DNA of 64,000 nt. Source: a virus. A program made the position numbers and the translations under genes. The notes beneath the pieces are model-generated. The model was not told where the DNA came from, made no database searches, and saw only the letters and a list, made by a program, of their open reading frames with translations. The DNA lies in IMG/VR virus record IMGVR_UViG_3300042308_000967, positions 1 to 64,000 of that record; one strand, given 5' to 3'. Below, one piece after another: positions 1 to 64,000 of this stretch (positions within the stretch are counted from its first letter, which is position 1; each line of letters begins with the position of its first letter).

Positions 1-729
1 AACAGCAATTTTAAAGACAGTCGGAAGAGAGCAGAACGTCTGGCAAAGATGGGTATCCAATATATTGATTGTGGCACTAGCGGTGGTGTTTATGGTTTGG
101 ATCGTGGATACTGTCTTATGGTTGGAGGTGGAGATACTGCAGTCGCCACTTGTGCAAAGATATTTTCCGCCCTCTCCCCAGACATTCACTCCTGCCATAG
201 AACGGATCCAACATCTGATGTAACTTCTGCTGAATATGGATGGTTGCATTGTGGTGGTCCAGGTGCAGGACATTTTGTAAAGATGGTGCATAATGGTATT
301 GAGTATGGTATTATGCAAGCATATGCTGAAGGTTTTAATATTTTAAAGAACGCTAACGCAGGTTCTCGGTATGTTAAAGAAGGAGATGCTGAGGTTGCTC
401 CAATGGCAGACCCAGAAAGTTATTGCTATGATATTGATGTTGCTGAAGTGGCTGAGCTATGGCGTCGTGGTAGCGTGGTTGGTAGTTGGTTACTCGATCT
501 TACTGCTGATGTGTTACGCAGGGATGGTAGCCTTAAACAGTTCTCTGGAGGCGTATCCGACAGCGGTGAGGGTCGTTGGACTGTTTCTGCCGCTGTGGAC
601 TTGGGGGTTCCCGCTCCTGTTATTACTACTGCCCTATTTGAAAGATTTAACTCACGCAATCTCGGATCATTCGGAGCAAAGATCTTAAATGGAATGCGTT
701 ATATGTTTGGGGGTCATTTAACAAGATAA
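1..729 (+). CDS. gnd: 6-phosphogluconate dehydrogenase, 3' part
   Basis: The reading frame is open from base 1, so the gene starts outside the window and its N-terminal NADP-binding part is missing. The product oxidatively decarboxylates 6-phosphogluconate to ribulose 5-phosphate, giving NADPH. The visible part carries the family substrate-binding stretch CGTSGGVYG (residues 22-30 of the visible fragment) and the helix GHFVKMVHNGIEYG with the catalytic Lys and Asn. Cyanophages often carry pentose-phosphate genes, thought to supply NADPH and pentose for nucleotide synthesis during infection; that role is inferred here. The gene is followed one base later by a small open frame. Identification is firm, full length unknown. 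Confidence 0.93.
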   Translation, partial: NSNFKDSRKRAERLAKMGIQYIDCGTSGGVYGLDRGYCLMVGGGDTAVATCAKIFSALSPDIHSCHRTDPTSDVTSAEYGWLHCGGPGAGHFVKMVHNGIEYGIMQAYAEGFNILKNANAGSRYVKEGDAEVAPMADPESYCYDIDVAEVAELWRRGSVVGSWLLDLTADVLRRDGSLKQFSGGVSDSGEGRWTVSAAVDLGVPAPVITTALFERFNSRNLGSFGAKILNGMRYMFGGHLTR

Positions 730-730
730 T

Positions 731-853
731 ATGATTAATCCTGAAACACCTTATAAACTTGCAGAGATCATTCGTGATACTTGGCCAGGTCTTTACAGAC
801 CATCAAAAGAAACTTATAATACAAAAAACAATAAGAAGAAAAAGAATGTATGA
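731..853 (+). CDS. small hypothetical protein, 40 aa
   Basis: A 40-residue frame starts with ATG one base after the gnd stop codon and overlaps the next gene by 8 bases. The N-terminal half (MINPETPYKLAEIIRDTWPG) looks like a compact folded segment, and the C-terminus is a run of Lys and Asn. No function is recognised. Support comes from the tight fit between neighbours, which matches the packing of this whole region; the alternative is that these bases are a leader for the following gene. Confidence 0.5.
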   Translation: MINPETPYKLAEIIRDTWPGLYRPSKETYNTKNNKKKKNV

Positions 854-1130
854 TTATTGGGTGGTGATAGATAAAACCACAGGTAGAGTAATTGCTCATT
901 GTGGTGAAGAAAATGATGCGCTTGCAATGATTGGTTTTGATCCAGACAAAAGAATTTATCGAAAGCAAAAGTTCATTATGGATCAAGTAATTACAGTTAC
1001 ATCAACAACAGATAAACAACTTCCTGGACAACAAGGATTGCCTGCTGCAAAAGAAGAACTGCCTCCAATAGAACTTCAACAGCAAGTGTGGCTTCCTGAA
1101 GGACAAGGAATTCCAGTAAACGCTAAATAA
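846..1130 (+). CDS. hypothetical protein, 94 aa
   Basis: I do not recognise a family. The start is placed at the ATG at 846 (protein MYDYWVV...), not at the upstream alternative start, because that shorter frame avoids a long overlap with the 40-aa frame before it. The first 60 residues are mixed alpha/beta in character; the C-terminal third is rich in Gln, Pro and Leu (LPGQQGLPAAKEELPPIELQ), suggesting a flexible tail. The gene lies in a co-directional run leading to glutaredoxin and speD, so it is probably expressed with them early or mid infection. Confidence 0.65.
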   Translation: MYDYWVVIDKTTGRVIAHCGEENDALAMIGFDPDKRIYRKQKFIMDQVITVTSTTDKQLPGQQGLPAAKEELPPIELQQQVWLPEGQGIPVNAK

Positions 1131-1150
1131 CTTTCAGTTTTATAAGAATT

Positions 1151-1387
1151 ATGAAGTTTACAGTTTATTCAAAAGACGGTTGCCCATATTGCACAAAAGT
1201 TCAACAAGTGCTAGAGTTGACGAAACTACAGCATGTAGTTTATAAATTGGACACTGATTTTACAAGAGAAGAATTCTATGCAGAGTTTGGACAAGGATCT
1301 ACTTTTCCTCAAGTGATTGTAAATGACCAACATATCGGAGGGTGTACCGATACAGTTCAATATCTAAAGGAGCAAAATTTAGTTTAA
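1151..1387 (+). CDS. glutaredoxin
   Basis: A 78-residue glutaredoxin. The redox motif CPYC is at residues 11-14, followed further on by the cis-Pro segment TFPQV and the GG-C-D motif IGGCTD that binds glutathione in this family. It reduces disulfides at the expense of glutathione; in T4-like phages such proteins can supply electrons to ribonucleotide reductase, a role inferred here because no nrd gene is in the window. The stop codon overlaps the ATG of the next gene, so translation is probably coupled. Confidence 0.9.
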   Translation: MKFTVYSKDGCPYCTKVQQVLELTKLQHVVYKLDTDFTREEFYAEFGQGSTFPQVIVNDQHIGGCTDTVQYLKEQNLV

Positions 1388-1746
1388 TGAGCAGCACATT
1401 TCACGAAGTCTATGGCGATGTAGAAAAAGCTATTGACTATGCTTTTCAAGGACAGTTTGTCTTAAAATTTTATGATTACTTAAAAATTCGTGGAGCTAAA
1501 AAAGTAGAAGTTGAAGAATTTATTGAGAGTAATACAGCTAACGAAATCAGCAATTTAGTAATAGATTTGGATGATTATCTTGAGGGTGGATCTGATGAAA
1601 TTCATAGACAACTTCGTGAAGGGTATGGACATATTCCAAAACCACAAGCAAGAAAGATAAGAAATTATCTTTCTAATATACTTGAAGATGCTTGGAAGTA
1701 TAAACATGACAAGAGGCCAGGAAGACGAAAAAAGGAAACTAAATAA
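1387..1746 (+). CDS. hypothetical protein, 119 aa
   Basis: The start is set at the ATG at 1387, which shares bases with the glutaredoxin TAA stop; a longer frame would run back into the glutaredoxin gene. The product is a mostly helical, charged protein with a basic C-terminus (KHDKRPGRRKKETK) that could touch nucleic acid, but no known domain is evident. It overlaps the next gene by 41 bases in another frame. Compact overlaps of this kind are usual in T4-like genomes. Function unknown. Confidence 0.7.
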   Translation: MSSTFHEVYGDVEKAIDYAFQGQFVLKFYDYLKIRGAKKVEVEEFIESNTANEISNLVIDLDDYLEGGSDEIHRQLREGYGHIPKPQARKIRNYLSNILEDAWKYKHDKRPGRRKKETK

Positions 1747-1912
1747 ATCAGAACCTCAAATTAATCGAGGTGTTGAGTTACTACTTAGGAATAGGAGGAG
1801 AAGATCAGAAAAACCAAAAACTTTTCAAGTGAAGTTTGGTAAGATGATCTCTCTTTTCCGTAGAGAGTTTCATTTCTTTATAGAATTTCACTTTGATGTC
1901 AGAAGAAAATAA
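1706..1912 (+). CDS. small basic hypothetical protein, 68 aa
   Basis: The ATG at 1706 gives a 68-residue, strongly basic protein that contains NRRRRSEK near its middle and ends in a Phe-rich segment (REFHFFIEFHF). It overlaps the upstream gene by 41 bases. The overlap is long, but the frame stays open and is followed closely by the next gene, leaving no other explanation for bases 1747-1912. The function is not recognised; the composition would allow nucleic-acid or membrane-surface binding. Confidence 0.6.
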   Translation: MTRGQEDEKRKLNKSEPQINRGVELLLRNRRRRSEKPKTFQVKFGKMISLFRREFHFFIEFHFDVRRK

Positions 1913-1930
1913 ACTCTCTGGAGAAAACAA

Positions 1931-2161
1931 ATGGAAACAGCATATGTAATTACATTCTCTGTAATGTTCACGTTGCTCTTTTTTATGGTTGGAAGTATAA
2001 TAGGTTGGTTAACCTATAGGCACTTAGAAGAATCAAAACCTCCGTATTTACATCCAGAGTTTTTTGATGAAAATGGTCAGGTAATTCCTGACGAAATAGT
2101 ATCAGTAAGATTTGAAAACGAAAACTATTATGACTATGACGACGAGGAAGAAGACAGCTGA
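1931..2161 (+). CDS. small single-pass membrane protein, 76 aa
   Basis: Residues about 5-29 (VITFSVMFTLLFFMVGSIIG region) form one clear hydrophobic transmembrane helix at the N-terminus. It is followed by a soluble acidic tail ending in DYDDEEEDS. An SD-like GGAG lies just before the ATG (ctctGGAGaaaacaaATG). Small inner-membrane proteins of this layout recur in T4-like cyanophage genomes, but I know of no assigned function. The acidic end overlaps the start of the next gene in another frame. Confidence 0.72.
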   Translation: METAYVITFSVMFTLLFFMVGSIIGWLTYRHLEESKPPYLHPEFFDENGQVIPDEIVSVRFENENYYDYDDEEEDS

Positions 2162-2702
2162 AAAACCAATTGAAACTCTTCCGACAAATCCTTTTGTATT
2201 TGAAGTTCTAGAACTTGCTTCAAAACAAAAAAGTAATGCAAAAAAAGTAGAAGTTCTAAAGACTTATGAGCATGACTCACTAAAAACAATTTTTATTTGG
2301 AACTTTGATGAAAGTGTAATTTCTCTTCTTCCTGAAGGAGATGTTCCTTATGCAAGCACTGGAGAACAAACATCTTATAGTGGAACTCTTAGTGAAAAAA
2401 TTGAAGATGCTGTTTCTAAAATGAGCGAATTGGATTCAAAATCTCTTGGTTCTATGGATCAGGGAAAATCATCAATTAGAAGAGAATATACTATGTTTTT
2501 TAATTTTGTAAAAGGTGGCAATAATTCATTGAGTTCTCTTCGTAGAGAAACAATGTTTATTAACATTCTTCAAGGACTTCATCCTCTTGAAGCAGAAATT
2601 GTCTGTTTGGTTAAAGATAAAAAACTTACGAATAAATATAAAATATCTTTTGATATTGTGAAAGAGGCTTATCCAGATATTGTTTGGGGGGGACGCTCAT
2701 GA
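2130..2702 (+). CDS. conserved phage hypothetical protein, about 190 aa
   Basis: Possible starts are the ATGs at 2130 and 2136 (MTMTTRKKT...). Both overlap the preceding membrane-protein gene by about 30 bases; an upstream alternative start would overlap more. The protein is a helical domain of about 180 residues with the conserved-looking segments NPFVFEVLELASKQ at the N-terminus and FINILQGLHPLEAEIVCLVK near the C-terminus. This resembles a hypothetical family common in cyanophages (I believe DUF6433), not confirmed here. The gene overlaps the next by 4 bases (ATGA). Confidence 0.7.
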   Translation: MTMTTRKKTAEKPIETLPTNPFVFEVLELASKQKSNAKKVEVLKTYEHDSLKTIFIWNFDESVISLLPEGDVPYASTGEQTSYSGTLSEKIEDAVSKMSELDSKSLGSMDQGKSSIRREYTMFFNFVKGGNNSLSSLRRETMFINILQGLHPLEAEIVCLVKDKKLTNKYKISFDIVKEAYPDIVWGGRS

Positions 2703-3037
2703 CAGTAGTTGCAGAGGAAAAAAAGAAAATGGCAGAATATTCAAAAAAAGAAAAAAAAGTTCTGCCCCATGAATATGGATGCGAGGTCCTTTTAGAAAAG
2801 ACTACGATTGACAAAGCAAAAGATACTTCTTATCCTAATGATGCTTATTTGATCTGGTATAATGTTGATGATGAAGAACATCTTGATCTTGTAAGAGGAT
2901 CAAGAGTTCGCATTTTTGATATGTACTATGACAAATTTGGTCCAAAATCAATTCAAAAAATTGATTTTGGATACGGAAGAGCAAATCCTAAACTGTGGGG
3001 ATTGAAACAACCTGAAAAGAAAAAGAAAGGAAGATGA
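2699..3037 (+). CDS. hypothetical protein, 112 aa
   Basis: The ATG at 2699 overlaps the upstream TGA stop (ATGA), indicating translational coupling. The N-terminal 25 residues are rich in Lys and Glu. The body contains DAYLIWYNVDDEEHLDLVRG and RVRIFDMYYDKFG, which look like beta strands of a small folded domain, and the C-terminus is basic (KQPEKKKKGR). No family is recognised. It is again ATGA-coupled to the following gene, so 2130-3219 reads as one translational unit. Confidence 0.68.
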   Translation: MTVVAEEKKKMAEYSKKEKKVLPHEYGCEVLLEKTTIDKAKDTSYPNDAYLIWYNVDDEEHLDLVRGSRVRIFDMYYDKFGPKSIQKIDFGYGRANPKLWGLKQPEKKKKGR

Positions 3038-3219
3038 GTGAAGGTTTTAGTGAAGAAAAGATTGAAGTAGCAATCAATAAAGATGAAGTAAAAAAACTTC
3101 TAAAAAAATATAAAAAAGTTAAAAAGTATATGAAATCTCCTCTATTTGCAGTTAAGACTATGGATGGAACTGAGACCTATGTGAGTGAACTATTAAAACA
3201 ATCTGAGGGGAATGGGTAA
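3034..3219 (+). CDS. small hypothetical protein, 61 aa
   Basis: The ATG overlaps the upstream stop codon (ATGA). The protein is highly charged and Lys-rich (LLKKYKKVKKYMKS) with an acidic N-terminus; no domain is recognised. Its last bases overlap the first codons of speD by 8 bases, so translation of speD may depend on it. Position suggests shared early or middle expression with speD. Confidence 0.65.
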   Translation: MSEGFSEEKIEVAINKDEVKKLLKKYKKVKKYMKSPLFAVKTMDGTETYVSELLKQSEGNG

Positions 3220-3538
3220 GCATTATCTTTTAAATTTGTATGGATGTTCATTTGTTCTTTTGGACGATGAACGTTGTCTTATTGACTTATTAGAAAACGC
3301 AGCAGTTGCTAGTGGTGCTACTGTGGTTCAAACTATCTCAAAGAAGTTTGAACCACAGGGATGCACTATTATATCTCTACTTTCAGAAAGTCATATCAGT
3401 ATTCATACATGGCCTGAGGAAGGTAAAGCAGCAGTAGATGTTTATACCTGTGGAGATTGCAATCCAAAGATTGGTTGTGATATAATAATAGCACAATTAT
3501 ATCCACAAAGATATAAGTTAGAATTTATAGAAAGATAA
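3212..3538 (+). CDS. speD: S-adenosylmethionine decarboxylase proenzyme
   Basis: A 108-residue class 1B (prokaryotic) AdoMet decarboxylase. The enzyme makes decarboxylated AdoMet, the aminopropyl donor for polyamine synthesis. It matures by self-cleavage at a Glu-Ser pair that leaves a pyruvoyl group; here the site is in SESHISIHTWPE, with cleavage expected before Ser60. The processing His65 and the conserved Cys80 (VDVYTCGDC) are both present. The length is a little short of cellular SpeD (about 120-130 aa) but complete. speD is a recurrent cyanophage auxiliary gene; phage benefit from polyamines for DNA charge neutralisation is an inference. Confidence 0.93.
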   Translation: MGKHYLLNLYGCSFVLLDDERCLIDLLENAAVASGATVVQTISKKFEPQGCTIISLLSESHISIHTWPEEGKAAVDVYTCGDCNPKIGCDIIIAQLYPQRYKLEFIER

Positions 3539-3565
3539 GTTTTGTATCTTATTTTACAAAAAAAT

Positions 3566-3594
3566 TTGCATATATAGATCGATGGGTCTATAAT
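3566..3594 (+). promoter_or_regulatory. sigma70-type promoter for the riboswitch transcript
   Basis: TTGCAT (3566-3571) and TATAAT (3589-3594) are separated by exactly 17 bases, a near-consensus bacterial sigma70 promoter. The expected start site is around 3601, right at the first base pairs of the riboswitch aptamer. The host RNA polymerase could read it before phage factors are made. Confidence 0.85.
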
Positions 3595-3599
3595 GACCT

Positions 3600-3700
3600 T
3601 ACGTTCATCCCAATGGGACGGAAGTAAGCCGACGCGGAACGGATCGTTCATTCGCTATTCGCAAATAGCGAACGCAAACGCCGACTGAAGGAACGCTCTT
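3600..3700 (+). ncRNA. glutamine-II riboswitch (downstream-peptide motif)
   Basis: The sequence carries the conserved features of the glnA/downstream-peptide aptamer family: CGTTCATCC (3602-3610), GGGACGGAAGTAAGCC shortly after, and CTGAAGGAACGC at 3685-3696. The outer helix pairs CGTTC with GAACG. An extra stem of nine base pairs (TTCGCTATT with AATAGCGAA, about 3651-3673) fills the variable arm. The family binds L-glutamine and is known upstream of short peptide genes in cyanobacteria, cyanophages and marine metagenomes. Here it sits between a sigma70 promoter and a 45-codon peptide gene. Direction of control (likely translational) is inferred. Confidence 0.88.
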
Positions 3701-3728
3701 TAACTTAAAAAACTAAGGAGAAAACCTA

Positions 3729-3866
3729 ATGTCTAAAGTAGTATATCGCGGTATTGAGTATGATACTCAAAAGCGCCTGGAGTATCAACAGCAAATGATG
3801 CAGCAACCCCAACAATACAACGAAACCTATCGTGGTGTTAAGTTTGTAAAGGAGGGACATAAGTGA
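3729..3866 (+). CDS. riboswitch-controlled small peptide, 45 aa
   Basis: The ATG at 3729 follows AAGGAG (3715-3720) by eight bases. The peptide has two copies of the YRG motif (VVYRGIEYD near the start and TYRGVKFV near the end), separated by a Gln-rich helix (YQQQMMQQPQQY). YRGxxY-type motifs are seen in small cyanobacterial DUF4278-like proteins, and the family is common downstream of this riboswitch. In cyanobacteria, glutamine riboswitches control glutamine synthetase inactivating factors; a similar role in host nitrogen control is a guess. The stop overlaps the next ATG (ATGA). Confidence 0.85.
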   Translation: MSKVVYRGIEYDTQKRLEYQQQMMQQPQQYNETYRGVKFVKEGHK

Positions 3867-3967
3867 TGAATACTTACTTCGTTCGTTATCTTAAGAGAAA
3901 AGCAAAGAAAGAAAAACTTCTTTATATTGCTCAAATTAATATGGCAAAGCAACCACAAGTTGCTTGA
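3866..3967 (+). CDS. small basic peptide, 33 aa
   Basis: A 33-codon frame coupled to the riboswitch peptide by an ATGA overlap. It is strongly basic in its first half (RYLKRKAKKEK) with an amphipathic look, followed by LLYIAQINMAKQ. It ends just before the terminator, so it belongs to the same glutamine-controlled transcript. No family recognised; given its size it could be a regulatory peptide or chance frame. Confidence 0.55.
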   Translation: MNTYFVRYLKRKAKKEKLLYIAQINMAKQPQVA

Positions 3968-3972
3968 TATGA

Positions 3973-4000
3973 GAGGGGACTTGACTCCCCTCTTTTTTTT
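3973..4000 (+). terminator. Rho-independent terminator
   Basis: A 7-bp stem GAGGGGA / TCCCCTC (3973-3979 with 3986-3992) with a six-base loop is followed by eight T residues (3993-4000). It ends the riboswitch-peptide transcript. Confidence 0.92.
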
Positions 4001-4009
4001 GACTATAAT
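3981..4009 (+). promoter_or_regulatory. sigma70-type promoter overlapping the terminator
   Basis: TTGACT (3981-3986) lies in the loop and 3' stem of the terminator, and TATAAT (4004-4009) follows after a 17-base spacer. It would start transcription near 4016 and drive the gene at 4033, thyX and onward. Confidence 0.8.
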
Positions 4010-4032
4010 TACCTTTGTGAGGTTTAATCAAG

Positions 4033-4272
4033 ATGGATAAAGAAAAGCTTAAGTTAATCATCAGAAACCTTGAATCTCTTGTTGAATGTCTTAAATCAGA
4101 AGTATATTCTGATGTAGATGCATATAAACCAGAGATTCAGTATGAAGAAATAGCACCTTACATTGATGATTATGATGAGGTGTTCTATGATGAGAGTGAT
4201 GAACTAGCAGATTTAATGAGAGTGAATCAAAAGTACAAACTTACAAACGATGATGATGGAGATGGACTGTGA
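4033..4272 (+). CDS. acidic hypothetical protein, 79 aa
   Basis: This is the first gene after the overlapping terminator/promoter. The N-terminal 30 residues form a helix (KLKLIIRNLESLVECLKSEVY); the rest is very rich in Asp, Glu and Tyr and ends in DDDGDGL. No known domain is evident. Strongly acidic small phage proteins can act as DNA mimics or inhibitors of host proteins, but nothing beyond composition supports that here. It overlaps the thyX GTG start by 4 bases. Confidence 0.72.
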   Translation: MDKEKLKLIIRNLESLVECLKSEVYSDVDAYKPEIQYEEIAPYIDDYDEVFYDESDELADLMRVNQKYKLTNDDDGDGL

Positions 4273-5021
4273 AACCTATTAAAGCAAAAGACCTTCTTGA
4301 GAGGGATAAAAATCTTGAAGTAGTAATGCTTCAGTGCTATCCACTTCCGGAACAAGTAATTTATCAAGCAGGAAAATGTGACTATTCAGAAACACCAATT
4401 CACAGTCAAAAAATTCCTAAACCAAGTGAATGTGGAGAGTGGGTTGTTGAACGTCTTTTAAGCAACGAGAAAGGACACTGGGGACCTCTAGAACATCCTT
4501 CAATTACTTTTTCGGTATCTGGGTATGTTCACAACGTTGCAATGCAAGCAAGGACTCATAGAGTAGGTGTTAGTTTTGATGTTCAATCGCAACGATACAC
4601 TGGAAAAAGAGTCATTAAGGTTGCTAATGGAGAACTAAAACCAGAAGATGTATTTTATGTTCGTCCACCAGGATTTTATACTAATCGTTATGGTAAAAAG
4701 TATGATTGGACAGAAGATGATTATGTAGATGAACTCAACTGGATTGTAGAAGGATGTAAGCGTTATGCAGTAAAATATGAAAAAGGAATGTGTGAAGAAC
4801 ATATTCGTGACTATCTTGCACAGGCAATTCGTCAAAACTTTGTAGTTTCTTTTAATCTTCGTTCAGTTTTACATCTTTTGGATTTGAGAGCAAAAATGGA
4901 TGCTCAATTAGAAATTCAAGCACTTTGTGAACAAATTGCACCTCAACTTGAAAAGTGGTCTCCACATGTGTGGAAATATTATGAAGAGAAACGTCTTCAT
5001 AAAGCAAGACTTTCTCCCTGA
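4269..5021 (+). CDS. thyX: flavin-dependent thymidylate synthase
   Basis: The 250-residue product methylates dUMP to dTMP using methylene-tetrahydrofolate and FAD. The signature RHRxxS appears as RTHRVGVSFD at residues 95-104, followed by QSQRYTGKR, which binds the nucleotide and flavin. The GTG start at 4269 overlaps the stop of the preceding gene (GTGA) and gives a full-length protein. ThyX is a common cyanophage gene and supports thymidine supply for phage DNA. It is probably transcribed from the sigma70 promoter at 3981-4009. Confidence 0.95.
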   Translation: MKPIKAKDLLERDKNLEVVMLQCYPLPEQVIYQAGKCDYSETPIHSQKIPKPSECGEWVVERLLSNEKGHWGPLEHPSITFSVSGYVHNVAMQARTHRVGVSFDVQSQRYTGKRVIKVANGELKPEDVFYVRPPGFYTNRYGKKYDWTEDDYVDELNWIVEGCKRYAVKYEKGMCEEHIRDYLAQAIRQNFVVSFNLRSVLHLLDLRAKMDAQLEIQALCEQIAPQLEKWSPHVWKYYEEKRLHKARLSP

Positions 5022-5027
5022 GGTTTT

Positions 5028-5186
5028 ATGAAGAGTTGGTGTGTAAAAGACCATCTTACAAGACATGTATTTAAAGTCTTATTATCGGAAGAAGATTTTC
5101 AAAAGTTTCTTAAAGAAAATCCAGATATGGATGAATGTATTGATTGTGTAGAGTGCGATGATGCACCATCTATTACCATTGAATAA
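5028..5186 (+). CDS. small Cys-containing protein, 52 aa
   Basis: A 52-codon frame starts with ATG six bases after thyX. It encodes a helical first half (FKVLLSEEDFQKFLKEN) and a Cys-rich end, ECIDCVECDD, with three Cys in seven residues that could bind a metal. The stop codon is embedded in a late-promoter-like AATAAATA. No family recognised. The frame fills the gap between thyX and the next gene, which supports it. Confidence 0.62.
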   Translation: MKSWCVKDHLTRHVFKVLLSEEDFQKFLKENPDMDECIDCVECDDAPSITIE

Positions 5187-5189
5187 ATA
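5182..5189 (+). promoter_or_regulatory. late promoter AATAAATA
   Basis: AATAAATA differs by one base from the T4 late consensus TATAAATA and lies 26 bases before the TTG start of the gene at 5216. The stop codon of the upstream small gene is part of it. Confidence 0.5.
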
Positions 5190-5215
5190 CTCTCATATAA
5201 AATGGAGGAAACAAT

Positions 5216-5464
5216 TTGGCAACATATCCTGTTTATAATAAAGTAACTGGCGAACAAAAAGAAGTTACGATGAGTGTTCATGATTGGGACCAGTGGAAAA
5301 AAGATAATTCAGAATGGGATAGAGATTGGAGTGATCCTTCAACGTGTCCTAATTCTGGAGAAGTTGGAGAAATCTATGATAGACTTAAGAAGTCTCATCC
5401 AGGGTGGAATGATGTTCTTCACAAAGCATCAAAAGCACCAGGTTCAAAAGTAAAACCAATCTGA
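5216..5464 (+). CDS. conserved small cyanophage protein, 82 aa, TTG start
   Basis: The start is a TTG, chosen because GGAGG lies nine bases upstream and the resulting N-terminus (MATYPVYNKVTGEQ) is coherent; the next in-frame ATG would remove 18 residues. The protein is rich in Trp and Asp (HDWDQWKKDNSEWDRDWSD) and ends KASKAPGSKVKPI. I recall related small proteins beside phoH in other cyanophages, but no function. A late-promoter-like motif precedes it. Confidence 0.75.
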   Translation: MATYPVYNKVTGEQKEVTMSVHDWDQWKKDNSEWDRDWSDPSTCPNSGEVGEIYDRLKKSHPGWNDVLHKASKAPGSKVKPI

Positions 5465-5470
5465 TTTTAT

Positions 5471-6223
5471 ATGGCAAGAAAAAGAACGAACGATCAACCA
5501 ATTGGTGTTGGACTTACTGCTAAACAAATGAAGCGTAAGAAACCAATCAGTGCTGATTTAATGAGAGACATTGATCCTCTCACTGATAATCAAAAACTAC
5601 TTTACACGGCATACGAAGATCATAAAAATATTGTTGCTTATGGTGCTGCTGGTACAGGTAAAACCTTTATCACACTCTACAATGCTCTTCAAGATGTTTT
5701 AGATGAAAGAAGTCCTTACGAAAAAATCTATATCGTTAGGTCTCTTGTTGCTACTCGTGAAATTGGATTTCTTCCTGGTGATCACGAAGACAAGTCCTCA
5801 CTTTATCAAATTCCTTACAAGAATATGGTAAAGTATATGTTCCAAATGCCAGATGATGCATCTTTTGAAATGCTCTATGGTAATTTGAAACTACAAGGAA
5901 CAATTAGTTTTTGGAGCACTTCTTTTATTCGTGGTACAACTCTGGACAATGCAATCATTATCGTTGATGAATTCCAGAACCTAAATTTCCACGAACTTGA
6001 TTCTATCATTACTCGTGTTGGTGAAAATAGTAAGATTATGTTCTGCGGTGATGCTACTCAAAGTGATCTAATTAAGACCAATGAGAAGAATGGCATTATT
6101 GACTTCATGAAGATTCTACGTGTGATGCCTTCTTTTGATGTAATTGAATTTGGTATTGATGATATTGTTCGTTCAGGATTAGTTAAAGAGTATATCATTG
6201 CGAAGACGGAACTAAATCTATGA
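5471..6223 (+). CDS. phoH: PhoH-like ATPase
   Basis: A 250-residue P-loop ATPase. Walker A is GAAGTGKT (residues 58-65) and Walker B is AIIIVDEFQN (161-170), followed by FCGDATQSD with the sensor-like Gln. PhoH proteins are predicted ATPases, in some cases RNA-helicase-like, with unclear cellular role; phoH is a hallmark of marine phages and is not reliably tied to phosphate. No pho-box is evident here. Its last 4 bases overlap the start of the nuclease gene. Confidence 0.93.
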   Translation: MARKRTNDQPIGVGLTAKQMKRKKPISADLMRDIDPLTDNQKLLYTAYEDHKNIVAYGAAGTGKTFITLYNALQDVLDERSPYEKIYIVRSLVATREIGFLPGDHEDKSSLYQIPYKNMVKYMFQMPDDASFEMLYGNLKLQGTISFWSTSFIRGTTLDNAIIIVDEFQNLNFHELDSIITRVGENSKIMFCGDATQSDLIKTNEKNGIIDFMKILRVMPSFDVIEFGIDDIVRSGLVKEYIIAKTELNL

Positions 6224-6900
6224 CATTCATTCATCATAATTACCTAGGTGATCTTGAATTAGAAAAAAAAGAAAAAAATGGCATCCGTCTCTATAACCTA
6301 CCAAGTGGAGCATGGGTGCCATCCATCACATCAGTGACTTCTTTTTATAATCGTGAGATCTTTGTTAAGTGGAGAAAGAGAGTTGGACTTGAAGAAGCAA
6401 ATCGTATTACTAAAAAGGCAACAGCAAGAGGTACTGATTTCCACCAAGTTTGTCAGGACTATCTTGAAAACAAAGAAATGAACTGGGATGATTATCAACC
6501 ACTAACAAAGTTCATGTTTCATCATGCTAAACCTTATCTTGACAAGATAAATAATATTCATGCAATTGAAAGAACACTTTACTCTGAGTATCTTGGACTC
6601 GCTGGAAGAGTAGACTGTATTGCAGAGTATGAAGGAGAACTAGCAGTCATTGATTTCAAGACATCAGAAAAAATTAAACCAGAGGAATGGATTGAAAACT
6701 ATTTTGTTCAAGAGATGTTTTATGCTGCTGCATATTACGAACTCACTGACATTCCTCCAGTCAAATTGATTACACTAATGGTCACTCCTGGAGGTGAGGT
6801 CAAAGTATTTGACAAAAGAAACAAATCAGACTATATTAAACTATTAGTTCGTTATATTAAAGAATTTGTATCTCACAATACTAGGCCAGATGGAGAATGA
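6220..6900 (+). CDS. PD-(D/E)XK exonuclease, RecB/Cas4-like
   Basis: The 226-residue protein shows the RecB-family pattern: an early ARGTDFHQV segment (residues 69-77) with the conserved His, then GRVD (129-132) and VIDFKT (143-148) supplying the acidic pair and Lys of the PD-(D/E)XK active site, then a conserved YAAAYY helix. Such enzymes degrade DNA ends in recombination or replication; in cyanophages a nuclease of this type regularly lies between phoH and gp33. Whether it processes phage recombination ends or host DNA is not shown. It overlaps phoH by 4 bases and gp33 by 11. Confidence 0.85.
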   Translation: MTFIHHNYLGDLELEKKEKNGIRLYNLPSGAWVPSITSVTSFYNREIFVKWRKRVGLEEANRITKKATARGTDFHQVCQDYLENKEMNWDDYQPLTKFMFHHAKPYLDKINNIHAIERTLYSEYLGLAGRVDCIAEYEGELAVIDFKTSEKIKPEEWIENYFVQEMFYAAAYYELTDIPPVKLITLMVTPGGEVKVFDKRNKSDYIKLLVRYIKEFVSHNTRPDGE

Positions 6901-7147
6901 ATTAGAGAAAGTACTAGAAAGTAAATTTTTCTGTCCATCACGATTTGCACAAGAAATTGAACATCTTGTGCAAATAAATGTGGAGATGAATTATATTGAC
7001 GCGATTATTCATTTCTGCGAACAAAACAATATTGATTTGGAATCAGTTCCTAAATTGATTTCCAAACCATTGAAAGAAAAACTTAAGTATGAAGCAATGG
7101 AACTTAACTTTTTAAAGAGGAGTTCCAGAGCGAAACTACCCCTTTGA
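6890..7147 (+). CDS. 33: late transcription coactivator gp33
   Basis: The ATG at 6890 lies inside the end of the nuclease gene and gives an 85-residue protein (MENELEKVLESKFF...), close to the size of T4 gp33 and its cyanophage relatives. gp33 bridges RNA polymerase bound to late sigma gp55 and the sliding clamp gp45, activating late promoters. Recognition rests on size, position directly before gp59, and the segment IEHLVQINVEMNYIDAIIHFCE. TATAAATA-type late promoters in the window fit its job. Confidence 0.82.
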   Translation: MENELEKVLESKFFCPSRFAQEIEHLVQINVEMNYIDAIIHFCEQNNIDLESVPKLISKPLKEKLKYEAMELNFLKRSSRAKLPL

Positions 7148-7150
7148 TAA

Positions 7151-7168
7151 ATGATGCCGTTTGATTAA
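7151..7168 (+). pseudogene. orphaned original start of gp59
   Basis: Three bases after gp33, ATGATGCCGTTTGAT encodes MMPFD and then meets TAA (7166-7168). The same codons reappear at 7689-7703 (GTGGTTCCATTTGAT, encoding VVPFD) where they lead into the intact gp59. This leftover marks the ancestral gp59 start, cut off by the insertion of the endonuclease gene. Confidence 0.8.
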
Positions 7169-7174
7169 CTCCTG

Positions 7175-7182
7175 TATAAATA
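7175..7182 (+). promoter_or_regulatory. late promoter TATAAATA for the endonuclease gene
   Basis: A perfect T4 late consensus lies 25 bases before the ATG at 7208, inside the inserted segment. It would give the endonuclease, and gp59 behind it, late expression. Confidence 0.75.
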
Positions 7183-7207
7183 TTATTAGATTTATTTTAG
7201 TTTAATA

Positions 7208-7702
7208 ATGTATTACTGCTATGCTTATTTGCGTGAAGATGGAACTCCATATTATATTGGAAAAGGAAGAGGGCAAAGAGCCTATTTAAAACATCCTCGC
7301 GCAAATGGATTAGATTTGCGTCCGAAAGATAAAAATAGAATAGTTATTCTTAAAGAATTTGAAGATGAGATTTCTGCTTATCAGTATGAAATGGAAATGA
7401 TAGAAAAATATGGACGCAAATGTGATGGAACTGGCATATTGAGAAATATGACTATTGGTGGTGAAGGAAATAAGTCTATTTTTAAAACTTATGAGCAAAG
7501 AAAACAAGCAGAAATTGAAAGAAAACGTAAATGGTATTATGATAATCAGGAACGTTTAAGGCAAAAAGCAGCAAAAATACTTGATGAAAACCGTGATGAA
7601 ATTAATCGCAAACGCAGGGAACGACGCAACACAGAACCATATCGTTCAGAATATCTTGCTCGGCAACGTGAGAGGAGAAATAAGAAAAGTGGTTCCATTT
7701 GA
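7208..7702 (+). CDS. GIY-YIG homing endonuclease
   Basis: The 164-residue product begins with the GIY-YIG catalytic domain in the variant form CYAYLREDGTPYYIGKGRGQ (residues 3-22), followed by the metal-binding Glu within YQYEMEMIEKYG. The C-terminal half is a long basic helical region (RKRKWYYDNQERLRQKA..., NRKRRERRN) for DNA binding. It resembles free-standing phage endonucleases of the Seg type, which cut alleles lacking the gene and spread by repair. The gene lies between the orphaned gp59 start and gp59, and its stop overlaps the new gp59 start by 14 bases, so gp59 translation may now depend on it. Confidence 0.9.
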   Translation: MYYCYAYLREDGTPYYIGKGRGQRAYLKHPRANGLDLRPKDKNRIVILKEFEDEISAYQYEMEMIEKYGRKCDGTGILRNMTIGGEGNKSIFKTYEQRKQAEIERKRKWYYDNQERLRQKAAKILDENRDEINRKRRERRNTEPYRSEYLARQRERRNKKSGSI

Positions 7703-8285
7703 TTCTTATAAAACTTATCTGTCCTTGAAGAATCATTTCACCAAGGACAGTTATGATTATTTCAAATATTGTGGAAAGAGCCGCGCAACACTCCAATCTT
7801 TCTACAAACGTAAAGACAGGATGTGGTTCGAAAAAGTCTCCAGACAAAAGACAGATCAAGAGGTTATAGATTTTTTTGTTTCTAACTTCGTATCTTGTAA
7901 TGATCCAGAGACTCTTTGGATTGGTGAAATGATCAAAGAAGGAGAAGCAAGATATCAAAACTGGCAAAAGAAAATTCAATCACTTTCCTATATCTTCAAA
8001 GAAGAATCACAAAGTCTCTTTGAAGAAAATAAATTTGAGGATGTCTTTAAGTGTTCTAAAGGACATCCTATTCTTCTTAAAAAATTCCTGAATGGTAAAA
8101 TTAGCTTAGAAACACTAGTCATCTACGATAGAATTTTCCTGTTCGGGAATAAGTTTGATAAGAAACTTCAAGACCCGGTGTGGCAAACCGTCAGTCGTAG
8201 GATTAAAAAATATAATCCTTTTCTAAATATTGATGTATTTCGTTTTCGTAAAATCTTGAAAGAGATTGTTCTGGAGGATTCATGA
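7689..8285 (+). CDS. 59: helicase loader gp59, altered start
   Basis: gp59 loads the replicative helicase gp41 onto gp32-coated forks. The body (PFDSYKTYLSLKNHFTKDSY... and TLQSFYKRKDRMWFEK) is typical of cyanophage gp59, and from a GTG at 7689 the product is 198 residues, near the usual size. The start is chosen because GTGGTTCCATTTGAT matches the orphaned ATGATGCCGTTTGAT at 7151 codon for codon. AGGAG at 7673-7677 would serve as ribosome site. The ATG-to-GTG change is a consequence of the endonuclease insertion. The end overlaps the next gene by 4 bases. Confidence 0.88.
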   Translation: MVPFDSYKTYLSLKNHFTKDSYDYFKYCGKSRATLQSFYKRKDRMWFEKVSRQKTDQEVIDFFVSNFVSCNDPETLWIGEMIKEGEARYQNWQKKIQSLSYIFKEESQSLFEENKFEDVFKCSKGHPILLKKFLNGKISLETLVIYDRIFLFGNKFDKKLQDPVWQTVSRRIKKYNPFLNIDVFRFRKILKEIVLEDS

Positions 8286-8626
8286 GTTTCTTTAATTCTG
8301 AGGTTGTCCGTGCAGAGATGACCGAGATTGCAGAATTGCAAGAAGATGTTTATTCAAATGTCTTTAAGTTTCCTGCGATGTCAAAAGAACAGAAACTTCA
8401 ACATGTAGAACTTTTGGAAAAACTTCTTGATAAACAAAAAGTTCTTTATACAAGAGTGAGTTTGTCGGATGATCCAGAAGCAATTGAAATGAAAGAACGA
8501 ATTATGCAATCTGCTATTATGATGGGAATGCCTCCTGGCACTGACATGAATATCATTCTCAATAACATGTCTCAGATGCTTGAGGTGATGAAGCAGCAGA
8601 TTGACAAAACAGGTTCAGACCTGTAG
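8282..8626 (+). CDS. hypothetical protein between gp59 and gp32, 114 aa
   Basis: An ATGA overlap couples it to gp59. The protein is almost entirely helical (LQHVELLEKLLDKQKVLYTRV; MNIILNNMSQMLEVMKQQIDK), with a short loop MGMPPGTDM, and could form a coiled-coil dimer. In T4-like cyanophages a small gene regularly lies between gp59 and gp32, so a replication-linked role is likely by position only. No enzymatic motif is visible. Confidence 0.75.
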   Translation: MSFFNSEVVRAEMTEIAELQEDVYSNVFKFPAMSKEQKLQHVELLEKLLDKQKVLYTRVSLSDDPEAIEMKERIMQSAIMMGMPPGTDMNIILNNMSQMLEVMKQQIDKTGSDL

Positions 8627-8675
8627 AATAACGAGGTACACAAAAGCCAAATCCTAATTAATCCGAGGTAATCTA

Positions 8676-9617
8676 ATGTCTTTTTCAGATCTTAAAAAGC
8701 AATCTAAACTTGGTTCTCTCACTTCCAAACTTGTAAAGGAAGTTGAGAAGATGAGCAACACTTCTGGTGGCGCTGATGAGCGTCTCTGGAAACCTGAGAT
8801 GGATAAAACTGGAAACGGTTTTGCTGTTATTCGTTTCTTGCCCGCTCCCGAAGGAGAAGATGTTCCTTGGGCAAAGATGTATTCTCACGGTTTTCAAGGT
8901 CCTGGTGGTTGGTATATTGAAAACTCTCTGACCACTATGGGTCAGAAAGATCCTGTATCCGAACACAATCGCAAACTGTGGAACAGTGGTAGCGATAAGG
9001 ATAAAGAAACTGTTCGCAAGCAAAAGCGTAAACTGTCTTATTACAGCAATATCTACGTTGTAAAAGATCCTACAAATCCACAAAACGAAGGTAAAGTCTT
9101 CCTCTTCAAATATGGTAAGAAGATCTTTGATAAGATCATGGAAGCAATGCAACCTGAGTTTGAAGATGAAACTCCTATTAATCCTTTTGACTTCTGGCAG
9201 GGTGCTAATTTCAAACTCAAAATCGTAAAGAAAGATGGGTATTGGAACTACGACAAGTCAGAATTTGGTTCTGTTGAACCACTACTGGATGATGACGATG
9301 CTCTGGAAGCCATCTGGAAGAAAGAGTATTCTCTGGCAGCAGTAATTGCTCCTGATCAATTCAAGTCCTATGAAGAACTTGATGCACGTCTGAATGCTGT
9401 TCTTGGTCTTCAGACTCCTACTCGCTCTCGTGCTGTAGTTGAACAGGAAGACGATTTGGAGGAGTATACACAAACTCCTACCGCTCAGGATCGTGTGGTA
9501 GAAGAACTGGAGCAATCTTATGCTCGCTCTAAGTCTCCTTCACTGCCTACTATCAATTCTTCTGATGAAGATGAAGACGATGCGCTTTCGTATTTTCAAC
9601 GCTTGGCAGAAGATTGA
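8676..9617 (+). CDS. 32: single-stranded DNA-binding protein gp32
   Basis: The 313-residue protein coats single-stranded DNA during replication, recombination and repair. It has the T4 gp32 layout: a short basic N-terminal segment for cooperativity (SFSDLKKQSKLGSL), a core OB-fold with WKPEMDKTGNGFAVIRFLP and FLFKYGKKIFDKI, and a very acidic C-terminus (SSDEDEDDALSYFQRLAED) that recruits partner proteins. The leader 8627-8675 contains two similar GAGGTA segments; T4 gp32 represses its own translation through its leader, and the same is possible here. Its terminator lies in the convergent gp53 gene. Confidence 0.93.
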   Translation: MSFSDLKKQSKLGSLTSKLVKEVEKMSNTSGGADERLWKPEMDKTGNGFAVIRFLPAPEGEDVPWAKMYSHGFQGPGGWYIENSLTTMGQKDPVSEHNRKLWNSGSDKDKETVRKQKRKLSYYSNIYVVKDPTNPQNEGKVFLFKYGKKIFDKIMEAMQPEFEDETPINPFDFWQGANFKLKIVKKDGYWNYDKSEFGSVEPLLDDDDALEAIWKKEYSLAAVIAPDQFKSYEELDARLNAVLGLQTPTRSRAVVEQEDDLEEYTQTPTAQDRVVEELEQSYARSKSPSLPTINSSDEDEDDALSYFQRLAED

Positions 9618-10286
9618 TTAGGTATATAACCTAATATTATCTCCTTTCTTAAGGTTCTCGGAAACATATTGCTGAGAACCTTTTTTATATGGCATAATCT
9701 CTTCCATATCATTAAACACTACGTTTAGATATGTTGGTTTCAATATAAAAATATTTCTCTTATCATCTTGTAATTTCTGTTCATACTCAAAGTTAGTAAC
9801 TGCTCTAGTGAAGTTTCTTTGAGTTACTTGTCTTCCTAAAATATCATCATAATAAGTTGTTGTGAAGTTTGATGGAACTTGTAGACCAGCAGGAATAATT
9901 AAGATTCCATTCGTATTTTTAATTTCATTCGTTTCATAATGATGAACTGCATAGATCTGATCATAGGATCCATACTTTTCTAAAAGGAAATTATCAAATC
10001 CTTGTTGACTTAATGGCCATTCGGTTTGAACATTAAGAATGTTATTTGAGAGAAGTACAACCCAATCTAGAGTTTCGTCATCATAAACTTTGTATGCAAC
10101 ATTATCTGGTCTCTCGTTTCCAATGATTTTATATTTTGTGAAGAACTGTAGATTTCCAAAAATATCTTCACGTAGTTTTCCGCGCTTGAATAAATTCTTT
10201 ACGGTAATATAATCAGATATACTTTGTGAATTTGGTAATCTGCTGACGTACTGAAAATCTGGAACTTGACGGAAGTAACTTGCCAT
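9618..10286 (-). CDS. 53: baseplate wedge protein gp53
   Basis: The 222-residue product is a baseplate wedge subunit; in T4 gp53 clamps neighbouring wedges around the hub. Recognition rests on the N-terminal segment SRLPNSQSISDYITVKNLFKRGKLREDIFG and the conserved YKVYDDETLDWVVLLSNNI (about residues 65-83), plus its place next to gp48. It is convergent with gp32: the two stop codons abut at 9617/9618, and the gp32 terminator is encoded in its 3' end. A one-base gap separates its start from the gp48 stop. Confidence 0.88.
   Translation of the reverse strand: MASYFRQVPDFQYVSRLPNSQSISDYITVKNLFKRGKLREDIFGNLQFFTKYKIIGNERPDNVAYKVYDDETLDWVVLLSNNILNVQTEWPLSQQGFDNFLLEKYGSYDQIYAVHHYETNEIKNTNGILIIPAGLQVPSNFTTTYYDDILGRQVTQRNFTRAVTNFEYEQKLQDDKRNIFILKPTYLNVVFNDMEEIMPYKKGSQQYVSENLKKGDNIRLYT
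9651..9686 (+). terminator. gp32 terminator inside the opposing gene
   Basis: A 9-bp perfect stem AAGGTTCTC / GAGAACCTT (9651-9659 with 9674-9682) is followed on the plus strand by six T residues (9681-9686). It lies within the last codons of the minus-strand gp53 gene. Confidence 0.85.
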
Positions 10287-10287
10287 A

Positions 10288-11706
10288 TTAGAAACCTATA
10301 TCTCCTTTGTTTAATCCTGAATTGAAGTAATCGTCCTCATAGATTGGTTCAAGTTCGCCAAATCTTAGAGTTAGTTGATATGATGTCATTGTTTTTCCAC
10401 TATCATTGAATGTCATATAAGTTCCATCTGGCGTATAATCAACATCACATCCAAGAAGAGCACAATCTTTAATTCTATTTAATGACGGATGATCCTTTGA
10501 ACCAGAAATGTATTTTATTTGAAAGATGTTCGGTGCCTTTAAAAATACTGTAGTATTAGAAGTTTTGACCGACATTCCCTGTTTAAAAAACCTAATAATT
10601 TTTTTTACATTTTCTGCTTCTTTAGCACTTCTTGGTGAAAGTCTAAATGTAAAATTAAAATTTCTTAATGTTGGTCCATTAAAAAGTAATTCTAAATTTG
10701 GGTTTAAAATTGCTCCAGTTGTTCTTGATAATAATCCTTGAATACCGACTGCCTCTTGTGCTAAATATAATTTAAAAGCATTTTGCAAATCTTTATTATT
10801 TTTTAGTTCTTTTAAATTTTGAGAAACTTTTCCGAATATATCAGATGCCAAATCTGCTACACTACCATTTTCGTCCATAGCACCTCTTGCTATGGATGCT
10901 GCATATGCTTGAATTGGATTAAGTGGTGTTCCTCCCCATTCCACTCCATTACTATCACTAATAGAAGGTTGAATAGGTAGCGTAACTGTTCCTACTATTT
11001 CTGTCCCTCTTCTTGTAGTGGCACCGGGACCCGAAATTTTTGTATTTCCAATTGTTTCTTCTGATATTGCGCCTAGACTTCTGCCTACATATCTAAACAT
11101 CTTAAATTGAATACAATCTTGTGTATCTAAATTTAATTTGAAAGGATATCTTAAATCATCAATGCTTCCATAATTAGTTTCTATTTTTTCAGTATTATCT
11201 GATAGCTCTTTATTTCCATCATTTATTTCTAAATTTGCTGGATTGACGTTATCGAGATTAACCGATTCTTTAGTTGTAGTTCCTAGTGGTTCAGGTTGGT
11301 TTGGATCAGATCCTATAGGAGCTTTATTAGGTGCAACTTGTAAGATTTGTGTGGCTTGTTGTTTAGTTACTCCAGCAGATTTACTTAGTGCATTTGTTGT
11401 TGCATCATCTAAAGAAGTGGTTAAACTACTTGGACTATTTTCAATAAGTGCTTTTTGAAATCCAGTTCCAGCAGCAGGCGTAAAAATCCAATTATTTTTA
11501 TTTGTTACATCTCTTTCTCCTAAATTAGTCCAATTCGTTAAAGGAGTAAAAGGTTCTGGTCTATATTGAACAGTGTATCTAATTGGTGCTGTCGTACTTA
11601 AAGTTCCCTGAACTCCAAGTCCGGTTTGATATTCAGTTGCTGTTCTAACCTGATATTTTTTTCCTTCTATGGTTATTATTTTTTCTCCACTAAAAGCTGA
11701 TGCCAT
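10288..11706 (-). CDS. 48: baseplate tail-tube cap protein gp48
   Basis: A 472-residue protein assigned to gp48, which sits on the baseplate hub and, with gp54, starts tail-tube growth. Support: adjacency to gp53 as in other T4-like cyanophages, a long linker-rich N-terminal half (residues about 110-185, TKQQATQILQVAPNKAPIG... region) and a conserved C-terminal tube-like domain (LLFNGPTLRNFNFTFRLSPRSAKEAENV; DGTYMTFNDSGKTMTSYQLT). It is longer than T4 gp48 (about 360 aa). An upstream minus-strand TATAAATG near 11767 may serve as its late promoter. Confidence 0.8.
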   Translation of the reverse strand: MASAFSGEKIITIEGKKYQVRTATEYQTGLGVQGTLSTTAPIRYTVQYRPEPFTPLTNWTNLGERDVTNKNNWIFTPAAGTGFQKALIENSPSSLTTSLDDATTNALSKSAGVTKQQATQILQVAPNKAPIGSDPNQPEPLGTTTKESVNLDNVNPANLEINDGNKELSDNTEKIETNYGSIDDLRYPFKLNLDTQDCIQFKMFRYVGRSLGAISEETIGNTKISGPGATTRRGTEIVGTVTLPIQPSISDSNGVEWGGTPLNPIQAYAASIARGAMDENGSVADLASDIFGKVSQNLKELKNNKDLQNAFKLYLAQEAVGIQGLLSRTTGAILNPNLELLFNGPTLRNFNFTFRLSPRSAKEAENVKKIIRFFKQGMSVKTSNTTVFLKAPNIFQIKYISGSKDHPSLNRIKDCALLGCDVDYTPDGTYMTFNDSGKTMTSYQLTLRFGELEPIYEDDYFNSGLNKGDIGF

Positions 11707-11785
11707 CAGAAATCTCTCCCGTTTACAAGGTGAGCCAGTATCTCAAGTTTTTGTAAAGTAAGAGACATTTATAGATGTTTTTTAT

Positions 11786-12172
11786 TTATTTAGTTCTGAA
11801 TTTTGCATATTGAAGAGAACGAAAATAATCAATTTCATTTGGTTTGATTTCTAATAGTCTACTATTAACTTCAAACCAGGTGTAGTTTCTAACTGTTCCC
11901 CAATGAAAATTAAGACCACGAAATCCCCACTTTTCGATGGAAAGAGTTGCAATTAGTGGAAATTCGTCATATCTTAATCCTTTTGTTTTTGCTGAGTATA
12001 TGAAGGTATAATATTTTCCAACGTCAGGAACAAAGTCTCCTTCACGAAAGACTTCCATGATAGTCATCATAATATCATCAGGTTTGGTATATTTGTATTT
12101 CTTTAGTTTCGCTTTTAGTTCATTAACTCTTTTTGAACTTGATTCAATATATTGACCGAAACCTTTTGCCAT
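11786..12172 (-). CDS. hypothetical structural-locus protein, 128 aa
   Basis: The gene lies between gp4 and gp48 and its start overlaps the gp4 stop by one base. The N-terminus is helical and basic (FGQYIESSSKRVNELKAKLKKYKY), followed by a beta-rich region with FVPDVGKYYTFIYSAKT and LNFHWGTVRNYTWFEVNSRL. The segment GKYYTFIYSAKTKGLRYDEFP resembles phage proteins coupled to head or tail completion, but I cannot name the family. Late expression with gp4 is likely. Confidence 0.72.
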   Translation of the reverse strand: MAKGFGQYIESSSKRVNELKAKLKKYKYTKPDDIMMTIMEVFREGDFVPDVGKYYTFIYSAKTKGLRYDEFPLIATLSIEKWGFRGLNFHWGTVRNYTWFEVNSRLLEIKPNEIDYFRSLQYAKFRTK

Positions 12173-12615
12173 TACTTAATACCTAGATTATCTTCTGTGA
12201 TAATTTTGAATCCTATCATTCTATCAGCACAAAATTCTTTTGCTGCCTCCCACTTTGCTTGATTGACTGCATAAGTTTTTGCTTCGTGTATGTATGATTT
12301 TGTCACTCTTGATTTTTTCTGTGGAGGAACAGTTTGTTTCTTTGGTTTTACTTCAATCACATAAGTTTTAATTTCGCCAGTTTGCTCTTTAACTTTGATA
12401 ATAAAGTCTGGAAAATACTTATGAACTCTATTATCAATTGGTGATATGTAAGGAATGTAAAATTCTTCACTGCCCCAAGAAATTATATGCTCACTTAAAT
12501 CGCACCAACGACAAAACTTTCGTTCCCAACTACTTCTACAAATAATATTGTTGGGATTCCCTTTGTATTTTTGAGGATACTCTGGTTTGTATTTGCTCTT
12601 AATACTTTCTGCCAT
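12172..12615 (-). CDS. 4: head completion protein gp4
   Basis: The 147-residue product matches T4 gp4 (gene 50/65): RSSWERKFCRWCDLS (about residues 27-41), the acidic and basic active-site-like stretch HKYFPDFIIKV...YVIEVKPKKQT (64-93), and NQAKWEAAKEFCADRMIGFKI near the C-terminus. gp4 acts on filled heads before tail attachment. The FPDF-x(n)-EVKP pattern is that of a TnsA/PD-(D/E)XK nuclease fold, so it may trim packaged DNA ends; activity is inferred. It is divergent from the gene at 12659 and has its own late promoter. Confidence 0.9.
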   Translation of the reverse strand: MAESIKSKYKPEYPQKYKGNPNNIICRSSWERKFCRWCDLSEHIISWGSEEFYIPYISPIDNRVHKYFPDFIIKVKEQTGEIKTYVIEVKPKKQTVPPQKKSRVTKSYIHEAKTYAVNQAKWEAAKEFCADRMIGFKIITEDNLGIK

Positions 12616-12645
12616 TATCCAGACTACATAATATATCAGTAGAAA

Positions 12646-12653
12646 TATTTATA
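12646..12653 (-). promoter_or_regulatory. late promoter TATAAATA for gp4
   Basis: The plus strand reads TATTTATA, giving a perfect TATAAATA on the minus strand 30 bases before the gp4 start. It drives the leftward unit gp4-gp48-gp53. Confidence 0.85.
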
Positions 12654-12658
12654 GATAG

Positions 12659-13513
12659 ATGCCTTCGCCATCACCAAGACCTAGAACAGTATCTGAGTTA
12701 AAGTCATCTATATTAAATCCCGCATTAACTTCTCACTTTGAGTGCTCTTTTAATCCGCCGCAACCTGTAAGAGATTGGGTTAATTTGCATAGAAACAATG
12801 CGGGACTTGGAAATGGTTATGGATTTGAAATTAGTGGATCGTCTGCAGAGTTCTTTAACCTATCTTGTTCCGATGCATCATTACCTGGTTCTTCATTAGC
12901 AACTCATGAAATTAATAATGACTTCACCGGAGTAACTGAAAGGCACGTATACAGAAGACAGTATGATGATAGAGCAGACTTTACTTTCTATGTTGATCAT
13001 GATTATAATATAATTTTCTTTTTTGAGAATTGGATGTCTTACATTGTAAACGAACAGTATACTAATGTTGCGACTGGAGTTCCAAATGCAGGAATAGAAT
13101 TGCCTAATTTTAATTACAGAGTTAATTTTCCTGGATTAGGAGATGGTGATGGATATAAAACAACAATATATCTTAAAAAATTTGAGAGAGACTACACCGG
13201 AAGAGTATTGCAGTATAGATTTTTGAATGCATATCCAATTAGTATTAATTCAATGCCAGTTTCTTATGATTCATCTCAATTACTAAAATGCACTGTCTCC
13301 TTTAATTATTCAAGATATATTGTTGGTGGTGGTGATATTCTTGTTCCACCAAAACAAGAGCAAACTCCAACACAACAAGCTGAACAGCAAGCAGTACAAC
13401 AAGCACCTGCTTCTTCTCCAGGAAATCCAGTAGTTCCTGATGAATTAGTTGAGTATGGAGTATGGCCTAGACCGTTGACAAATTATGCTGGGCAACGTCT
13501 ATTTCCAGACTAA
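12659..13513 (+). CDS. tail-tube-like protein, possible gp54
   Basis: A 284-residue protein. Residues 10-225 have the look of the gp19/gp54 tube fold: beta-rich with LTSHFECSFNPP, FFNLSCSDASLPGSS (the conserved strand-loop of tube proteins), DFTFYVDHDYNIIFFFENWM, and KCTVSFNYSRYIVG. The C-terminal 60 residues are a low-complexity Gln/Pro/Ala linker (PTQQAEQQAVQQAPASS) and a short tail. Position before gp26 and opposite gp48 fits gp54, the tube initiator. A tail-tube paralogue is the alternative. Confidence 0.6.
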   Translation: MPSPSPRPRTVSELKSSILNPALTSHFECSFNPPQPVRDWVNLHRNNAGLGNGYGFEISGSSAEFFNLSCSDASLPGSSLATHEINNDFTGVTERHVYRRQYDDRADFTFYVDHDYNIIFFFENWMSYIVNEQYTNVATGVPNAGIELPNFNYRVNFPGLGDGDGYKTTIYLKKFERDYTGRVLQYRFLNAYPISINSMPVSYDSSQLLKCTVSFNYSRYIVGGGDILVPPKQEQTPTQQAEQQAVQQAPASSPGNPVVPDELVEYGVWPRPLTNYAGQRLFPD

Positions 13514-13543
13514 ATAATCATACTGAAACTTCTATAGGTTATT

Positions 13544-14263
13544 ATGCCTTTACCAAAGATCTCTACGCCAACACATGAGTTGGAACTACCTTCTACTGGG
13601 CAAACGATTCAGTATCGCCCTTTTCTTGTGCGAGAAGAAAAACTTCTTGTATTAGCACTTGAAAGTGAGAATACCAAAGAAATTACAACAGCAATTAAGA
13701 ACGTTATTAAGAATTGTATTCAAACAAAAGGAGTAAAGGTAGAATCGCTACCTACTTTTGATATTGAGTATCTTTTCCTTAATATTCGCGGTAAATCTGT
13801 TGGAGAAGAGATTGAAGTTAATATTGTTTGTCCAGATGATGGAGAAACTTATGTTCCAGTGAAGATTGATATTGATGAAATTAAAGTGCAAAAAAATGAA
13901 GAGCATACAACTAAAATTCAAGTAGATCAATCTATCGTGATGGAAATGAAGTATCCGTCATTGGATCAATTCATTAAAAATAACTTTGATTTTAATGAAA
14001 ACAATTCAATGGATCAGTCATTTGATCTAGTTGCTTCTTGTGTAGACAAGATTTATAATGAAGAAGAAGTCTGGTCTGCTGCTGATGTAACAAAGAAAGA
14101 ACTGATTGAGTTTTTGGATCAAATGAACTCATCTCAATTCAAACAGATTGAAAAGTTCTTTGAAACAATGCCAAAACTTTCTCATACTGTTAAAGTCAAG
14201 AATCCAAATACTGAAGTTGAAAGTGAAGTTGTGTTGGAGGGTTTGTCCAGTTTTTTCGCATAG
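13544..14263 (+). CDS. 26: baseplate hub assembly protein gp26, frameshift donor
   Basis: The 239-residue zero-frame product matches the T4 gp26 family: TGQTIQYRPFLVREEKLLVLALES (residues 18-41), TFDIEYLFLNIRGKSVGEEIEV (72-93), and a helical C-terminus with DQMNSSQFKQIEKFFETMPKLSHTV. It acts in hub assembly and is not known in the finished virion in quantity. Its last codons contain the slippery heptamer T TTT TTC directly before GCA TAG, and a -1 slip continues into an open frame for 59 more codons. A tube or tape-measure assembly chaperone role is discussed in the findings. Confidence 0.85.
   Translation: MPLPKISTPTHELELPSTGQTIQYRPFLVREEKLLVLALESENTKEITTAIKNVIKNCIQTKGVKVESLPTFDIEYLFLNIRGKSVGEEIEVNIVCPDDGETYVPVKIDIDEIKVQKNEEHTTKIQVDQSIVMEMKYPSLDQFIKNNFDFNENNSMDQSFDLVASCVDKIYNEEEVWSAADVTKKELIEFLDQMNSSQFKQIEKFFETMPKLSHTVKVKNPNTEVESEVVLEGLSSFFA
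14236..14257 (+). promoter_or_regulatory. -1 frameshift signal in gp26
   Basis: The heptamer TTTTTTC (14251-14257) is in the right phase for simultaneous -1 slippage (AGT TTT TTC GCA TAG). An SD-like GGAGGG (14236-14241) ends nine bases upstream, the arrangement that stimulates -1 frameshifting in E. coli dnaX. The zero-frame stop follows two codons later. Confidence 0.75.
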
Positions 14264-14436
14264 GACTTTGTTATATAGATTTGGAAAATTATTACAAACT
14301 TAATTTTTCATTGATGCAATACCATAAATGGAGTTTATGGGAAATTGAAGGACTGATGCCTTGGGAAAGAGATGTTTATGTTTCTTTATTAAAAAATTAC
14401 TTGGAAGAAGAAAAAGCAAAACAACAGCAACAATAG
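14257..14436 (+). CDS. gp26 -1 frameshift extension (gp51-like position), 59 aa
   Basis: In the -1 frame the sequence stays open from the slippery site to TAG at 14434-14436, giving 59 residues (RIGLCYIDLENYYKLNFSLM..., then WEIEGLMPWERDVYVSLLKNYLEEE). The frame has no ATG start or ribosome site before residue 20. The helical segment MPWERDVYVSLLKNYLEEE is typical of tail assembly chaperone C-termini. The fusion with gp26 would be about 297 residues. Tape-measure-like genes follow, as in lambda G/GT. The position matches T4 gene 51. The 3' end is duplicated at 15221-15268. Confidence 0.78.
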   Translation, partial: RIGLCYIDLENYYKLNFSLMQYHKWSLWEIEGLMPWERDVYVSLLKNYLEEEKAKQQQQ

Positions 14437-14451
14437 TAATAATAATTTAAA

Positions 14452-15111
14452 TTAATTAATTTGAATTCTATTTGCAGGATCAATTCCTCTTTTTTTCTGG
14501 TATCTTGTTAATGGTCCCGCAGTGCTTATGAAATTACTTATGGTGCATTTATATTTTTTGCTATTTGTTATATTTGCACCTTTTATTCCGTCTTCTCTCA
14601 TTTGTTCTTTTGTTCTATCAAAATATCCAATTTTTAGATCTTTTACTTTATAACCACCACTTCTTCCATCTAATATTTTTTGGTTTTTATTTCTAGCAAA
14701 AATTCCTTTTTTTAATTTTTTTACTTTTTCTCCGGATTTTTTTCTTGCTTTTTGTTTTTCTTCTTCAGTTATTCCGTATATTCCTTTTTTTAAATTTAGA
14801 CTATTAAATCCATTCTTTCTTTTTGTATCTAGTGAAAAATTTCCACCGCATCCTTCATTCAAACACCAAGGATCATTAAGAACTGGTTTTATCAATCTAT
14901 CCTCTACCTTTCTACATTTTTCATAACCCTCATCAGAGTAATCAAATATCTCTAATATCTGTTTCTTTGGAGTATAAAGTTCCCAACCCCATTTGTTTGT
15001 TTTAGGTGAACCCCAGTACTCTTGATTATAATATTTTTCTTTTTTACTTCCATAGTAATAATACGGAACTTCTTCAAAGGTAATCTTATACGTATAGATA
15101 CATGGTTTCAT
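14452..15111 (-). CDS. GIY-YIG-type homing endonuclease with basic repeats
   Basis: The 219-residue product starts with a divergent GIY-YIG domain: YTYKITFEEVPYYYYGSKKE (residues 6-25), a YWGSPKTN motif, and the catalytic Glu in CRKVEDRLIKP. The C-terminal half has repeated basic motifs (KKGIYG, KKGIFA, KIGYFDRT, about 20-25 residues apart) like the NUMOD3-type DNA-binding repeats of homing enzymes. It lies on the opposite strand between the gp26 frameshift extension and the tape-measure gene, which read rightward, so it is a mobile insertion. Its leader forms a large hairpin with an internal late promoter. Confidence 0.85.
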   Translation of the reverse strand: MKPCIYTYKITFEEVPYYYYGSKKEKYYNQEYWGSPKTNKWGWELYTPKKQILEIFDYSDEGYEKCRKVEDRLIKPVLNDPWCLNEGCGGNFSLDTKRKNGFNSLNLKKGIYGITEEEKQKARKKSGEKVKKLKKGIFARNKNQKILDGRSGGYKVKDLKIGYFDRTKEQMREDGIKGANITNSKKYKCTISNFISTAGPLTRYQKKRGIDPANRIQIN

Positions 15112-15123
15112 AATTCTACTCTA

Positions 15124-15188
15124 GATGTCTGCATTTATATTTATAAAATAGAGGGAATTTCACCCTCTTCCTGAAGTTTGCAGACATC
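15124..15188 (-). promoter_or_regulatory. inverted-repeat leader of the minus-strand endonuclease gene
   Basis: The outer arms GATGTCTGCA (15124-15133) and TGCAGACATC (15179-15188) are a perfect 10-base inverted repeat. In minus-strand order, between the arms lie a terminator-like hairpin AGAGGG/CCCTCT (15150-15168) and a late promoter TATAAATA just before the second arm. The ATG of the endonuclease follows 12 bases after that arm. Confidence 0.78.
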
Positions 15189-15211
15189 CAGGTATCGTTA
15201 TTTATGCTGTT

Positions 15212-15219
15212 GATAAATA
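15212..15219 (+). promoter_or_regulatory. late promoter GATAAATA for the tape-measure genes
   Basis: GATAAATA lies 38 bases before the ATG at 15258, in the inserted segment next to the duplicated frameshift-ORF end. It may compensate for the interruption of the operon. Confidence 0.5.
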
Positions 15220-15220
15220 T

Positions 15221-15268
15221 AATTATCTAGAAGAAGAAAAAGAAAAGCAGCAACAAAATGGGACCTGA
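15221..15268 (+). pseudogene. duplicated 3' end of the gp26 frameshift extension
   Basis: Bases 15221-15268 read NYLEEEKEKQQQNGT then stop, against NYLEEEKAKQQQQ then stop at the true end of the extension (14395-14436). The copy overlaps the ATG of the next gene by 11 bases, which was probably the original arrangement before the endonuclease gene entered. Confidence 0.8.
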
Positions 15269-17339
15269 CGAACTAGACGATCTACTGGCAAGTATTAGAG
15301 CGGAATCTAAAAGAGAATCCGCTTCAACTTTGTATGAAGGAACTGCAGAAGAGGATCTTGTAAACGAAGAAGTAGATGAAAGAGTTTTAACTTTACTTGG
15401 TCTTAATGAAGTTTTTGATATTGATTATGGAACTTATATCTCTCTTTTAAAAGAAAAATTAGTTGCGTCTAGAAATTTTGATAAAAAACTTTCCACTGAA
15501 GAAGATGAGTTATTAGTTGGAGAGTTTAAAAGAGTAAAAGGAAAAGTAGGTAAATTCAAATTAAAAAGAAAGAAAGTTACTTCGGATAATATTGGAGTAA
15601 CTGGTCCTATTCGTGTATCATCAGACAAGTTTTTATTGACTGGAAAGGCAATAGTTCCAGAAACTGCTCCAGCAGAAACTTCTAGTGACATCGTAGATAT
15701 TCAGAAAGCATTAGATAATATTCTAAAAAATCTTTCACTCCAAAATAAAGAAAAGAAAAAGGCGAGTGAAGATGAGAGAAAGAAGAGTGAAGATAGAAGA
15801 AGAAAAAAAAGAGAAGGTGATTTAGAAAAACCGCTTACACAACTAAAGGCACTTGCAAAGAAAATCATTGCACCCGCTCAAGGTATTCTTGATCGTATTT
15901 TCAGGTTTATTAAATTCACTTTACTTGGTTATGCTTTTAATCAGTTAATAAAATGGTTTAATGATCCTAAAAATGCTGACAAAATAAAAGTACTTGGTAG
16001 GTTTTTAAAGGATTGGTGGCCTTCATTACTTTCTGCTTATGTATTATTTGCAACTCCATTTGGTAAGTTCATACGTGGAACTCTTAAAATGTTAAGAGGA
16101 TTTATTCCTCAAATTGCAAGATTCATTGCGGCAAATCCAGTTTTGGTAGCAACTGCGGCAGCAGGAGTAGGTGCTTATGTAATATCTCAAAAAAATGAGT
16201 CATATAGAGAGGAACTTAAAAAAACCCAACCGTCTATTGTCACTCCAAAGGAAACTAAAGAAACTGGAAAGACGCCTGGAGTTCCTCAACTACAGCAAGA
16301 ACAAGTGTTCCAAAGAGGATTGGGTGGAGCATTTAAAGGTGGAGGTATTGTTCCTAGAATTAGAAAGTCTTTCTTTGGTGGTGGTTTAATCCAAAGAGAA
16401 ATAGATGCAAGAGATATTGCATTTGAAGGTGGTGGTGGAATTAGTGATGATACAGGTGTAAGAATTAAAGGTGCAGGTGTTGATACGCAACTGATTGCTG
16501 CAAGACCTGGTGAAGTCGTAATGTCAAAAGAAGCAGTTGACAAATATGGTGCAAACTTCTTCTTGGATCTAAACAAAAAAGGTGGTGGAACTGGTGTTCC
16601 AAGAATGGTAAACAATATTCAACTTGCTGCTGGAGGTGGATTAATTAAGAGAACAATTAAGTCCTATCAAGGTGGTGGAATGATTGGTTCTCTTGGTAGA
16701 GTTCTTCCTGGAACAGGAAGTGTTATGGCACCTAGAGGTATGAATCTTGGATATCAAAATAAGTTTTTAGGAATGAATGTTGGTGGAGTAAAAAATCTAC
16801 CACTCAATCAAACATATTCCCCAGATGCGGTCAAGAGATATAATGCAAATTCAAGTGCTCCAAGTTCTTTAGTTAAATTTGGAACTGGACCCCTTGCAGA
16901 AAGATCTGTAAGTATTCCAAAATCATCTTCATCTAAAAACTCTTTTGCAATACCACCAAGTAGTGTTTCTAGACCACCAATGTCAAAACCACCGACTGGT
17001 CTTAATTTGAATCTGAAGCAAAATATTCAAACCATTCGTGATGCTTCAAACAGACAAGAAAAGATGATGAGAGAACTTGGTGTTGAACCTGATGGATATG
17101 TAAATCTCCGTGGACAACCTCTTAATCTTGGTCCACAAAGTCGCTCTATGGCACCTCCAGGACCTCCTGTAATCTATACAAAGACAACTTATACAGTTCT
17201 TCCACCAATTAAAGCACCAACTAAGACGCCTGCAATTGCAAGAGGTTCTAAAATTCCAGAATTTTCAGTTTCAAGTGTCAATGATACACGCTCAAAAAAT
17301 GCTTCAATTTTAGGAATTGCTGATCTTATAGGAGCATAA
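15258..17339 (+). CDS. tape-measure-like tail protein, 693 aa
   Basis: A long structural protein. Residues 1-200 are charged coiled coil (KKKASEDERKKSEDRRRKKREGDLEK region near 165-190). Residues about 207-225 contain ILDRIFRFIKFTLLGYAFN, shared with the next protein, and 270-310 form a hydrophobic stretch (FIAANPVLVATAAAGVGAYV). The second half is Gly-rich with repeated GGG motifs and then Pro/Ser-rich. Such layouts are seen in tape-measure proteins, which set tail length and enter the host envelope. The T4 counterpart gp29 is not recognisable by sequence, so the call rests on layout and position after the chaperone-like frameshift pair. Confidence 0.6.
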   Translation: MGPDELDDLLASIRAESKRESASTLYEGTAEEDLVNEEVDERVLTLLGLNEVFDIDYGTYISLLKEKLVASRNFDKKLSTEEDELLVGEFKRVKGKVGKFKLKRKKVTSDNIGVTGPIRVSSDKFLLTGKAIVPETAPAETSSDIVDIQKALDNILKNLSLQNKEKKKASEDERKKSEDRRRKKREGDLEKPLTQLKALAKKIIAPAQGILDRIFRFIKFTLLGYAFNQLIKWFNDPKNADKIKVLGRFLKDWWPSLLSAYVLFATPFGKFIRGTLKMLRGFIPQIARFIAANPVLVATAAAGVGAYVISQKNESYREELKKTQPSIVTPKETKETGKTPGVPQLQQEQVFQRGLGGAFKGGGIVPRIRKSFFGGGLIQREIDARDIAFEGGGGISDDTGVRIKGAGVDTQLIAARPGEVVMSKEAVDKYGANFFLDLNKKGGGTGVPRMVNNIQLAAGGGLIKRTIKSYQGGGMIGSLGRVLPGTGSVMAPRGMNLGYQNKFLGMNVGGVKNLPLNQTYSPDAVKRYNANSSAPSSLVKFGTGPLAERSVSIPKSSSSKNSFAIPPSSVSRPPMSKPPTGLNLNLKQNIQTIRDASNRQEKMMRELGVEPDGYVNLRGQPLNLGPQSRSMAPPGPPVIYTKTTYTVLPPIKAPTKTPAIARGSKIPEFSVSSVNDTRSKNASILGIADLIGA

Positions 17340-17343
17340 TAAG

Positions 17344-20300
17344 ATGGCAACGATAGATTCTAGAAAACTATTACCATCAAGCACTAAAGGTAGTGCGATT
17401 GATAAACCAAAGTTTCTTGTTCCTATTAAAAATATTTCCACTAAAAAAATTAGTGGATCTGATTTAAAACCAATTGATAAAAAAACAGAAACTTCTGGAT
17501 CTCTTGTTGTTTTAAAGAAAAAGATTATCAAACTTGATAGTCTAATTCAAAATAATCTACTGATAGACCAAAAAGAAAGAACAAGAAAAAGAAAAGAAGA
17601 GGAAAGATCAAAGGTAGAAAAAAGAGAAGCAGATCTTGAAAAAGGAGTAAAGAAAAATAATGTAAGAATAAATTTAATTTCATCTATTCCTGGACAAAGT
17701 ATTCTTGATAAAATTAATCGTTTTATTGGATTTACTTTACTTGGTTATTTGTTCAACAAGTATGGAGAACTTCTTCCAAAACTTATGGAGTTTGGAAAGG
17801 TTCTAAAACCAGTTGCAGAGTTTGTTGAAAGTTTTGCTAAAAATCTTCTTAAAGGTGTAATTGATTTTGTTGAATTTGGTTATAAGGCATACGATAAGAC
17901 AAGAGATTTTGTTAAACAGATAGGCGGAGAAGGAGCACAAAAAACATTTGATGAGTTTTCAAAGCAGTTAAATCTTCTTTTGAATGGAGCTATAGCAGCT
18001 TCAATGTTGATTGCAAGTAGTAAACCCAAACCTACATCTACTGGTAGTGGTTCTTTCGGTGCAGGATACGCTTCAGGATATGCTGCTGGACTTTCTGCTA
18101 GTCGTGGAGGTAGACCTGGAGCTGGATTTAGAGATCCATCAAGATATCGTTCTCCTGGACAAGCAAGATCTGGCGGATTTGATCTGGAACAAACTAGAAG
18201 AATAAACACTCAAGCAAATAGTGCAGCACCAACTGGCCCAAAAGGACCTTTAGATAGGATTAGTCGTGGTATTAGAGGAGCGGGAGCACAACTTGAAACT
18301 GGAACTTTATTTAAAAGAGGTGCAGGACTTCAAAAATCTTTATATAATGCTCCAGGAAAAATAAAAAGTATATCATCAAAACTTGGTGGATTTGGTGGAA
18401 AGATATTTGGCAGAATTCCAATTATTGGTGGATTAATTAATTTTGCAATTAGTCTTGCTTTAGGTGAAGATCCCGGAAGAGCAGCGGCTAAAGCGGTTGG
18501 TTCTACTGCTGGCGCTGCCTTGGGGACATTTATTCCTGTTCCTGGTGTTGGAACTATTCTTGGTGGTATTCTTGGTGATATTGCCGGTGGAGCATTATAT
18601 GATACTCTAATTGGCAATAAACAAAAACCACAAGGTCGGGCAGAAGGTGGACAAGTAACTAGAGGCGGTCAATCGACAGTAGCACCTTCAAGAAGGATAA
18701 AAAAACCGGTAAGAAAAGCACCACCAAGAATTCAACCACAAAAAACACAACCAGGAAAAGATGTTGGTGGCAAATTAAAGATTGAAGAACTTTATGGTAA
18801 GGACGAACCAGGAAAGAGAAGTGCATTAAGAGCACTCCGAAAGAGTTCTGATGATGTTAAGAGGATGAAATCCATTAACGGACTTGCTGGTTCAATGTTT
18901 GGTGCTGGTATTGATATGGCACTTGGACAAAAGCCAGATAAAAATCTTTCAAAAAATCTTGGAAATATTTTTGGATCTGTGATTGCTTCTGCAGTTGATA
19001 TGGAACTTAATAACTCTCTTGGTGATATTTCTAAAACTATTGCGATGGCAAATGGTGGCGTAGTTCCTTCACGAGAGATTGGAAAGAGTTTGAGTATTGG
19101 TGAAAGAATAGGTAGTTTTATTTCAAGAGCACTTGCAGTTTCTATTGAGAGTTCCGCTTCAAAGATACTTCAGAATTTACGTAATGAAATGAATTTGGAA
19201 GGTGGTGCTCCTGGCACAACACCTTCCGACGGTGGACCTGGTGGTGGCGGTGGAGAAATTCCAGGCGATGCTCCACCAGAAGTTAAGGCAATGCTTGAAG
19301 CAATTTCTGCTGGGGAAGGAAGTTGGGATTCTGTAAATCCATCAACAACAGTACCTGGATTAAGTAATATGACAATTGCTGATGCTCGTAAGGCTGCAAT
19401 AGCAAAAGGTGTGGATCAACTTGGCGGATCTGGTGCGATGGGTAAGTGGCAGCAAATGCCGGCATTTATTCTTGAAAGAGCAAGAGATGTGGGGTTAGAT
19501 CCAAATAAAGATAAATTTAATCCAGAAAATCAAACCAAAATTGCTAGAATGTTGATGGCATCCGTTTATCCCGGAGGAGAATCACAATTAGTTAAAGATG
19601 CTCAGAGAGATCCAATGTCTGCTGCAGCAAAGTTGAGAGGAACATGGCCTTCTTTGCCTGGAGGAAGTCAAGCAAATACTAAAGAGAAGAAATTTAGAGA
19701 AAATTTTGCAAAAGCTTTGCAATCATACAAGTCTCCAAGTGCAGTTCTAACAAAAGGTTCTTTTGCATCAGTTCTTCCAAGAGGAAATCCACAATTTACT
19801 AGTGGTTTTGGTTCTAGATGGGGAAGAAACCATCAAGGTATTGATATTGGTGTTGATGCAAATTCTCCAGTTACTGCTCTACAGGATGGAAAGGTAGTTG
19901 CAATTTATAAAAACTTTGGAGGACATGGAGTAGGAATTGTTGTTCAGCATTCTGATGGAACTAAAATCGTTTATGGACACGTAAATGCAAATGTAAGAGA
20001 GGGAGATACAGTTAAAAAGGGACAAACAATAGCAACAGTTAAAGGTTGGTTTAACGCATATGGAAATAAAGATAATACGCACTTGCACCTAGAAAGATAT
20101 GTTGGTGGAGCTGCTACAGATCCAACAGGATATTTAAATTCACTATCTAAATCACAACCAGATACTCGTCCAGCATCCTCACCACCTTCTCAGGTTAGAA
20201 CTAAATTAACTAGAAGTAATCAGTGGGACCCTTCTAAGTCTGGACTTAAGTTTAATGAAAAAACTGGAATGTATGAAAAAGCATCACTTGCACCATCACA

Positions 20301-20412
20301 ATCCTCATCAGTTGCCTCTTTAAATAAATCTGGCATTTTAAAGGAGGATACATCCACAATGATTTACAATAATAATGCAGTTGCTATTCTTCCAATTGAA
20401 GTTACTGCGTAA
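17344..20412 (+). CDS. tail protein with muramidase-like and M23 peptidase domains, 1022 aa
   Basis: The N-terminus is a paralogue of the previous protein (ILDKINRFIGFTLLGYLFN at about residues 119-137, after a charged coiled coil). A hydrophobic Gly-rich region spans about 350-420. Residues about 645-785 resemble a phage muramidase/transglycosylase, with Glu in SAGEGSWD and the segment GSGAMGKWQQMPAFI. Residues about 815-920 are a LytM/M23 endopeptidase with zinc ligands in NHQGIDIG and HLHLER. The enzymes would cut host peptidoglycan during DNA entry. It takes the place of T4 gp5 lysozyme, or is a tape measure with lytic domains. Confidence 0.82.
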   Translation: MATIDSRKLLPSSTKGSAIDKPKFLVPIKNISTKKISGSDLKPIDKKTETSGSLVVLKKKIIKLDSLIQNNLLIDQKERTRKRKEEERSKVEKREADLEKGVKKNNVRINLISSIPGQSILDKINRFIGFTLLGYLFNKYGELLPKLMEFGKVLKPVAEFVESFAKNLLKGVIDFVEFGYKAYDKTRDFVKQIGGEGAQKTFDEFSKQLNLLLNGAIAASMLIASSKPKPTSTGSGSFGAGYASGYAAGLSASRGGRPGAGFRDPSRYRSPGQARSGGFDLEQTRRINTQANSAAPTGPKGPLDRISRGIRGAGAQLETGTLFKRGAGLQKSLYNAPGKIKSISSKLGGFGGKIFGRIPIIGGLINFAISLALGEDPGRAAAKAVGSTAGAALGTFIPVPGVGTILGGILGDIAGGALYDTLIGNKQKPQGRAEGGQVTRGGQSTVAPSRRIKKPVRKAPPRIQPQKTQPGKDVGGKLKIEELYGKDEPGKRSALRALRKSSDDVKRMKSINGLAGSMFGAGIDMALGQKPDKNLSKNLGNIFGSVIASAVDMELNNSLGDISKTIAMANGGVVPSREIGKSLSIGERIGSFISRALAVSIESSASKILQNLRNEMNLEGGAPGTTPSDGGPGGGGGEIPGDAPPEVKAMLEAISAGEGSWDSVNPSTTVPGLSNMTIADARKAAIAKGVDQLGGSGAMGKWQQMPAFILERARDVGLDPNKDKFNPENQTKIARMLMASVYPGGESQLVKDAQRDPMSAAAKLRGTWPSLPGGSQANTKEKKFRENFAKALQSYKSPSAVLTKGSFASVLPRGNPQFTSGFGSRWGRNHQGIDIGVDANSPVTALQDGKVVAIYKNFGGHGVGIVVQHSDGTKIVYGHVNANVREGDTVKKGQTIATVKGWFNAYGNKDNTHLHLERYVGGAATDPTGYLNSLSKSQPDTRPASSPPSQVRTKLTRSNQWDPSKSGLKFNEKTGMYEKASLAPSQSSSVASLNKSGILKEDTSTMIYNNNAVAILPIEVTA

Positions 20413-20436
20413 ATAGTAATACGGTAAATAAAAATT

Positions 20437-21717
20437 ATGTCAGGAAGTAAGGAAGCAGCAACAGCAAATCTATTTGAAATAATTTCTAACTCTGGTGGAT
20501 CATCTTTTGACGTAAGATCTGGTTCTCCAAGAATTGAGTACCGCGAGAGTATGATTGATGATACGATCAGACTTTCTGTTGCGATTGTTGATACTGGACA
20601 ATCTGGATTTTCTGCTGCAGAAGCATTGAAACTTCAAGGTGGAGAGAAAGTCAAATTTAAATATACTGATGGTTCTGGAAACTCTTTAGACTTTTCTAAT
20701 GGAGAATGGTTGCGTTTATCTCATAAAACTTTTGAAGTTAGATCTTTCAAATCTTCTAGTTTTATAGCGCAGATTGTAGCAAAAGAATTTTTAGATAATA
20801 AACTTTCGAAAAATAATGTTTTAAGATGTTATAAAGGAAAAATATCAGAGGCTGTTGAAAGTATTTTAAAGTATGATTTAAAAACTGATAAAAATTTATA
20901 TATTAGTGAAACTGTAAACACTATTTCTGATTGGGGATTAAGATTAAAACCATACGAAGTTATATTAGAACTTCAGCAAATTTCAATTCCAACGGTCAAA
21001 GGATCAAATGGAAAAACAGCAGGATTTTTCTTCTGGCAAACTGCAAAGGGATTTCATTTTAAGTCTGCTGATGAAATCTTTAATGGAAAACCAACTAAGA
21101 AATACATTTACAACTTTAAAGTAGACGATCAAATGCCAGTAGGTTATACTAATAAACTATTAGATTTCAAAGCAAAAAGAGTTATTGATGTGGAAAAGCA
21201 ACTTGATTATGGTACATATAGTACTGTTTCTGAATCTTTTAATCCAGCATCTCAAGAATATAAAAAAGATTCTCCTTTGGTCGCTGATGTTGATTCTAAA
21301 ATTTGGTCAGGAAAAGAACCACCAAATTATGGCGAATATTTTCAAAAACCATCTTCATATTTTGCAATGCCTGAATCAATAGGAAATGCATATGTAAATC
21401 CATCTGAAATAAATAACTTGCTTGAAAAATCAAAAGATCAAAACTTTAATGTAATGCAAACAATTCCGCAGGCAACGCAGAATTATAGGCAAAGATTGAA
21501 CTTTATGTATGAGGCTATAATACCGGGAGACTTTAGTTTGCACGCAGGTGATATTATTCAGTGTGATGTTCCTGAATTGTCTGATAAAACTACGCCAGTA
21601 AGAAGTCCCAAAGATAGTGGTATATATATGATATTAGAGTTATGTCATTACATATCTCCAACACAAACTTACACTGGATTAGTTTTAGTTAAAGATTCTT
21701 TTGGTGTAAAAGTTTAA
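20437..21717 (+). CDS. baseplate hub protein, gp27-like
   Basis: A 426-residue protein with the features of phage hub proteins of the gp27/gpD type: beta-barrel segments at the start (SPRIEYRESMIDDTIRLSVAIVDTG; residues about 27-51), FEVRSFKSSSFIAQIVAKEFL in the middle, and a C-terminal barrel with FSLHAGDIIQCDVPE and GIYMILELCHYISPTQTYTGLVLV, typical of the second tube-like domain. It lies between the tape-measure pair and a spike-like gene. Sequence similarity to T4 gp27 is not visible by eye, so the call is structural inference. Confidence 0.6.
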   Translation: MSGSKEAATANLFEIISNSGGSSFDVRSGSPRIEYRESMIDDTIRLSVAIVDTGQSGFSAAEALKLQGGEKVKFKYTDGSGNSLDFSNGEWLRLSHKTFEVRSFKSSSFIAQIVAKEFLDNKLSKNNVLRCYKGKISEAVESILKYDLKTDKNLYISETVNTISDWGLRLKPYEVILELQQISIPTVKGSNGKTAGFFFWQTAKGFHFKSADEIFNGKPTKKYIYNFKVDDQMPVGYTNKLLDFKAKRVIDVEKQLDYGTYSTVSESFNPASQEYKKDSPLVADVDSKIWSGKEPPNYGEYFQKPSSYFAMPESIGNAYVNPSEINNLLEKSKDQNFNVMQTIPQATQNYRQRLNFMYEAIIPGDFSLHAGDIIQCDVPELSDKTTPVRSPKDSGIYMILELCHYISPTQTYTGLVLVKDSFGVKV

Positions 21718-21728
21718 GGTAAACAACT

Positions 21729-21944
21729 ATGGAAAAATCACTCCAGCAACACATTAATGACGATCGTGATGAACTTGATAATCCAAATACAGGTAGTCAG
21801 CGCCGCCGTCATTTAGAAGATGAACTTGGTGCATTAGAGCAATATCAAGTAAATCATCCAGACGATGATCACGATCCGACATCATTAGAACTATATTGCG
21901 ATACGCATCCAGATGCTCTTGAATGTAGAGTCTACGAAGATTAA
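21729..21944 (+). CDS. small acidic tail-locus protein, 71 aa
   Basis: A 71-residue acidic protein: the N-terminal 45 residues are helical (LQQHINDDRDELDN, RRRHLEDELGALEQYQ), followed by a His/Asp-rich part (HPDDDHDPTSLELYCDTHPDALECRVYED) with two Cys. It lies between the hub-like gene and the 775-residue gene with short spacings on both sides, so it is co-expressed with tail proteins. It could be an assembly factor; no family recognised. Confidence 0.7.
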   Translation: MEKSLQQHINDDRDELDNPNTGSQRRRHLEDELGALEQYQVNHPDDDHDPTSLELYCDTHPDALECRVYED

Positions 21945-21946
21945 TA

Positions 21947-24274
21947 ATGACAAATTATTTGTATGAAAATTATAGTTCCCAATCAATATTCATTGGTATT
22001 GGACAAATATCGGAAAAAACTTACAAAGATTTTGTTCCGAAAAACCAAGGGGATGAAAAGGGTAAGGAACCTAAAGGATGGTCTTCAAGATATCCAGTCC
22101 GTCTTTGTTTTAGGATGGATCCAAAAGAAAAAGATGAATTAGTTGCTTTATATGAAGGATCTTTTCCTTCGGGTCATGCTGGCATACAAATTTCGTTTCC
22201 ACTTGCACCGAATACTTTTGTAAATGTTTTTTGTAAAGCTTATAATGATCCAGCTGGACAACTTAAACCAATTCCTGGAGCATATTTCATTGGAAGTGTA
22301 ATTGGAAATACTCTATGTGCATTTTCTGATAGTAAAAATGCAGCTGAAGGGTGTGCTCCAAAATCTGGATTTATACCTGGCATTGGAGCACTTGGTTCGG
22401 TTCCTGCAAGTCACATATCAAAGGATGGTAAAGTAGCAAATGAAGCAGGTGCAGGAGCACCTTGTAAAATATCTCAGGCAGATGAAGATCTTCAGAAGTT
22501 AAATGAATATATTAATGTTCCGTCTGCTTGTAAACCATTTGATTCAAATGCAATTAATAATTCTCTAAAGAATTTAAAGAAAGATATTGAAGGTTTAAGG
22601 AGTCAATTAAGTGGTCCTAATAGTGCTCTTTCAAATGCAGAGAATTTTTTAAATCAAGCAAAAGAAAAAATAAGTGGAGTTGCTGATAAGATAACTGGAT
22701 TTGTGAAATGGTTAATTAATTTTATTAAAGAAAAGGTGCAGAGAGGCGTAAACTTCATCACGAATAAAGCAAAAGCCGCATTATATCTGAATCAAAGATT
22801 TCAACTACAAGAAAAAAAATCTACTGCACTTGATCTAATTCTTTGTTTGTTTAATAAAATACTGGATAATTTGAGTGGATTGGTAGATCAATTTTTAAAC
22901 TCTATTATTAATCGTTATGTAAATATGGCAACCTGTGCCGTTGAAAAATTTCTTACAGAGTTGGTTGGACAAATCATCGGACAAATATTATCTGCAGTAA
23001 ATGGAATTCTAAATGCTGTTTTAGGAACGATTGCTGGAATCAAAGGATTGATCGATTCTGTTCTTGATGCAATTAGTTCCTTACTTGATTTTCTATCTTG
23101 TGATGTAAAAGCAGAATGTCCTGATGTCACTGAATGGAACTTTATTGAAGGTGCTGCTCCTCCAGCTAAAATTCTAGATGTGAGTGGTATTATTAATTCA
23201 GCAAAGTCAATTATTTCCTCTGCAAAATCTATTGCAGATCCAAATAATTTCAAATTCAGTCTAGACATCAATTCAATGATTGCTGGCGTTGGTGATTCTT
23301 GTAATGTCGGTCCTATTTTATGTGGTCCTCCAAAGATTTCTTTCTGGGGAGGCGGCGGATCAGGTGCAACTGGAAACGCAGTTGTCAGTGCCGCAGGTGA
23401 TATTCTTGGAATTGATATTACTTCAACGGGATTTGGATATACTAAAGCACCATTTGTAACTATTGAGGATGCTTGTGGTAAAGGTAAAGGAGCACAAGCG
23501 GTTGCTGTCATAGGAAAGGTTCCTTATGTTCCACCTCCAGGAACTAGCACAGGTACTGCAACTGGTACTGCAACTGGTACTGGAACTGGTGGTGGAACTG
23601 GTACAGGCACTGGAACTGGAATTGGTCCAAAACCAGGAGATCTTGTGGATGGAATATCTAAAATTATTGTACTTGATAGTGGTGGTGGATACTTATCTAC
23701 TCCTGATGGAAGTCAAGGTGGTGATGGAAGAACTTGGGCTGATAGATGCCAATCCACCATTAGAAGAGCAGATGGAAATTGGGATTATCCATACAGTCCT
23801 GGTGAAGTTATGGACATTAAGGTTGGAGATCTTGTTCAACTTGCTGGAGAATCATCTTTCGTTGCCATTCAAGATGAAACAACGACAGCACCTCAGTGTC
23901 CACCAGAATCTCAACAAGGACAATATCCTTCAAACTCCGATGGAACTTATCCAGTAATTGTAGAGTTGATTGATACTGAAATCGTAGATCCTGGATTTAA
24001 CTATCAGGACGGAGATAAGATCGTGATTACTCCAGATAATGGAGCAATATTAACTCCGAAGTTTGGATACAATGGACAGTTGATTGGTATTACTGTTGAT
24101 AGAACTGGTCTTGGATTTAATGAGAACCCAGAAATTGGTATAGATAGTAATACTGGATATAATGCAGTTATTAAGCCAGTGTTTAGAACAATAAAAGACC
24201 CCAAACTAATTACGGACAGAGATTCTGCAACATCTGTCTTACAAGTTGTTGATTGTGTTGGTAAACCATTATGA
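21947..24274 (+). CDS. large tail/baseplate protein, 775 aa
   Basis: I do not recognise a named family. The N-terminal 130 residues contain SRYPVRLCFRMDPKEKDELVALYEGSFPSG and an FIGSVIG segment suggestive of a hub or OB-like domain. Residues about 205-400 are helical with hydrophobic stretches (FLTELVGQIIGQILSAVNGIL...). From about 460 on it is beta- and Gly-rich, containing repeats of the type DITSTGFGYTKAPFVTI and GLGFNENPEIGI, interrupted by a Gly-Thr linker (about 533-558). It overlaps the following spike-like gene by 4 bases. Its place between hub-like and spike-like genes suggests a central baseplate role. Confidence 0.68.
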   Translation: MTNYLYENYSSQSIFIGIGQISEKTYKDFVPKNQGDEKGKEPKGWSSRYPVRLCFRMDPKEKDELVALYEGSFPSGHAGIQISFPLAPNTFVNVFCKAYNDPAGQLKPIPGAYFIGSVIGNTLCAFSDSKNAAEGCAPKSGFIPGIGALGSVPASHISKDGKVANEAGAGAPCKISQADEDLQKLNEYINVPSACKPFDSNAINNSLKNLKKDIEGLRSQLSGPNSALSNAENFLNQAKEKISGVADKITGFVKWLINFIKEKVQRGVNFITNKAKAALYLNQRFQLQEKKSTALDLILCLFNKILDNLSGLVDQFLNSIINRYVNMATCAVEKFLTELVGQIIGQILSAVNGILNAVLGTIAGIKGLIDSVLDAISSLLDFLSCDVKAECPDVTEWNFIEGAAPPAKILDVSGIINSAKSIISSAKSIADPNNFKFSLDINSMIAGVGDSCNVGPILCGPPKISFWGGGGSGATGNAVVSAAGDILGIDITSTGFGYTKAPFVTIEDACGKGKGAQAVAVIGKVPYVPPPGTSTGTATGTATGTGTGGGTGTGTGTGIGPKPGDLVDGISKIIVLDSGGGYLSTPDGSQGGDGRTWADRCQSTIRRADGNWDYPYSPGEVMDIKVGDLVQLAGESSFVAIQDETTTAPQCPPESQQGQYPSNSDGTYPVIVELIDTEIVDPGFNYQDGDKIVITPDNGAILTPKFGYNGQLIGITVDRTGLGFNENPEIGIDSNTGYNAVIKPVFRTIKDPKLITDRDSATSVLQVVDCVGKPL
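23546..23620 (+). repeat. ACTGGT-type short tandem repeat inside the 775-aa gene
   Basis: About 75 bases made of imperfect ACTGGTACTGCA and ACTGGA units encode a run of alternating Thr and Gly. All changes keep the frame because the unit is six bases. Confidence 0.8.
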
Positions 24275-24885
24275 GTGATAATTTAAAAACTAGTTGGGAT
24301 TATTCTCGCCTTGGTACAACTCAAGGCGAATTGAAGTTTGGTGATATTTCTTTAAATAAAACTAGTCTTGCTGCAATTCTCCGAAATAATAATCCAGGAA
24401 AAGCATCTGATCATTTTATGGGATTTGCCAGTTCTGGTAAATTCAATGGATCTACTTGGAATCAGTGTCCTTCAACATATCAAATTATTTGTGGAGATAC
24501 TCCTGTTAATGGAGTTGCATTTGTAACTTATGCAAAGAATGGTGATGTTATTATTGGTGCTCCAAGTGGAAGAATCCGAATGTTTGCAAAGGATATTGAT
24601 TTAATTGCAAGCGGAACCGATAATAAAACTGGATATGTTAATATTGTAACTAATCAAAATATAGAATTAAATGCTGGAGCAGATATTAATGTCCAATCAA
24701 AAGCAAATATTAATATTGCTGCAGAAAAACAAGTTCAGGTTACATCTCCTGGAAACTTAAAAATCAGAGGTCCTGGAAATTGGTTGGAAGATTGCGACTT
24801 TGTATTTGGACCTATTAGCGGCGCAGTAACCCCACTGCAGTTTTTAGATGGTTTGAAGAAATTAATTGGTAGTTTAGGAGGATAA
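24271..24885 (+). CDS. tail spike-like beta-helix protein, 204 aa
   Basis: The product starts with DYSRLGTTQGELKFGDISLNKTSL and goes on to a repetitive beta-helical stretch: GAPSGRIRMFAKDIDLIAS, GYVNIVTNQNIELNAGADINVQSKANINIAAEKQVQVTSPG (residues about 92-165). Alternating N-I-x-L/V-x-A/S motifs of this kind are typical of the gp5/VgrG C-terminal triple-stranded beta-helix that pierces the outer membrane. ATGA overlap with the preceding gene and the next gene one base away indicate coordinated late expression. The call as central spike is inference. Confidence 0.68.
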   Translation: MSDNLKTSWDYSRLGTTQGELKFGDISLNKTSLAAILRNNNPGKASDHFMGFASSGKFNGSTWNQCPSTYQIICGDTPVNGVAFVTYAKNGDVIIGAPSGRIRMFAKDIDLIASGTDNKTGYVNIVTNQNIELNAGADINVQSKANINIAAEKQVQVTSPGNLKIRGPGNWLEDCDFVFGPISGAVTPLQFLDGLKKLIGSLGG

Positions 24886-24886
24886 T

Positions 24887-25915
24887 ATGCCTGATTTAGG
24901 AAATCTTTTAGTAGGTGGTCAATTTCAAGTAACAGCAGGTCTTCCTGGTGGTGTTCCTGGACCACCTGCAACTGCGTTAGGTGGCGGAGCAGGCACTCCT
25001 CCTGTAAACGGTAGTGCTTGGATTGAAGGTCCAATGTTGATTGGATCACCCATCTCATATCCATTACCAAGACCAGCAGCAACTTTGATGATTGGTAGAA
25101 CTAAAAACTACCTGGCACCAGAGACATCTGGTTTACCTATCATAATGGTTACGAGTAGAGGATTTGCACCTACTCCAACGGACTTGTTGATTGGAGATCC
25201 AAGTGGACCTGTTGGATTGACTGCAACTCTTGCACCTAAAGTTACTATTAATGTTCTTGGTAAGACGACTTATACCGCAGTTAAAACAACTGGACTTGGA
25301 ATTTTGTCTTGGGCTGGTAAAAAAATTACAATTGCAGCAAAAACATCTGTTACAGGAAAAACAACAGTTGGACCAAAGTTGACTGTTGCTGGTGTACTAA
25401 ATGTCACTGGTGTAATTAAAAGTCCTACGATTGATTCACTCAAAGCAAAGATAGCAACTAAAAAAAGTAAACCATTTGATATGGAACACCCAAATAAAAA
25501 AGGGTGGAGATTACGTCACGTTTGCATAGAAGGACCAGAAATTGCTGTTTATTGTAGAGGTAAAGTTCCTGAAGATGGTGTTATCAATCTTCCATCTTTT
25601 TGGGATGGTCTTGTAAATATTGAGGATATGTCCATCAGTTTGACACCTATTGGATGTTGGCAAGAACTCTTTGTTAAAGAAGTACTCTGGGGAAAGCAAG
25701 TTATTGTTCGCAATAATGCAGGTGGTCCTATTAATGCAGATTATTATATTGTAGCCCGCCGTCTTGATGATGATTTGGTAGTTGAATATGAAGGAGAATC
25801 ATATCAAGACTATCCAGGTGGTAATGAAGGATATTCCTTTGATTTTGAGAGTAATTATGTTGAGAGCTTAATCAAAGAGACAGTTCGCAATCATATTGAT
25901 AATAACTTGCAGTAA
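24887..25915 (+). CDS. tail protein with Pro/Gly-rich tip-like N-terminus and fibre C-terminal module
   Basis: A 342-residue protein. The N-terminal 150 residues are Gly/Pro-rich and repetitive (PMLIGSPISYPLP, ATLMIGRTKNYLAP, GLPIIMVTSRG), recalling PAAR-like tip or adaptor proteins that cap a spike. The middle is beta-repeat (LTVAGVLNVTGVIKSPTI). The C-terminal 140 residues have a module with FDMEHPNKKGWRLRHVCIEGPE, a Cys/Glu-Gly-Pro-Glu motif common in cyanophage tail proteins, and MSISLTPIGCWQELFVKEV. A related module is encoded at 27297-27629. Confidence 0.65.
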   Translation: MPDLGNLLVGGQFQVTAGLPGGVPGPPATALGGGAGTPPVNGSAWIEGPMLIGSPISYPLPRPAATLMIGRTKNYLAPETSGLPIIMVTSRGFAPTPTDLLIGDPSGPVGLTATLAPKVTINVLGKTTYTAVKTTGLGILSWAGKKITIAAKTSVTGKTTVGPKLTVAGVLNVTGVIKSPTIDSLKAKIATKKSKPFDMEHPNKKGWRLRHVCIEGPEIAVYCRGKVPEDGVINLPSFWDGLVNIEDMSISLTPIGCWQELFVKEVLWGKQVIVRNNAGGPINADYYIVARRLDDDLVVEYEGESYQDYPGGNEGYSFDFESNYVESLIKETVRNHIDNNLQ

Positions 25916-25923
25916 AATAAATA
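25916..25923 (+). promoter_or_regulatory. late promoter AATAAATA
   Basis: AATAAATA begins two bases after the stop of the upstream tail gene and lies 18 bases before the ATG at 25942. Confidence 0.55.
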
Positions 25924-25941
25924 TTCAAAAGTATTTTAAAG

Positions 25942-27300
25942 ATGGATCCGAGATATTATAGTGTTCTTAATGATGATTTGAGAACAAAATTAGAGCAATC
26001 AAATTCTTCAATTGAAGATTCTTCGGAAACAATTATAGAATTGGATGGCAAAAAGGCACCATATGATGATATTATTATTTCTTTAGATAATGATATTTTA
26101 ACTGAAGTAAATTCTGTTAATACCAAAATTATTGATGTAAGTAATGCTTATCAAGACCGAATTAATGTAGGTTGTAGGACAGATGTATTTTGGAGAAGAG
26201 TTGGTCTTGCAGGAACGGTTCATACTTTAGTTGCAACAAAACTTTCTCTTGCTGGATATGCAGGAACTTTAACTGATGTTGAGTATTTTGATGGTGTTGG
26301 GTTTGTAACATATGATAATTATGATACATTTGGATATACGACAGAGAATGCATATGGAATTAAATATTATGATGAACCAGTAACACAGGATATCGGTAAT
26401 ACGTTTGTTACTAGTTTTATTGGAACAATCAGTCCAGGAGAAAATAAACTTACGGTTCTTTCTGTTGTTGGATCTTCATCAACAACTGGAATTGCAACAG
26501 GACAACTAGTAATTTCTTCAAAAGATGGAGTTATTCCTTCTTCATCAAATATTATTGGAATAGGGACGACAGCATTATCAAGATCTGTTTTAGGAATTTC
26601 GACTGGCTCTATTGTTAGTATTTTGACATTAGATGCAACAGCAACTGGTATTGCATCCGCACCAGAATCTAATGGATCTTTTGTAACTTTTACAGTCTTA
26701 ACTTCCATAACTGAATTTGGGTTTGACGATTATGAAATTCAATCTGATAAAGATCCATATTCACCACAAACGATTGGTATTATGACCTCGGGTAATATTG
26801 CTATCGGTGTTTCTGTAAAATATGATAATTCTGGCAATGAACCAAATGTGATTTCTTGGGACCCTGATTTATTTGATGATGAAGATCCGAGTACATTTGA
26901 ACCAGAAGTTGGTGCAGGAGTTTATTACTTACCAGTCGGATTTACTTCATATCCAGTTTCATTGAGTGGACAAAGAGTTGCTGTTGGTTTTGCAACAACA
27001 GTCACAGATGCACAATTACCTACTATTCTAACTCTCGCCACATCTTGCCCAACAGAGGAAACAAACTTGACAAATGCTATTAACACACTAAATACTGCAA
27101 AGTCTGACATCTCTTCTGGTATTAGCACATTAAATTATAAAATTGATGTTGCTAATACTTTTAGAGAGCAGAGAAAAGAAATTCAATCTGAAATTTGGGG
27201 ACTATCACAACAGATCGCATCATATCGTGCTGATATTATCACTTATAATAAAGCACTTAATTATCTTGGAGTATCAACCGTCACGGATACAGTACTATGA
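25942..27300 (+). CDS. hypothetical virion protein, 452 aa
   Basis: The ends are helical (residues 1-75 with IIELDGKKAPYDDIIISLDNDI; residues 365-445 with NTLNTAKSDISSGISTLNYKIDV), while the middle 300 residues are beta-rich with many Gly, Ser, Thr and Val. The helix-beta-helix layout suggests a trimeric or elongated tail component. The gene sits between tail genes and is preceded by a late promoter; it overlaps the next gene by 4 bases. No family recognised. Confidence 0.68.
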   Translation: MDPRYYSVLNDDLRTKLEQSNSSIEDSSETIIELDGKKAPYDDIIISLDNDILTEVNSVNTKIIDVSNAYQDRINVGCRTDVFWRRVGLAGTVHTLVATKLSLAGYAGTLTDVEYFDGVGFVTYDNYDTFGYTTENAYGIKYYDEPVTQDIGNTFVTSFIGTISPGENKLTVLSVVGSSSTTGIATGQLVISSKDGVIPSSSNIIGIGTTALSRSVLGISTGSIVSILTLDATATGIASAPESNGSFVTFTVLTSITEFGFDDYEIQSDKDPYSPQTIGIMTSGNIAIGVSVKYDNSGNEPNVISWDPDLFDDEDPSTFEPEVGAGVYYLPVGFTSYPVSLSGQRVAVGFATTVTDAQLPTILTLATSCPTEETNLTNAINTLNTAKSDISSGISTLNYKIDVANTFREQRKEIQSEIWGLSQQIASYRADIITYNKALNYLGVSTVTDTVL

Positions 27301-27629
27301 AAATTCAACATCCACTAGATAAAAATTATACACTTAATTATGTCTCACCTTTTGGAGATAAAAATTTAGTCTTCACTCAAGGAAGACTTACGAATCAAAA
27401 ATACATTCAACTGCCTGAAGAATGGGAGAAAATCGTTGATCTTCATCATGTATCAGTTCATCTAACACCAATTCGTGCCAATCAAAATTTATTTGTAAAA
27501 AGAATTGAAGGAACTAAAGTTCTTGTAGAGTCAAATGGTATGCCAATTGACTGCTATTACCTGGTGTTTGGTGAAAGAATTGATATTCCTCGCCTGGACA
27601 CGGCACAGACACTTGACAGCGGCACCTGA
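27297..27629 (+). CDS. small tail protein, stand-alone C-terminal module, 110 aa
   Basis: The protein consists of one module, starting MKIQHPLDKNYTLNYVSP, with VSVHLTPIRANQNLFVKRIEGTKVLVES and DCYYLVFGERID. It aligns with the C-terminus of the 24887-25915 product (SISLTPIGCWQELFVKEVLWGKQVIVRN, ADYYIVARRLD), so the module exists both fused and free. HPLDxxxxL...S starts are known at the ends of phage tail fibres. The end of the gene contains the -35 box of the next promoter. Confidence 0.72.
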   Translation: MKIQHPLDKNYTLNYVSPFGDKNLVFTQGRLTNQKYIQLPEEWEKIVDLHHVSVHLTPIRANQNLFVKRIEGTKVLVESNGMPIDCYYLVFGERIDIPRLDTAQTLDSGT

Positions 27630-27641
27630 CCGTGCTACTAT
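27613..27641 (+). promoter_or_regulatory. sigma70-type promoter of the small-gene/tRNA island
   Basis: A consensus TTGACA (27613-27618) is followed after 17 bases by TACTAT (27636-27641). The -35 box lies in the coding end of a late tail gene. It would transcribe the genes and tRNAs at 27667-29815. Confidence 0.75.
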
Positions 27642-27666
27642 ACATAGGTAATCAACGGACGACCGA

Positions 27667-27849
27667 ATGAAAGACGAGTACCTGACACGATGCGTAGTTG
27701 ATCCCGTAAAGCGTACAGTGTATCTGTATTCTAATGAAGGATCAGAGAAAGAAGTGTCCTGTGAAACCGTAGAGGAGTTTATGAGTGTGCTAGACTTTGT
27801 TCGTAATACACTTGATGAAAGCACTCTGTCTTATGCAAGTCCACTCTGA
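27667..27849 (+). CDS. small conserved protein, 60 aa
   Basis: First gene behind the sigma70-type promoter. It encodes a compact alpha/beta protein (RCVVDPVKRTVYLYSNEGSEK, then helix VEEFMSVLDFVRNTLDES). Short proteins of this type recur in cyanophage early regions, but I know no function. A stem TCGACCT/AGGTCGA lies just downstream (27858-27883). Confidence 0.7.
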   Translation: MKDEYLTRCVVDPVKRTVYLYSNEGSEKEVSCETVEEFMSVLDFVRNTLDESTLSYASPL

Positions 27850-27926
27850 AACCAAAATCGACCTTTAATTCCATTTAGGTCGAAAAAAATCTCCCGGTAA
27901 AATTCTCACACGATACTTTTTTCAAA

Positions 27927-28133
27927 ATGAATCCTTATCGCATTAACTATAAAGCACTGAAACAAGAACCAGTGAAAACAACACCAGAGAATGTGAAGGA
28001 GGCAAATGAAAACCTGTTTTGTGCTCGTTGGAATTTGCCAACTGCTGCAAAGCACTGTGGAATGAGTGAAAAGGAAATGCGCTTGACATTCTTTGAGTAT
28101 CTGAAGTATAATGATGTAACTTACAAAGTGTAA
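27927..28133 (+). CDS. small protein with possible helix-turn-helix, 68 aa
   Basis: The central part ARWNLPTAAKHCGMSEKEMRLTFFEYL (residues about 33-59) has the spacing of a helix-turn-helix: a helix, the turn CGMS, and a second helix. This suggests DNA binding, possibly a small transcription regulator, but no family is recognised. The gene ends eight bases before the split tRNA gene, and the two are probably on one transcript. Confidence 0.68.
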   Translation: MNPYRINYKALKQEPVKTTPENVKEANENLFCARWNLPTAAKHCGMSEKEMRLTFFEYLKYNDVTYKV

Positions 28134-28141
28134 GTTTTTAT

Positions 28142-28423
28142 GGCGGTCTAGCCCAGCGGAAGAGGCAAACGACTTTAACAATTTGAGCACCACAGTTGGA
28201 AACTCTGTGCGTGAATCCTATCAAATTCGGGGAAACCTGTGAAATGGCAATCCCGAGCCAAGCAAGAGAAATCTTGAAGGTGTAGAGAGCAGTAGGTAGG
28301 AACCTAAATCCTTATGGATATGGTTAAGGGGTGCTCCAGACCACAAACAATCTTATGGTTGGTAGTGAAAACTATAGTGGTAAGAAAATCGTTCAAGGGT
28401 GGGTTCGAATCCCACGACCGCTA
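28142..28423 (+). tRNA. tRNA-Leu(UAA)-like, interrupted by a group I intron
   Basis: Exons 28142-28175 and 28385-28423 join to a 73-nt tRNA. The acceptor stem is GGCGGTC / GACCGCT (first pair G-U), discriminator A73. The anticodon stem AACGA / TCGTT spans the intron, and the joined loop is CTTAAAA with anticodon TAA. The T arm is GTGGG-TTCGAAT-CCCAC. The D stem has three pairs (GCC/GGC), as in Leu tRNAs. The variable region is only five bases (CAAGG), whereas bacterial tRNA-Leu has a long variable arm, so charging by LeuRS is not certain. No CCA is encoded. Confidence 0.82.
28176..28384 (+). other. group I intron in the tRNA anticodon loop, 209 nt
   Basis: The intron lies between U34 and A35, the same site as the cyanobacterial tRNA-Leu(UAA) intron. 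The 5' exon ends CUU and pairs with GAG (28185-28187) to form P1 with the required U-G at the splice site; the intron ends in G (28384). P2 (CACAG/CTGTG), P4 (TTCGGG 28226-28231 with CCCGAG 28252-28257), P6 (CAAGA/TCTTG, 28263-28276) and P7 (GAGCA 28287-28291 with TGCTC 28332-28336) can all be drawn. It has no open reading frame. Confidence 0.85.
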
Positions 28424-28465
28424 TGAGGTTTATCCTCTAAATAAACAAAAGTAAAGGACTATTCT

Positions 28466-28735
28466 ATGAAATACAGAATAGATGCCAGATACGTTTGGTA
28501 CAATCGTGGGACTCAAATTATTCTCCTGTATTTTGTAAATCAAATTCCTTTTACTTTTGATGAACTCGACGACGAATCTTTATTCGACTTGGAGTTAATC
28601 AAATTAGCAGACAACGAAAGACGCTTTGAACCAGAGGATTTGTACCAATCTTCCTATTATCTTATGTTAGAAGAATGTCATCCTTTGCTTTATGAGTTAG
28701 ATCTGGAAAATCCAGAAATGTTGCCTGTTGATTAA
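28466..28735 (+). CDS. hypothetical protein, 89 aa
   Basis: The gene lies between the two tRNA genes. The product starts with a beta-rich part (YRIDARYVWYNRGTQIILLYFVNQIPFTF), and the rest is acidic and helical (LDDESLFDLELIKLADNERRFEPEDL). No known domain is visible. It is followed six bases later by tRNA-Thr, so mRNA and tRNA share a transcript that must be processed. Confidence 0.7.
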   Translation: MKYRIDARYVWYNRGTQIILLYFVNQIPFTFDELDDESLFDLELIKLADNERRFEPEDLYQSSYYLMLEECHPLLYELDLENPEMLPVD

Positions 28736-28740
28736 TTTTT

Positions 28741-28813
28741 GCTCCTAAAGCATTTAGTGGCGATGTACCTGACTTGTAATCAGGAGAGGATGGTTCAATT
28801 CCGTCTGGGAGCT
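28741..28813 (+). tRNA. tRNA-Thr(UGU)
   Basis: A complete cloverleaf: acceptor stem GCTCCTA with TGGGAGC, anticodon stem CCTGA / TCAGG around the loop CTTGTAA (anticodon TGT), and T arm GATGG-TTCAATT-CCGTC. The discriminator base is T, and CCA is not encoded. The phage tRNA would help read ACA codons, which are frequent in the AT-rich late genes. Confidence 0.92.
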
Positions 28814-28833
28814 TGAGTTCTATAAAACTCCAA

Positions 28834-29004
28834 ATGTCATTAATTTCACAAAAAGACAGAAAAGTTGCTGTTGAAGCACTTGATTTTTACCTATTCAATA
28901 AGGGCACAGACTTTTCTCAAGAGAAAAGAATGGAAGTAAATGCTCTCCTTAATTGGATCAAATTAGAGATTGCTAAAAATGAAGATATCAATCTGGTACT
29001 GTGA
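28834..29004 (+). CDS. small helical protein, 56 aa
   Basis: The ATG at 28834 is chosen because the longer frame would start at the last base of tRNA-Thr. The product is helical (ISQKDRKVAVEALDFYLFNK; EKRMEVNALLNWIKLEIAKN). No family recognised. It overlaps the following small gene. Confidence 0.65.
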   Translation: MSLISQKDRKVAVEALDFYLFNKGTDFSQEKRMEVNALLNWIKLEIAKNEDINLVL

Positions 29005-29152
29005 GTCTATGAATCAATGGAGGTGGACCCTCTGTGACTCCTCACGTCCTATTCGTAGGCAAGAATCTGGTCAAAGACCATTTATCCGTGATGCTATGGA
29101 AGACATTGCAAACACTATAGAATATATGTTAGAATGCAAACAAAGTGAGTAA
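28979..29152 (+). CDS. small hypothetical protein, 57 aa
   Basis: Two starts are possible: ATG at 28979, overlapping the upstream gene by 26 bases, or ATG at 29009, just after it (47 aa, MNQWRWTLCDSSRPIRRQ...). The second avoids the overlap. The protein has a basic, Trp-containing front part and a helical acidic end (AMEDIANTIEYMLECKQSE). Function unknown. Confidence 0.58.
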   Translation: MKISIWYCESMNQWRWTLCDSSRPIRRQESGQRPFIRDAMEDIANTIEYMLECKQSE

Positions 29153-29161
29153 AAATACTCA

Positions 29162-29815
29162 ATGAAATCAGATTTTTATATAGATAGAGTAGGTAAGGAA
29201 GAAATCAAAGAACTTCTTTATACCTACCATTATCTTAAAGACGAATCAAAGGACTTCAAATCGCATTATAACTATGGCCTTTTCAGATCCTCGGTTTCTG
29301 ATATTTTGCGCGTTGGTGGTTGCTTGGGCAGTTGTATCTTCACTGGTTTACCCGTCCCAGAAATAGCCGTAGGTGCTTTTGGATTAGAAAGAAATCAACA
29401 AGAAGGAATATACGAACTCTCAAGACTTTGTATACATCCAGAAGTCCAGAAAGAAGAGTATAATATCACATCTTGGTTCGTCAGTCGTTGTATAAGGAGA
29501 TTTAGAAAAGATGCCCGCGTTTCTTGTATTCTTAGCTACGCTGATGCTAATCACCACCTTGGAACTATATACAGAGCTTGCAATTTTACTTATCACGGTC
29601 TAACAGATAAGAAATCTGACTTTTGGATTAAGCAACCAAATGGATCATTTATCAAACACTCAAGAGGTCCTATCAAAGGATTAGAAGGTGAGTGGAGAGA
29701 AAGAAGTAGAAAACACAGATACTTGATGATATTTGATAAGGAACTAAAGAAAAAGTTGACATGGGAAGAGCAGAAGTGGTATAATAATCAAGACGATACT
29801 GAATCGTTACAGTGA
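29162..29815 (+). CDS. Mom-like DNA-modifying acyltransferase
   Basis: The 217-residue protein has the pattern of phage Mu Mom and related GNAT-fold enzymes: an N-terminal part with YHYLKD, VGGCLGSCIFTG, then IYELSRLCIHP (residues 83-93) and SYADANHHLGTIYRACNF (125-142). The last matches the ADxxxGHxGTIYxAxN signature of Mom-like proteins. Mu Mom modifies adenine in DNA and protects against host restriction enzymes; the same role here is inference. It is the last gene before a strong terminator and lies in the island with sigma70 promoter, so it is probably made early, before late DNA accumulates. Confidence 0.7.
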   Translation: MKSDFYIDRVGKEEIKELLYTYHYLKDESKDFKSHYNYGLFRSSVSDILRVGGCLGSCIFTGLPVPEIAVGAFGLERNQQEGIYELSRLCIHPEVQKEEYNITSWFVSRCIRRFRKDARVSCILSYADANHHLGTIYRACNFTYHGLTDKKSDFWIKQPNGSFIKHSRGPIKGLEGEWRERSRKHRYLMIFDKELKKKLTWEEQKWYNNQDDTESLQ

Positions 29816-29835
29816 CCCAAAAAGTGTGACTTGAG

Positions 29836-29858
29836 AACCTCCCTTGTGGAGGTTTTCT
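29836..29858 (+). terminator. terminator of the small-gene/tRNA island
   Basis: A 7-bp stem AACCTCC / GGAGGTT (29836-29842 with 29848-29854) is followed by a T-rich tail (TTCTTGT). It closes the unit starting at the promoter at 27613. Confidence 0.8.
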
Positions 29859-29863
29859 TGTAT

Positions 29864-29871
29864 GATAAATA
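29864..29871 (+). promoter_or_regulatory. late promoter GATAAATA
   Basis: GATAAATA lies 20 bases before the ATG at 29892, immediately after the terminator; it restarts late transcription for the fibre genes. Confidence 0.65.
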
Positions 29872-29891
29872 CCTAAAAAGTATCTGAAAAG

Positions 29892-31166
29892 ATGGGTATT
29901 CAAATAAACGGAACTACCGATACTATTTCTGCAACTGATGGTGGTTTGGTTGTTTCTGGACAACAACTGACTGGAGTAACCAATCTTCAGATTAGTGGTA
30001 TTACTACAGTTGGTGCTGGATCAACTAGTGCTCCATCAATAACTCCAACAGGAGACAGTAATACCGGAATATTCTTTCCTACTGCTGATACCATTGCATT
30101 TGTTGAAGGTGGCGTAGAGTCCGCAAGGTTTGATAGTAATGGTAGATTTGGCTTGGGAACTTCTGCGCCTAGCGCAACCTTGGATGTTGTCGCCCCTGCT
30201 GGACCTGGTGCCACAAACTTCCGATTTGCTGCTCCAGACAACCACATTCTTAGCTTGCAACGCATTGCTCCTGCTGCAAGCCCAGGTAATTTAAATTTCC
30301 AAGTGTCTACGTTTGGCGCTGGAAATATCAATGCCGATAACACTCTGACACTTCAATCTGGCACTAATACTTCGATTGTTTTTAATACCTCTGGAGCAAA
30401 CGAACGCGCCCGCCTCGACAGCTCCGGCAGATTGTTGGTTGGCGCATCTTCGAGTCGTGCTGTTTCAGACTCTTCAGGAAACGGTCCTCAAGGGCACATA
30501 CAAATCGAATCTGCAAATAGTGGCGCACTAATAAGCATCATCTCGGCTGGCACGGCTGATGCTTTCCGCGCTGGAACTTTAAGTCTCGGACGACACAGAA
30601 ACTCCACAGTAGGCGGCACACCAACAGTAGTTCAAAGCGGAGATACTTTGGGCGCTATTTGCTTTGCGGGCGGAGATGGAACCGACATGCTCGCAAATGG
30701 CGCGTCTATTGTTTGCCAGGTAGACGGCACCCCCGGCGCTGACGACATGCCGGGCAGGCTTGTTTTTTCTACGACGGCCGACGGAGCAAGTCTTCCTACA
30801 GAGCGGATGAGAATCGCTCAAAATGGTGTTATTACTATTCAAAATGGTGCTGTTGCTGTTATTGGTACATTGACTGATGGCGCAACAATTACACCAGATT
30901 TTGCTGCAGATTGTAATTTCACCGTTACGTTGGGTGGATCACGTACAATTGCTAATCCAACCAACATTACCGCCGGACAAAGTGGTAGTATTTTTATTGT
31001 CCAAGATGGAACAGGAAGTCGAACGTTGTCTTGGGGTAGTTCCTGGGATTTCCCTGGCGGCACTGCACCAACCTTAACGACAACTGCTAATGCTGTAGAT
31101 CGTGTCGATTATGTTGTTCGCACCTCTACTTCTATCCATACCGTTTTTACTGCAAACTACTCATGA
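29892..31166 (+). CDS. tail-fibre protein, 424 aa
   Basis: The N-terminus (GIQINGTTDTISATDGGLVVSGQQLTG) and the repeats ITPTGDSNTGIFFPTADTIAF... and GRFGLGTSAPSATLDVV are typical of cyanophage fibre proteins; they form trimeric beta structures. Middle residues about 155-310 have a different composition and base content. The C-terminus (GQSGSIFIVQDGTGSRTLSWGS...) is a known fibre-end type. From about 30370 to 30830 the DNA is richer in GC than the flanks, suggesting an exchanged segment. It overlaps the next gene by 4 bases. Confidence 0.8.
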   Translation: MGIQINGTTDTISATDGGLVVSGQQLTGVTNLQISGITTVGAGSTSAPSITPTGDSNTGIFFPTADTIAFVEGGVESARFDSNGRFGLGTSAPSATLDVVAPAGPGATNFRFAAPDNHILSLQRIAPAASPGNLNFQVSTFGAGNINADNTLTLQSGTNTSIVFNTSGANERARLDSSGRLLVGASSSRAVSDSSGNGPQGHIQIESANSGALISIISAGTADAFRAGTLSLGRHRNSTVGGTPTVVQSGDTLGAICFAGGDGTDMLANGASIVCQVDGTPGADDMPGRLVFSTTADGASLPTERMRIAQNGVITIQNGAVAVIGTLTDGATITPDFAADCNFTVTLGGSRTIANPTNITAGQSGSIFIVQDGTGSRTLSWGSSWDFPGGTAPTLTTTANAVDRVDYVVRTSTSIHTVFTANYS

Positions 31167-33553
31167 GTATCTTTCATAACAACAGTCTTATTGGATCCAG
31201 TGGTCAAGGTGGATATACTATTTCTAGAAGCCTGCGGTTCAACTCAGCCGACTCGGCTTTTCTCAGCCGCACCCCCGCATCAGCCGGCAACCGCAAGACG
31301 TGGACCTGGGCGGGGTGGATGAAGCGGTCCAGCTTTGCCACCTTTCAGATGATTTTCCAGGCTGGAAACGTAAACGCCAGCGAAATATTCCTGTATTTTA
31401 TTGATGGCACTCTGCGTCTTTATCAGGACACCTCAAGCAGCGTCAATTTCAGCGTTGCGACCACAGGCGATCTGAGAGATCCTTCCGCGTGGTATCACTT
31501 TGTTATTGCAGTTGACACAACGCAAGCGACCTCCACGAACAGGGTCAAGCTCTACGTGAATGGCGTTGATCGGACGAACACTGCCGACACGTTCCCCTCA
31601 CTGAACCTGGACACCTACATCAACTCCACGCAGCAGCATTTCATTGGGACTCGCGTCGCCCAGATTCAGTACCTCGGTGCTTACCTTGCCGACATACACT
31701 TCATCGACGGCCAAGCGCTAACCCCCACCAGCTTCGGTGAGTTCTCCGCCACCACCGGCGTGTGGGTGCCGAAGGCGTATACCGGCACCTATGGCACCAA
31801 TGGGTTCCGCCTGACCTTCGCGGACAACTCCGCAGCCACGGCCACCACGCTGGGCAAGGATGCCGCTGGCAGCAACAACTGGACGCCGAACAACCTATCC
31901 GTCACCGCTGGTGCAGGCAACGACAGCCTCGTAGACGTTCCCGTCAACGGCAGCGAGGTTGATACTGGACTCGGGGCGCAGGTGCGGGGGAATTACTGCA
32001 CGTTGAATCCCTTGGACAGAGGGACGGCCGGGGCCGTAGGTATTGTTTTATCCAACGGAAATCTTAACGCTGTTACTCCTTCTGATGCAATTACGAGTGT
32101 ACGTGGAACAATAGGTGTTTCATCCGGCAAGTGGTATTGGGAAGTAACACCAACTGTTGATGGAAGCACGGCGATGATTGGAGTTGGACTGATTTCTGCC
32201 AACTTGAATAGCTATGCAGGCGTAAACGCAAGTTCTTGGGGGTATTACGCCGATGGTAATAAGTACTTTCAAAACATTAGTTCATCCTACGGATCTGCTT
32301 ATGGTAATGGCGACGTAATTGGCGTCGCGCTAGATGTGGATTCTGGAGCTCTGACATTCTATAAGAATGGAGTTAGTCAAGGGCAGGCTTTTACTGGGCT
32401 TAGTGGAACTTTATTCCCAATGCTAGGCGATGGTGGTACAATTGCTGCAGTTGCATTAACCGCCAACTTCGGCCAACGCCCATTCGCCTACACCGCCCCC
32501 AGCGGCTTCAAGGCGCTCTGCACGGCAAACCTGCCCGCACCGACGATTACACAGCCATCCACGGTGATGGATGTGAAGCTCTGGACGGGGAATGGCAGCA
32601 CGCAGACTATTTCGGGATTGGGGTTTAGCCCGGACTTTGTGTGGCTAAAGGGGAGAAGTGTACCCTATCCACATGGCCTGCATGATACCGTTCGCGGAGT
32701 AAACAGATTCCTAATCTCATCAACAACAGATGCCGAGATAGTCAACGAGCAAGATGGCTTTATATCTGCGTTTACTTCAGATGGTTTTACGATCTCTCCG
32801 GGAAGCAGGTCTTCTGCCACTTTTAATCAGAACAGCGCTACCTATGCAGGCTGGTGCTGGGACGCCGGCAGCTCCACCGTCACGAACACACAAGGCTCCA
32901 TCTCTAGTCAGGTGAGGGCTAATGCAAGTGCGGGGTTCTCTATTGTTAAATGGAACGGAACCAGTGCGAACGCCACTATAGGTCACGGACTTGGGATCGC
33001 TCCGCAGTTGATTATTCGTAAATATACAAATGATACTGACGACTGGTACACCTACCATGTAAGCGCCGGCACCAATAAATACTTCAGCCTCAACCGAACC
33101 ACGGAAGCGCTAACAAGCACGAGTATTTGGCAGAATACAGCTCCGACATCCTCCATTTTCTATATCGGTGGCGGCAATAACAATAGCAATTCGATTGCTT
33201 ACTGCTTCGCCCCAGTAGCCGGGTACAGCGCGTTCGGCAGCTACACCGGCAACGGCAGCACGGATGGTCCGTTTGTTTATACAGGGTTTAGGCCGAGGTG
33301 GGTGATGATTAAACGCTCAGATAACGTAGGAAGTTGGGGCATTCTTGATACTGCTAGAAATACTTTTAACGTTCAAGATAAATTACTCTGGTCAAACCTG
33401 TCAGACGCTGAAGGCACATTCACTATTTTTGATGTTCTTTCCAATGGTTTCAAGCTCAGGGAATCAACTAACGGATACAACACGTCTGGTGGCACCTACA
33501 TCTACGCCGCCTTCGCAGAGTCGCCGTTTGGCCTCAACAACCGCGCCCGCTAG
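31163..33553 (+). CDS. LamG/SPRY-like adhesin, 796 aa, mosaic GC
   Basis: Residues about 20-230 form a concanavalin/LamG-like domain (KTWTWAGWMKRSSFATFQMIF, VKLYVNGVDRTNTADTF, FIGTRVAQIQYLGAYLADIHFIDG). Residues about 310-435 resemble a SPRY-like domain (SSGKWYWEVTPTVDGSTAMIGVG; GDVIGVALDVDSGALTFYKNGV). The C-terminal 340 residues carry further beta domains with FVWLKGRS and a final IYAAFAESPFG. Both domain types commonly bind carbohydrate or protein ligands, so host recognition is likely. Base composition changes sharply inside the gene: line 31261-31320 has 42 of 60 GC, 32041-32100 only 22 of 60. Confidence 0.8.
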   Translation: MSIFHNNSLIGSSGQGGYTISRSLRFNSADSAFLSRTPASAGNRKTWTWAGWMKRSSFATFQMIFQAGNVNASEIFLYFIDGTLRLYQDTSSSVNFSVATTGDLRDPSAWYHFVIAVDTTQATSTNRVKLYVNGVDRTNTADTFPSLNLDTYINSTQQHFIGTRVAQIQYLGAYLADIHFIDGQALTPTSFGEFSATTGVWVPKAYTGTYGTNGFRLTFADNSAATATTLGKDAAGSNNWTPNNLSVTAGAGNDSLVDVPVNGSEVDTGLGAQVRGNYCTLNPLDRGTAGAVGIVLSNGNLNAVTPSDAITSVRGTIGVSSGKWYWEVTPTVDGSTAMIGVGLISANLNSYAGVNASSWGYYADGNKYFQNISSSYGSAYGNGDVIGVALDVDSGALTFYKNGVSQGQAFTGLSGTLFPMLGDGGTIAAVALTANFGQRPFAYTAPSGFKALCTANLPAPTITQPSTVMDVKLWTGNGSTQTISGLGFSPDFVWLKGRSVPYPHGLHDTVRGVNRFLISSTTDAEIVNEQDGFISAFTSDGFTISPGSRSSATFNQNSATYAGWCWDAGSSTVTNTQGSISSQVRANASAGFSIVKWNGTSANATIGHGLGIAPQLIIRKYTNDTDDWYTYHVSAGTNKYFSLNRTTEALTSTSIWQNTAPTSSIFYIGGGNNNSNSIAYCFAPVAGYSAFGSYTGNGSTDGPFVYTGFRPRWVMIKRSDNVGSWGILDTARNTFNVQDKLLWSNLSDAEGTFTIFDVLSNGFKLRESTNGYNTSGGTYIYAAFAESPFGLNNRAR

Positions 33554-33597
33554 TGCTCGTTAACCCGTCCTCGTAGTGAGCAACAATATAATGTTAT

Positions 33598-33605
33598 CAT
33601 AAATA
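33598..33605 (+). promoter_or_regulatory. late promoter CATAAATA
   Basis: CATAAATA lies 19 bases before the ATG at 33625, in the short AT-rich gap after the GC-rich adhesin gene. A second weaker copy (ACTATAAATC) lies directly before the ATG. Confidence 0.55.
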
Positions 33606-33624
33606 CTCATAAAACTATAAATCA

Positions 33625-34116
33625 ATGTTTATATTAGAAGGAAAACCATTAGCATTGGATACTCCATTTACGACTTCAGATGGAACGCAATATCCAGCAA
33701 ATTGGTTAAGGTTATCTTCACTCGAAGAAAAAGAAGCAATTGGTATCACAGAACAAGCAGATTCTCCAGTTTGGGACCAAAGATATTATTGGGGATATGA
33801 TGCTGATGGTAATCTAATTCCCAAGCAACTTGAAGATGAAGTAGTGACGCCAGAAGGTGGAGAACCATATACTCAAACGGGACTTAAGACACTTCATATT
33901 CAGCAGACAAAAGAAACAGCAAATAAACTTCTTTTACCAACTGATTGGTATATTGTAAGAAAATTTGAAAGAAATATTAATATTCCTACTGATGTTGCAG
34001 AGTATCGTGCAGAAGTAATTGCAGTTTCAGAACAAAGAGAAACTTTAATTTCTTCAGTAACAGCAGTACAAGATTTGGAAAATTTAATTCTTCCCGATTG
34101 GCCACGATTTAATTGA
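33625..34116 (+). CDS. tail-fibre-associated protein, 163 aa
   Basis: The protein starts MFILEGKPLALDTPFTTSDGTQYPANWLRLSSLEEKEAIGI, and has RYYWGYDADGNLIPKQL in the middle and a helical C-terminus with VAEYRAEVIAVSEQRETLISSV. Proteins of this layout are found beside fibre genes in many marine phages and may be fibre assembly factors; the family is not firmly identified. It has its own late promoter and is followed by a coiled-coil gene. Confidence 0.68.
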   Translation: MFILEGKPLALDTPFTTSDGTQYPANWLRLSSLEEKEAIGITEQADSPVWDQRYYWGYDADGNLIPKQLEDEVVTPEGGEPYTQTGLKTLHIQQTKETANKLLLPTDWYIVRKFERNINIPTDVAEYRAEVIAVSEQRETLISSVTAVQDLENLILPDWPRFN

Positions 34117-34118
34117 TA

Positions 34119-34126
34119 TATAAATA
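34119..34126 (+). promoter_or_regulatory. late promoter TATAAATA
   Basis: A perfect late consensus 20 bases before the ATG at 34147. Confidence 0.8.
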
Positions 34127-34146
34127 CTCCAAATTGATTTTTAGTT

Positions 34147-34347
34147 ATGACTGAACAACAAGAACATTTATCACAAGTCATTGAGCAACAAAAACAAGTC
34201 ATCAATGACATCAACAATTTGAATACTCAACTAAATGTAAAAAAAGAACTCCTATATAAACTTCAAGGAGTGATTGAATACCTAGAACAAGTAGGAGTTT
34301 CTCTTCCTCAAGAAGAAACTCCAGAAGAAGAAACAGAAGAATCATAA
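34147..34347 (+). CDS. coiled-coil protein, 66 aa (paralogue A)
   Basis: The product is a single coiled coil (EHLSQVIEQQKQVINDINNLN, LLYKLQGVIEYLEQVGVSLP) with an acidic tail (EETPEEETEES). The gene at 50281-50511 encodes a close paralogue. Both lie just before large fibre or structural genes behind a late promoter. Such short coiled-coil proteins may trimerise or act as fibre chaperones; this is inference. Confidence 0.75.
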   Translation: MTEQQEHLSQVIEQQKQVINDINNLNTQLNVKKELLYKLQGVIEYLEQVGVSLPQEETPEEETEES

Positions 34348-34360
34348 ATAGTTGCACCTT

Positions 34361-34445
34361 AATTGACTCGCAATCTATAAGGTAAGAAAGGAAGCAGAAA
34401 TGCTTCCTTTTCTGCTATAATACTAAATAATGATGCGAGTCAATT
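34361..34445 (+). promoter_or_regulatory. inverted-repeat leader of the HNH endonuclease gene
   Basis: The outer arms AATTGACTCGCA (34361-34372) and TGCGAGTCAATT (34434-34445) are a perfect 12-base inverted repeat. Between them lie a 10-bp terminator hairpin with GAAA loop (AAAGGAAGCA / TGCTTCCTTT, 34387-34410) and then TATAAT (34416-34421) and a late-promoter-like CTAAATAA (34423-34430). The endonuclease ATG follows nine bases after the second arm. Confidence 0.8.
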
Positions 34446-34454
34446 TAAGTTTCA

Positions 34455-35432
34455 ATGAACTATCTAAAAATTTATTGTAACCTCATAAGAAAGCTGAAAA
34501 AAAGAGGTTATACTAAAAAGAAAGCAAAAGAACTTGGAGTGTATGTAGAAGGACATCATACATTTCCTGTGAGCATCTTTGGTAAAAATAAAGGAATTGT
34601 TTATTTGACAGCAAGAGAGCATTATATTGCTCATGCACTTTTGGAAAAAATTTGTATGCAAAGATATGGGTTGATTCATTGGAAAACTAAAAAGATGACA
34701 AATGCTCATATTATTATGGGTGGTAGAGGTAAATATTGCAATTCTTATCTTTATGAAGAATCTAGAAAAAGATATAGTAGAGATAGGTCTGGTGTTCCTA
34801 TGAAAGAATCTAGTAAAATTAAGTTAAGAAATTATAGACTTGGAGCAAAACAATCTGTGGAATCTATAGAGAGAAGAAGACAAAAAAATATCGGCAAAAA
34901 AAGGACGGAAGATCAAAAATCAAGAATGTCTAAAGCGCAGAAAGGACTGAAGAAGTGTTTATTGAAAGTTGAAGAATTAGAATTTAAAAATAAATTTATT
35001 GATACAGTAGAAACTTCAAAAACCAAAAAAGAAATTATAGTTAAATTGGGAATGAACCCAAACAATGGAAGTTCTTTTGAGTCTATTGATAAGTGGTGTA
35101 ACTTTTTGAATTTAGATACAACTCACTTAATTGGTGCTGGTATTAATAAAGATAAAAAACACACCGAAGAAACCAGAGAAAGAATGGTAATTTCGAGAAG
35201 GGGTAAATTAAAAAGTGAAGAACATAAAAAGAGTATAAAATTATCAAATTGCAAATACGTTTATACATTTACTTCTCCACAAGGAATTATATTAGAAACA
35301 GTATTGTATACTGATTTTTGTGAGGAAAATGATTTGAATAAATGTAAAATAAGAGAAGTTGCAAGAGGTGTCAGAACTCATCATAAAGGTTGGAGAGTTA
35401 CGAGAAGACTAATAACTAAAGACGATAAATAA
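34455..35432 (+). CDS. HNH homing endonuclease with NUMOD-like repeats
   Basis: The 325-residue product has the HNH core YVEGHHTFPVSIFGKNKGI...LTAREHYIAHALLEK (residues about 29-65), with the catalytic HH and the second His in EHYIAH. The remaining part has basic repeats (SIERRRQKNIGKKRTEDQKSRMSKA; HTEETRERMVISRRGKLKSEEHKKS) like NUMOD3 motifs, and a C-terminal NUMOD1/helix-turn-helix-like end (FCEENDLNKCKIREVARG). Such free-standing enzymes cut related phage genomes at intergenic or genic sites. The gene lies between the coiled-coil gene and the VrlC-like gene; its leader is described separately. Confidence 0.87.
   Translation: MNYLKIYCNLIRKLKKRGYTKKKAKELGVYVEGHHTFPVSIFGKNKGIVYLTAREHYIAHALLEKICMQRYGLIHWKTKKMTNAHIIMGGRGKYCNSYLYEESRKRYSRDRSGVPMKESSKIKLRNYRLGAKQSVESIERRRQKNIGKKRTEDQKSRMSKAQKGLKKCLLKVEELEFKNKFIDTVETSKTKKEIIVKLGMNPNNGSSFESIDKWCNFLNLDTTHLIGAGINKDKKHTEETRERMVISRRGKLKSEEHKKSIKLSNCKYVYTFTSPQGIILETVLYTDFCEENDLNKCKIREVARGVRTHHKGWRVTRRLITKDDK
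35424..35431 (+). promoter_or_regulatory. late promoter GATAAATA for the 1818-codon gene
   Basis: GATAAATA overlaps the end of the HNH gene (its stop TAA lies in the motif) and is 29 bases before the ATG at 35461. Confidence 0.6.
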
Positions 35433-35460
35433 TTCATAACGGAATTTATAAGTTAATAAA

Positions 35461-38400
35461 ATGGGTCTTTCCAGATTATCAAATTTTTTGCGTAATACTA
35501 GAGGTGAGATTTTATATGTAGATCCTTCAAGTGCTGATTCTACAGATTCAGTAGAAAATCGTGGAAACAGTTTAACCCGCCCATTTAAGACAATTCAACG
35601 TGCATTAATTGAAGCATCAAGATTTTCATATCAACGTGGATTAGATAATGATAGATTTGGCAAGACCACTATTATGGTCTATCCAGGTGAGCATGTTATT
35701 GATAATCGTCCTGGATGGATTCCTTCAGATCCTAATGGTGGAACATTTAAATCAAGATCAGGAGAAACTGTAACTGATTTCCAACCTTTTGATCTAACCA
35801 CAAACTTTGATATTAATTCAGACAGCAATATCCTCTATAAGTTTAATAGTGTTCACGGTGGTGTGATTATTCCTCGTGGTACTTCATTAGTTGGTGTTGA
35901 CTTAAGAAAGACCAAGATTCGTCCAAAGTATGTCCCAGATCCACAAAACTCTAATATTGATAGATCTGCAATCTTTAGAGTAACTGGTATTTGTTATTTC
36001 TGGCAGTTCAGTATTCTGGATGCTGATCCAAATGGAACTTGTTATAAGGATTACACCTCAAATGCATATGTTCCTAATTTCTCTCACCATAAACTTACTG
36101 CATTTGAATATGCAGATGGAGTAAACAACATTGATATTGATGATGCATTCTTAAATTATTCTACAGACAAAACTGATCTTGATGTTTATTATGAAAAGAT
36201 TGGTATTGCTTATGGTCCTTCAAGCGGAAGAGAGATTCCACCCGAAGTTACAGGATCTCCACTAGATATTCAACCAAAGATTGATGAATATCGTATTGTT
36301 GGATCAACTGGCGGAAACGTAGGAATCACAAGTATTAAGGCAGGTGATGGTGTTGTAGCAACAAACGTTATTACTGTAACTTTAGAAGCAAATGCCCTAG
36401 GTCTTGATGTAGATACGCCAATTAGTATTGAAGGTATATCTGCTGCTGGTTATGATGGACAGTTTGTAGTTAGTGAAGTTCTAAGTTCAACACAAATTAA
36501 ATATCAAGTATCAAATCCACCAGTTAATGCACTTCCATCTGCAACTGGATCTAATCTTAGCATTACAACTGATACTGTAACTTCCGCATCTCCATACATC
36601 TTTAACATCTCTATGCGTTCCGTTTATGGAATGTGTGGACTACATGCTGATGGAAGTAAAGCATCAGGATTCAAGAGTATGGTTGTTGCTCAGTTCACTG
36701 GTATTGGACTGCAAAAAGACGATAATGCTTTCGTAAAATATAACACTTCTACGGGATTATTTGAAGATAACACTGTAAGTGGAAACGAAAATATTCATAG
36801 TGATTCAAGAGCAAGATTTAAACCTGTATATGAAAACTATCACATTAAGGCTTCTAATGAAGCATTTATTCAGGTAGTTTCTGTTTTTGCGATTGGTTAT
36901 GCACTTCACTTCGTTGCAGAGACTGGTGGAGACTTATCAATTACAAACTCCAACTCAAACTTTGGTGCTAAGTCACTTGCTGCATCTGGATTTAGAACCA
37001 CAGCATTTCCAAGAGATGATGTTGGTTACATCACTCACTTTATTCCTCCAAAAGAATTTGATACTACAGAGACAACACTTGAATTTACTGCAATTGATGT
37101 AAGTAGAACTGTTGGAATTGCATCAACGAATCGTCTTTATCTTTATAATGAAACTAATGCATCAATTCCACCTGACAACGTTATTGAAGGATATAGAATT
37201 GGTGCTAAATTCAATGATAAACTAAATGTTCTTTTATCGCAAAGTGGCATCACAACTCAGTACTCGGCAAGAATTATTATGCCAAGTACTCAATTTACTG
37301 GTAATGAACTAACTTCAGAGAAATCATATCGCGTTAATATTTCTGGAAGTTCAAATGCAATCTCAAGTAATATCATTACGCTGACAACAAATCATTCTTT
37401 AACTGATGGAGAAACTGTAAGAGTCATTAGTAGTAATGGACATCTTCCTGATGGACTTTCTCCAAATCAAGTTTATTATGCAATTACGACTGGAGTTTCT
37501 GGAAATCAACTGAAACTAGCACAAACTCTTAATGATGCACTTGATGGATCTGAAGTTACTCTGAATAATAAAGGTGGTCTATTAACGATTGTCAGTAGAG
37601 TTTCTGATAAGAATTCTGGTGATATTGGACATCCAATTCAATATGATTCAACCAACGGTCAATGGTATTTGAATGTTGGAACTGCATCTACTGATAATAG
37701 CCTCTATTCAGCACTTGTTGGATTTGGAACTGCAGTTCTTGGTACAGCAACTCCAAGAACATTTATTACTCGTAGATCTGATGTTCGTGCATTAAATGAC
37801 TCAATCTATAGAATTCGTTATGTCATTCCAAAGGATTCTGCAACAACTGCAAGACCTCCATCTGATGGATTTATCATTCAAGAATCAGGATCAGCACTTG
37901 GAACTACGGATACTGAAGTTGCTTATCAGTTCAATCCATCAACAGCAACTCTTGCAAATGTAACAAATCTAAGAAATCAAAGAGTTGTTGCAAATGCAAG
38001 TTGGGATGGAACAAGTGTAAATGTTATCACAGAACTTCCACATAATTTAACTGTTGGTTCTGAAGTTAATCTTGTAAACGTAACTAGTACTGGCAATCTT
38101 GCTGGTGCTGCAAACTCCGCATATAATGGAACATTTACAATTACTGGAATTAGCAGTTCAAAGCATTTCAGTTATGCATTGAGTTCAAATCCAGGAACCT
38201 TTACAAATAATATTACAAATCGTACAACATCACTTCCATATTTCCAAAGGAAGAAGTACAATAACACTTTCTTAGTCTATAGAACACAGGAAGTTCAGAA
38301 ATATATTAAGAATGAACAAGATGGTGTTTATCACTTAACTTTAATCAACTCATCTAACTCACCTAACGTATCCCCTTTCAACAACCTTAGATTCCTTCAA

Positions 38401-40917
38401 CCAGTAACAAATCTTTATTCACAAGTTAATAGAGACAATCCAAATTCAGATCCAGAACCAGCAATCTCTTATGCACTTCCTGAACCTATTGGCCAGGTTG
38501 TAATTGATGAGCCACAAAACAGTGCAACAAAAGAAACTGTACAAAAGGCAATTGCTGACTTTGGTGTTGGTATTGGAATTACAAATATTGTATCAAATTC
38601 TGCAGGAACCGCACATACAATCTTTACTTCTATTGATCACGGATTTAATAGAGCAACAGGTTTATCCATTGTTGCAGGTGGTGCTGGATATGGAACAGGT
38701 ATTGGTACAGAATACTTCTATAATGCAAAACTTGTCGGACAAACAGGCACTGGTATTAACGCAACTGCAAGAATTAAAGTAGATGCTGGTGTCATTACTG
38801 GCATCAAGGTTATGGATGGTGGTAGTGCATTTGGTATTGGTAATACACTTGCTGTTGTTGGTGTTGCAACAACTTCTGGATATTCTGTAGGTATTGTAAG
38901 TGTAACTTCAATTTATGATGATACGAATGAAATCGTAAAAGTTGCTGGTATTAGTTCTTTAGGATATAAGAATTATAATACTCTCTACCGTATTACTGGA
39001 GTTACTGCAGGTAATTTTAAGCAAGTTGAAGTTGCTTCCGTTTCTCCAGTAAGTCCTGCAGTACAAGGTGGACTTGGACAACTGATTACCTCAAATGCTA
39101 CTGCTGCATTAGTTGGTAAAGCAATCGGTGTATCTTCACTTACTTATAATGCTACAACTGGAATTGGAATTGTTACGACCACGAACAATCACGGTTTCCA
39201 AGTTGACAATGTTATTTCTCTAGGTGGAGCAGATAATTCACTTTATAATGGATCATTCATTATAAGACAAGTTAATAGTCTTACTTCTTTCTCTGTTAAT
39301 ATTGGAGTAGGAACAACTGCTCCTGTAGGATCTGGAACAATCTATGCATATCGTCGTGGAACTGCATCAAATGCAGGAAACGTTACGATCAATGATGAAA
39401 ACATTGGAGGACGTTTAGTTTCAATTTACGATAATGCAACTACAACACTCTCTGCTGCTGTTACTGGTCCGACTGTAGGAACAATTACAATTCCAGTTTC
39501 TGGATTAGACTTAAACATCGGTGATTATCTTGAAATTGGTGATGAGATTGTAAGAATCAAAACTACAGTTACAAGTGACACTATATCTGTTTATAGAGGT
39601 GTTCTAGGAACTCCAAGTGGAGCACATGCTTCCGGAACAACTGTAAGAAGAGTTAAACCAGTTCCTATTGAGTTCAGAAGACACTCTATCATTCGTGCAT
39701 CAGGTCATACTTTTGAATATGTTGGATTTGGTCCTGGTAATTATTCAACTGCATTCCCAGATCGTCAAGATCGTCAACTTTCCGCACAAGAAGAACTAAT
39801 CTCACAATCATATAAGAATGATGGTGGCATTAACTTCTTTACTGGAATGAATGACAAAGGTATTTCTTATTCTGGTAATAAGAAATTAAGTACAATCACT
39901 GGACAAGAAGAAATCTTTGATACTCCTATCCAAACCTTTACTGGTGAAGATATTTCAAATCAACCTGCAATTAATGTTATTAATCCAGTAGAAGGAAACT
40001 TTAGCAATGCAATTCGTGTTGAAGGTGGTCCTGATGGTAAGGTTCTTTCCAAGTTTGATGGTCCAGTAGTCTTTACCAATAAAGTAACTTCTACTTCCAC
40101 TAAAGGATTTGAGGCAAATTCAGTTTTCATTCAAGGTGATGCTACAATTTCTAGAAAGTATACTGTTGGAATTTCAACTCCAACAAATGCCGGAAACCCC
40201 GGAGACGTTGTTTATCAGGCAACTCCAGAAAGTGGTGGAACTCTTGGATGGGTTTACACTTCAGATAATAATTGGAGAAGATTTGGACCTGTTAGTACTT
40301 CTACGACTAGTATCAACTTGTCAGTTAATCAAATCTCTGGAAATTCCTTCATTGGTACATTCACTGGAGATGGTTCCGGATTAACAAACGTATCTGATAT
40401 CTGGAGAACAGATGCAGTTGGTGTTCATACTTCAACTCCTATTGGTATTGGTACAACAAGTGCTAAAGCGGGATTTGGATTATATGTTGAAGGAAGCACT
40501 TCAATCAACGGAACACTCAGAGTTTTTGAAATTATTGAAAAAGCAACGATTAGTTCTACAGTATTGAGTTCTGCATCTACGCAGAATATTGATCTTGGTG
40601 ATAATAATGTTTATTACTTTACGACTAATGCTACAGGAAACTGGACGATTAACTTTAGAGCAAATTCCACACAAACATTGAATAGTTTCTTGGAAGTTGG
40701 AGAATCCACAACAGTTGCTATTATGACCACACAAGGATCAACTCCTTACTATAACACCACTGTTCAGATTGATGGTGTAGCACAATCACCAAAATACTAT
40801 GGAGGAAATACAATTACTTCAGGAAATGCAAATTCAATTGATATGTACACCTATGTAATTCTTAAAACTGCAGCAAACACTTACACAGTTCTTTACTCAC
40901 AATCACAATACAGTTGA
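35461..40917 (+). CDS. VrlC-like giant structural protein, 1818 aa
   Basis: The longest gene of the window. The N-terminus (ILYVDPSSADSTDSVENRGNSLTRPFKTIQRALIEASRFSYQRG, residues 17-60) is the signature of the large cyanophage structural protein usually annotated VrlC. The first 550 residues suggest a right-handed beta-helix with inserted loops. The rest is made of beta-rich repeats with many Gly, Thr, Ser and Asn (VVAGGAGYGTG; TITGISSSKHFSYAL; VTSTSTKGFEANSVFIQGD). The C-terminal 200 residues match fibre-type ends (GSTSINGTLRV; NWTINFRANSTQTLNSF). It is probably a long tail or whisker-like fibre; function not proven. Confidence 0.75.
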   Translation: MGLSRLSNFLRNTRGEILYVDPSSADSTDSVENRGNSLTRPFKTIQRALIEASRFSYQRGLDNDRFGKTTIMVYPGEHVIDNRPGWIPSDPNGGTFKSRSGETVTDFQPFDLTTNFDINSDSNILYKFNSVHGGVIIPRGTSLVGVDLRKTKIRPKYVPDPQNSNIDRSAIFRVTGICYFWQFSILDADPNGTCYKDYTSNAYVPNFSHHKLTAFEYADGVNNIDIDDAFLNYSTDKTDLDVYYEKIGIAYGPSSGREIPPEVTGSPLDIQPKIDEYRIVGSTGGNVGITSIKAGDGVVATNVITVTLEANALGLDVDTPISIEGISAAGYDGQFVVSEVLSSTQIKYQVSNPPVNALPSATGSNLSITTDTVTSASPYIFNISMRSVYGMCGLHADGSKASGFKSMVVAQFTGIGLQKDDNAFVKYNTSTGLFEDNTVSGNENIHSDSRARFKPVYENYHIKASNEAFIQVVSVFAIGYALHFVAETGGDLSITNSNSNFGAKSLAASGFRTTAFPRDDVGYITHFIPPKEFDTTETTLEFTAIDVSRTVGIASTNRLYLYNETNASIPPDNVIEGYRIGAKFNDKLNVLLSQSGITTQYSARIIMPSTQFTGNELTSEKSYRVNISGSSNAISSNIITLTTNHSLTDGETVRVISSNGHLPDGLSPNQVYYAITTGVSGNQLKLAQTLNDALDGSEVTLNNKGGLLTIVSRVSDKNSGDIGHPIQYDSTNGQWYLNVGTASTDNSLYSALVGFGTAVLGTATPRTFITRRSDVRALNDSIYRIRYVIPKDSATTARPPSDGFIIQESGSALGTTDTEVAYQFNPSTATLANVTNLRNQRVVANASWDGTSVNVITELPHNLTVGSEVNLVNVTSTGNLAGAANSAYNGTFTITGISSSKHFSYALSSNPGTFTNNITNRTTSLPYFQRKKYNNTFLVYRTQEVQKYIKNEQDGVYHLTLINSSNSPNVSPFNNLRFLQPVTNLYSQVNRDNPNSDPEPAISYALPEPIGQVVIDEPQNSATKETVQKAIADFGVGIGITNIVSNSAGTAHTIFTSIDHGFNRATGLSIVAGGAGYGTGIGTEYFYNAKLVGQTGTGINATARIKVDAGVITGIKVMDGGSAFGIGNTLAVVGVATTSGYSVGIVSVTSIYDDTNEIVKVAGISSLGYKNYNTLYRITGVTAGNFKQVEVASVSPVSPAVQGGLGQLITSNATAALVGKAIGVSSLTYNATTGIGIVTTTNNHGFQVDNVISLGGADNSLYNGSFIIRQVNSLTSFSVNIGVGTTAPVGSGTIYAYRRGTASNAGNVTINDENIGGRLVSIYDNATTTLSAAVTGPTVGTITIPVSGLDLNIGDYLEIGDEIVRIKTTVTSDTISVYRGVLGTPSGAHASGTTVRRVKPVPIEFRRHSIIRASGHTFEYVGFGPGNYSTAFPDRQDRQLSAQEELISQSYKNDGGINFFTGMNDKGISYSGNKKLSTITGQEEIFDTPIQTFTGEDISNQPAINVINPVEGNFSNAIRVEGGPDGKVLSKFDGPVVFTNKVTSTSTKGFEANSVFIQGDATISRKYTVGISTPTNAGNPGDVVYQATPESGGTLGWVYTSDNNWRRFGPVSTSTTSINLSVNQISGNSFIGTFTGDGSGLTNVSDIWRTDAVGVHTSTPIGIGTTSAKAGFGLYVEGSTSINGTLRVFEIIEKATISSTVLSSASTQNIDLGDNNVYYFTTNATGNWTINFRANSTQTLNSFLEVGESTTVAIMTTQGSTPYYNTTVQIDGVAQSPKYYGGNTITSGNANSIDMYTYVILKTAANTYTVLYSQSQYS

Positions 40918-40928
40918 GGAGAAAATAA

Positions 40929-43900
40929 ATGAGTCCACTATTAGGTGCTTTAGGAGATTCCTCTGAATATGCTTATAGAGGAACTTTAGATGATATACCT
41001 ACTGATTTTTCACTCACAAATGTAACTGGAGCAGAACCTGGAGTTGCTTATACTACAGGCCCAGTTACAATTAATGGAATCAATAATACAGTTAGAGTAT
41101 CTGTAGGCACTGGAGCATCTATTGCAGTTAATAGTGGAATTTTTACAAGTGGTCCTGGATTTATAAGAAATGGTCAAACAGTTGCTGTTCGTATTCCAAC
41201 TACATCAGGATCTGATAATGATTTTGGAAAAACCTACAGTGCAACCTTAACTGTTGGAAGAACTTCAAAACAGTGGAGTGTTACGACGAGAACAAAAGAT
41301 TCTACGCCTGATGCATTTACTTTCACTAATTCAACTAATCAGAATTTAGGAATTACATCAACAAGTAATACGATTACAATTTCTGGATTAGATGCAACAA
41401 TTCCTTCAAATGCTGCAATTACTTCTGGTATTGGATCTTTCCGTAAAAATGGAGGAGCACCAGGAACTGCAACAACAATAGGAAATGGAGATACGCTTGC
41501 GATTGTATTAGCAGGTCCAACCGATTATTCCAAAACAAATTCTACTTCTATCACTGTTGGTGATTATACAACATCATATTCAATTTCTACAAGAGACTCT
41601 GATACTACTGTAAATCAATTTACATTTACTAATTTTACCAATGTTGGATTATCATCTGCATTTGACAGTAATTCAATTACTTTGAGTGGTGCAGATACTG
41701 ATACTGCAGCAGCACCTGTTCCATTAACTGCAACAGTATCTGGTGGATTTTTAAAAGTTGTAAGAGGTTCAACCACAGTCAGAGACTTTAGTGCATCTTC
41801 TGCAACGGTTTATAATGGCGATATTCTTACTTTAAGAGTTAATTCTTCTCCAAGTTATAGCACTTCAACATCGGCATCATTATCAATCACAGGAGCAAAT
41901 ACTCCAGTTGGTGTTGCAAGCACATTCACTGTCACAACAAGACCAATTGTAAGCGATACAATTCCAACACAATTCACTTTTGTTGACAAGAGTGGTCAAG
42001 GAAGAAACATTGCAACAATTAGTGATCCTATTACGATTGTTGGAATGACAACACACGCTGATGATTTTGGAACTGCTTTCATTACAACTACAACAGACGG
42101 TGGAGAATTTAGAGTTACTCGTGGAGGATCTGTTGTTAGAGGATTTGGTACAGAATCATATCAAATTAGAAATAATGACATTATTAATTTAAGGATTACG
42201 ACATCTCCTGCATCAAATGGATCAGTTCAAACTAGATTCAATGTAACAGGAAGTGATAATACTGATATTAATAACATTATCAATCAAACAATTAGTGACA
42301 CTTGGGTTGTTCAAAGTGCAGTTCGTAATTGTCCTTTAGTTGCTCCTACTTTTACATCAATTACTGGAGTAAATCCATCATCTTTACAATCAGTAACCTT
42401 CATACCTACAAGTTATGATAGTGACTGTGGAGTTGTTGTCAATACCTCAAATGCAAACTCATATCTAGATGTTAATGGTACAACTGGAAATAATATAGTA
42501 GTTCTTCCTGGTGTTGCCTGTACTGTTTATATGACAGCAGGTTCATTCTCTCAAACAAGATCAACGACAGTTACTCTCACTGCAAACAATAATCTTCCAT
42601 CACCAACTTCAACATCATCATCTTGGTCCGTATCTACAAGATCATCAAATGATCCAACTGTCACTTTAACTGCAAGTCCATCATCAGTTTCTTGTAATCA
42701 AAACACAACTTTAACTTGGTCTACGACTTCTGCAGTAAGTGTAACAACAAATGGGTTTACTGGAGTTGGAACTAATGGATCTTTGACTGTTGGACCATTA
42801 AAAGCAAATACTAGTTACTCAATTACTGCAACTGGACCTGATGGAACAACTGCAACTTCTTCCTCTTCAGTTGTAGTCAGTACAACTGCAGCAGCAACTT
42901 TAACAGCAAATTCTACAAGTATTGCGTATAATGGAAGTGTAACATTAAGTTGGTCAACATCAAATGCAAGTAGTGTTGTTTCAAACTTTGGAGCAACTGC
43001 AACATCAGGATCTATCACTTTAAATAATTTAAAATCTAGTCAGACTTATACACTTCGTGCAATATCTAATGGTGGATGTGCAGATTCACCAACTCAAACT
43101 GTAACTATTAATGTTGCTGCTTGTAGTGAAATTAGAGATGTTGATACTGGATATAGTGGAATTACATTAAATTATACTTATGCAAATCCAGGAAATGGTT
43201 TTGATTATTATTTTTCGGGTTTAAGTGGTGATGGAACAGCAAGAGCAGCACAAAGTTATGGTGATAGTGAATTTTGGTCTGGTTTTAGTCCTACTAGCCC
43301 TTGTACTTGTGGATGGACTGATCCGTGTCTGAATGGATCTAGTGGACCTAATAGTGATTTTTTTGTTATTCCTGCTGGAGTCACTTTCGTCACTATAATT
43401 GCAGCAGGTTCTGGAGGTGGAGGAGGTGGAGGAGGTCCAGCTCTTCCGGGTGGTAGTGGAGGAGGAGGAGCATATGTAATATTAGGTGTTTCTGTAAGTC
43501 CCGGTCAAAGATTTACTTGGAGTTTTGGTGGAGGTGGACAAGGTTCATATCCAAATGGTTCAGGAAACACTCCAAATAATGGTGGTGGTGGATGCTTTGC
43601 TGGTCCTGGATGGCCAACAAGAGTTTATAATAATAATGGAAGACAAATAATAGCTGCTGGCGGTGGAGGTGGTGGCGGAAGAAATATAAATGGACAACCT
43701 GGATCTGGAAGTGTTGATCCAGGAGGATCAGTATCTACTGGTGGTGCTGGTAATGGTGGGCGAGGTGGTGAGTTATCCTCTGCCGGAAGTGCCGGTGGTG
43801 CTGGATATGTTTCAATGTCTTTTACTGTAAATATTGAAGGTGCTTCTTGGAGTACCTTGATTACTGGTATTAACCAACAGTATAGATCATCGTTTAATCG

Positions 43901-44051
43901 TCCACCATCTGTAAGTGAAATGGATTATTGGATTAACGAATATTTAAGTTATAATGCAGATACTGTTGAACAATTGAAAGGATGGATTGCTGGAGGAAGT
44001 GCTTATAGATCATCCACTGGTGCAGTTACTTATTGTGGATCTACCTTATAA
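40929..44051 (+). CDS. Ig-like/glycine-rich adhesin, 1040 aa
   Basis: The protein starts with repeated Ig-like domains of about 95-105 residues, recognisable by recurrent (P)TxFTFTNxTNxxxxS and WSVTTR segments; about four copies lie in residues 15-460. Two further Ig-like domains follow (VTLTASPSSVSCNQNTTLTWST and ATLTANSTSIAYNGSVTLSWST). Residues about 815-970 are a glycine-rich domain (GSGGGGGGGGPALPGGSGGGG), similar in composition to receptor-binding glycine-rich tips of phage adhesins. The C-terminal 60 residues are a helical end with two Trp. Host-surface binding is the likely role. Confidence 0.75.
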   Translation: MSPLLGALGDSSEYAYRGTLDDIPTDFSLTNVTGAEPGVAYTTGPVTINGINNTVRVSVGTGASIAVNSGIFTSGPGFIRNGQTVAVRIPTTSGSDNDFGKTYSATLTVGRTSKQWSVTTRTKDSTPDAFTFTNSTNQNLGITSTSNTITISGLDATIPSNAAITSGIGSFRKNGGAPGTATTIGNGDTLAIVLAGPTDYSKTNSTSITVGDYTTSYSISTRDSDTTVNQFTFTNFTNVGLSSAFDSNSITLSGADTDTAAAPVPLTATVSGGFLKVVRGSTTVRDFSASSATVYNGDILTLRVNSSPSYSTSTSASLSITGANTPVGVASTFTVTTRPIVSDTIPTQFTFVDKSGQGRNIATISDPITIVGMTTHADDFGTAFITTTTDGGEFRVTRGGSVVRGFGTESYQIRNNDIINLRITTSPASNGSVQTRFNVTGSDNTDINNIINQTISDTWVVQSAVRNCPLVAPTFTSITGVNPSSLQSVTFIPTSYDSDCGVVVNTSNANSYLDVNGTTGNNIVVLPGVACTVYMTAGSFSQTRSTTVTLTANNNLPSPTSTSSSWSVSTRSSNDPTVTLTASPSSVSCNQNTTLTWSTTSAVSVTTNGFTGVGTNGSLTVGPLKANTSYSITATGPDGTTATSSSSVVVSTTAAATLTANSTSIAYNGSVTLSWSTSNASSVVSNFGATATSGSITLNNLKSSQTYTLRAISNGGCADSPTQTVTINVAACSEIRDVDTGYSGITLNYTYANPGNGFDYYFSGLSGDGTARAAQSYGDSEFWSGFSPTSPCTCGWTDPCLNGSSGPNSDFFVIPAGVTFVTIIAAGSGGGGGGGGPALPGGSGGGGAYVILGVSVSPGQRFTWSFGGGGQGSYPNGSGNTPNNGGGGCFAGPGWPTRVYNNNGRQIIAAGGGGGGGRNINGQPGSGSVDPGGSVSTGGAGNGGRGGELSSAGSAGGAGYVSMSFTVNIEGASWSTLITGINQQYRSSFNRPPSVSEMDYWINEYLSYNADTVEQLKGWIAGGSAYRSSTGAVTYCGSTL

Positions 44052-44055
44052 CATT

Positions 44056-44063
44056 CATAAATA
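44056..44063 (+). promoter_or_regulatory. late promoter CATAAATA
   Basis: CATAAATA lies 25 bases before the ATG at 44089, in a 37-base gap between two fibre genes. Confidence 0.6.
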
Positions 44064-44088
44064 GAAAAAAGGTAGGCGCTCTCCTCCC

Positions 44089-46623
44089 ATGGCAGTACAA
44101 AAAAACTTTAGCATACGTAATGGTTTAGAAGTAAATGAAAAATTACTTGTTGCGGACTCTGTACTAGACAGAGTTGGTATTGGATCAACAACTCCAAAGT
44201 ATACTTTTGAAGTCATTGGTGGAATAGGCGCTACCGACATTAATATTCTTGGTATTAGTACAGTACTTACCGAGTTCAATGTGGGAACTGGTGGTACTGT
44301 AATTACTTCACTCAACACTGGACTCACTGGTTTTGGTACACAGTCTCCAGCGTATATTGTTGATATACGATCTCCAGTCTCTACGGGACAGACAGCACTC
44401 TATGTTCAGGGTGATGTCAGAATTACTGGTGATGTATATGCAGATGATATTAATCTCGATCAAGCAACATTTACTAATCTAGAAGTCACTGGCGTTAGTA
44501 CGATTGCGATTGGTATCATTACCACATTAAGTGGTTCTAACCTAAATTACAGTGGTATTGGATCTTTCGGAAGTGTTAATACTCCAACTGCAAGAATTAC
44601 TACTGGCATTGTTACGACGATTGATAATGCTAATTTAAGAGTATCCGGAATTGCAAGTATCAATACTGGTGTTGTAACGACTGCTTATATCAACACTGGT
44701 ATTGTAACTAATTTAAGTGGAACAAATCTTAATTATACTGGTGTTACTACTGTTGGTGATTTTTCATCAACAGGTTCTTTTGATTCTTATGCACCAACTT
44801 CAACATTCCACGGAAATGTAACCATTGACGGAAACGTTACAGTTGGTGGAACTTCAGGCATAATCAATGCTGTAGAATTAAGAATTGAAGACAAAGACCT
44901 TGTTCTTGGATTTACGACTACAATAACACCAACTGATGATACTGCAAATCACGGTGGTATTGCAATTGCATCAACAGAAGGAACTCCATTAGTTTCTTTA
45001 TATGCAGCAGGTATTAATACATTACCTGACACCTACAAGCAAATTATGTGGGTTAAGCGCAATACAATGGGCGCTGGAACCACTGATGCATTCTTATTTA
45101 ACTATGGTGTTGGTATTGGTTCAACACAAGTTCCTAATGGTGTTAAACTTTCTGTTGGATCAGTACATATTACTGATGATACTATCAATGCAACAAATGC
45201 AGTATTAACCAATTTAAATGCATCTGGTGTTACTACATCTAATTCTTATAATATTGGTGCAACTCAAGTTATTAGTTCTGGTAGACAACTTCAGAACATT
45301 GCTTCTCTTGATGCAACCACAACTGCAACGATTGAAGCAGCAATTGCGAATGCACCAAACACATTTACTGATATAACAGTCAGTGGTCTTTCAACATTTG
45401 TAGGTGTTTCGACATTTAACAGTGGTGTTTATGTTTCTGGTATTGCTACTTTCCAGAATAATGTAAGTCTTGCTGATAATGCAAATCTATACATTGGTAC
45501 TGGAAATGATTTAAGAATTTTCCATAATGGATCCAATAGTTTTATCCAAGATAATGGAACTGGAAATCTTTTCATTGACGCATCTAGTACTTATTATAGA
45601 GCATCTTCACATTTAATTCAGAATGCCAGTTCATCAGAAACTCTTGCAACCTTTACTGAAAACGGTTCAGTAGCACTTTACTTTGATAATGTAAAGGAAT
45701 TTGAAACCACAGGATATGGCGCAACTGTCTTTGGAACTTTACAAACACAGCAACTAAATGTTTCTGGTGTTTCTACAATAAGCACTACAAATATTAGCGG
45801 AGACTTAACATTTACTGGTAATAATGATCTTTACTTAAAAGATAGTGGGGTTATTAATTTTGGAGATAGTAATGATCTACAAATTTACCACAATGGTGTA
45901 TTAAGTGTAATTAGAGAAGGTGGAACCGGCGGATTATTAATTGATTCTAATAATGAAATTAAACTTGGTAAGAATGGAGCAGGAAATGATACTCTTGCGA
46001 TATTTACACCTGATGGTTCAGTAGAACTCTATTATGACAACGTAAAGGAATTTGAAACCACAGGATATGGTGCTACTGTTTATGGAACTTTACAAACACA
46101 GCAACTAAATGTTTCTGGTCTATCAACGGTTGCAAACTTTAGAATCACACCAATTGGTTCTGGCGCAACAGTTGGTAACTCTGGTATTGTTACTTACTAT
46201 GGTGATGGTTCTCAACTCTCTAATATCATTTCTGGTGTTGGAATTCAATCTGCAGGAACTTTAGTTGGTACTGGATTTACCACACTCAACTTCATTGGCG
46301 CAGGTAATACCTTTGCTGTCAATGGAACTACTATTGATATTAGTATTTCTGGTGGAGCAGGTGCTGGTGGTACTTGGACAACATATAATGCAGGTATTGC
46401 AACCAGTAAGTCTGTTGGTGTTCATACTTCAACGATTGATAATGCAAATCTCACTGGTGTTGGCAATTCATTCCAAGGACTTTATGTTGCTAATGGTATG
46501 ATTATCGTTGATAATCAACTCAATGGAGACCATTACATTGGTACTTCATATAATGGACTGATGGCAGGTCCTGTCACCATTAATGGAATATTGACTGTTG
46601 ATGGTAATTACGTAGTAGTCTAA
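44089..46623 (+). CDS. long tail-fibre protein, 844 aa
   Basis: A repetitive beta-rich fibre. The N-terminus is VQKNFSIRNGLEVNEKLLVADSVLDRVGIGSTTPKYTFEV. Short Gly/Ser/Thr/Ile repeats (GVSTIAIGIITTLSGSNLNYSG, GIASINTGVVTTAYINTGIV) follow. Residues about 455-690 contain two copies of a segment with NNVSLADNANLYIGTGNDLRIFHNGSN / GDSNDLQIYHNGVL and the exact shared string VKEFETTGYGATV. The end (IISGVGIQSAGTLVGTGFTTLNFIGAGNTFAVNG) is shared with the 50592-51248 product, indicating exchange of modules between fibre genes. Confidence 0.78.
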   Translation: MAVQKNFSIRNGLEVNEKLLVADSVLDRVGIGSTTPKYTFEVIGGIGATDINILGISTVLTEFNVGTGGTVITSLNTGLTGFGTQSPAYIVDIRSPVSTGQTALYVQGDVRITGDVYADDINLDQATFTNLEVTGVSTIAIGIITTLSGSNLNYSGIGSFGSVNTPTARITTGIVTTIDNANLRVSGIASINTGVVTTAYINTGIVTNLSGTNLNYTGVTTVGDFSSTGSFDSYAPTSTFHGNVTIDGNVTVGGTSGIINAVELRIEDKDLVLGFTTTITPTDDTANHGGIAIASTEGTPLVSLYAAGINTLPDTYKQIMWVKRNTMGAGTTDAFLFNYGVGIGSTQVPNGVKLSVGSVHITDDTINATNAVLTNLNASGVTTSNSYNIGATQVISSGRQLQNIASLDATTTATIEAAIANAPNTFTDITVSGLSTFVGVSTFNSGVYVSGIATFQNNVSLADNANLYIGTGNDLRIFHNGSNSFIQDNGTGNLFIDASSTYYRASSHLIQNASSSETLATFTENGSVALYFDNVKEFETTGYGATVFGTLQTQQLNVSGVSTISTTNISGDLTFTGNNDLYLKDSGVINFGDSNDLQIYHNGVLSVIREGGTGGLLIDSNNEIKLGKNGAGNDTLAIFTPDGSVELYYDNVKEFETTGYGATVYGTLQTQQLNVSGLSTVANFRITPIGSGATVGNSGIVTYYGDGSQLSNIISGVGIQSAGTLVGTGFTTLNFIGAGNTFAVNGTTIDISISGGAGAGGTWTTYNAGIATSKSVGVHTSTIDNANLTGVGNSFQGLYVANGMIIVDNQLNGDHYIGTSYNGLMAGPVTINGILTVDGNYVVV

Positions 46624-46651
46624 ATAGTAAAAAATAGGGGATAGTGAACCT

Positions 46652-48934
46652 ATGACTATCATAAGACCGAATAGTATATCTGGTATTACTTCGATTACCG
46701 CTCAGAGTGATACGATTAACATTTATAAGTCTGACGGAACACTGTCTGGTTTACAACTAAATGGAGTTAATTTTAATACAACATCAGGAATCAGTACATT
46801 TTCTAATGTTGTAGTTGCTGATGGATCTGCTTCCACTCCATCTTTAAAGTTTTCTTCAAGTAGCACAACTGGATTATATTCTCCAGGAGCAAATCAATTT
46901 GGTATTGCTACGAATGGAACAGCAAGAATTACAATAGATTCAAATGGAAATGTAACCATTGCAAATACTATTAATGTTCCTTTAGGTAGTGCATCTGCTC
47001 CTGCATTTAGTTTTACAGGTGATAGCAACACCGGCATCTACTCCCCCGGCGCAGACCAAGTAGCCATCTCGACTAATGGCACGGGGCGATTGTTTGTTGA
47101 TGCGAGTGGGAATGTTGGGATCGGAACGAGCGCCAATAACGTCCTCGATCAGATTTCATCTGCACGACCTTTGCTTGTCCAAAGTGCTAGTAGCAGTACG
47201 ACTATTGGCGGCAGTGCAAATGCGATCACAATTTGCAACTCAGATACCACTGCTTCTAACACATCGCAAATCAATTTTGCGGCGATATCTGGACCCAGCC
47301 CGCTTCAGTTCAGCTCGGCAATCATTAGTGCAATACACGGTGCGCGTACAAACGGACAGTACCCAACTGGGTCGCTTGTCTTCCTGACCAGCACAGCAAC
47401 AAACTCCGCACCTACCGAAAAACTTCGGATAACAAATGACGGCAAACTAGGTCTGGGGACTAGTAGTCCTGGCGTTTCTTTTGACGTTCAAGCTGGAGCT
47501 ACCTCTGACTGCGTTGCAATCCGAAGCACGTTAAACACAAATGCAGGTGCAGTTGGTGGCATTGCTCTCTACGGGGGTAATTCCTCTGGAACATCAGTTG
47601 CGTATGGCGGTTTCTATGGGAACATTCAGTCCAATACTGCCGGAAGCCATAGCGGTGGGCTGCGCTTCTATATCGCTGACTCTGGCTCATTCTCAGAGAA
47701 GATGCGCCTTACCCCAACTGGACTAGGGATTGGCACTACGAGCCCTAGCTTCAAGCTTCACTCATACGATACTGCCGCTGCTCAAGGTTTCTTTAACGGC
47801 TGGTCATCTGGCGGCACTTACGACGCCGCTGGAGCCATCCGGTTTGGAAATCAAACTGGGTACCAAGGTCGGGTGGATTACGATCCAAGCGGCAATACGA
47901 ACTTTATTTTTGAGAACAGTTACTCAAATGGGGCAATTAGCTGGAAAATATACGGTGGAGAAAAAGCTAGGCTAACGCCTACTGGGCAGCTTTTAGTTGG
48001 CACGTCTACTGCCTTTAGGTCGGATTCATTTATTCAAGTAAAAGGCGGAAACTCCAGCAGTGTTGGATCGCTTGCGCTGGCATCTACCTCCAATAACCCA
48101 ACTTCTGGCGCGGATCTTGGTTTTATCACCATTACAGACACCGGAGGAAACAGGGGCGCATCTATTGTTGCAACTGCAGACGGTAACTGGACTTCAGGTA
48201 CGAGTCAGCCAACGCGATTAGCGTTATCCACTACCGCCGCCGATGCGAGCAGTCCGACGGAGCGGATGAGGATTACGAGTGATGGGTATGTTTACATCGG
48301 AAAAACAACAGGAAGCACGTCTGTAGCTGGCACTGTGTTTTTGCAAAACTACGCAGTAATAACAAGCACTGCAACAAACAGCGGGGACAGATGCTTGATA
48401 CTTAACCGCCAATCGGCAGATGGAGACTTGCTTCAATTCTGGCAGGCCGATACTCAAGAAGGCGCAGTCTCTGTCTCCGGCACTACTGTGACCTACGGCG
48501 GCGGTCACCTTGCCCGTTGGTCGCAACTGCCAAATGCTGAAGACCCATCCACACTCCTTAAGGGCACTGTCCTGTCAAACTTGGATGAGATGTGCGAGTG
48601 GGGCGAGGAAGACAACGAGCAGCTCAACCGCACCAAAGTGAGCGATGTTGAAGGCGATCCAAATGTGGCTGGCGTGTATGTGTCAGCGTCGCCTACTGAT
48701 GATGGTCCGCTGGATTTTTGGTTGGCGATGACTGGCGACATGATCATCCGCATTGCTGAAGGTGTCACCGTACAGCGTGGCGACCTGCTGATGTCCGCTG
48801 GTGACGGCACCGCCAAGCCCCAAGACGATGACATCGTTCGCAGCAAAACCATCGCCAAGGTGACTTCCAACCACGTCACCTGCACCTACGACGATGGGAG
48901 CTACTGCGTTCCCTGCGTATTGATGGCTTGCTAG
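46652..48934 (+). CDS. chimeric tail-fibre protein, 760 aa
   Basis: Residues 1-120 are encoded in AT-rich DNA like the neighbours and have the usual fibre repeats (SSTTGLYSPGANQFGI). From about 47020, within a second copy of the same repeat (GDSNTGIYSPGADQVAI), the DNA becomes GC-rich and stays so to the end (48781-48840: 38 of 60 GC, against 22 of 60 in 46801-46860). The C-terminal 150 residues (ARWSQLPNAEDPSTLLKGTVLSNLDEMCEW..., RSKTIAKVTSNHVTCTYDDGS) are a compact domain found at the tips of other marine phage fibres. The fusion at a repeat suggests acquisition of a new receptor-binding end. Confidence 0.8.
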   Translation: MTIIRPNSISGITSITAQSDTINIYKSDGTLSGLQLNGVNFNTTSGISTFSNVVVADGSASTPSLKFSSSSTTGLYSPGANQFGIATNGTARITIDSNGNVTIANTINVPLGSASAPAFSFTGDSNTGIYSPGADQVAISTNGTGRLFVDASGNVGIGTSANNVLDQISSARPLLVQSASSSTTIGGSANAITICNSDTTASNTSQINFAAISGPSPLQFSSAIISAIHGARTNGQYPTGSLVFLTSTATNSAPTEKLRITNDGKLGLGTSSPGVSFDVQAGATSDCVAIRSTLNTNAGAVGGIALYGGNSSGTSVAYGGFYGNIQSNTAGSHSGGLRFYIADSGSFSEKMRLTPTGLGIGTTSPSFKLHSYDTAAAQGFFNGWSSGGTYDAAGAIRFGNQTGYQGRVDYDPSGNTNFIFENSYSNGAISWKIYGGEKARLTPTGQLLVGTSTAFRSDSFIQVKGGNSSSVGSLALASTSNNPTSGADLGFITITDTGGNRGASIVATADGNWTSGTSQPTRLALSTTAADASSPTERMRITSDGYVYIGKTTGSTSVAGTVFLQNYAVITSTATNSGDRCLILNRQSADGDLLQFWQADTQEGAVSVSGTTVTYGGGHLARWSQLPNAEDPSTLLKGTVLSNLDEMCEWGEEDNEQLNRTKVSDVEGDPNVAGVYVSASPTDDGPLDFWLAMTGDMIIRIAEGVTVQRGDLLMSAGDGTAKPQDDDIVRSKTIAKVTSNHVTCTYDDGSYCVPCVLMAC

Positions 48935-48968
48935 GGCAAGTAGTCCTACTCGAAAGTCATCATACACA

Positions 48969-49002
48969 TAGTGTGGTAATTACACCTTATCACACTAATT
49001 AC
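48969..49002 (+). repeat. inverted repeat upstream of the recombinase gene
   Basis: TAGTGTG (48969-48975) and CACACTA (48991-48997) are inverted copies 15 bases apart. The palindrome GTAATTAC (48976-48983) directly follows the first arm, and TAATTAC recurs at 48996-49002. It may be a recombinase site or a regulatory hairpin. A weak sigma70-like pair, TTATCA (48987-48992) and TACAAT (49010-49015), 17 bases apart, overlaps it. Confidence 0.5.
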
Positions 49003-49039
49003 TTTATGTTACAATATAGACTAATAAATCTACTAAATT

Positions 49040-49906
49040 ATGGCAAAAACATTGAAGAAACTGTGGAAGGAGTTTGTTAATGAAAGGAAAGTTTCTTTAT
49101 TTCCTACATCATTAACATCAGATTACAGTCAGGTTACTAAATGGATTTCTAGGTGTCCAATACAAGACATCAAAAAATCAAAAGAAATAATGAATTGGAT
49201 TTTGAGTGAGCAACCTGTTCTTTCTTCTAGACGAGTTGCAATGTACGTCAAATCTATGTATCGGTGGGCATCTGAAGAAGAAAATGGATATTTTAAAAGG
49301 AATCCATTACAAAATTTTAGAATGCCAAAGGCACCTCAAACTGATGAAGAAATTATAGTAATACCAAGAGATGAGATTGATATTGTAATTCAAGAATTAA
49401 GAAAGAAAAGAACCTATAAAAGTGTAAATTGGTCTTGGTATACAGAGTTCATGCTTCAAACTGCAATGAGAACAGGTGAAGTTCGTGCTTTAATGCGGAA
49501 AGATATTAAGGAAGATAAAATTCTTGTTCATCAAAATTACACACTTACTCATGGTCTTAAAAATAGCACCAAAACAAACAAAAAACGTTGGGTTCCATTA
49601 AATAAAAAATGTCTTGATATTTTGAATAACTTACCAAATCAAAATGAATTTATTTTTCCTTGGGATAGAATTGCATTTCAAAGTTACTTCAGAAAAAAAC
49701 TAAAACCTCTGTATGATAATAAAGTTATTAGTCATTTATATAGACCTTATGATTGTCGTCACACAGCAATTAGTCATTGGATAGAATCTGGAATTCCTAT
49801 TCCACAAGTAGCTAATTGGGCAGGAAATACTAGTGAAATTATTTTTAAACATTATTGCAATGTAACTCAAGATTATCAGATTCCTGAAATTAAGTATTCT
49901 AAATAA
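49040..49906 (+). CDS. tyrosine recombinase / integrase
   Basis: A 288-residue tyrosine recombinase. The N-terminal 100 residues look like the SAM-like core-binding domain (TSLTSDYSQVTKWISR... VAMYVKSMYRWASEE). The catalytic part has Arg144 in QTAMRTGEVRAL, Lys in STKTNKKRWVPL (about 178-182), Arg240 in YRPYDCRHTAISHWI, and the nucleophile Tyr272 in IIFKHYCN; the two His positions are Tyr (YDCR) and Asn (AGNTS), substitutions tolerated in some family members. Integrases are unusual in lytic T4-like phages. It is flanked by fibre genes and has an inverted repeat upstream, so a role in fibre-gene exchange is possible but unproven. Confidence 0.88.
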   Translation: MAKTLKKLWKEFVNERKVSLFPTSLTSDYSQVTKWISRCPIQDIKKSKEIMNWILSEQPVLSSRRVAMYVKSMYRWASEEENGYFKRNPLQNFRMPKAPQTDEEIIVIPRDEIDIVIQELRKKRTYKSVNWSWYTEFMLQTAMRTGEVRALMRKDIKEDKILVHQNYTLTHGLKNSTKTNKKRWVPLNKKCLDILNNLPNQNEFIFPWDRIAFQSYFRKKLKPLYDNKVISHLYRPYDCRHTAISHWIESGIPIPQVANWAGNTSEIIFKHYCNVTQDYQIPEIKYSK

Positions 49907-49926
49907 TTCTAAACATCAAAACTATC

Positions 49927-50229
49927 ATGACAACATATACATGGGGAATTGCAAATCTTGAAAGAGAAACTATAGATAATTATGTCTACACGGTTCATTG
50001 GACTCTAAGTGCATCAGATAATGAACATTCTTCTAGTTGCTATGGATCCATTGGACTTGAGAGACCAGAAGGAGAATTAATTCCTTTTGAAGAACTTACT
50101 CCAGAACTTGTAATTTCTTGGGTTCAAGATAAGATGACAGAAGAGCAAATTGAAACTATGAAAACTTCACTTGAGTCTCAAATTAATGAGCAGAAGACAC
50201 CATCAAAATCATCAGGTGTTCCTTGGTGA
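49927..50229 (+). CDS. conserved phage hypothetical protein, 100 aa
   Basis: The first 75 residues (TYTWGIANLERETIDNYVYTVHWTLSASDNEHSSSCYGSIGLERP) form a beta-sandwich-like domain seen as a small protein in many marine phages (I believe the DUF7936 type). The rest is a helix (EEQIETMKTSLESQINEQK). It lies between the recombinase gene and the coiled-coil gene. Role unknown; likely a tail-locus accessory protein. Confidence 0.68.
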   Translation: MTTYTWGIANLERETIDNYVYTVHWTLSASDNEHSSSCYGSIGLERPEGELIPFEELTPELVISWVQDKMTEEQIETMKTSLESQINEQKTPSKSSGVPW

Positions 50230-50280
50230 TTGACTAAATACCACAAACCACTTATAATTCATTAGATACATAAAACAAAC

Positions 50281-50511
50281 ATGACTGATCAACAAAAACA
50301 TCTTCAACAAGTTCTTGAACAACAGAATCAAGTTGTTGCTGAAATCAATAATCTAAATAATCAACTAACTATAAAAAGAGAATTAGCACTCAAACTTCAA
50401 GGAGTTCTTGAATATCTTGAACAAACTGGAGTAACTCTTCCAACACCTGAAGAAATTGCAGAAGAAGAAAAAAAGGAAGAAGAAAACGTAGAAAGTCCAG
50501 AAAAACAATAA
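50281..50511 (+). CDS. coiled-coil protein, 76 aa (paralogue B)
   Basis: Paralogue of the 34147-34347 product: QQKHLQQVLEQQNQVVAEINNLNNQL and LALKLQGVLEYLEQTGVTLP match it almost position for position, with a longer acidic tail (EEIAEEEKKEEENVESPEKQ). It is preceded by ACTAAATA (50233-50240) and followed by a terminator and a fibre gene. Two copies in the window, each before a fibre gene, suggest either duplication of a cassette or dedicated partners of different fibres. Confidence 0.75.
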   Translation: MTDQQKHLQQVLEQQNQVVAEINNLNNQLTIKRELALKLQGVLEYLEQTGVTLPTPEEIAEEEKKEEENVESPEKQ

Positions 50512-50519
50512 ACGTCATT

Positions 50520-50545
50520 AAGTCTCTCTCGTAGAGACTTTTTTT
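50520..50545 (+). terminator. Rho-independent terminator
   Basis: An 8-bp stem AAGTCTCT / AGAGACTT (50520-50527 with 50533-50540) is followed by a run of T (50539-50545). It separates the recombinase/coiled-coil unit from the fibre series. Confidence 0.9.
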
Positions 50546-50554
50546 ATGCTTGGT

Positions 50555-50562
50555 TATAAATA
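50555..50562 (+). promoter_or_regulatory. late promoter TATAAATA of the propeller-gene series
   Basis: A perfect late consensus lies 30 bases before the ATG at 50592, right behind the terminator. The leader that follows (50557-50587) resembles the leader of the fibre gene at 46652. Confidence 0.85.
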
Positions 50563-50591
50563 GTTAAAAGTAGGGGGAGAGTGAACCCGAC

Positions 50592-51248
50592 ATGGCTGCA
50601 GAAATTAGAGTAGATACTATTACATCTAGGAGTGGTATTAACACTCTCAGCTTTACTGGAGACGGTTTTTCTTTCCTTACTAGTGTTGGTATTGGTACTA
50701 CCATCACTACAAATCCTGTAGGTGCATCAAATACATCTAAACTTGCAGTTGGTATTGTTACTGCAAACTATTATTATGGTGATGGTTCTAGACTTACAAA
50801 TATAATTTCTGGCGTAGGTATTCAATCTGGTGGAACTCTAGTTGGCACTGGATTTACTACCATTAACTTTATTGGTGCAGGAAATACTTTCTCTACTAAC
50901 GGTACAACGATTAATGTTAGTATTTCCGGTGGCGGAACTGAAATCAAAACTTTAGGTATTACAACAACTGCTGCAGTCGGTGTTGGTTCATTCGCAACAG
51001 GAACACATCGCTCTGCTGTAGTCACTGCTCAAATTGCACAAGGAACTAATTATCAAGTTGGTCGGTATTTGATGATACACGATGGTTCAACCGTAACAGT
51101 TGTTGAGCAAGCAGCAGTATCAACGGGAAGCACAATGCTTGGATCATTTACTGGTGCTATTAGTGGTTCAAATGCAGAATTAAGGGTTTTAATGGTTACT
51201 TCTGGAATTGCAACAGTTACGACCAAAATAGACACAGTAACTGTGTGA
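50592..51248 (+). CDS. short fibre protein, 218 aa
   Basis: The N-terminus (AAEIRVDTITSRSGINTLSFTGDGFSFLTSVGIGTT) is the usual cyanophage fibre start. Residues about 60-110 (YYYGDGSRLTNIISGVGIQSGGTLVGTGFTTINFIGAGN) are shared with the end of the 844-aa fibre. The C-terminal 100 residues (GTHRSAVVTAQIAQGTNYQVGRYLMIHDGSTV) are a small beta domain. It leads the series of propeller genes and may be the part that joins them to the fibre. Confidence 0.75.
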   Translation: MAAEIRVDTITSRSGINTLSFTGDGFSFLTSVGIGTTITTNPVGASNTSKLAVGIVTANYYYGDGSRLTNIISGVGIQSGGTLVGTGFTTINFIGAGNTFSTNGTTINVSISGGGTEIKTLGITTTAAVGVGSFATGTHRSAVVTAQIAQGTNYQVGRYLMIHDGSTVTVVEQAAVSTGSTMLGSFTGAISGSNAELRVLMVTSGIATVTTKIDTVTV

Positions 51249-51259
51249 GGTAAACTAAT

Positions 51260-52681
51260 ATGCCTGCTTTTAAAATTGGTTTTGGTTCAGACTTTACACT
51301 TGCCAATCAGTTAGTTGGTATTGGTACAACTACTGCTAGAAGAAAATTAGAAGTTGATGGTGTTCTCAAAGGAGACTTTAATGTTTCTGGAGTATCAACA
51401 CTCACGGTTTATGGTGGATTTGCATCACAGAAACAAAATGTATCTGTCGCATCAACAACTGGTTTCAGCACATCAGGTGTTGGAACATTCGTTCAAGTTA
51501 CTGAAAGTGAAACTGGATACTTAAGTCTTGTAGGAGAATATAATACAGTATCAGAAGATATTATTGTAGATGAAGGAAGAATCTTTGAAGTTTCTGTTGG
51601 TTCTACAGTCAGTCCTGGAACATTAGAAAGTGTAAGTATTCAGTCGCACTTCAGTGTTCCAAATGGTGGTATTAGTAGCAGACCAAACCAACCAACAGAA
51701 GGAATGGTAAGATTTAATGATGACCTGAATACACTTGAGTTTTATAATGGAATTGAGTGGAGACAATTTACAGTCTCTGGTGCAAGTGGTCGTGGTGTTT
51801 TTGGTGGTGGTGTTGGAGATGGAGCATCTAATGTTAGTGTGATTGATTCTATACAAATTTCAACTCAAGGAAATGCAGTAAATTTTGGAAATGCATCAAC
51901 AATATTTCAGCGATGTTCTGCAGTTTCATCTTCTATTAGAGGCGCATTTAATATTGGACAAACTCCAGCAATTGTTAATAATATTGAATATATAACAATT
52001 GCGTCCGAAAGTAATTCCATTGATTTTGGAGATTTGACAATAACGAGATTGGGTTCTGCATCATTTTCTTCATCCACTCGCGGAATTTTTGCTGGAGGAT
52101 TTAATCCGGCACCTGGTGGTTCAGATTCAAATGTAATAGACTATATTCAAATTTCTACATTGGGAAATGCATTAGATTTTGGAGATGCTTCTATAGGAAG
52201 ACATGTTGCATCTGGTTGTTCTTCATCAACTCGCGGAGTATTTGCTGGGGGAAATGTATCTCCCACTGTTACTGCAAGTATTGAATTTTTAACAATTTCA
52301 TCTACGGGAAATTCTGTAAATTTTGGAAATTTAAACAGCATATCTAGAGATAAAGGAAGTTGTTCTAATTCTATTAGAGGTTTATTTGCTGGAGGAAGAG
52401 TACCTGCATTTATAAATTCGATAGATTATATTACATTTTCCTCTGTAGGAAACGCACAAGATTTTGGAGACTTAACTGCACAAAAATGGGGAACTTTTGG
52501 TGCTTCCAATTCTATAAGAGGTGTATTTGCGGGTGGTTATGTTACTCCAAGTCATAATAATTCAATTGATTTTATTTCTATAAATTCATTTGGGAATGCA
52601 CAAGACTTTGGTGATTTAACTGTTGCTCGTTATTCTGGATTTGGTCTATCAGACTCTCACGGTGGTCTAGGAGGTTTCTAA
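51260..52681 (+). CDS. six-repeat propeller adhesin 1, 473 aa
   Basis: Residues 1-145 are a fibre-type N-terminus (MPAFKIGFGSDFTLANQLVGIGTTTARRKLEVDG). The neck motif MVRFNDDLNTLEFYNGIEWRQF follows at about 150-171. Then come six repeats of about 47 residues, each with RGxFxGG (strand A), IDxIxI (strand B) and NxxxFGDxT (strand C). The protein ends LSDSHGGLGGF, which can supply the closing strand. The pattern fits a Kelch-like six-bladed beta-propeller. Binding to host surface sugars or proteins is inferred from position among fibre genes. Confidence 0.75.
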   Translation: MPAFKIGFGSDFTLANQLVGIGTTTARRKLEVDGVLKGDFNVSGVSTLTVYGGFASQKQNVSVASTTGFSTSGVGTFVQVTESETGYLSLVGEYNTVSEDIIVDEGRIFEVSVGSTVSPGTLESVSIQSHFSVPNGGISSRPNQPTEGMVRFNDDLNTLEFYNGIEWRQFTVSGASGRGVFGGGVGDGASNVSVIDSIQISTQGNAVNFGNASTIFQRCSAVSSSIRGAFNIGQTPAIVNNIEYITIASESNSIDFGDLTITRLGSASFSSSTRGIFAGGFNPAPGGSDSNVIDYIQISTLGNALDFGDASIGRHVASGCSSSTRGVFAGGNVSPTVTASIEFLTISSTGNSVNFGNLNSISRDKGSCSNSIRGLFAGGRVPAFINSIDYITFSSVGNAQDFGDLTAQKWGTFGASNSIRGVFAGGYVTPSHNNSIDFISINSFGNAQDFGDLTVARYSGFGLSDSHGGLGGF

Positions 52682-52682
52682 A

Positions 52683-54065
52683 ATGCCAACAAATCGTTTT
52701 CAATTCTCCGATGATTTTGTTCTCAACAACGGTAATGTTGGTATAAACTCATCATCACCACAAGAAAAATTAGATGTTGTTGGTGTTGTAAAAGGACAAG
52801 ACCTTAAAGTTACTGGAGTTTCATCTTTCACAACTTATGAAGGTTTTCTGAATTCCAATCAGAACATCATTGAAAATGTATCAATATCTAATGGTTCAGA
52901 GAGTGGTTCATTATCTGGTGAGATTATTGTAGGAACTGGAATCACAGTATCAGTTTCATCAGGGACAACAAGTTCTCAAGGTTATATTGATAGTCTGAAA
53001 GTTTATAATACTTTTACTGTACCGACTGGTGGAACTGTTGATAGACCATCAAAGTCAACACCAGGACAGTTGTTTTATAATAAAGACTTTAAGACGATTG
53101 AGTTCTGGGATGGTAATGTATGGAGACAGGTTGATAATACGACGCAGAGTGGAAGAGGTGTTTTTGGTGGTGGATTTGTTGGACCAAATTATGTTTATAC
53201 AATGAACTATGTGAATATTGCATCCACCGGAAACGCAATTAACTTTGGTAGTATGCAAGCAGTTAATTACAATTATGCTTCTTGCTCTTCTTCAGATAGA
53301 GGGTTATTTGCTGGCGGCGGTAATTATCCATCAGCAGCAGTAACAAATACAATAGAATACATTACAATTGCATCAGAAGGAAATTCTATTGACTTTGGAG
53401 ACCTTTCATCTGGTGGAGCAAGAGTAAGTGCGGGTGGATGTTCTTCATCAACTCGTGGAGTATTTGCCGGTGGTTATGGTCCATCACCATTTCCAAATAC
53501 AAATATTATTGATTATATTCAGATACAAACACTTGGAAATGCACTAGATTTCGGAGACCTAACGACTCCTACATCTGGTTCTGGTGGGTGTTCTTCATCA
53601 ACCAGAGGATTATTTTCTGGATTTTTAAATCCTGGAGGATTAATTGTATCAACAATAAATGCAATTACAATTTCATCCACTGGAAATGCTGTTACTTTTG
53701 GAAATTTAACTTCTGCTTTATTTGAAAATAGTGGTTTATCTAACCAAACTCGCGGAATATTTGCGGGTGGTAGAGCACAACCAGGAAGCACGGCAGTATC
53801 TAATACTATAGACTATGTTACAATTTCCACATTTGGTAATGCATCATACTTTGGTGATTTGACCACAAGAAGAAGTTATTTAAGTTCCACATCAAATTCG
53901 ATTCGCGGTTTATTTGGTGGTGGATATACACCAACTGCAACAAATGTAATTGATTTTATAACAATTTCTGCGACAGGAAATGCACAAGACTTTGGTGATT
54001 TAACTTCTGGGAGATATGGAGTATCTGCATTATCAGACTCTCACGGTGGTCTTGGTGGTTTCTAA
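52683..54065 (+). CDS. six-repeat propeller adhesin 2, 460 aa
   Basis: Same design as the previous gene, one base downstream of it. The N-terminus is PTNRFQFSDDFVLNNGNVGINSSSPQEKLDVVG, with the variant neck LFYNKDFKTIEFWDGNVWRQV. Six repeats begin with GRGVFGGG and SSDRGLFAGG and go on to NSIRGLFGGG; the fourth has SGF instead of AGG. The end LSDSHGGLGGF is identical to adhesin 1. The N-terminal part differs much more from adhesin 1 than the repeat scaffold does, so the two may attach differently. Confidence 0.75.
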   Translation: MPTNRFQFSDDFVLNNGNVGINSSSPQEKLDVVGVVKGQDLKVTGVSSFTTYEGFLNSNQNIIENVSISNGSESGSLSGEIIVGTGITVSVSSGTTSSQGYIDSLKVYNTFTVPTGGTVDRPSKSTPGQLFYNKDFKTIEFWDGNVWRQVDNTTQSGRGVFGGGFVGPNYVYTMNYVNIASTGNAINFGSMQAVNYNYASCSSSDRGLFAGGGNYPSAAVTNTIEYITIASEGNSIDFGDLSSGGARVSAGGCSSSTRGVFAGGYGPSPFPNTNIIDYIQIQTLGNALDFGDLTTPTSGSGGCSSSTRGLFSGFLNPGGLIVSTINAITISSTGNAVTFGNLTSALFENSGLSNQTRGIFAGGRAQPGSTAVSNTIDYVTISTFGNASYFGDLTTRRSYLSSTSNSIRGLFGGGYTPTATNVIDFITISATGNAQDFGDLTSGRYGVSALSDSHGGLGGF

Positions 54066-54070
54066 TGTCC

Positions 54071-54078
54071 AATAAATA
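54071..54078 (+). promoter_or_regulatory. late promoter AATAAATA
   Basis: AATAAATA lies in the 30-base gap between adhesin genes 2 and 3, 18 bases before the ATG at 54096. Confidence 0.6.
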
Positions 54079-54095
54079 CTTAAAAGCACTATAAT

Positions 54096-55475
54096 ATGCC
54101 TAGCATCAGAATTGGTTTCTCAACTGATTTTAATTTAACCAGCGAACAGGTTGGAATCGGAACAACACTTCCATCTGCTCGTTTGGATGTTGCTGGTCAA
54201 ATTCTTTCAGACAATTCATCAGGTAGTGGTGGTCTTTCTACTATCACCAGATATGATGGATTTTTAGATTCAGAGCAAAGACTTTCAGATAATGTTTCAA
54301 TTGGTCAAACATCAAAAGGCAATCTAAACTCTCTATCAGGTGAGATTGTAATTGAAAATGAAATTACAGTCATTGATGGTACTCCACTTACAGGAGGACG
54401 ATTAGATAGTCTTACAGTAACTGGTAAGTTTGATTTACCTCACGGTGGAACAGAAGATAGAGAAGATACACCAGAGAAAGGAAGCACAAGATTTAACCAG
54501 GATTTAGGACAACTGGAGTTTTATACTGGAACTGAATGGAGAACTGTTGGATCTTATGATGGAAGTGGAAGGGGGAGAGGTGTTATAGCAGGGGGAGTAA
54601 ATGGTGCAGGTGCCGCTGGAGTTTATTCGGATATTGAATACTTGAATATTCAATCTCTAGGAAATACTCAAAGTTTTGGTGATTTAACAGTTAATAAATA
54701 TTCTGGTGCCTCAATGTCTTCATCTACAAGAGGAGTATTTGCTGGAGGATGGGCGGCTCCAGTAAATAGCTATGATATTGAATATATTACTATTGCAAGT
54801 GGAGGAAATGCAATAGACTGGACTCAAAATAATACTGGCGGATGGGGTGCTATGGGAGCATCAAGTTCTACCAGAGGATTGAGTGCTGGTGGAGATTATC
54901 CAACAGCAACAACAACTATTGATAGTATTCAATTTTCTACGATTGGGTCAAAAGAGGATTGGGGAGATATAACTGCTTTAAGAGGAAGAGGAACTGCGGG
55001 TTGTAACTCACCAACTCGTGCAATATTTTTTGGCGGATATGCTACTCCAGTACAAACAAGTAATATTGAATTTAAACAGACTGCATCAAATTCAAATACA
55101 GTATTTTTTGGAGATTTGTTGAATCTAACTAGCCTTACTGGTGGTGGTGGAAATTCTGTAAGAGGAATTATTTGTGGCGGACTTCAAAGAACACCAGCAA
55201 CATATCATAAAATTATACAATATGTAACTATTGCAACCACTGGTAATGCTCAATACTTTGGGGATTTGAGTGATACTAAATCGGGGTCATTTAGTGTTTC
55301 TGATCAAATACGAAATGTAAATTTTGGTGGTTATAATGGTTCATCGTATACAAATACTATTGAATATATTACTATTGCAACTGCAGGAAATACTCAAGAC
55401 TTTGGTGATTTATCAATATCAGGATATGAACAAATGGGTATTTCAGACTCTCACGGTGGTCTAGGAGGTTTCTAA
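54096..55475 (+). CDS. six-repeat propeller adhesin 3, 459 aa
   Basis: The N-terminus PSIRIGFSTDFNLTSEQVGIGTTLPSARLDVAG resembles adhesin 1. The neck is STRFNQDLGQLEFYTGTEWRTV. The repeats are the most divergent of the family (RGVIAGG, RGVFAGG, RGLSAGG, RAIFFGG, RGIICGG, RNVNFGG), and strand C is altered in blade 2 (AIDWTQNNTG) and blade 3 (KEDWGDIT). It ends ISDSHGGLGGF like its upstream neighbours. Divergence of the repeats with conservation of the end fits diversification of the binding surface. Confidence 0.73.
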   Translation: MPSIRIGFSTDFNLTSEQVGIGTTLPSARLDVAGQILSDNSSGSGGLSTITRYDGFLDSEQRLSDNVSIGQTSKGNLNSLSGEIVIENEITVIDGTPLTGGRLDSLTVTGKFDLPHGGTEDREDTPEKGSTRFNQDLGQLEFYTGTEWRTVGSYDGSGRGRGVIAGGVNGAGAAGVYSDIEYLNIQSLGNTQSFGDLTVNKYSGASMSSSTRGVFAGGWAAPVNSYDIEYITIASGGNAIDWTQNNTGGWGAMGASSSTRGLSAGGDYPTATTTIDSIQFSTIGSKEDWGDITALRGRGTAGCNSPTRAIFFGGYATPVQTSNIEFKQTASNSNTVFFGDLLNLTSLTGGGGNSVRGIICGGLQRTPATYHKIIQYVTIATTGNAQYFGDLSDTKSGSFSVSDQIRNVNFGGYNGSSYTNTIEYITIATAGNTQDFGDLSISGYEQMGISDSHGGLGGF

Positions 55476-55476
55476 T

Positions 55477-57126
55477 ATGGCAAACTTAAGAGCAAACAAT
55501 GTCTGTGGAACTGACGGAAGAAACGCAATCACTGGGTCTGTTGAGTTTGATGGCAATGACTACTTAACAGAAACATCAGGTGCAGGTGGATTTAATGCAT
55601 CGGAAGGAGACTGGACTATAGAAGCATGGATGTATTGCAATGATGCTTCTCAACCAGACATATTAGTTAATGGAACAACTTCATCTAGTGATAGATTTTA
55701 TATTCAGTTTATAGGACAGACAATTTATATTGGAGATAATACTAATAATATTATAGCAATTGGTGGAGTAAAACAAGTAAACAGTTGGTTTCATATTACA
55801 GTAACAAAAAATTCTTCAACATATAGAGCATTTATAAATGGTATTCAAATAGGTTCTTCTACAACTCCTTTAGCAAATTATAATTTAGATTCTTTGACAG
55901 TAGGTTATAGAGGAAGTCAAGGATATTATACAAAAGGTTTTATATCTAACCTTCGTATTATCAAAGGTACTGCACTCTACACACAAAACTTCATACCACC
56001 GACAAGAAAACTCATAAGACTTCCAGGTACTGTTCTCTTATGTTGCCAAGATAATGCTAGTGTTACAACAGAAGCAACAGGAAAGACGATTACTGCAAAT
56101 GGAAATCCAGCAGCAAGAAGATTCGTTCCACAAGTCGGTTCTGATGGTGGTTTAGTTTTTGATGGAACCACAAAGATAAACACACAAAACTACTTCTATC
56201 TTCCAACAGGAACGACAGAGCAACAGTTTCCAAACTTTGCTGGTGTTGATGCTGCAAGTGCTCGTGGAATTTTTGCGGGTGGATTTGCTACACCAGCAAA
56301 TTATAATACTGTTGATTATATAACGATTGAATCTACAGGAAATGCTTTTGACTTTGGAGATTTAACACAAACAAGAGGATATCTTTCTGCTTGTTCGTCG
56401 CCAACTCGTGGTGTTTTAGGTGGTGGTTATGTTGGAGCAACTGTAAACACAATTGATTATGTAACTATTGCGTCAACAGGTGATGCAAAAGATTTTGGAG
56501 ATTTGTTTACGGGAAGATATGGTTCTGGTGCTTGCTCTTCATCAACTCGTGGAATTTTTGGTGCTGGATATTTTACACCATCTATAGTAAACTCAATAAA
56601 TTATATAACGATTGCATCCACAGGAAATGCAAATGACTTTGGAGATTTAACTGAATCTAGAGGATATATTGGATCTTGTTCGTCAAATACTCGTGGATTG
56701 TTTGGTGGAGGCAATCCTATTGTTAATACAATAGACTTTATTACTATATCAACAACTGGAAATGCACAAGACTTTGGAGATCTCACAAATGCAAAATCTG
56801 CACTTTCTGCTTGTTCCTCTTCAACTCGTGGAGTATTTGGTGGAGGTTCTACTCCAACATTTTTAAATACAATTGATTATGTAACAATTGCATCCACAGG
56901 AAATGCACAAGATTTTGGAGATTTAACCACAACAAAATCTTTTAATTCTGCGTGTTCTTCAAATACTCGTGGAGTATTTGGTGGAGGTCAAAACCCATCT
57001 GGATTTACAAATGAAATTGAATATATCACTATATTAACACAAGGAAATGCACAAGATTTTGGTGATTTAACAGTAGTAAGACAAGCAACTGGTGCTTGCT
57101 CCAACGGTCACGGTGGTCTTGGATAA
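55477..57126 (+). CDS. LamG-propeller fusion adhesin 4, 549 aa
   Basis: The first 180 residues are a LamG/concanavalin-like domain (SVEFDGNDYLTETSGAGGFNASEGDWTIEAWMYC..., INGIQIGSSTTPLANYNL, GFISNLRIIKGTALYTQNF). A linker with FDGTTKINTQNYFYLPTGTTEQQF follows, then six RGxFxGG repeats (residues about 265-540) ending CSNGHGGLG. It is the only member carrying a second recognisable ligand-binding fold, so it may contact two surface structures. It follows adhesin 3 by one base. Confidence 0.77.
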   Translation: MANLRANNVCGTDGRNAITGSVEFDGNDYLTETSGAGGFNASEGDWTIEAWMYCNDASQPDILVNGTTSSSDRFYIQFIGQTIYIGDNTNNIIAIGGVKQVNSWFHITVTKNSSTYRAFINGIQIGSSTTPLANYNLDSLTVGYRGSQGYYTKGFISNLRIIKGTALYTQNFIPPTRKLIRLPGTVLLCCQDNASVTTEATGKTITANGNPAARRFVPQVGSDGGLVFDGTTKINTQNYFYLPTGTTEQQFPNFAGVDAASARGIFAGGFATPANYNTVDYITIESTGNAFDFGDLTQTRGYLSACSSPTRGVLGGGYVGATVNTIDYVTIASTGDAKDFGDLFTGRYGSGACSSSTRGIFGAGYFTPSIVNSINYITIASTGNANDFGDLTESRGYIGSCSSNTRGLFGGGNPIVNTIDFITISTTGNAQDFGDLTNAKSALSACSSSTRGVFGGGSTPTFLNTIDYVTIASTGNAQDFGDLTTTKSFNSACSSNTRGVFGGGQNPSGFTNEIEYITILTQGNAQDFGDLTVVRQATGACSNGHGGLG

Positions 57127-57129
57127 ATA
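57122..57129 (+). promoter_or_regulatory. late promoter GATAAATA
   Basis: GATAAATA overlaps the last codons of adhesin 4 and lies 19 bases before the ATG at 57149. Confidence 0.6.
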
Positions 57130-57148
57130 CTGATAGAGGTATAAGAAT

Positions 57149-58126
57149 ATGTCCGCAATTCCATCAGGTGCAATGAGATTTAACTCCGACTCACAGAAGT
57201 TGGAGTATTGGGATGGTTCGCAGTGGGTTCAGGTCAGCACATTCTCTCCAAACCTGAATGGTGGTGCTCGTGGTGTTTTTGGTGGTGGTTATACACCAAC
57301 ATCTATTAATACCATTGAATACATAACAATCTCATCTACTGGAAACACAACTGATTTTGGAGATTTGCAATCCGCAAAACCATATATGGGTTCTTGTGCT
57401 TCTTCTACTAGAGGAGTGTGGGCAGGAGGTTCTCCTGGAATTAATACTATTGATTACGTAACTATATCATCTACAGGTAATGCGCAAGACTTTGGGGATT
57501 TATTATATACTGCAATATTTGTTGCTGGGTGTTCTAATACAACTCGCGGAATATTTGGAGGTGGAGAACCTGGACCAGGTTCTTCTACCAATACTATCAA
57601 CTATATCACTATCGCATCAACAGGTAATGCAGTTGATTTTGGTGATTTATTAGTTGGTGGAAATAGAACAGCATCTTGTTCATCATCAACTCGTGGTGTC
57701 TTTGCTGGATTTTTTGGAGCACCTTCAGTAAATACAATAAATTTTATAACCATAGCAACTCTTGGAAATGCTTTTGATTTTGGAGATTTAACATCAGCAA
57801 ACAGAGGTAGAGCAGGATGTTCAAATTCTACTCGTGGGTTGTTTGGAGGTGGAGATCCGGCACTTAATAACATAGATTTTATTACTATTGCAACCATTGG
57901 AAACGCACAAGACTTTGGCGATTTACTTCAAGCGAGACAATATCCAGGAGCATGTTCTTCACCAACTCGCGGTGTCTTTGGGGGTGGATACTCCGGTCCA
58001 GGTACAAAAACAAATATTATTGAATATGTGACAATATTAACACAAGGAAATGGAATAGATTTTGGAGACCTATCCTCTACAGCATCTTCTCCTGCAGGTC
58101 TCTCCAACGCTCACGGAGGTCTATAA
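57149..58126 (+). CDS. six-repeat propeller adhesin 5, 325 aa
   Basis: The shortest member: almost no N-terminal domain, only the neck MRFNSDSQKLEYWDGSQWVQV (residues about 9-29) and a linker NLNGGARG, then six repeats (RGVFGGG, RGVWAGG, RGIFGGG, RGVFAGF, RGLFGGG, RGVFGGG) and the end LSNAHGGL. It shows that the neck plus propeller is the minimal unit. Without its own attachment domain it may pair with a neighbour or bind through the neck. The next gene starts in its last codons (TAATG overlap). Confidence 0.75.
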   Translation: MSAIPSGAMRFNSDSQKLEYWDGSQWVQVSTFSPNLNGGARGVFGGGYTPTSINTIEYITISSTGNTTDFGDLQSAKPYMGSCASSTRGVWAGGSPGINTIDYVTISSTGNAQDFGDLLYTAIFVAGCSNTTRGIFGGGEPGPGSSTNTINYITIASTGNAVDFGDLLVGGNRTASCSSSTRGVFAGFFGAPSVNTINFITIATLGNAFDFGDLTSANRGRAGCSNSTRGLFGGGDPALNNIDFITIATIGNAQDFGDLLQARQYPGACSSPTRGVFGGGYSGPGTKTNIIEYVTILTQGNGIDFGDLSSTASSPAGLSNAHGGL

Positions 58127-59283
58127 TGGGAATATTACGCACTAATACAATCTCTGGAATTGGGTCTACGGATGCGGGAACAGTCTTTCAGGGTGTCACA
58201 AGGTTTGATACACAAGGATACTTTGTTGCACCATCAGGAACGACAGACCAACGCAACGCTGGTATTACAACAACAGACGGAACTATTAGATTCAACACAG
58301 ACTCACAGAAGTTAGAGTTTTATGCTCAAAGTCAGTGGTGGGAGATGGTGATTGATACTCCTGCACTTGGTGTTGCTGCTGATACTGGTGCTGGTGCTCG
58401 TGGTGTTTTTGGTGGTGGATATACAACTACCCCAACATCTGCTAATTTAAATATAATTGATTATATTAATATCTCATCAACAGGTAATGGTCTAGACTTT
58501 GGAGACTTAACACAAATAAGATATGCATTAATATCATGCTCATCTAATACCAGAGGATTATTTGCGGGAGGATTTGTTTCAGCAATTGGTGTTGTCAACA
58601 CAATAGATTATATAACATTCTCATCAACAGGAAATGCTTTAGACTTTGGTGATTTAACAGTAGCAAGAAGGTATGGATCTGCTTGTTCATCGTCTACTCG
58701 TGGAATATGGGGCGGTGGAGGATATGCTCCATCTCCACAATCAAATGTATTAGATTATGTAACGATTGCATCTACAGGAAATGCTGTTACTTTTGGAACT
58801 TTAAGCGCAGCAAAATCTGGAACAGCTGCTTGCTCTTCATCAACTCGGGGAATATGGGCTGGTGGATATACTGGTCCAGCGGCATTAACTAATACTATTG
58901 ATTTTGTAACTATATCAACACTTGGAAATGCTCAAGATTTTGGTGACTTAACACAAATCAGAGATACTGTGAATGCTTGCTCATCTCCATTTAGAGGTGT
59001 ATTTGGTGGTGGTACAACTCCTACATCTGTATCTACAATAGACTCTATCATAATTGCAACACTAGGTAATGCTATTAGATTTGGAGACTTATCTTCATCC
59101 AGATCTCATGCTTCTTCTTGCTCATCATCTACTCGTGGTGTTTTTGGTGGAGGTGGGTCTCCTTACCCAAACATTATTGAATACATTACTTTTACAAATG
59201 CAGGAAACGCGGTTGATTTTGGAGATTTACAATTACCACGTGGATTGGGTGGTGCCTGCTCCAACGCTCACGGAGGTTTATAA
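58126..59283 (+). CDS. six-repeat propeller adhesin 6, 385 aa
   Basis: The N-terminus GILRTNTISGIGSTDAGTVFQGVTRFDTQGYFVAPSGTTDQR is a short fibre-type head shared with adhesin 7 (TILRANTISGLGTDGPVF). The neck TIRFNTDSQKLEFYAQSQWWEM follows, then six repeats, two of them with Trp in place of Phe (RGIWGGG, RGIWAGG), and the end CSNAHGGL. One base of overlap with the preceding gene suggests coupled translation. Confidence 0.75.
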   Translation: MGILRTNTISGIGSTDAGTVFQGVTRFDTQGYFVAPSGTTDQRNAGITTTDGTIRFNTDSQKLEFYAQSQWWEMVIDTPALGVAADTGAGARGVFGGGYTTTPTSANLNIIDYINISSTGNGLDFGDLTQIRYALISCSSNTRGLFAGGFVSAIGVVNTIDYITFSSTGNALDFGDLTVARRYGSACSSSTRGIWGGGGYAPSPQSNVLDYVTIASTGNAVTFGTLSAAKSGTAACSSSTRGIWAGGYTGPAALTNTIDFVTISTLGNAQDFGDLTQIRDTVNACSSPFRGVFGGGTTPTSVSTIDSIIIATLGNAIRFGDLSSSRSHASSCSSSTRGVFGGGGSPYPNIIEYITFTNAGNAVDFGDLQLPRGLGGACSNAHGGL

Positions 59284-59286
59284 AAA

Positions 59287-60387
59287 ATGACTATTTTACG
59301 CGCAAATACAATCTCTGGACTTGGAACTGATGGTCCAGTATTTGATGGAAGTTTAGAGTTTAATAGTCAGAACTATGTGATTCTACCAAAAGGAACCACA
59401 GGTGATAGAGTTGGTCTTGGTTCAACCGCAGGAGCATTGAGATATAATACTGATAGTAATAAGGTAGAACTTTGGGATGGAAACCAGTGGGTAGAAGTTC
59501 AGTCAAGTCGTCCAGATCTGAATGGTGGTGCTCGTGGTATTTTTGCTGGTGGTTATACACCAACAGTTGTCAATACTATTGATTATATCACTATCTCATC
59601 TACAGGAAATGCAACTGACTTTGGAGATTTATTTCAAGCAAGATTTTTTAATGGTTCTTGTTCTTCAAGCATTCGTGGAATTTTTGCTGGTGGTTCTACT
59701 CCTTCAAATGTTAATACAATAGACTTTATAACAATATCTTCAACGGGTAATGCCGCTGATTTTGGAGATTTAACTGAAATAAAACAGGCATTGAATGCTT
59801 GTTCTTCAAATATTCGTGGTATTTTTGCTGGCGGTTTTGTTACTCCAGTCAATACAAACACAATAGATTATATTACTATTTCATCTATAGGAAATGCAGT
59901 AGACTTTGGAGATTTAACACAAGCAAGAAGATATCCTGCTGCTTGCTCTTCTGCAGTTCGTGGTATTTTTGGAGGAGGTTATACTTCAACACAGATAAAC
60001 ACTATAGACTTTATCACAATATCAACTCTCGGAAATGCACAAGATTTTGGAGATTTAACATTGGCGAGAAGTAGTCTTTCTGCTTGCTCTTCTGCAGTTC
60101 GTGGTGTTTTTGGAGGAGGACTTTCAAATACAAACACGATAGATTATATTACTATATCAACACTAGGAAATGCTGCAGACTTTGGTGACTTAACACAAGT
60201 AAGACATAATCTTGCTGCGTGTTCCTCAAGTATTCGCGGCGTCTTCGGTGGTGGTTATGCTCCAGGAAATACAAACACAATAGATTATATTACAATAGCA
60301 ATACAAGGAAATGCAATTGACTTTGGAGACCTAACTCAAGCAAGAAGAGGTCTTGCAGGTCTCTCCAACGCTCACGGTGGGTTGTAA
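59287..60387 (+). CDS. six-repeat propeller adhesin 7, 366 aa
   Basis: The N-terminus TILRANTISGLGTDGPVFDGSLEF and the neck LRYNTDSNKVELWDGNQWVEV (residues about 50-70) precede six very regular repeats (RGIFAGG x3, RGIFGGG, RGVFGGG x2), each followed by NTIDYITIS or NTIDFITIS and NAxDFGDLT. The end is LSNAHGGL. Because its repeats are the most uniform, it is probably closest to the family ancestor or recently homogenised by recombination. Confidence 0.76.
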   Translation: MTILRANTISGLGTDGPVFDGSLEFNSQNYVILPKGTTGDRVGLGSTAGALRYNTDSNKVELWDGNQWVEVQSSRPDLNGGARGIFAGGYTPTVVNTIDYITISSTGNATDFGDLFQARFFNGSCSSSIRGIFAGGSTPSNVNTIDFITISSTGNAADFGDLTEIKQALNACSSNIRGIFAGGFVTPVNTNTIDYITISSIGNAVDFGDLTQARRYPAACSSAVRGIFGGGYTSTQINTIDFITISTLGNAQDFGDLTLARSSLSACSSAVRGVFGGGLSNTNTIDYITISTLGNAADFGDLTQVRHNLAACSSSIRGVFGGGYAPGNTNTIDYITIAIQGNAIDFGDLTQARRGLAGLSNAHGGL

Positions 60388-60407
60388 AAACCGACCAAGC
60401 ATCCTAT

Positions 60408-60415
60408 AATAAATA
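60408..60415 (+). promoter_or_regulatory. late promoter AATAAATA
   Basis: AATAAATA lies 28 bases before the ATG at 60443, in the gap that ends the contiguous part of the propeller series. Confidence 0.6.
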
Positions 60416-60442
60416 ACACAGTTATAATAAAATTGAACTGAT

Positions 60443-61372
60443 ATGACGGAAAAAAGTTCTGCTATTACTTCTGTAGACATTACACCAGGCGCAGAGATTT
60501 CAGTTACAACGCTTAAGAAAGACCTAGCACAACTTGCATCTGGTCCTCTGCCACAAGAATACAAGGGAATGTTGACTCATATTGAAGAGACACTTCCTGC
60601 AACACAAGCAGCGTGTGATAATTTCTATAAGTCACACTCACAGATGATGACTGTGACTTTGGACATCACAGACCTTACACCAATTCGTAGCATCAAGCAT
60701 ACACTTGCAGCGATTGAAAGAACGAAGAGTGCTCTTGCAGAAGCACAAATCAATCGTCGCAAAAACGAAATCAAAATCAAAAAGAAGCAAAGAGAGATTG
60801 ATGCTTGTGAAGATGACCTAGACCGTGAGGAACTAGAGATTGATATGATTGAGTTGATGAACAATAATATGAATATTGAAAACTCAATGAAGGGTGCAAT
60901 TCGTAAGATGTCGTTCCTTATGACTCAATATCGTTCTGTCCTGGACCATATTGGTAAGGACCATATTACTGAAGAAGATTATGAACGTGAAGAGAAACGC
61001 TACCACGTTATGACTGCACTGAAGCAAGCACTGAACTCTGCACGTCCTCGTGGTGGTGTGATTGATGAAGGCAACTCTATCTACCTGTTTGATATTGGGG
61101 TGAATGTTGCACACGCACAAGCAGAAGTCTTCAATTATCTGAAGATTGAAAATGAACTGATTTCACAAGGACAAGCACCATCACACGAAATGACGATGGA
61201 GTGGTTAGAGAAGTGTGCTGATAAGTTCCAAGATTGTGCAGAACGTTTTGCAGAAAGTCGTGGATTTAAGGTTCTGGATGAGAAGTCTCTTGCTTGGCCT
61301 GAAGTTCCACCACTCCTTCCATCCACAGTTGACCAAGAGTTTGCTAAACTGAAAGCATCCGAAGAGGAGTGA
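60443..61372 (+). CDS. coiled-coil protein, 309 aa
   Basis: A helical protein with a long charged coiled coil in the middle (residues about 95-150: RRKNEIKIKKKQREIDACEDDLDREELEIDMIELMNN). The rest is helical with MTALKQALNSARPRGGVIDEGNSIYLFDIG. No enzyme motif is seen. Placed between the propeller series and a glycosyltransferase gene, it may be structural or an assembly factor. Codon use and base composition are like the early genes, more GC than the neighbouring fibres. Function unknown. Confidence 0.7.
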   Translation: MTEKSSAITSVDITPGAEISVTTLKKDLAQLASGPLPQEYKGMLTHIEETLPATQAACDNFYKSHSQMMTVTLDITDLTPIRSIKHTLAAIERTKSALAEAQINRRKNEIKIKKKQREIDACEDDLDREELEIDMIELMNNNMNIENSMKGAIRKMSFLMTQYRSVLDHIGKDHITEEDYEREEKRYHVMTALKQALNSARPRGGVIDEGNSIYLFDIGVNVAHAQAEVFNYLKIENELISQGQAPSHEMTMEWLEKCADKFQDCAERFAESRGFKVLDEKSLAWPEVPPLLPSTVDQEFAKLKASEEE

Positions 61373-61376
61373 TTTT

Positions 61377-62096
61377 ATGCATTTGGTAATTGGAACTCCG
61401 ATGTACGGAGGAATGTGTACAAGTGAATATACGCAATCAATGATTCACTTGTCTGAAGCAGCAAATAAGTCTAATGTAAAATTTACCACTATCTTTCTTG
61501 GTAATGAGTCTCTAATTCAAAGAGGTCGCAATACGATTGCTCATCACTTTATGAGTATTCCTGATGCAACTCATTTGCTCTTTATTGATGCAGACCTAAA
61601 GTTCCGCGTGGAAGATGTGGTGAAGATGATTAAAGCAGATAAAGGTTTAATCATTGGTCCTGTTCCTCTGAAAGGTTATAACTGGGAAGAGATTCGTAAC
61701 AGAGCACTTGCAGGAGAACCAGAGATTCATAGAACTGGTGGTGTATTCAATATCAATCATCTTCCTGGCATTGTTATGGAAGATGAAGAAACACCATTTG
61801 AGATTGAGCACGGTGGAAATGCAATGATGATGATTCGTCGTGATGTTTTTGAGGAACTTGCACCTCATACTGATTATTATACGAATGGTGGTGCATCACT
61901 ACCGGATGGTGTAGAAATTAAAGATTACTTCCGTGTTGAAGTAGACCCAGAGAAGAAGCATCTTCTTTCAGAGGATTATTTCTTCTGCCACTCATATCGT
62001 AAGATTGGTGGTAAGGTCTGGTGTGCTCCATTCGTTCAAGTTGGCCACTTCGGATCCCATCTGTTCAATGGTCATTATGCTCGTTCATATAAATAA
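61377..62096 (+). CDS. glycosyltransferase, GT2-like
   Basis: The 239-residue product has a GT-A-like fold: MHLVIGTPMYGGMCTSEYTQS at the start (nucleotide-sugar binding), SLIQRGRNTIAHHFM, the DxD motif in LLFIDADLKF (residues 71-73), and HGGNAMMMIRRDVFEEL and SEDYFFCHSYRKIGG in the acceptor part. It would transfer a sugar from a nucleotide sugar onto an acceptor. The location among adhesin genes suggests glycosylation of virion proteins or host surface, but the acceptor is unknown. It begins four bases after the coiled-coil gene. Confidence 0.82.
   Translation: MHLVIGTPMYGGMCTSEYTQSMIHLSEAANKSNVKFTTIFLGNESLIQRGRNTIAHHFMSIPDATHLLFIDADLKFRVEDVVKMIKADKGLIIGPVPLKGYNWEEIRNRALAGEPEIHRTGGVFNINHLPGIVMEDEETPFEIEHGGNAMMMIRRDVFEELAPHTDYYTNGGASLPDGVEIKDYFRVEVDPEKKHLLSEDYFFCHSYRKIGGKVWCAPFVQVGHFGSHLFNGHYARSYK
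62088..62095 (+). promoter_or_regulatory. late promoter TATAAATA
   Basis: A perfect late consensus overlaps the glycosyltransferase stop codon and lies 19 bases before the ATG at 62115. Confidence 0.75.
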
Positions 62097-62114
62097 CTAA
62101 AAAACTAGAGGATA

Positions 62115-62678
62115 ATGGCAGCACAACATCCAATTATTAAATATCGTTTAACCAGAGAAGGAAGAATTCCAGAGTATCTTTGCACTGATCCAAGAGCATT
62201 TGCTGGAATGTATGGTGTAGACACTAATACTCCTGGATTTATTCCTCGCTGGTTGTCACCACAAGAAACTCAATATCTTGGAATGGGTTGTGGTGAAATT
62301 GATCCAGAACAAGGTGCTCCTTCTGGTGTATCAGTAGTTGAAACCAAAGCAGAACTACAAACTTATATCACTGGAATCAGTACTGCTTGGACTGTAGATA
62401 CTCAAGTTCTTGTTGGTATTAAAACTGAAACCATTACTTCTTCTGGCATTACTACCTCACCAGAAGTTACTTTTGATCCAGGTCCAGGTGTAGTTGTTGG
62501 TGTTAATACTTCATATACTGATAGTGTAGAGAAGATTGATATTGATGGTAATGTTGCAATTACCACTCATAGAACTTGGAGAACAACTGATACACTGCAA
62601 AATCCATTTGATCCTGTTGCAGCGACTAATGAACTCTGGGGTATTTACGAAGTAGTAAACGGAATTACAACTGGTTGA
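62115..62678 (+). CDS. hypothetical virion-type protein, 187 aa
   Basis: The N-terminus has YRLTREGRIPEYLCTDPRAFAGMYGVD and WLSPQETQYLGMG; the C-terminal 120 residues are beta-rich with many Thr and Val (TQVLVGIKTETITSSGITTSPEVTF) and end in FDPVAATNELWGIYEVVNG. I cannot name a family, but the segments look like a small structural protein of the fibre locus. It has a perfect late promoter and is followed nine bases later by the sulfotransferase gene. Confidence 0.68.
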   Translation: MAAQHPIIKYRLTREGRIPEYLCTDPRAFAGMYGVDTNTPGFIPRWLSPQETQYLGMGCGEIDPEQGAPSGVSVVETKAELQTYITGISTAWTVDTQVLVGIKTETITSSGITTSPEVTFDPGPGVVVGVNTSYTDSVEKIDIDGNVAITTHRTWRTTDTLQNPFDPVAATNELWGIYEVVNGITTG

Positions 62679-62687
62679 TAAAACTTT

Positions 62688-63482
62688 ATGAAAACTTATT
62701 ATTTTGATTGTGGGCTTCCACGTTCGGGGTCCACACTTTTGACGGCTTTGCTAAATCAAAATCCTCAAATACACGCAGGCACATTGTCTCCTGTATTTGA
62801 GGTTATGTATTATACGAACGACAGACTACAAGGAGAGCAAGCACAAGCATTTCCAAAACCACAAATCTTTAAGAAGATGGTTGGAGATGTCATTGATACT
62901 TATTATTCTGATGTAGAAGAACCTGTGGTCATTGATAAGTGTCGTGCTTGGCCTGCTCATATTGACTTAATCAAACAATACATCACACCAGAACCAAAGA
63001 TTCTCTGCACAGTCAGACATCCACTGGAGATACTTGCATCATTTATTGAACTGATTAACAACAGTCGTTCAGTATCTTTTATTGATAAAGCACTGTTACA
63101 ACAAGGAATGTTTATTACGGACGATACAAGATGTGAGTTTATGATGAATCCTGGTGGTATTGTATGGGAGTCAATGAATGCACTTGCGACTGCATTTAGA
63201 AACAATCAGACGCAACACATTCACTTTATTCAGTATGATGACTTGGTGAGTGACCCCAAGAGAGTAATGCAAGGTATTCATTCGTTCTTAAGAATGAAAC
63301 CTTATGAGTATGACTTTGAGAACGTAGAGAATAAGTATAGAGAGAAAGATAGTGAAGTTTATGGACTTCCTACGATGCACGAAGTTCGCCATAAAGTAGA
63401 GAAGAAGTCAAGACACTATTCAGAAGTATTAAGTGAGGAAGTGATAAATAAGTATAAGGATTTAGATTTTTGGAACAGATAA
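62688..63482 (+). CDS. sulfotransferase
   Basis: The 264-residue product is a P-loop sulfotransferase using PAPS. The 5'-phosphosulfate loop is GLPRSGSTLL (residues 9-18) and the 3'-phosphate site is CTVRHPLEILASF (107-119, Arg110). Further segments IHFIQYDDLVSDP and IHSFLRMKPYEYD match the family. The sulfate acceptor cannot be told from sequence; sugars or tyrosines on phage fibres or on the host surface are options. With the glycosyltransferase 0.6 kb upstream it could form a surface-modification pair. Confidence 0.88.
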   Translation: MKTYYFDCGLPRSGSTLLTALLNQNPQIHAGTLSPVFEVMYYTNDRLQGEQAQAFPKPQIFKKMVGDVIDTYYSDVEEPVVIDKCRAWPAHIDLIKQYITPEPKILCTVRHPLEILASFIELINNSRSVSFIDKALLQQGMFITDDTRCEFMMNPGGIVWESMNALATAFRNNQTQHIHFIQYDDLVSDPKRVMQGIHSFLRMKPYEYDFENVENKYREKDSEVYGLPTMHEVRHKVEKKSRHYSEVLSEEVINKYKDLDFWNR

Positions 63483-63485
63483 TAA

Positions 63486-64000
63486 ATGTCTGAAGCAAGG
63501 ATTAACCGAATATCTAATGAAAAGGGAGATGGTGGTCCTTCTATATCAGGAATCACAACTTTTTCTGGTTTAAACTATTTCGTACCACCAAAAGGAACCA
63601 CGGCAGAGAGACCTTCAGATTGTCCGCCTGGTTCCATTCGTTTTAATACTGATAGTGCTCATTTAGAATACTTTGATGGACTGCAGTGGTTAGAGTTTGA
63701 AGCATTCAATAATGAGTTAGGTGTGAATGGTGCTTTAGGAACTCGTGGCGTTTTTGCAGGAGGATATGGATTTACACCAACTCCTGCTATTGTAACCGGA
63801 ATAGAATATATAACACTTTCTACATTGGGGGATGGTATAACATTTGGAGAATTAACTGTAGGAACTTTTTTTGCGGGTGCAGGAGCATCATCAACTCGCG
63901 GAATATTTGGAGGTGGACGTGCAGCAGGACTGGGACAAAATGTAATCAATTACATAACATTTTCTTCAACTGCAAATGCATTAGATTTTGGGGATCTTAC
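63486..64000 (+). CDS. propeller adhesin 8, 5' part
   Basis: The frame starts with ATG at 63486, four bases after the sulfotransferase stop, and runs off the window. It has a short head (SEARINRISNEKGDGGPSISGITTF), a YFVPPKGTTAERP linker, the neck SIRFNTDSAHLEYFDGLQWLEF (residues about 50-71), and at least two repeats (RGVFAGG, RGIFGGG). The family therefore continues beyond the glycosyltransferase/sulfotransferase interruption and probably beyond the window. Confidence 0.78.
   Translation, partial: MSEARINRISNEKGDGGPSISGITTFSGLNYFVPPKGTTAERPSDCPPGSIRFNTDSAHLEYFDGLQWLEFEAFNNELGVNGALGTRGVFAGGYGFTPTPAIVTGIEYITLSTLGDGITFGELTVGTFFAGAGASSTRGIFGGGRAAGLGQNVINYITFSSTANALDFGDL

Follow-up and report, generated by a model that had tools for sequence, protein, structure and literature searches.

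The gene gp26 of the phage analysed here, a relative of T4 and of marine cyanobacterial phages, and the open frame that follows it in the -1 phase very probably constitute one tail-assembly-chaperone gene with a programmed -1 ribosomal frameshift; we infer the slippage, its rate and the chaperone role from sequence comparison. The window, i.e. the whole stretch of 64,000 nucleotides that was analysed, corresponds to positions 1 to 64,000 of the IMG/VR record IMGVR_UViG_3300042308_000967, a 72.7 kb virus record that is itself a fragment. A frameshift fusing gp26 to the -1 frame had been proposed in a preliminary description made from the letters of the window, and the comparison with related phages supports this proposal.

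Structure of the gp26 locus

The region comprises the following features:
13544-14263, + strand: gp26, predicted chaperone short form of 239 aa (PF12322 T4_baseplate, E 4e-77; phrog_150 baseplate hub, E 4e-82)
14236-14241, + strand: SD-like element GGAGGG, probable 5' stimulator, 3' edge 9 nt before the heptamer
14242-14250, + strand: spacer of 9 nt between GGAGGG and the heptamer
14251-14257, + strand: slippery heptamer T TTT TTC in the phase of gp26
14257-14436, + strand: -1 frame of 59 codons, gp51-like C-terminal domain of the predicted 297-aa long form (phrog_634 baseplate hub assembly catalyst, E 1e-26)
14261-14263, + strand: TAG, 0-frame stop of the short form
14314-14316, + strand: earliest ATG in phase with the -1 frame, 20 codons from its start, within the conserved core

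The 3' end of gp26 reads GGAGGG TTTGTCCAG T TTT TTC GCA TAG and is divided into the codons AGT TTT TTC GCA TAG. The position and phase of the heptamer given in the preliminary description were confirmed to the base, as were the GGAGGG ending nine bases upstream and the length of the -1 frame, which is free of stops from 14257 to 14433 and ends with TAG at 14434-14436. Out of 4000 dinucleotide shuffles, 17 retained 59 open codons. The phrog_150 profile (282 positions) takes in the -1 frame as well, as its C-terminal end.

The earlier statement that neither an ATG nor a ribosome site is situated near the start of the -1 frame also holds. The ATG at 14314 is not plausible as an independent start, its anti-SD pairing of +2.6 kcal/mol meaning that SD-like pairing is absent, and the earliest start-like codon, TTG at 14281, pairs weakly (-3.0 kcal/mol). 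Upstream of the heptamer a value of -9.8 kcal/mol was calculated.

Conservation of the heptamer and of the -1 frame

Related loci were collected from viral contigs with close and more distant queries and from annotated phages, which resulted in 255 loci that were grouped at 80% nucleotide identity into 77 clusters; a KVP40-type query against the viral contigs contributed two loci only. An in-phase T TTT TTN two or three codons ahead of the stop was found in 252 of these loci and in 74 of the 77 clusters, where it is represented by TTTTTTC (53), TTTTTTA (12), TTTTTTT (8) and TTTTTTG (1). The 80 viral contigs near the window together with S-SM2 and SynMITS9220M01 have T TTT TTC without exception, with GARGG ending 9 nt before it. 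In the rest of the gp26 genes, which amounts to 17,865 codon positions, T TTT TTN was counted eight times, and T TTT TTC encodes none of the 80 other Phe-Phe pairs. The last base of the heptamer drifts among C, A, T and G, including changes from Phe to Leu, while the six Ts are constant; in these alignments it is the DNA run rather than the amino acid that is conserved. The heptamer was found in Kyanoviridae, in Aeromonas PX29 and Vibrio XZ1 (Straboviridae), in Stenotrophomonas BUCT608 and in Variovorax V45v66, and Melnitz-3 and Acinetobacter SH-Ab have T TTT TTT at the site. Hence, the alignment proposed in the preliminary description revealed that both the heptamer and the open -1 frame are conserved in T4-like cyanophages and also outside this group.

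The -1 frame is evidently under purifying selection, as judged from a dN/dS of 0.073 over 48 codons (62 distinct sequences from the clade of the window), with the pattern reversed in the other two frames. The R-I-A/G-L/M codons around and just behind the gp26 stop are kept as amino acids.

Loss of the heptamer in relatives that keep both frames, named earlier as an observation that would speak against frameshifting, is generally absent; a gp51-like -1 frame lacking the T6 run was encountered among the loci found only in L086 and L088, two distant Ackermann-like records. In L088 (Salmonella SFP10, 2557-2592) the sequence is GAG ATT TTC ATT TAA without the T6 heptamer, and the -1 frame was left unannotated; L086 (Vibrio K364, 2488-2523) reads ACG CTT TTT GCG TAATG, likewise without the heptamer. 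At these two loci the -1 frame may be reached through a slippery site of four bases or through reinitiation. One Streptococcus phage record has neither the heptamer nor a gp51-like -1 frame.

Putative stimulatory elements

Anti-SD pairing before the heptamer has a family median of -6.0 kcal/mol, with 92% of the values at -4 or better. The pairing is 1.2 kcal/mol stronger than predicted from synonymous recoding and exceeds the prediction in 55 of 73 clusters (Wilcoxon p 1.6e-6, uncorrected for relatedness). On the 3' side, the RNA folding z of the relatives has a mean of -2.1 at +3 nt from the heptamer and ranges from -0.1 to -0.7 from +20 nt onward. A 5-bp hairpin behind the heptamer in the clade of the window shows compensatory changes that were equalled in none of 500 shuffles. 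The window itself does not have this 3' hairpin (z about +0.4), hence its shift rate may differ from that of its relatives.

Strong 3' hairpins approximately 5-10 nt behind the heptamer were also observed in L174, L178, L179, L235-L254 and L090-type loci, where the sequences are unrelated and the register varies by clade. The occurrence of unrelated hairpins in different clades suggests that the 3' stimulator has been re-invented repeatedly.

Alternative explanations

The -1 frame could instead be a separate short gene gp51 with its own start or one that is translated by termination-reinitiation behind the gp26 stop, an option that we regard as improbable. Many relatives do carry an ATG 2-15 nt past the stop and are annotated accordingly, and some distant relatives show a TAATG-type overlap. 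However, no ATG is situated just behind the gp26 stop in the window, L010 and L049, and 31 of 72 clusters have none within the initial 14 codons of that frame. Where ATGs exist they lack an SD, the family median of anti-SD pairing at the first ATG being +0.4 kcal/mol versus -6.0 at the heptamer. Moreover, a separate gene would leave unexplained the T6 run, the -1-frame codons ahead of the ATG and the fused gp51 of T4.

Slippage of the RNA polymerase on the T6 run, which would add a U and give rise to the fusion from an altered mRNA, has an even smaller likelihood in our judgement; it is in line with the conserved T6-T7 run and would yield an identical fusion protein, but the run length holds at 6-7 and the run mostly ends with C or A, and polymerase slippage would give no reason for an SD-like element and a 3' hairpin placed at ribosomal distances. 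That chance or codon bias produced the T run together with the open frame behind it has a negligible probability. The genome is AT-rich, and in-phase T TTT TTN occurs five times per 18,570 codon positions in window ORFs of at least 120 aa; however, only the gp26 copy is near a stop, the family keeps the motif at one position, purifying selection acts on the -1 frame, and the heptamer is absent where a separate long gene exists. A chance origin of heptamer and -1 frame is refuted by the conservation counts.

Proposed mechanism and function

According to the programmed frameshift that we favour, the majority of ribosomes would terminate at the TAG at 14261 and release the 239-aa short form, while a minority, held by pairing of the 16S rRNA with GGAGGG, would slip on T TTT TTC from TTT TTC to TTT TTT and continue to the 297-aa long form bearing the gp51 domain. 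The SD-like element would act as the 5' stimulator, to which most relatives would add the 3' hairpin. Both forms are probably tail-assembly chaperones, on the analogy of lambda G/GT (PMC5009743). By this analogy, the part common to both forms would coat the tape measure, the additional gp51 domain would recruit tail-tube subunits, and both forms would depart before the virion is completed.

The gp26 structure was predicted with an AF2 pLDDT of 87. A Foldseek search of this model against the PDB gave the HK97 chaperone 2ob9 the top probability among the matches listed (0.60; E = 1.8; TM by target 0.43-0.49), which is weakly suggestive of a chaperone fold, the E-value not being significant, while the gp26 profile had no meaningful match among PDB sequences, HK97 chaperone included.

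Frameshifting before the tape measure is standard for the chaperones of long-tailed phages, and lambda G/GT and HK97-type chaperones use heptamers other than that of the window. In E. coli dnaX, an SD-like element about 10 nt upstream and a downstream stem-loop accompany the heptamer A AAA AAG. The window shares with dnaX the SD-like element, whereas a stem-loop directly behind the heptamer is absent. As for the lambda G/GT and HK97-type systems (Xu, Hendrix, Duda 2004), gp26 matches the HK97 chaperone weakly in fold, and the sequence search revealed no similarity between the two. The chaperone frameshift of Vandenendeviridae and Andersonviridae likewise involves a poly-T site, and the C-terminal part is listed there as a hypothetical gene of its own, but it uses a GTTTTT motif and belongs to phage families other than that of the window (PMC12846349).

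Probable frameshifting and gene duplication in T4-like phages

The chaperones gp26 and gp51 of T4-like phages belong to the same protein family and have the same short and long forms as those of the window phage; T4 has two divergent genes, whereas the window phage has one gene with a slippery site. PF12322 takes in both T4 gp26 and T4 gp51. T4 gp51 (249 aa) is matched over its whole length by the gp26 family and in its C-terminal part by phrog_634, and it aligns over the junction, while T4 gp26 (208 aa) terminates shortly behind the position of the heptamer. On these alignments, the -1-frame domain corresponds to the C-terminal portion of T4 gp51, and T4 gp51 is a pre-fused long form encoded by one of two separate divergent genes. 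The earlier suggestion that the gp26/gp51 pair is a frameshifted chaperone pair thus gains comparative support for the window phage and does not apply to T4 itself.

The T4 genome contains two full genes of the gp26/gp51 family. The complete genomes of the heptamer-bearing phages S-SM2, P-HM1, P-SSM4, PX29, Melnitz-3, S-SZBM1 and SynMITS9220M01 have a single N-terminal copy, with the C-terminal piece detected alongside in most of them, and a search of the 72.7-kb record, as a fragment of its genome, revealed no separate long-form gene. All eight phages with a separate long gp51 of about 250 aa lack the heptamer (T4, S16, vB_EcoM_005, fHyAci03, Ac42, KFS-EC, AS-gz and L9-6), and T4, S16 and vB_EcoM_005 have TTC TTT at its position. 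Hence, frameshifting and duplication with fusion appear to be alternatives for one protein pair. Related phages can be used to compare, in nature, frameshift and gene duplication as routes to the same proteins, and the shift rate and its stimulators become testable.

Cyanophage and marine vibriophage gp51 has been reported to lack the first approximately 200 residues of T4 gp51 (Sullivan et al. 2010, PMC3037559). The frameshift would explain this puzzle, because the missing N-terminal part corresponds to gp26 and gp51 of these phages would not be truncated. All 11 annotated heptamer-bearing records that were inspected give the -1 frame its own CDS instead of marking a joined gene, hence these phages can be re-annotated.

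The principle of frameshifting in T4-like chaperones is already published according to passages in two papers: one attributes the poly-T slippery sequences of T4-like TAC genes to Vladimirov, Gautam, Davidson 2022 (Virology 566:9-15) (PMC12846349), and the other, citing the same study, mentions a short copy and a fused long copy in some T4-like phages (PMC10885494). As far as these passages go, the mechanism itself is therefore of a known kind. Our search found no earlier open-access description of the gp26/gp51 frameshift in cyanophages; within the literature searched, the explanation of the truncated gp51, the stimulators and the cassette described below appear to be additions.

A probable replacement cassette at the slippery site

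Three further features are situated behind the heptamer:
14258-15220, + strand: apparent replacement cassette with substitute -1-frame domain, spacer and putative homing endonuclease gene; identity breaks versus L001 and L010
14452-15111, - strand: putative GIY-YIG-like homing endonuclease of 219 aa, YxYK..YYYYG motif in all 7 aligned sequences
15221-15268, + strand: leftover 3' end of an earlier gp51 (NYLEEEKEKQQQNGT*), overlapping the start of the next gene

The locus of the window is a mosaic. Its identity to L001 is 99-100% within gp26 and 98.6% from 15221 onward, while for the -1-frame domain the identity falls to 78% with L001 and reaches 97.6% with L010 at the nucleotide level; the gp26 of L010 is mostly 78-86% identical to that of the window. 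Among the loci found, the adjoining putative endonuclease recurs in L010 alone (97% identical), and both loci carry a remnant of the former gp51 3' end behind the endonuclease gene. Since domain and endonuclease are common to the window and L010 on different gp26 backgrounds, the cassette appears to have been transferred from phage to phage, its left border coinciding with the slippery site, which suggests that the gp51 domain is exchangeable provided that the -1 frame is kept. The window would be devoid of the hairpin and ATGs of its relatives because the cassette replaced 14258-15220. L049 likewise lacks the ATGs but carries no endonuclease, hence ATGs were also lost by another route. We lean slightly towards the view that a mobile cassette with a putative endonuclease swapped the frameshift-encoded half of an essential chaperone, with expression of the complete substitute domain depending wholly on the resident slippery site and the resident 3' stimulatory hairpin and ATGs being removed in passing.

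The putative endonuclease had no match in Pfam, PHROGs and NCBIfam, its GIY-YIG motif was recognised by eye, and it contains repeated K-x-G-I motifs. Relatives with 45-60% identity exist in other cyanophages, situated away from gp26 in both records inspected (S-SRM01 and B23). No homing cassette that replaces the end of a gene turned up in the literature search.

Downstream genes

Two genes follow the gp26 locus:
15258-17339, + strand: weak tape-measure candidate (phrog_35029, E 2e-45, function unassigned; tape-measure PHROGs at E 0.007 or worse)
17344-20412, + strand: second downstream gene with M23 peptidase domain (PF01551, E 4e-19)

Both had been described as tape-measure-like, and they are kept here as weakly supported candidates, the tape-measure PHROG matches of the second gene arising mainly through its M23 peptidase domain. 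The two adjacent genes have similar coiled and membrane-like N-terminal parts, and both match phrog_35997.
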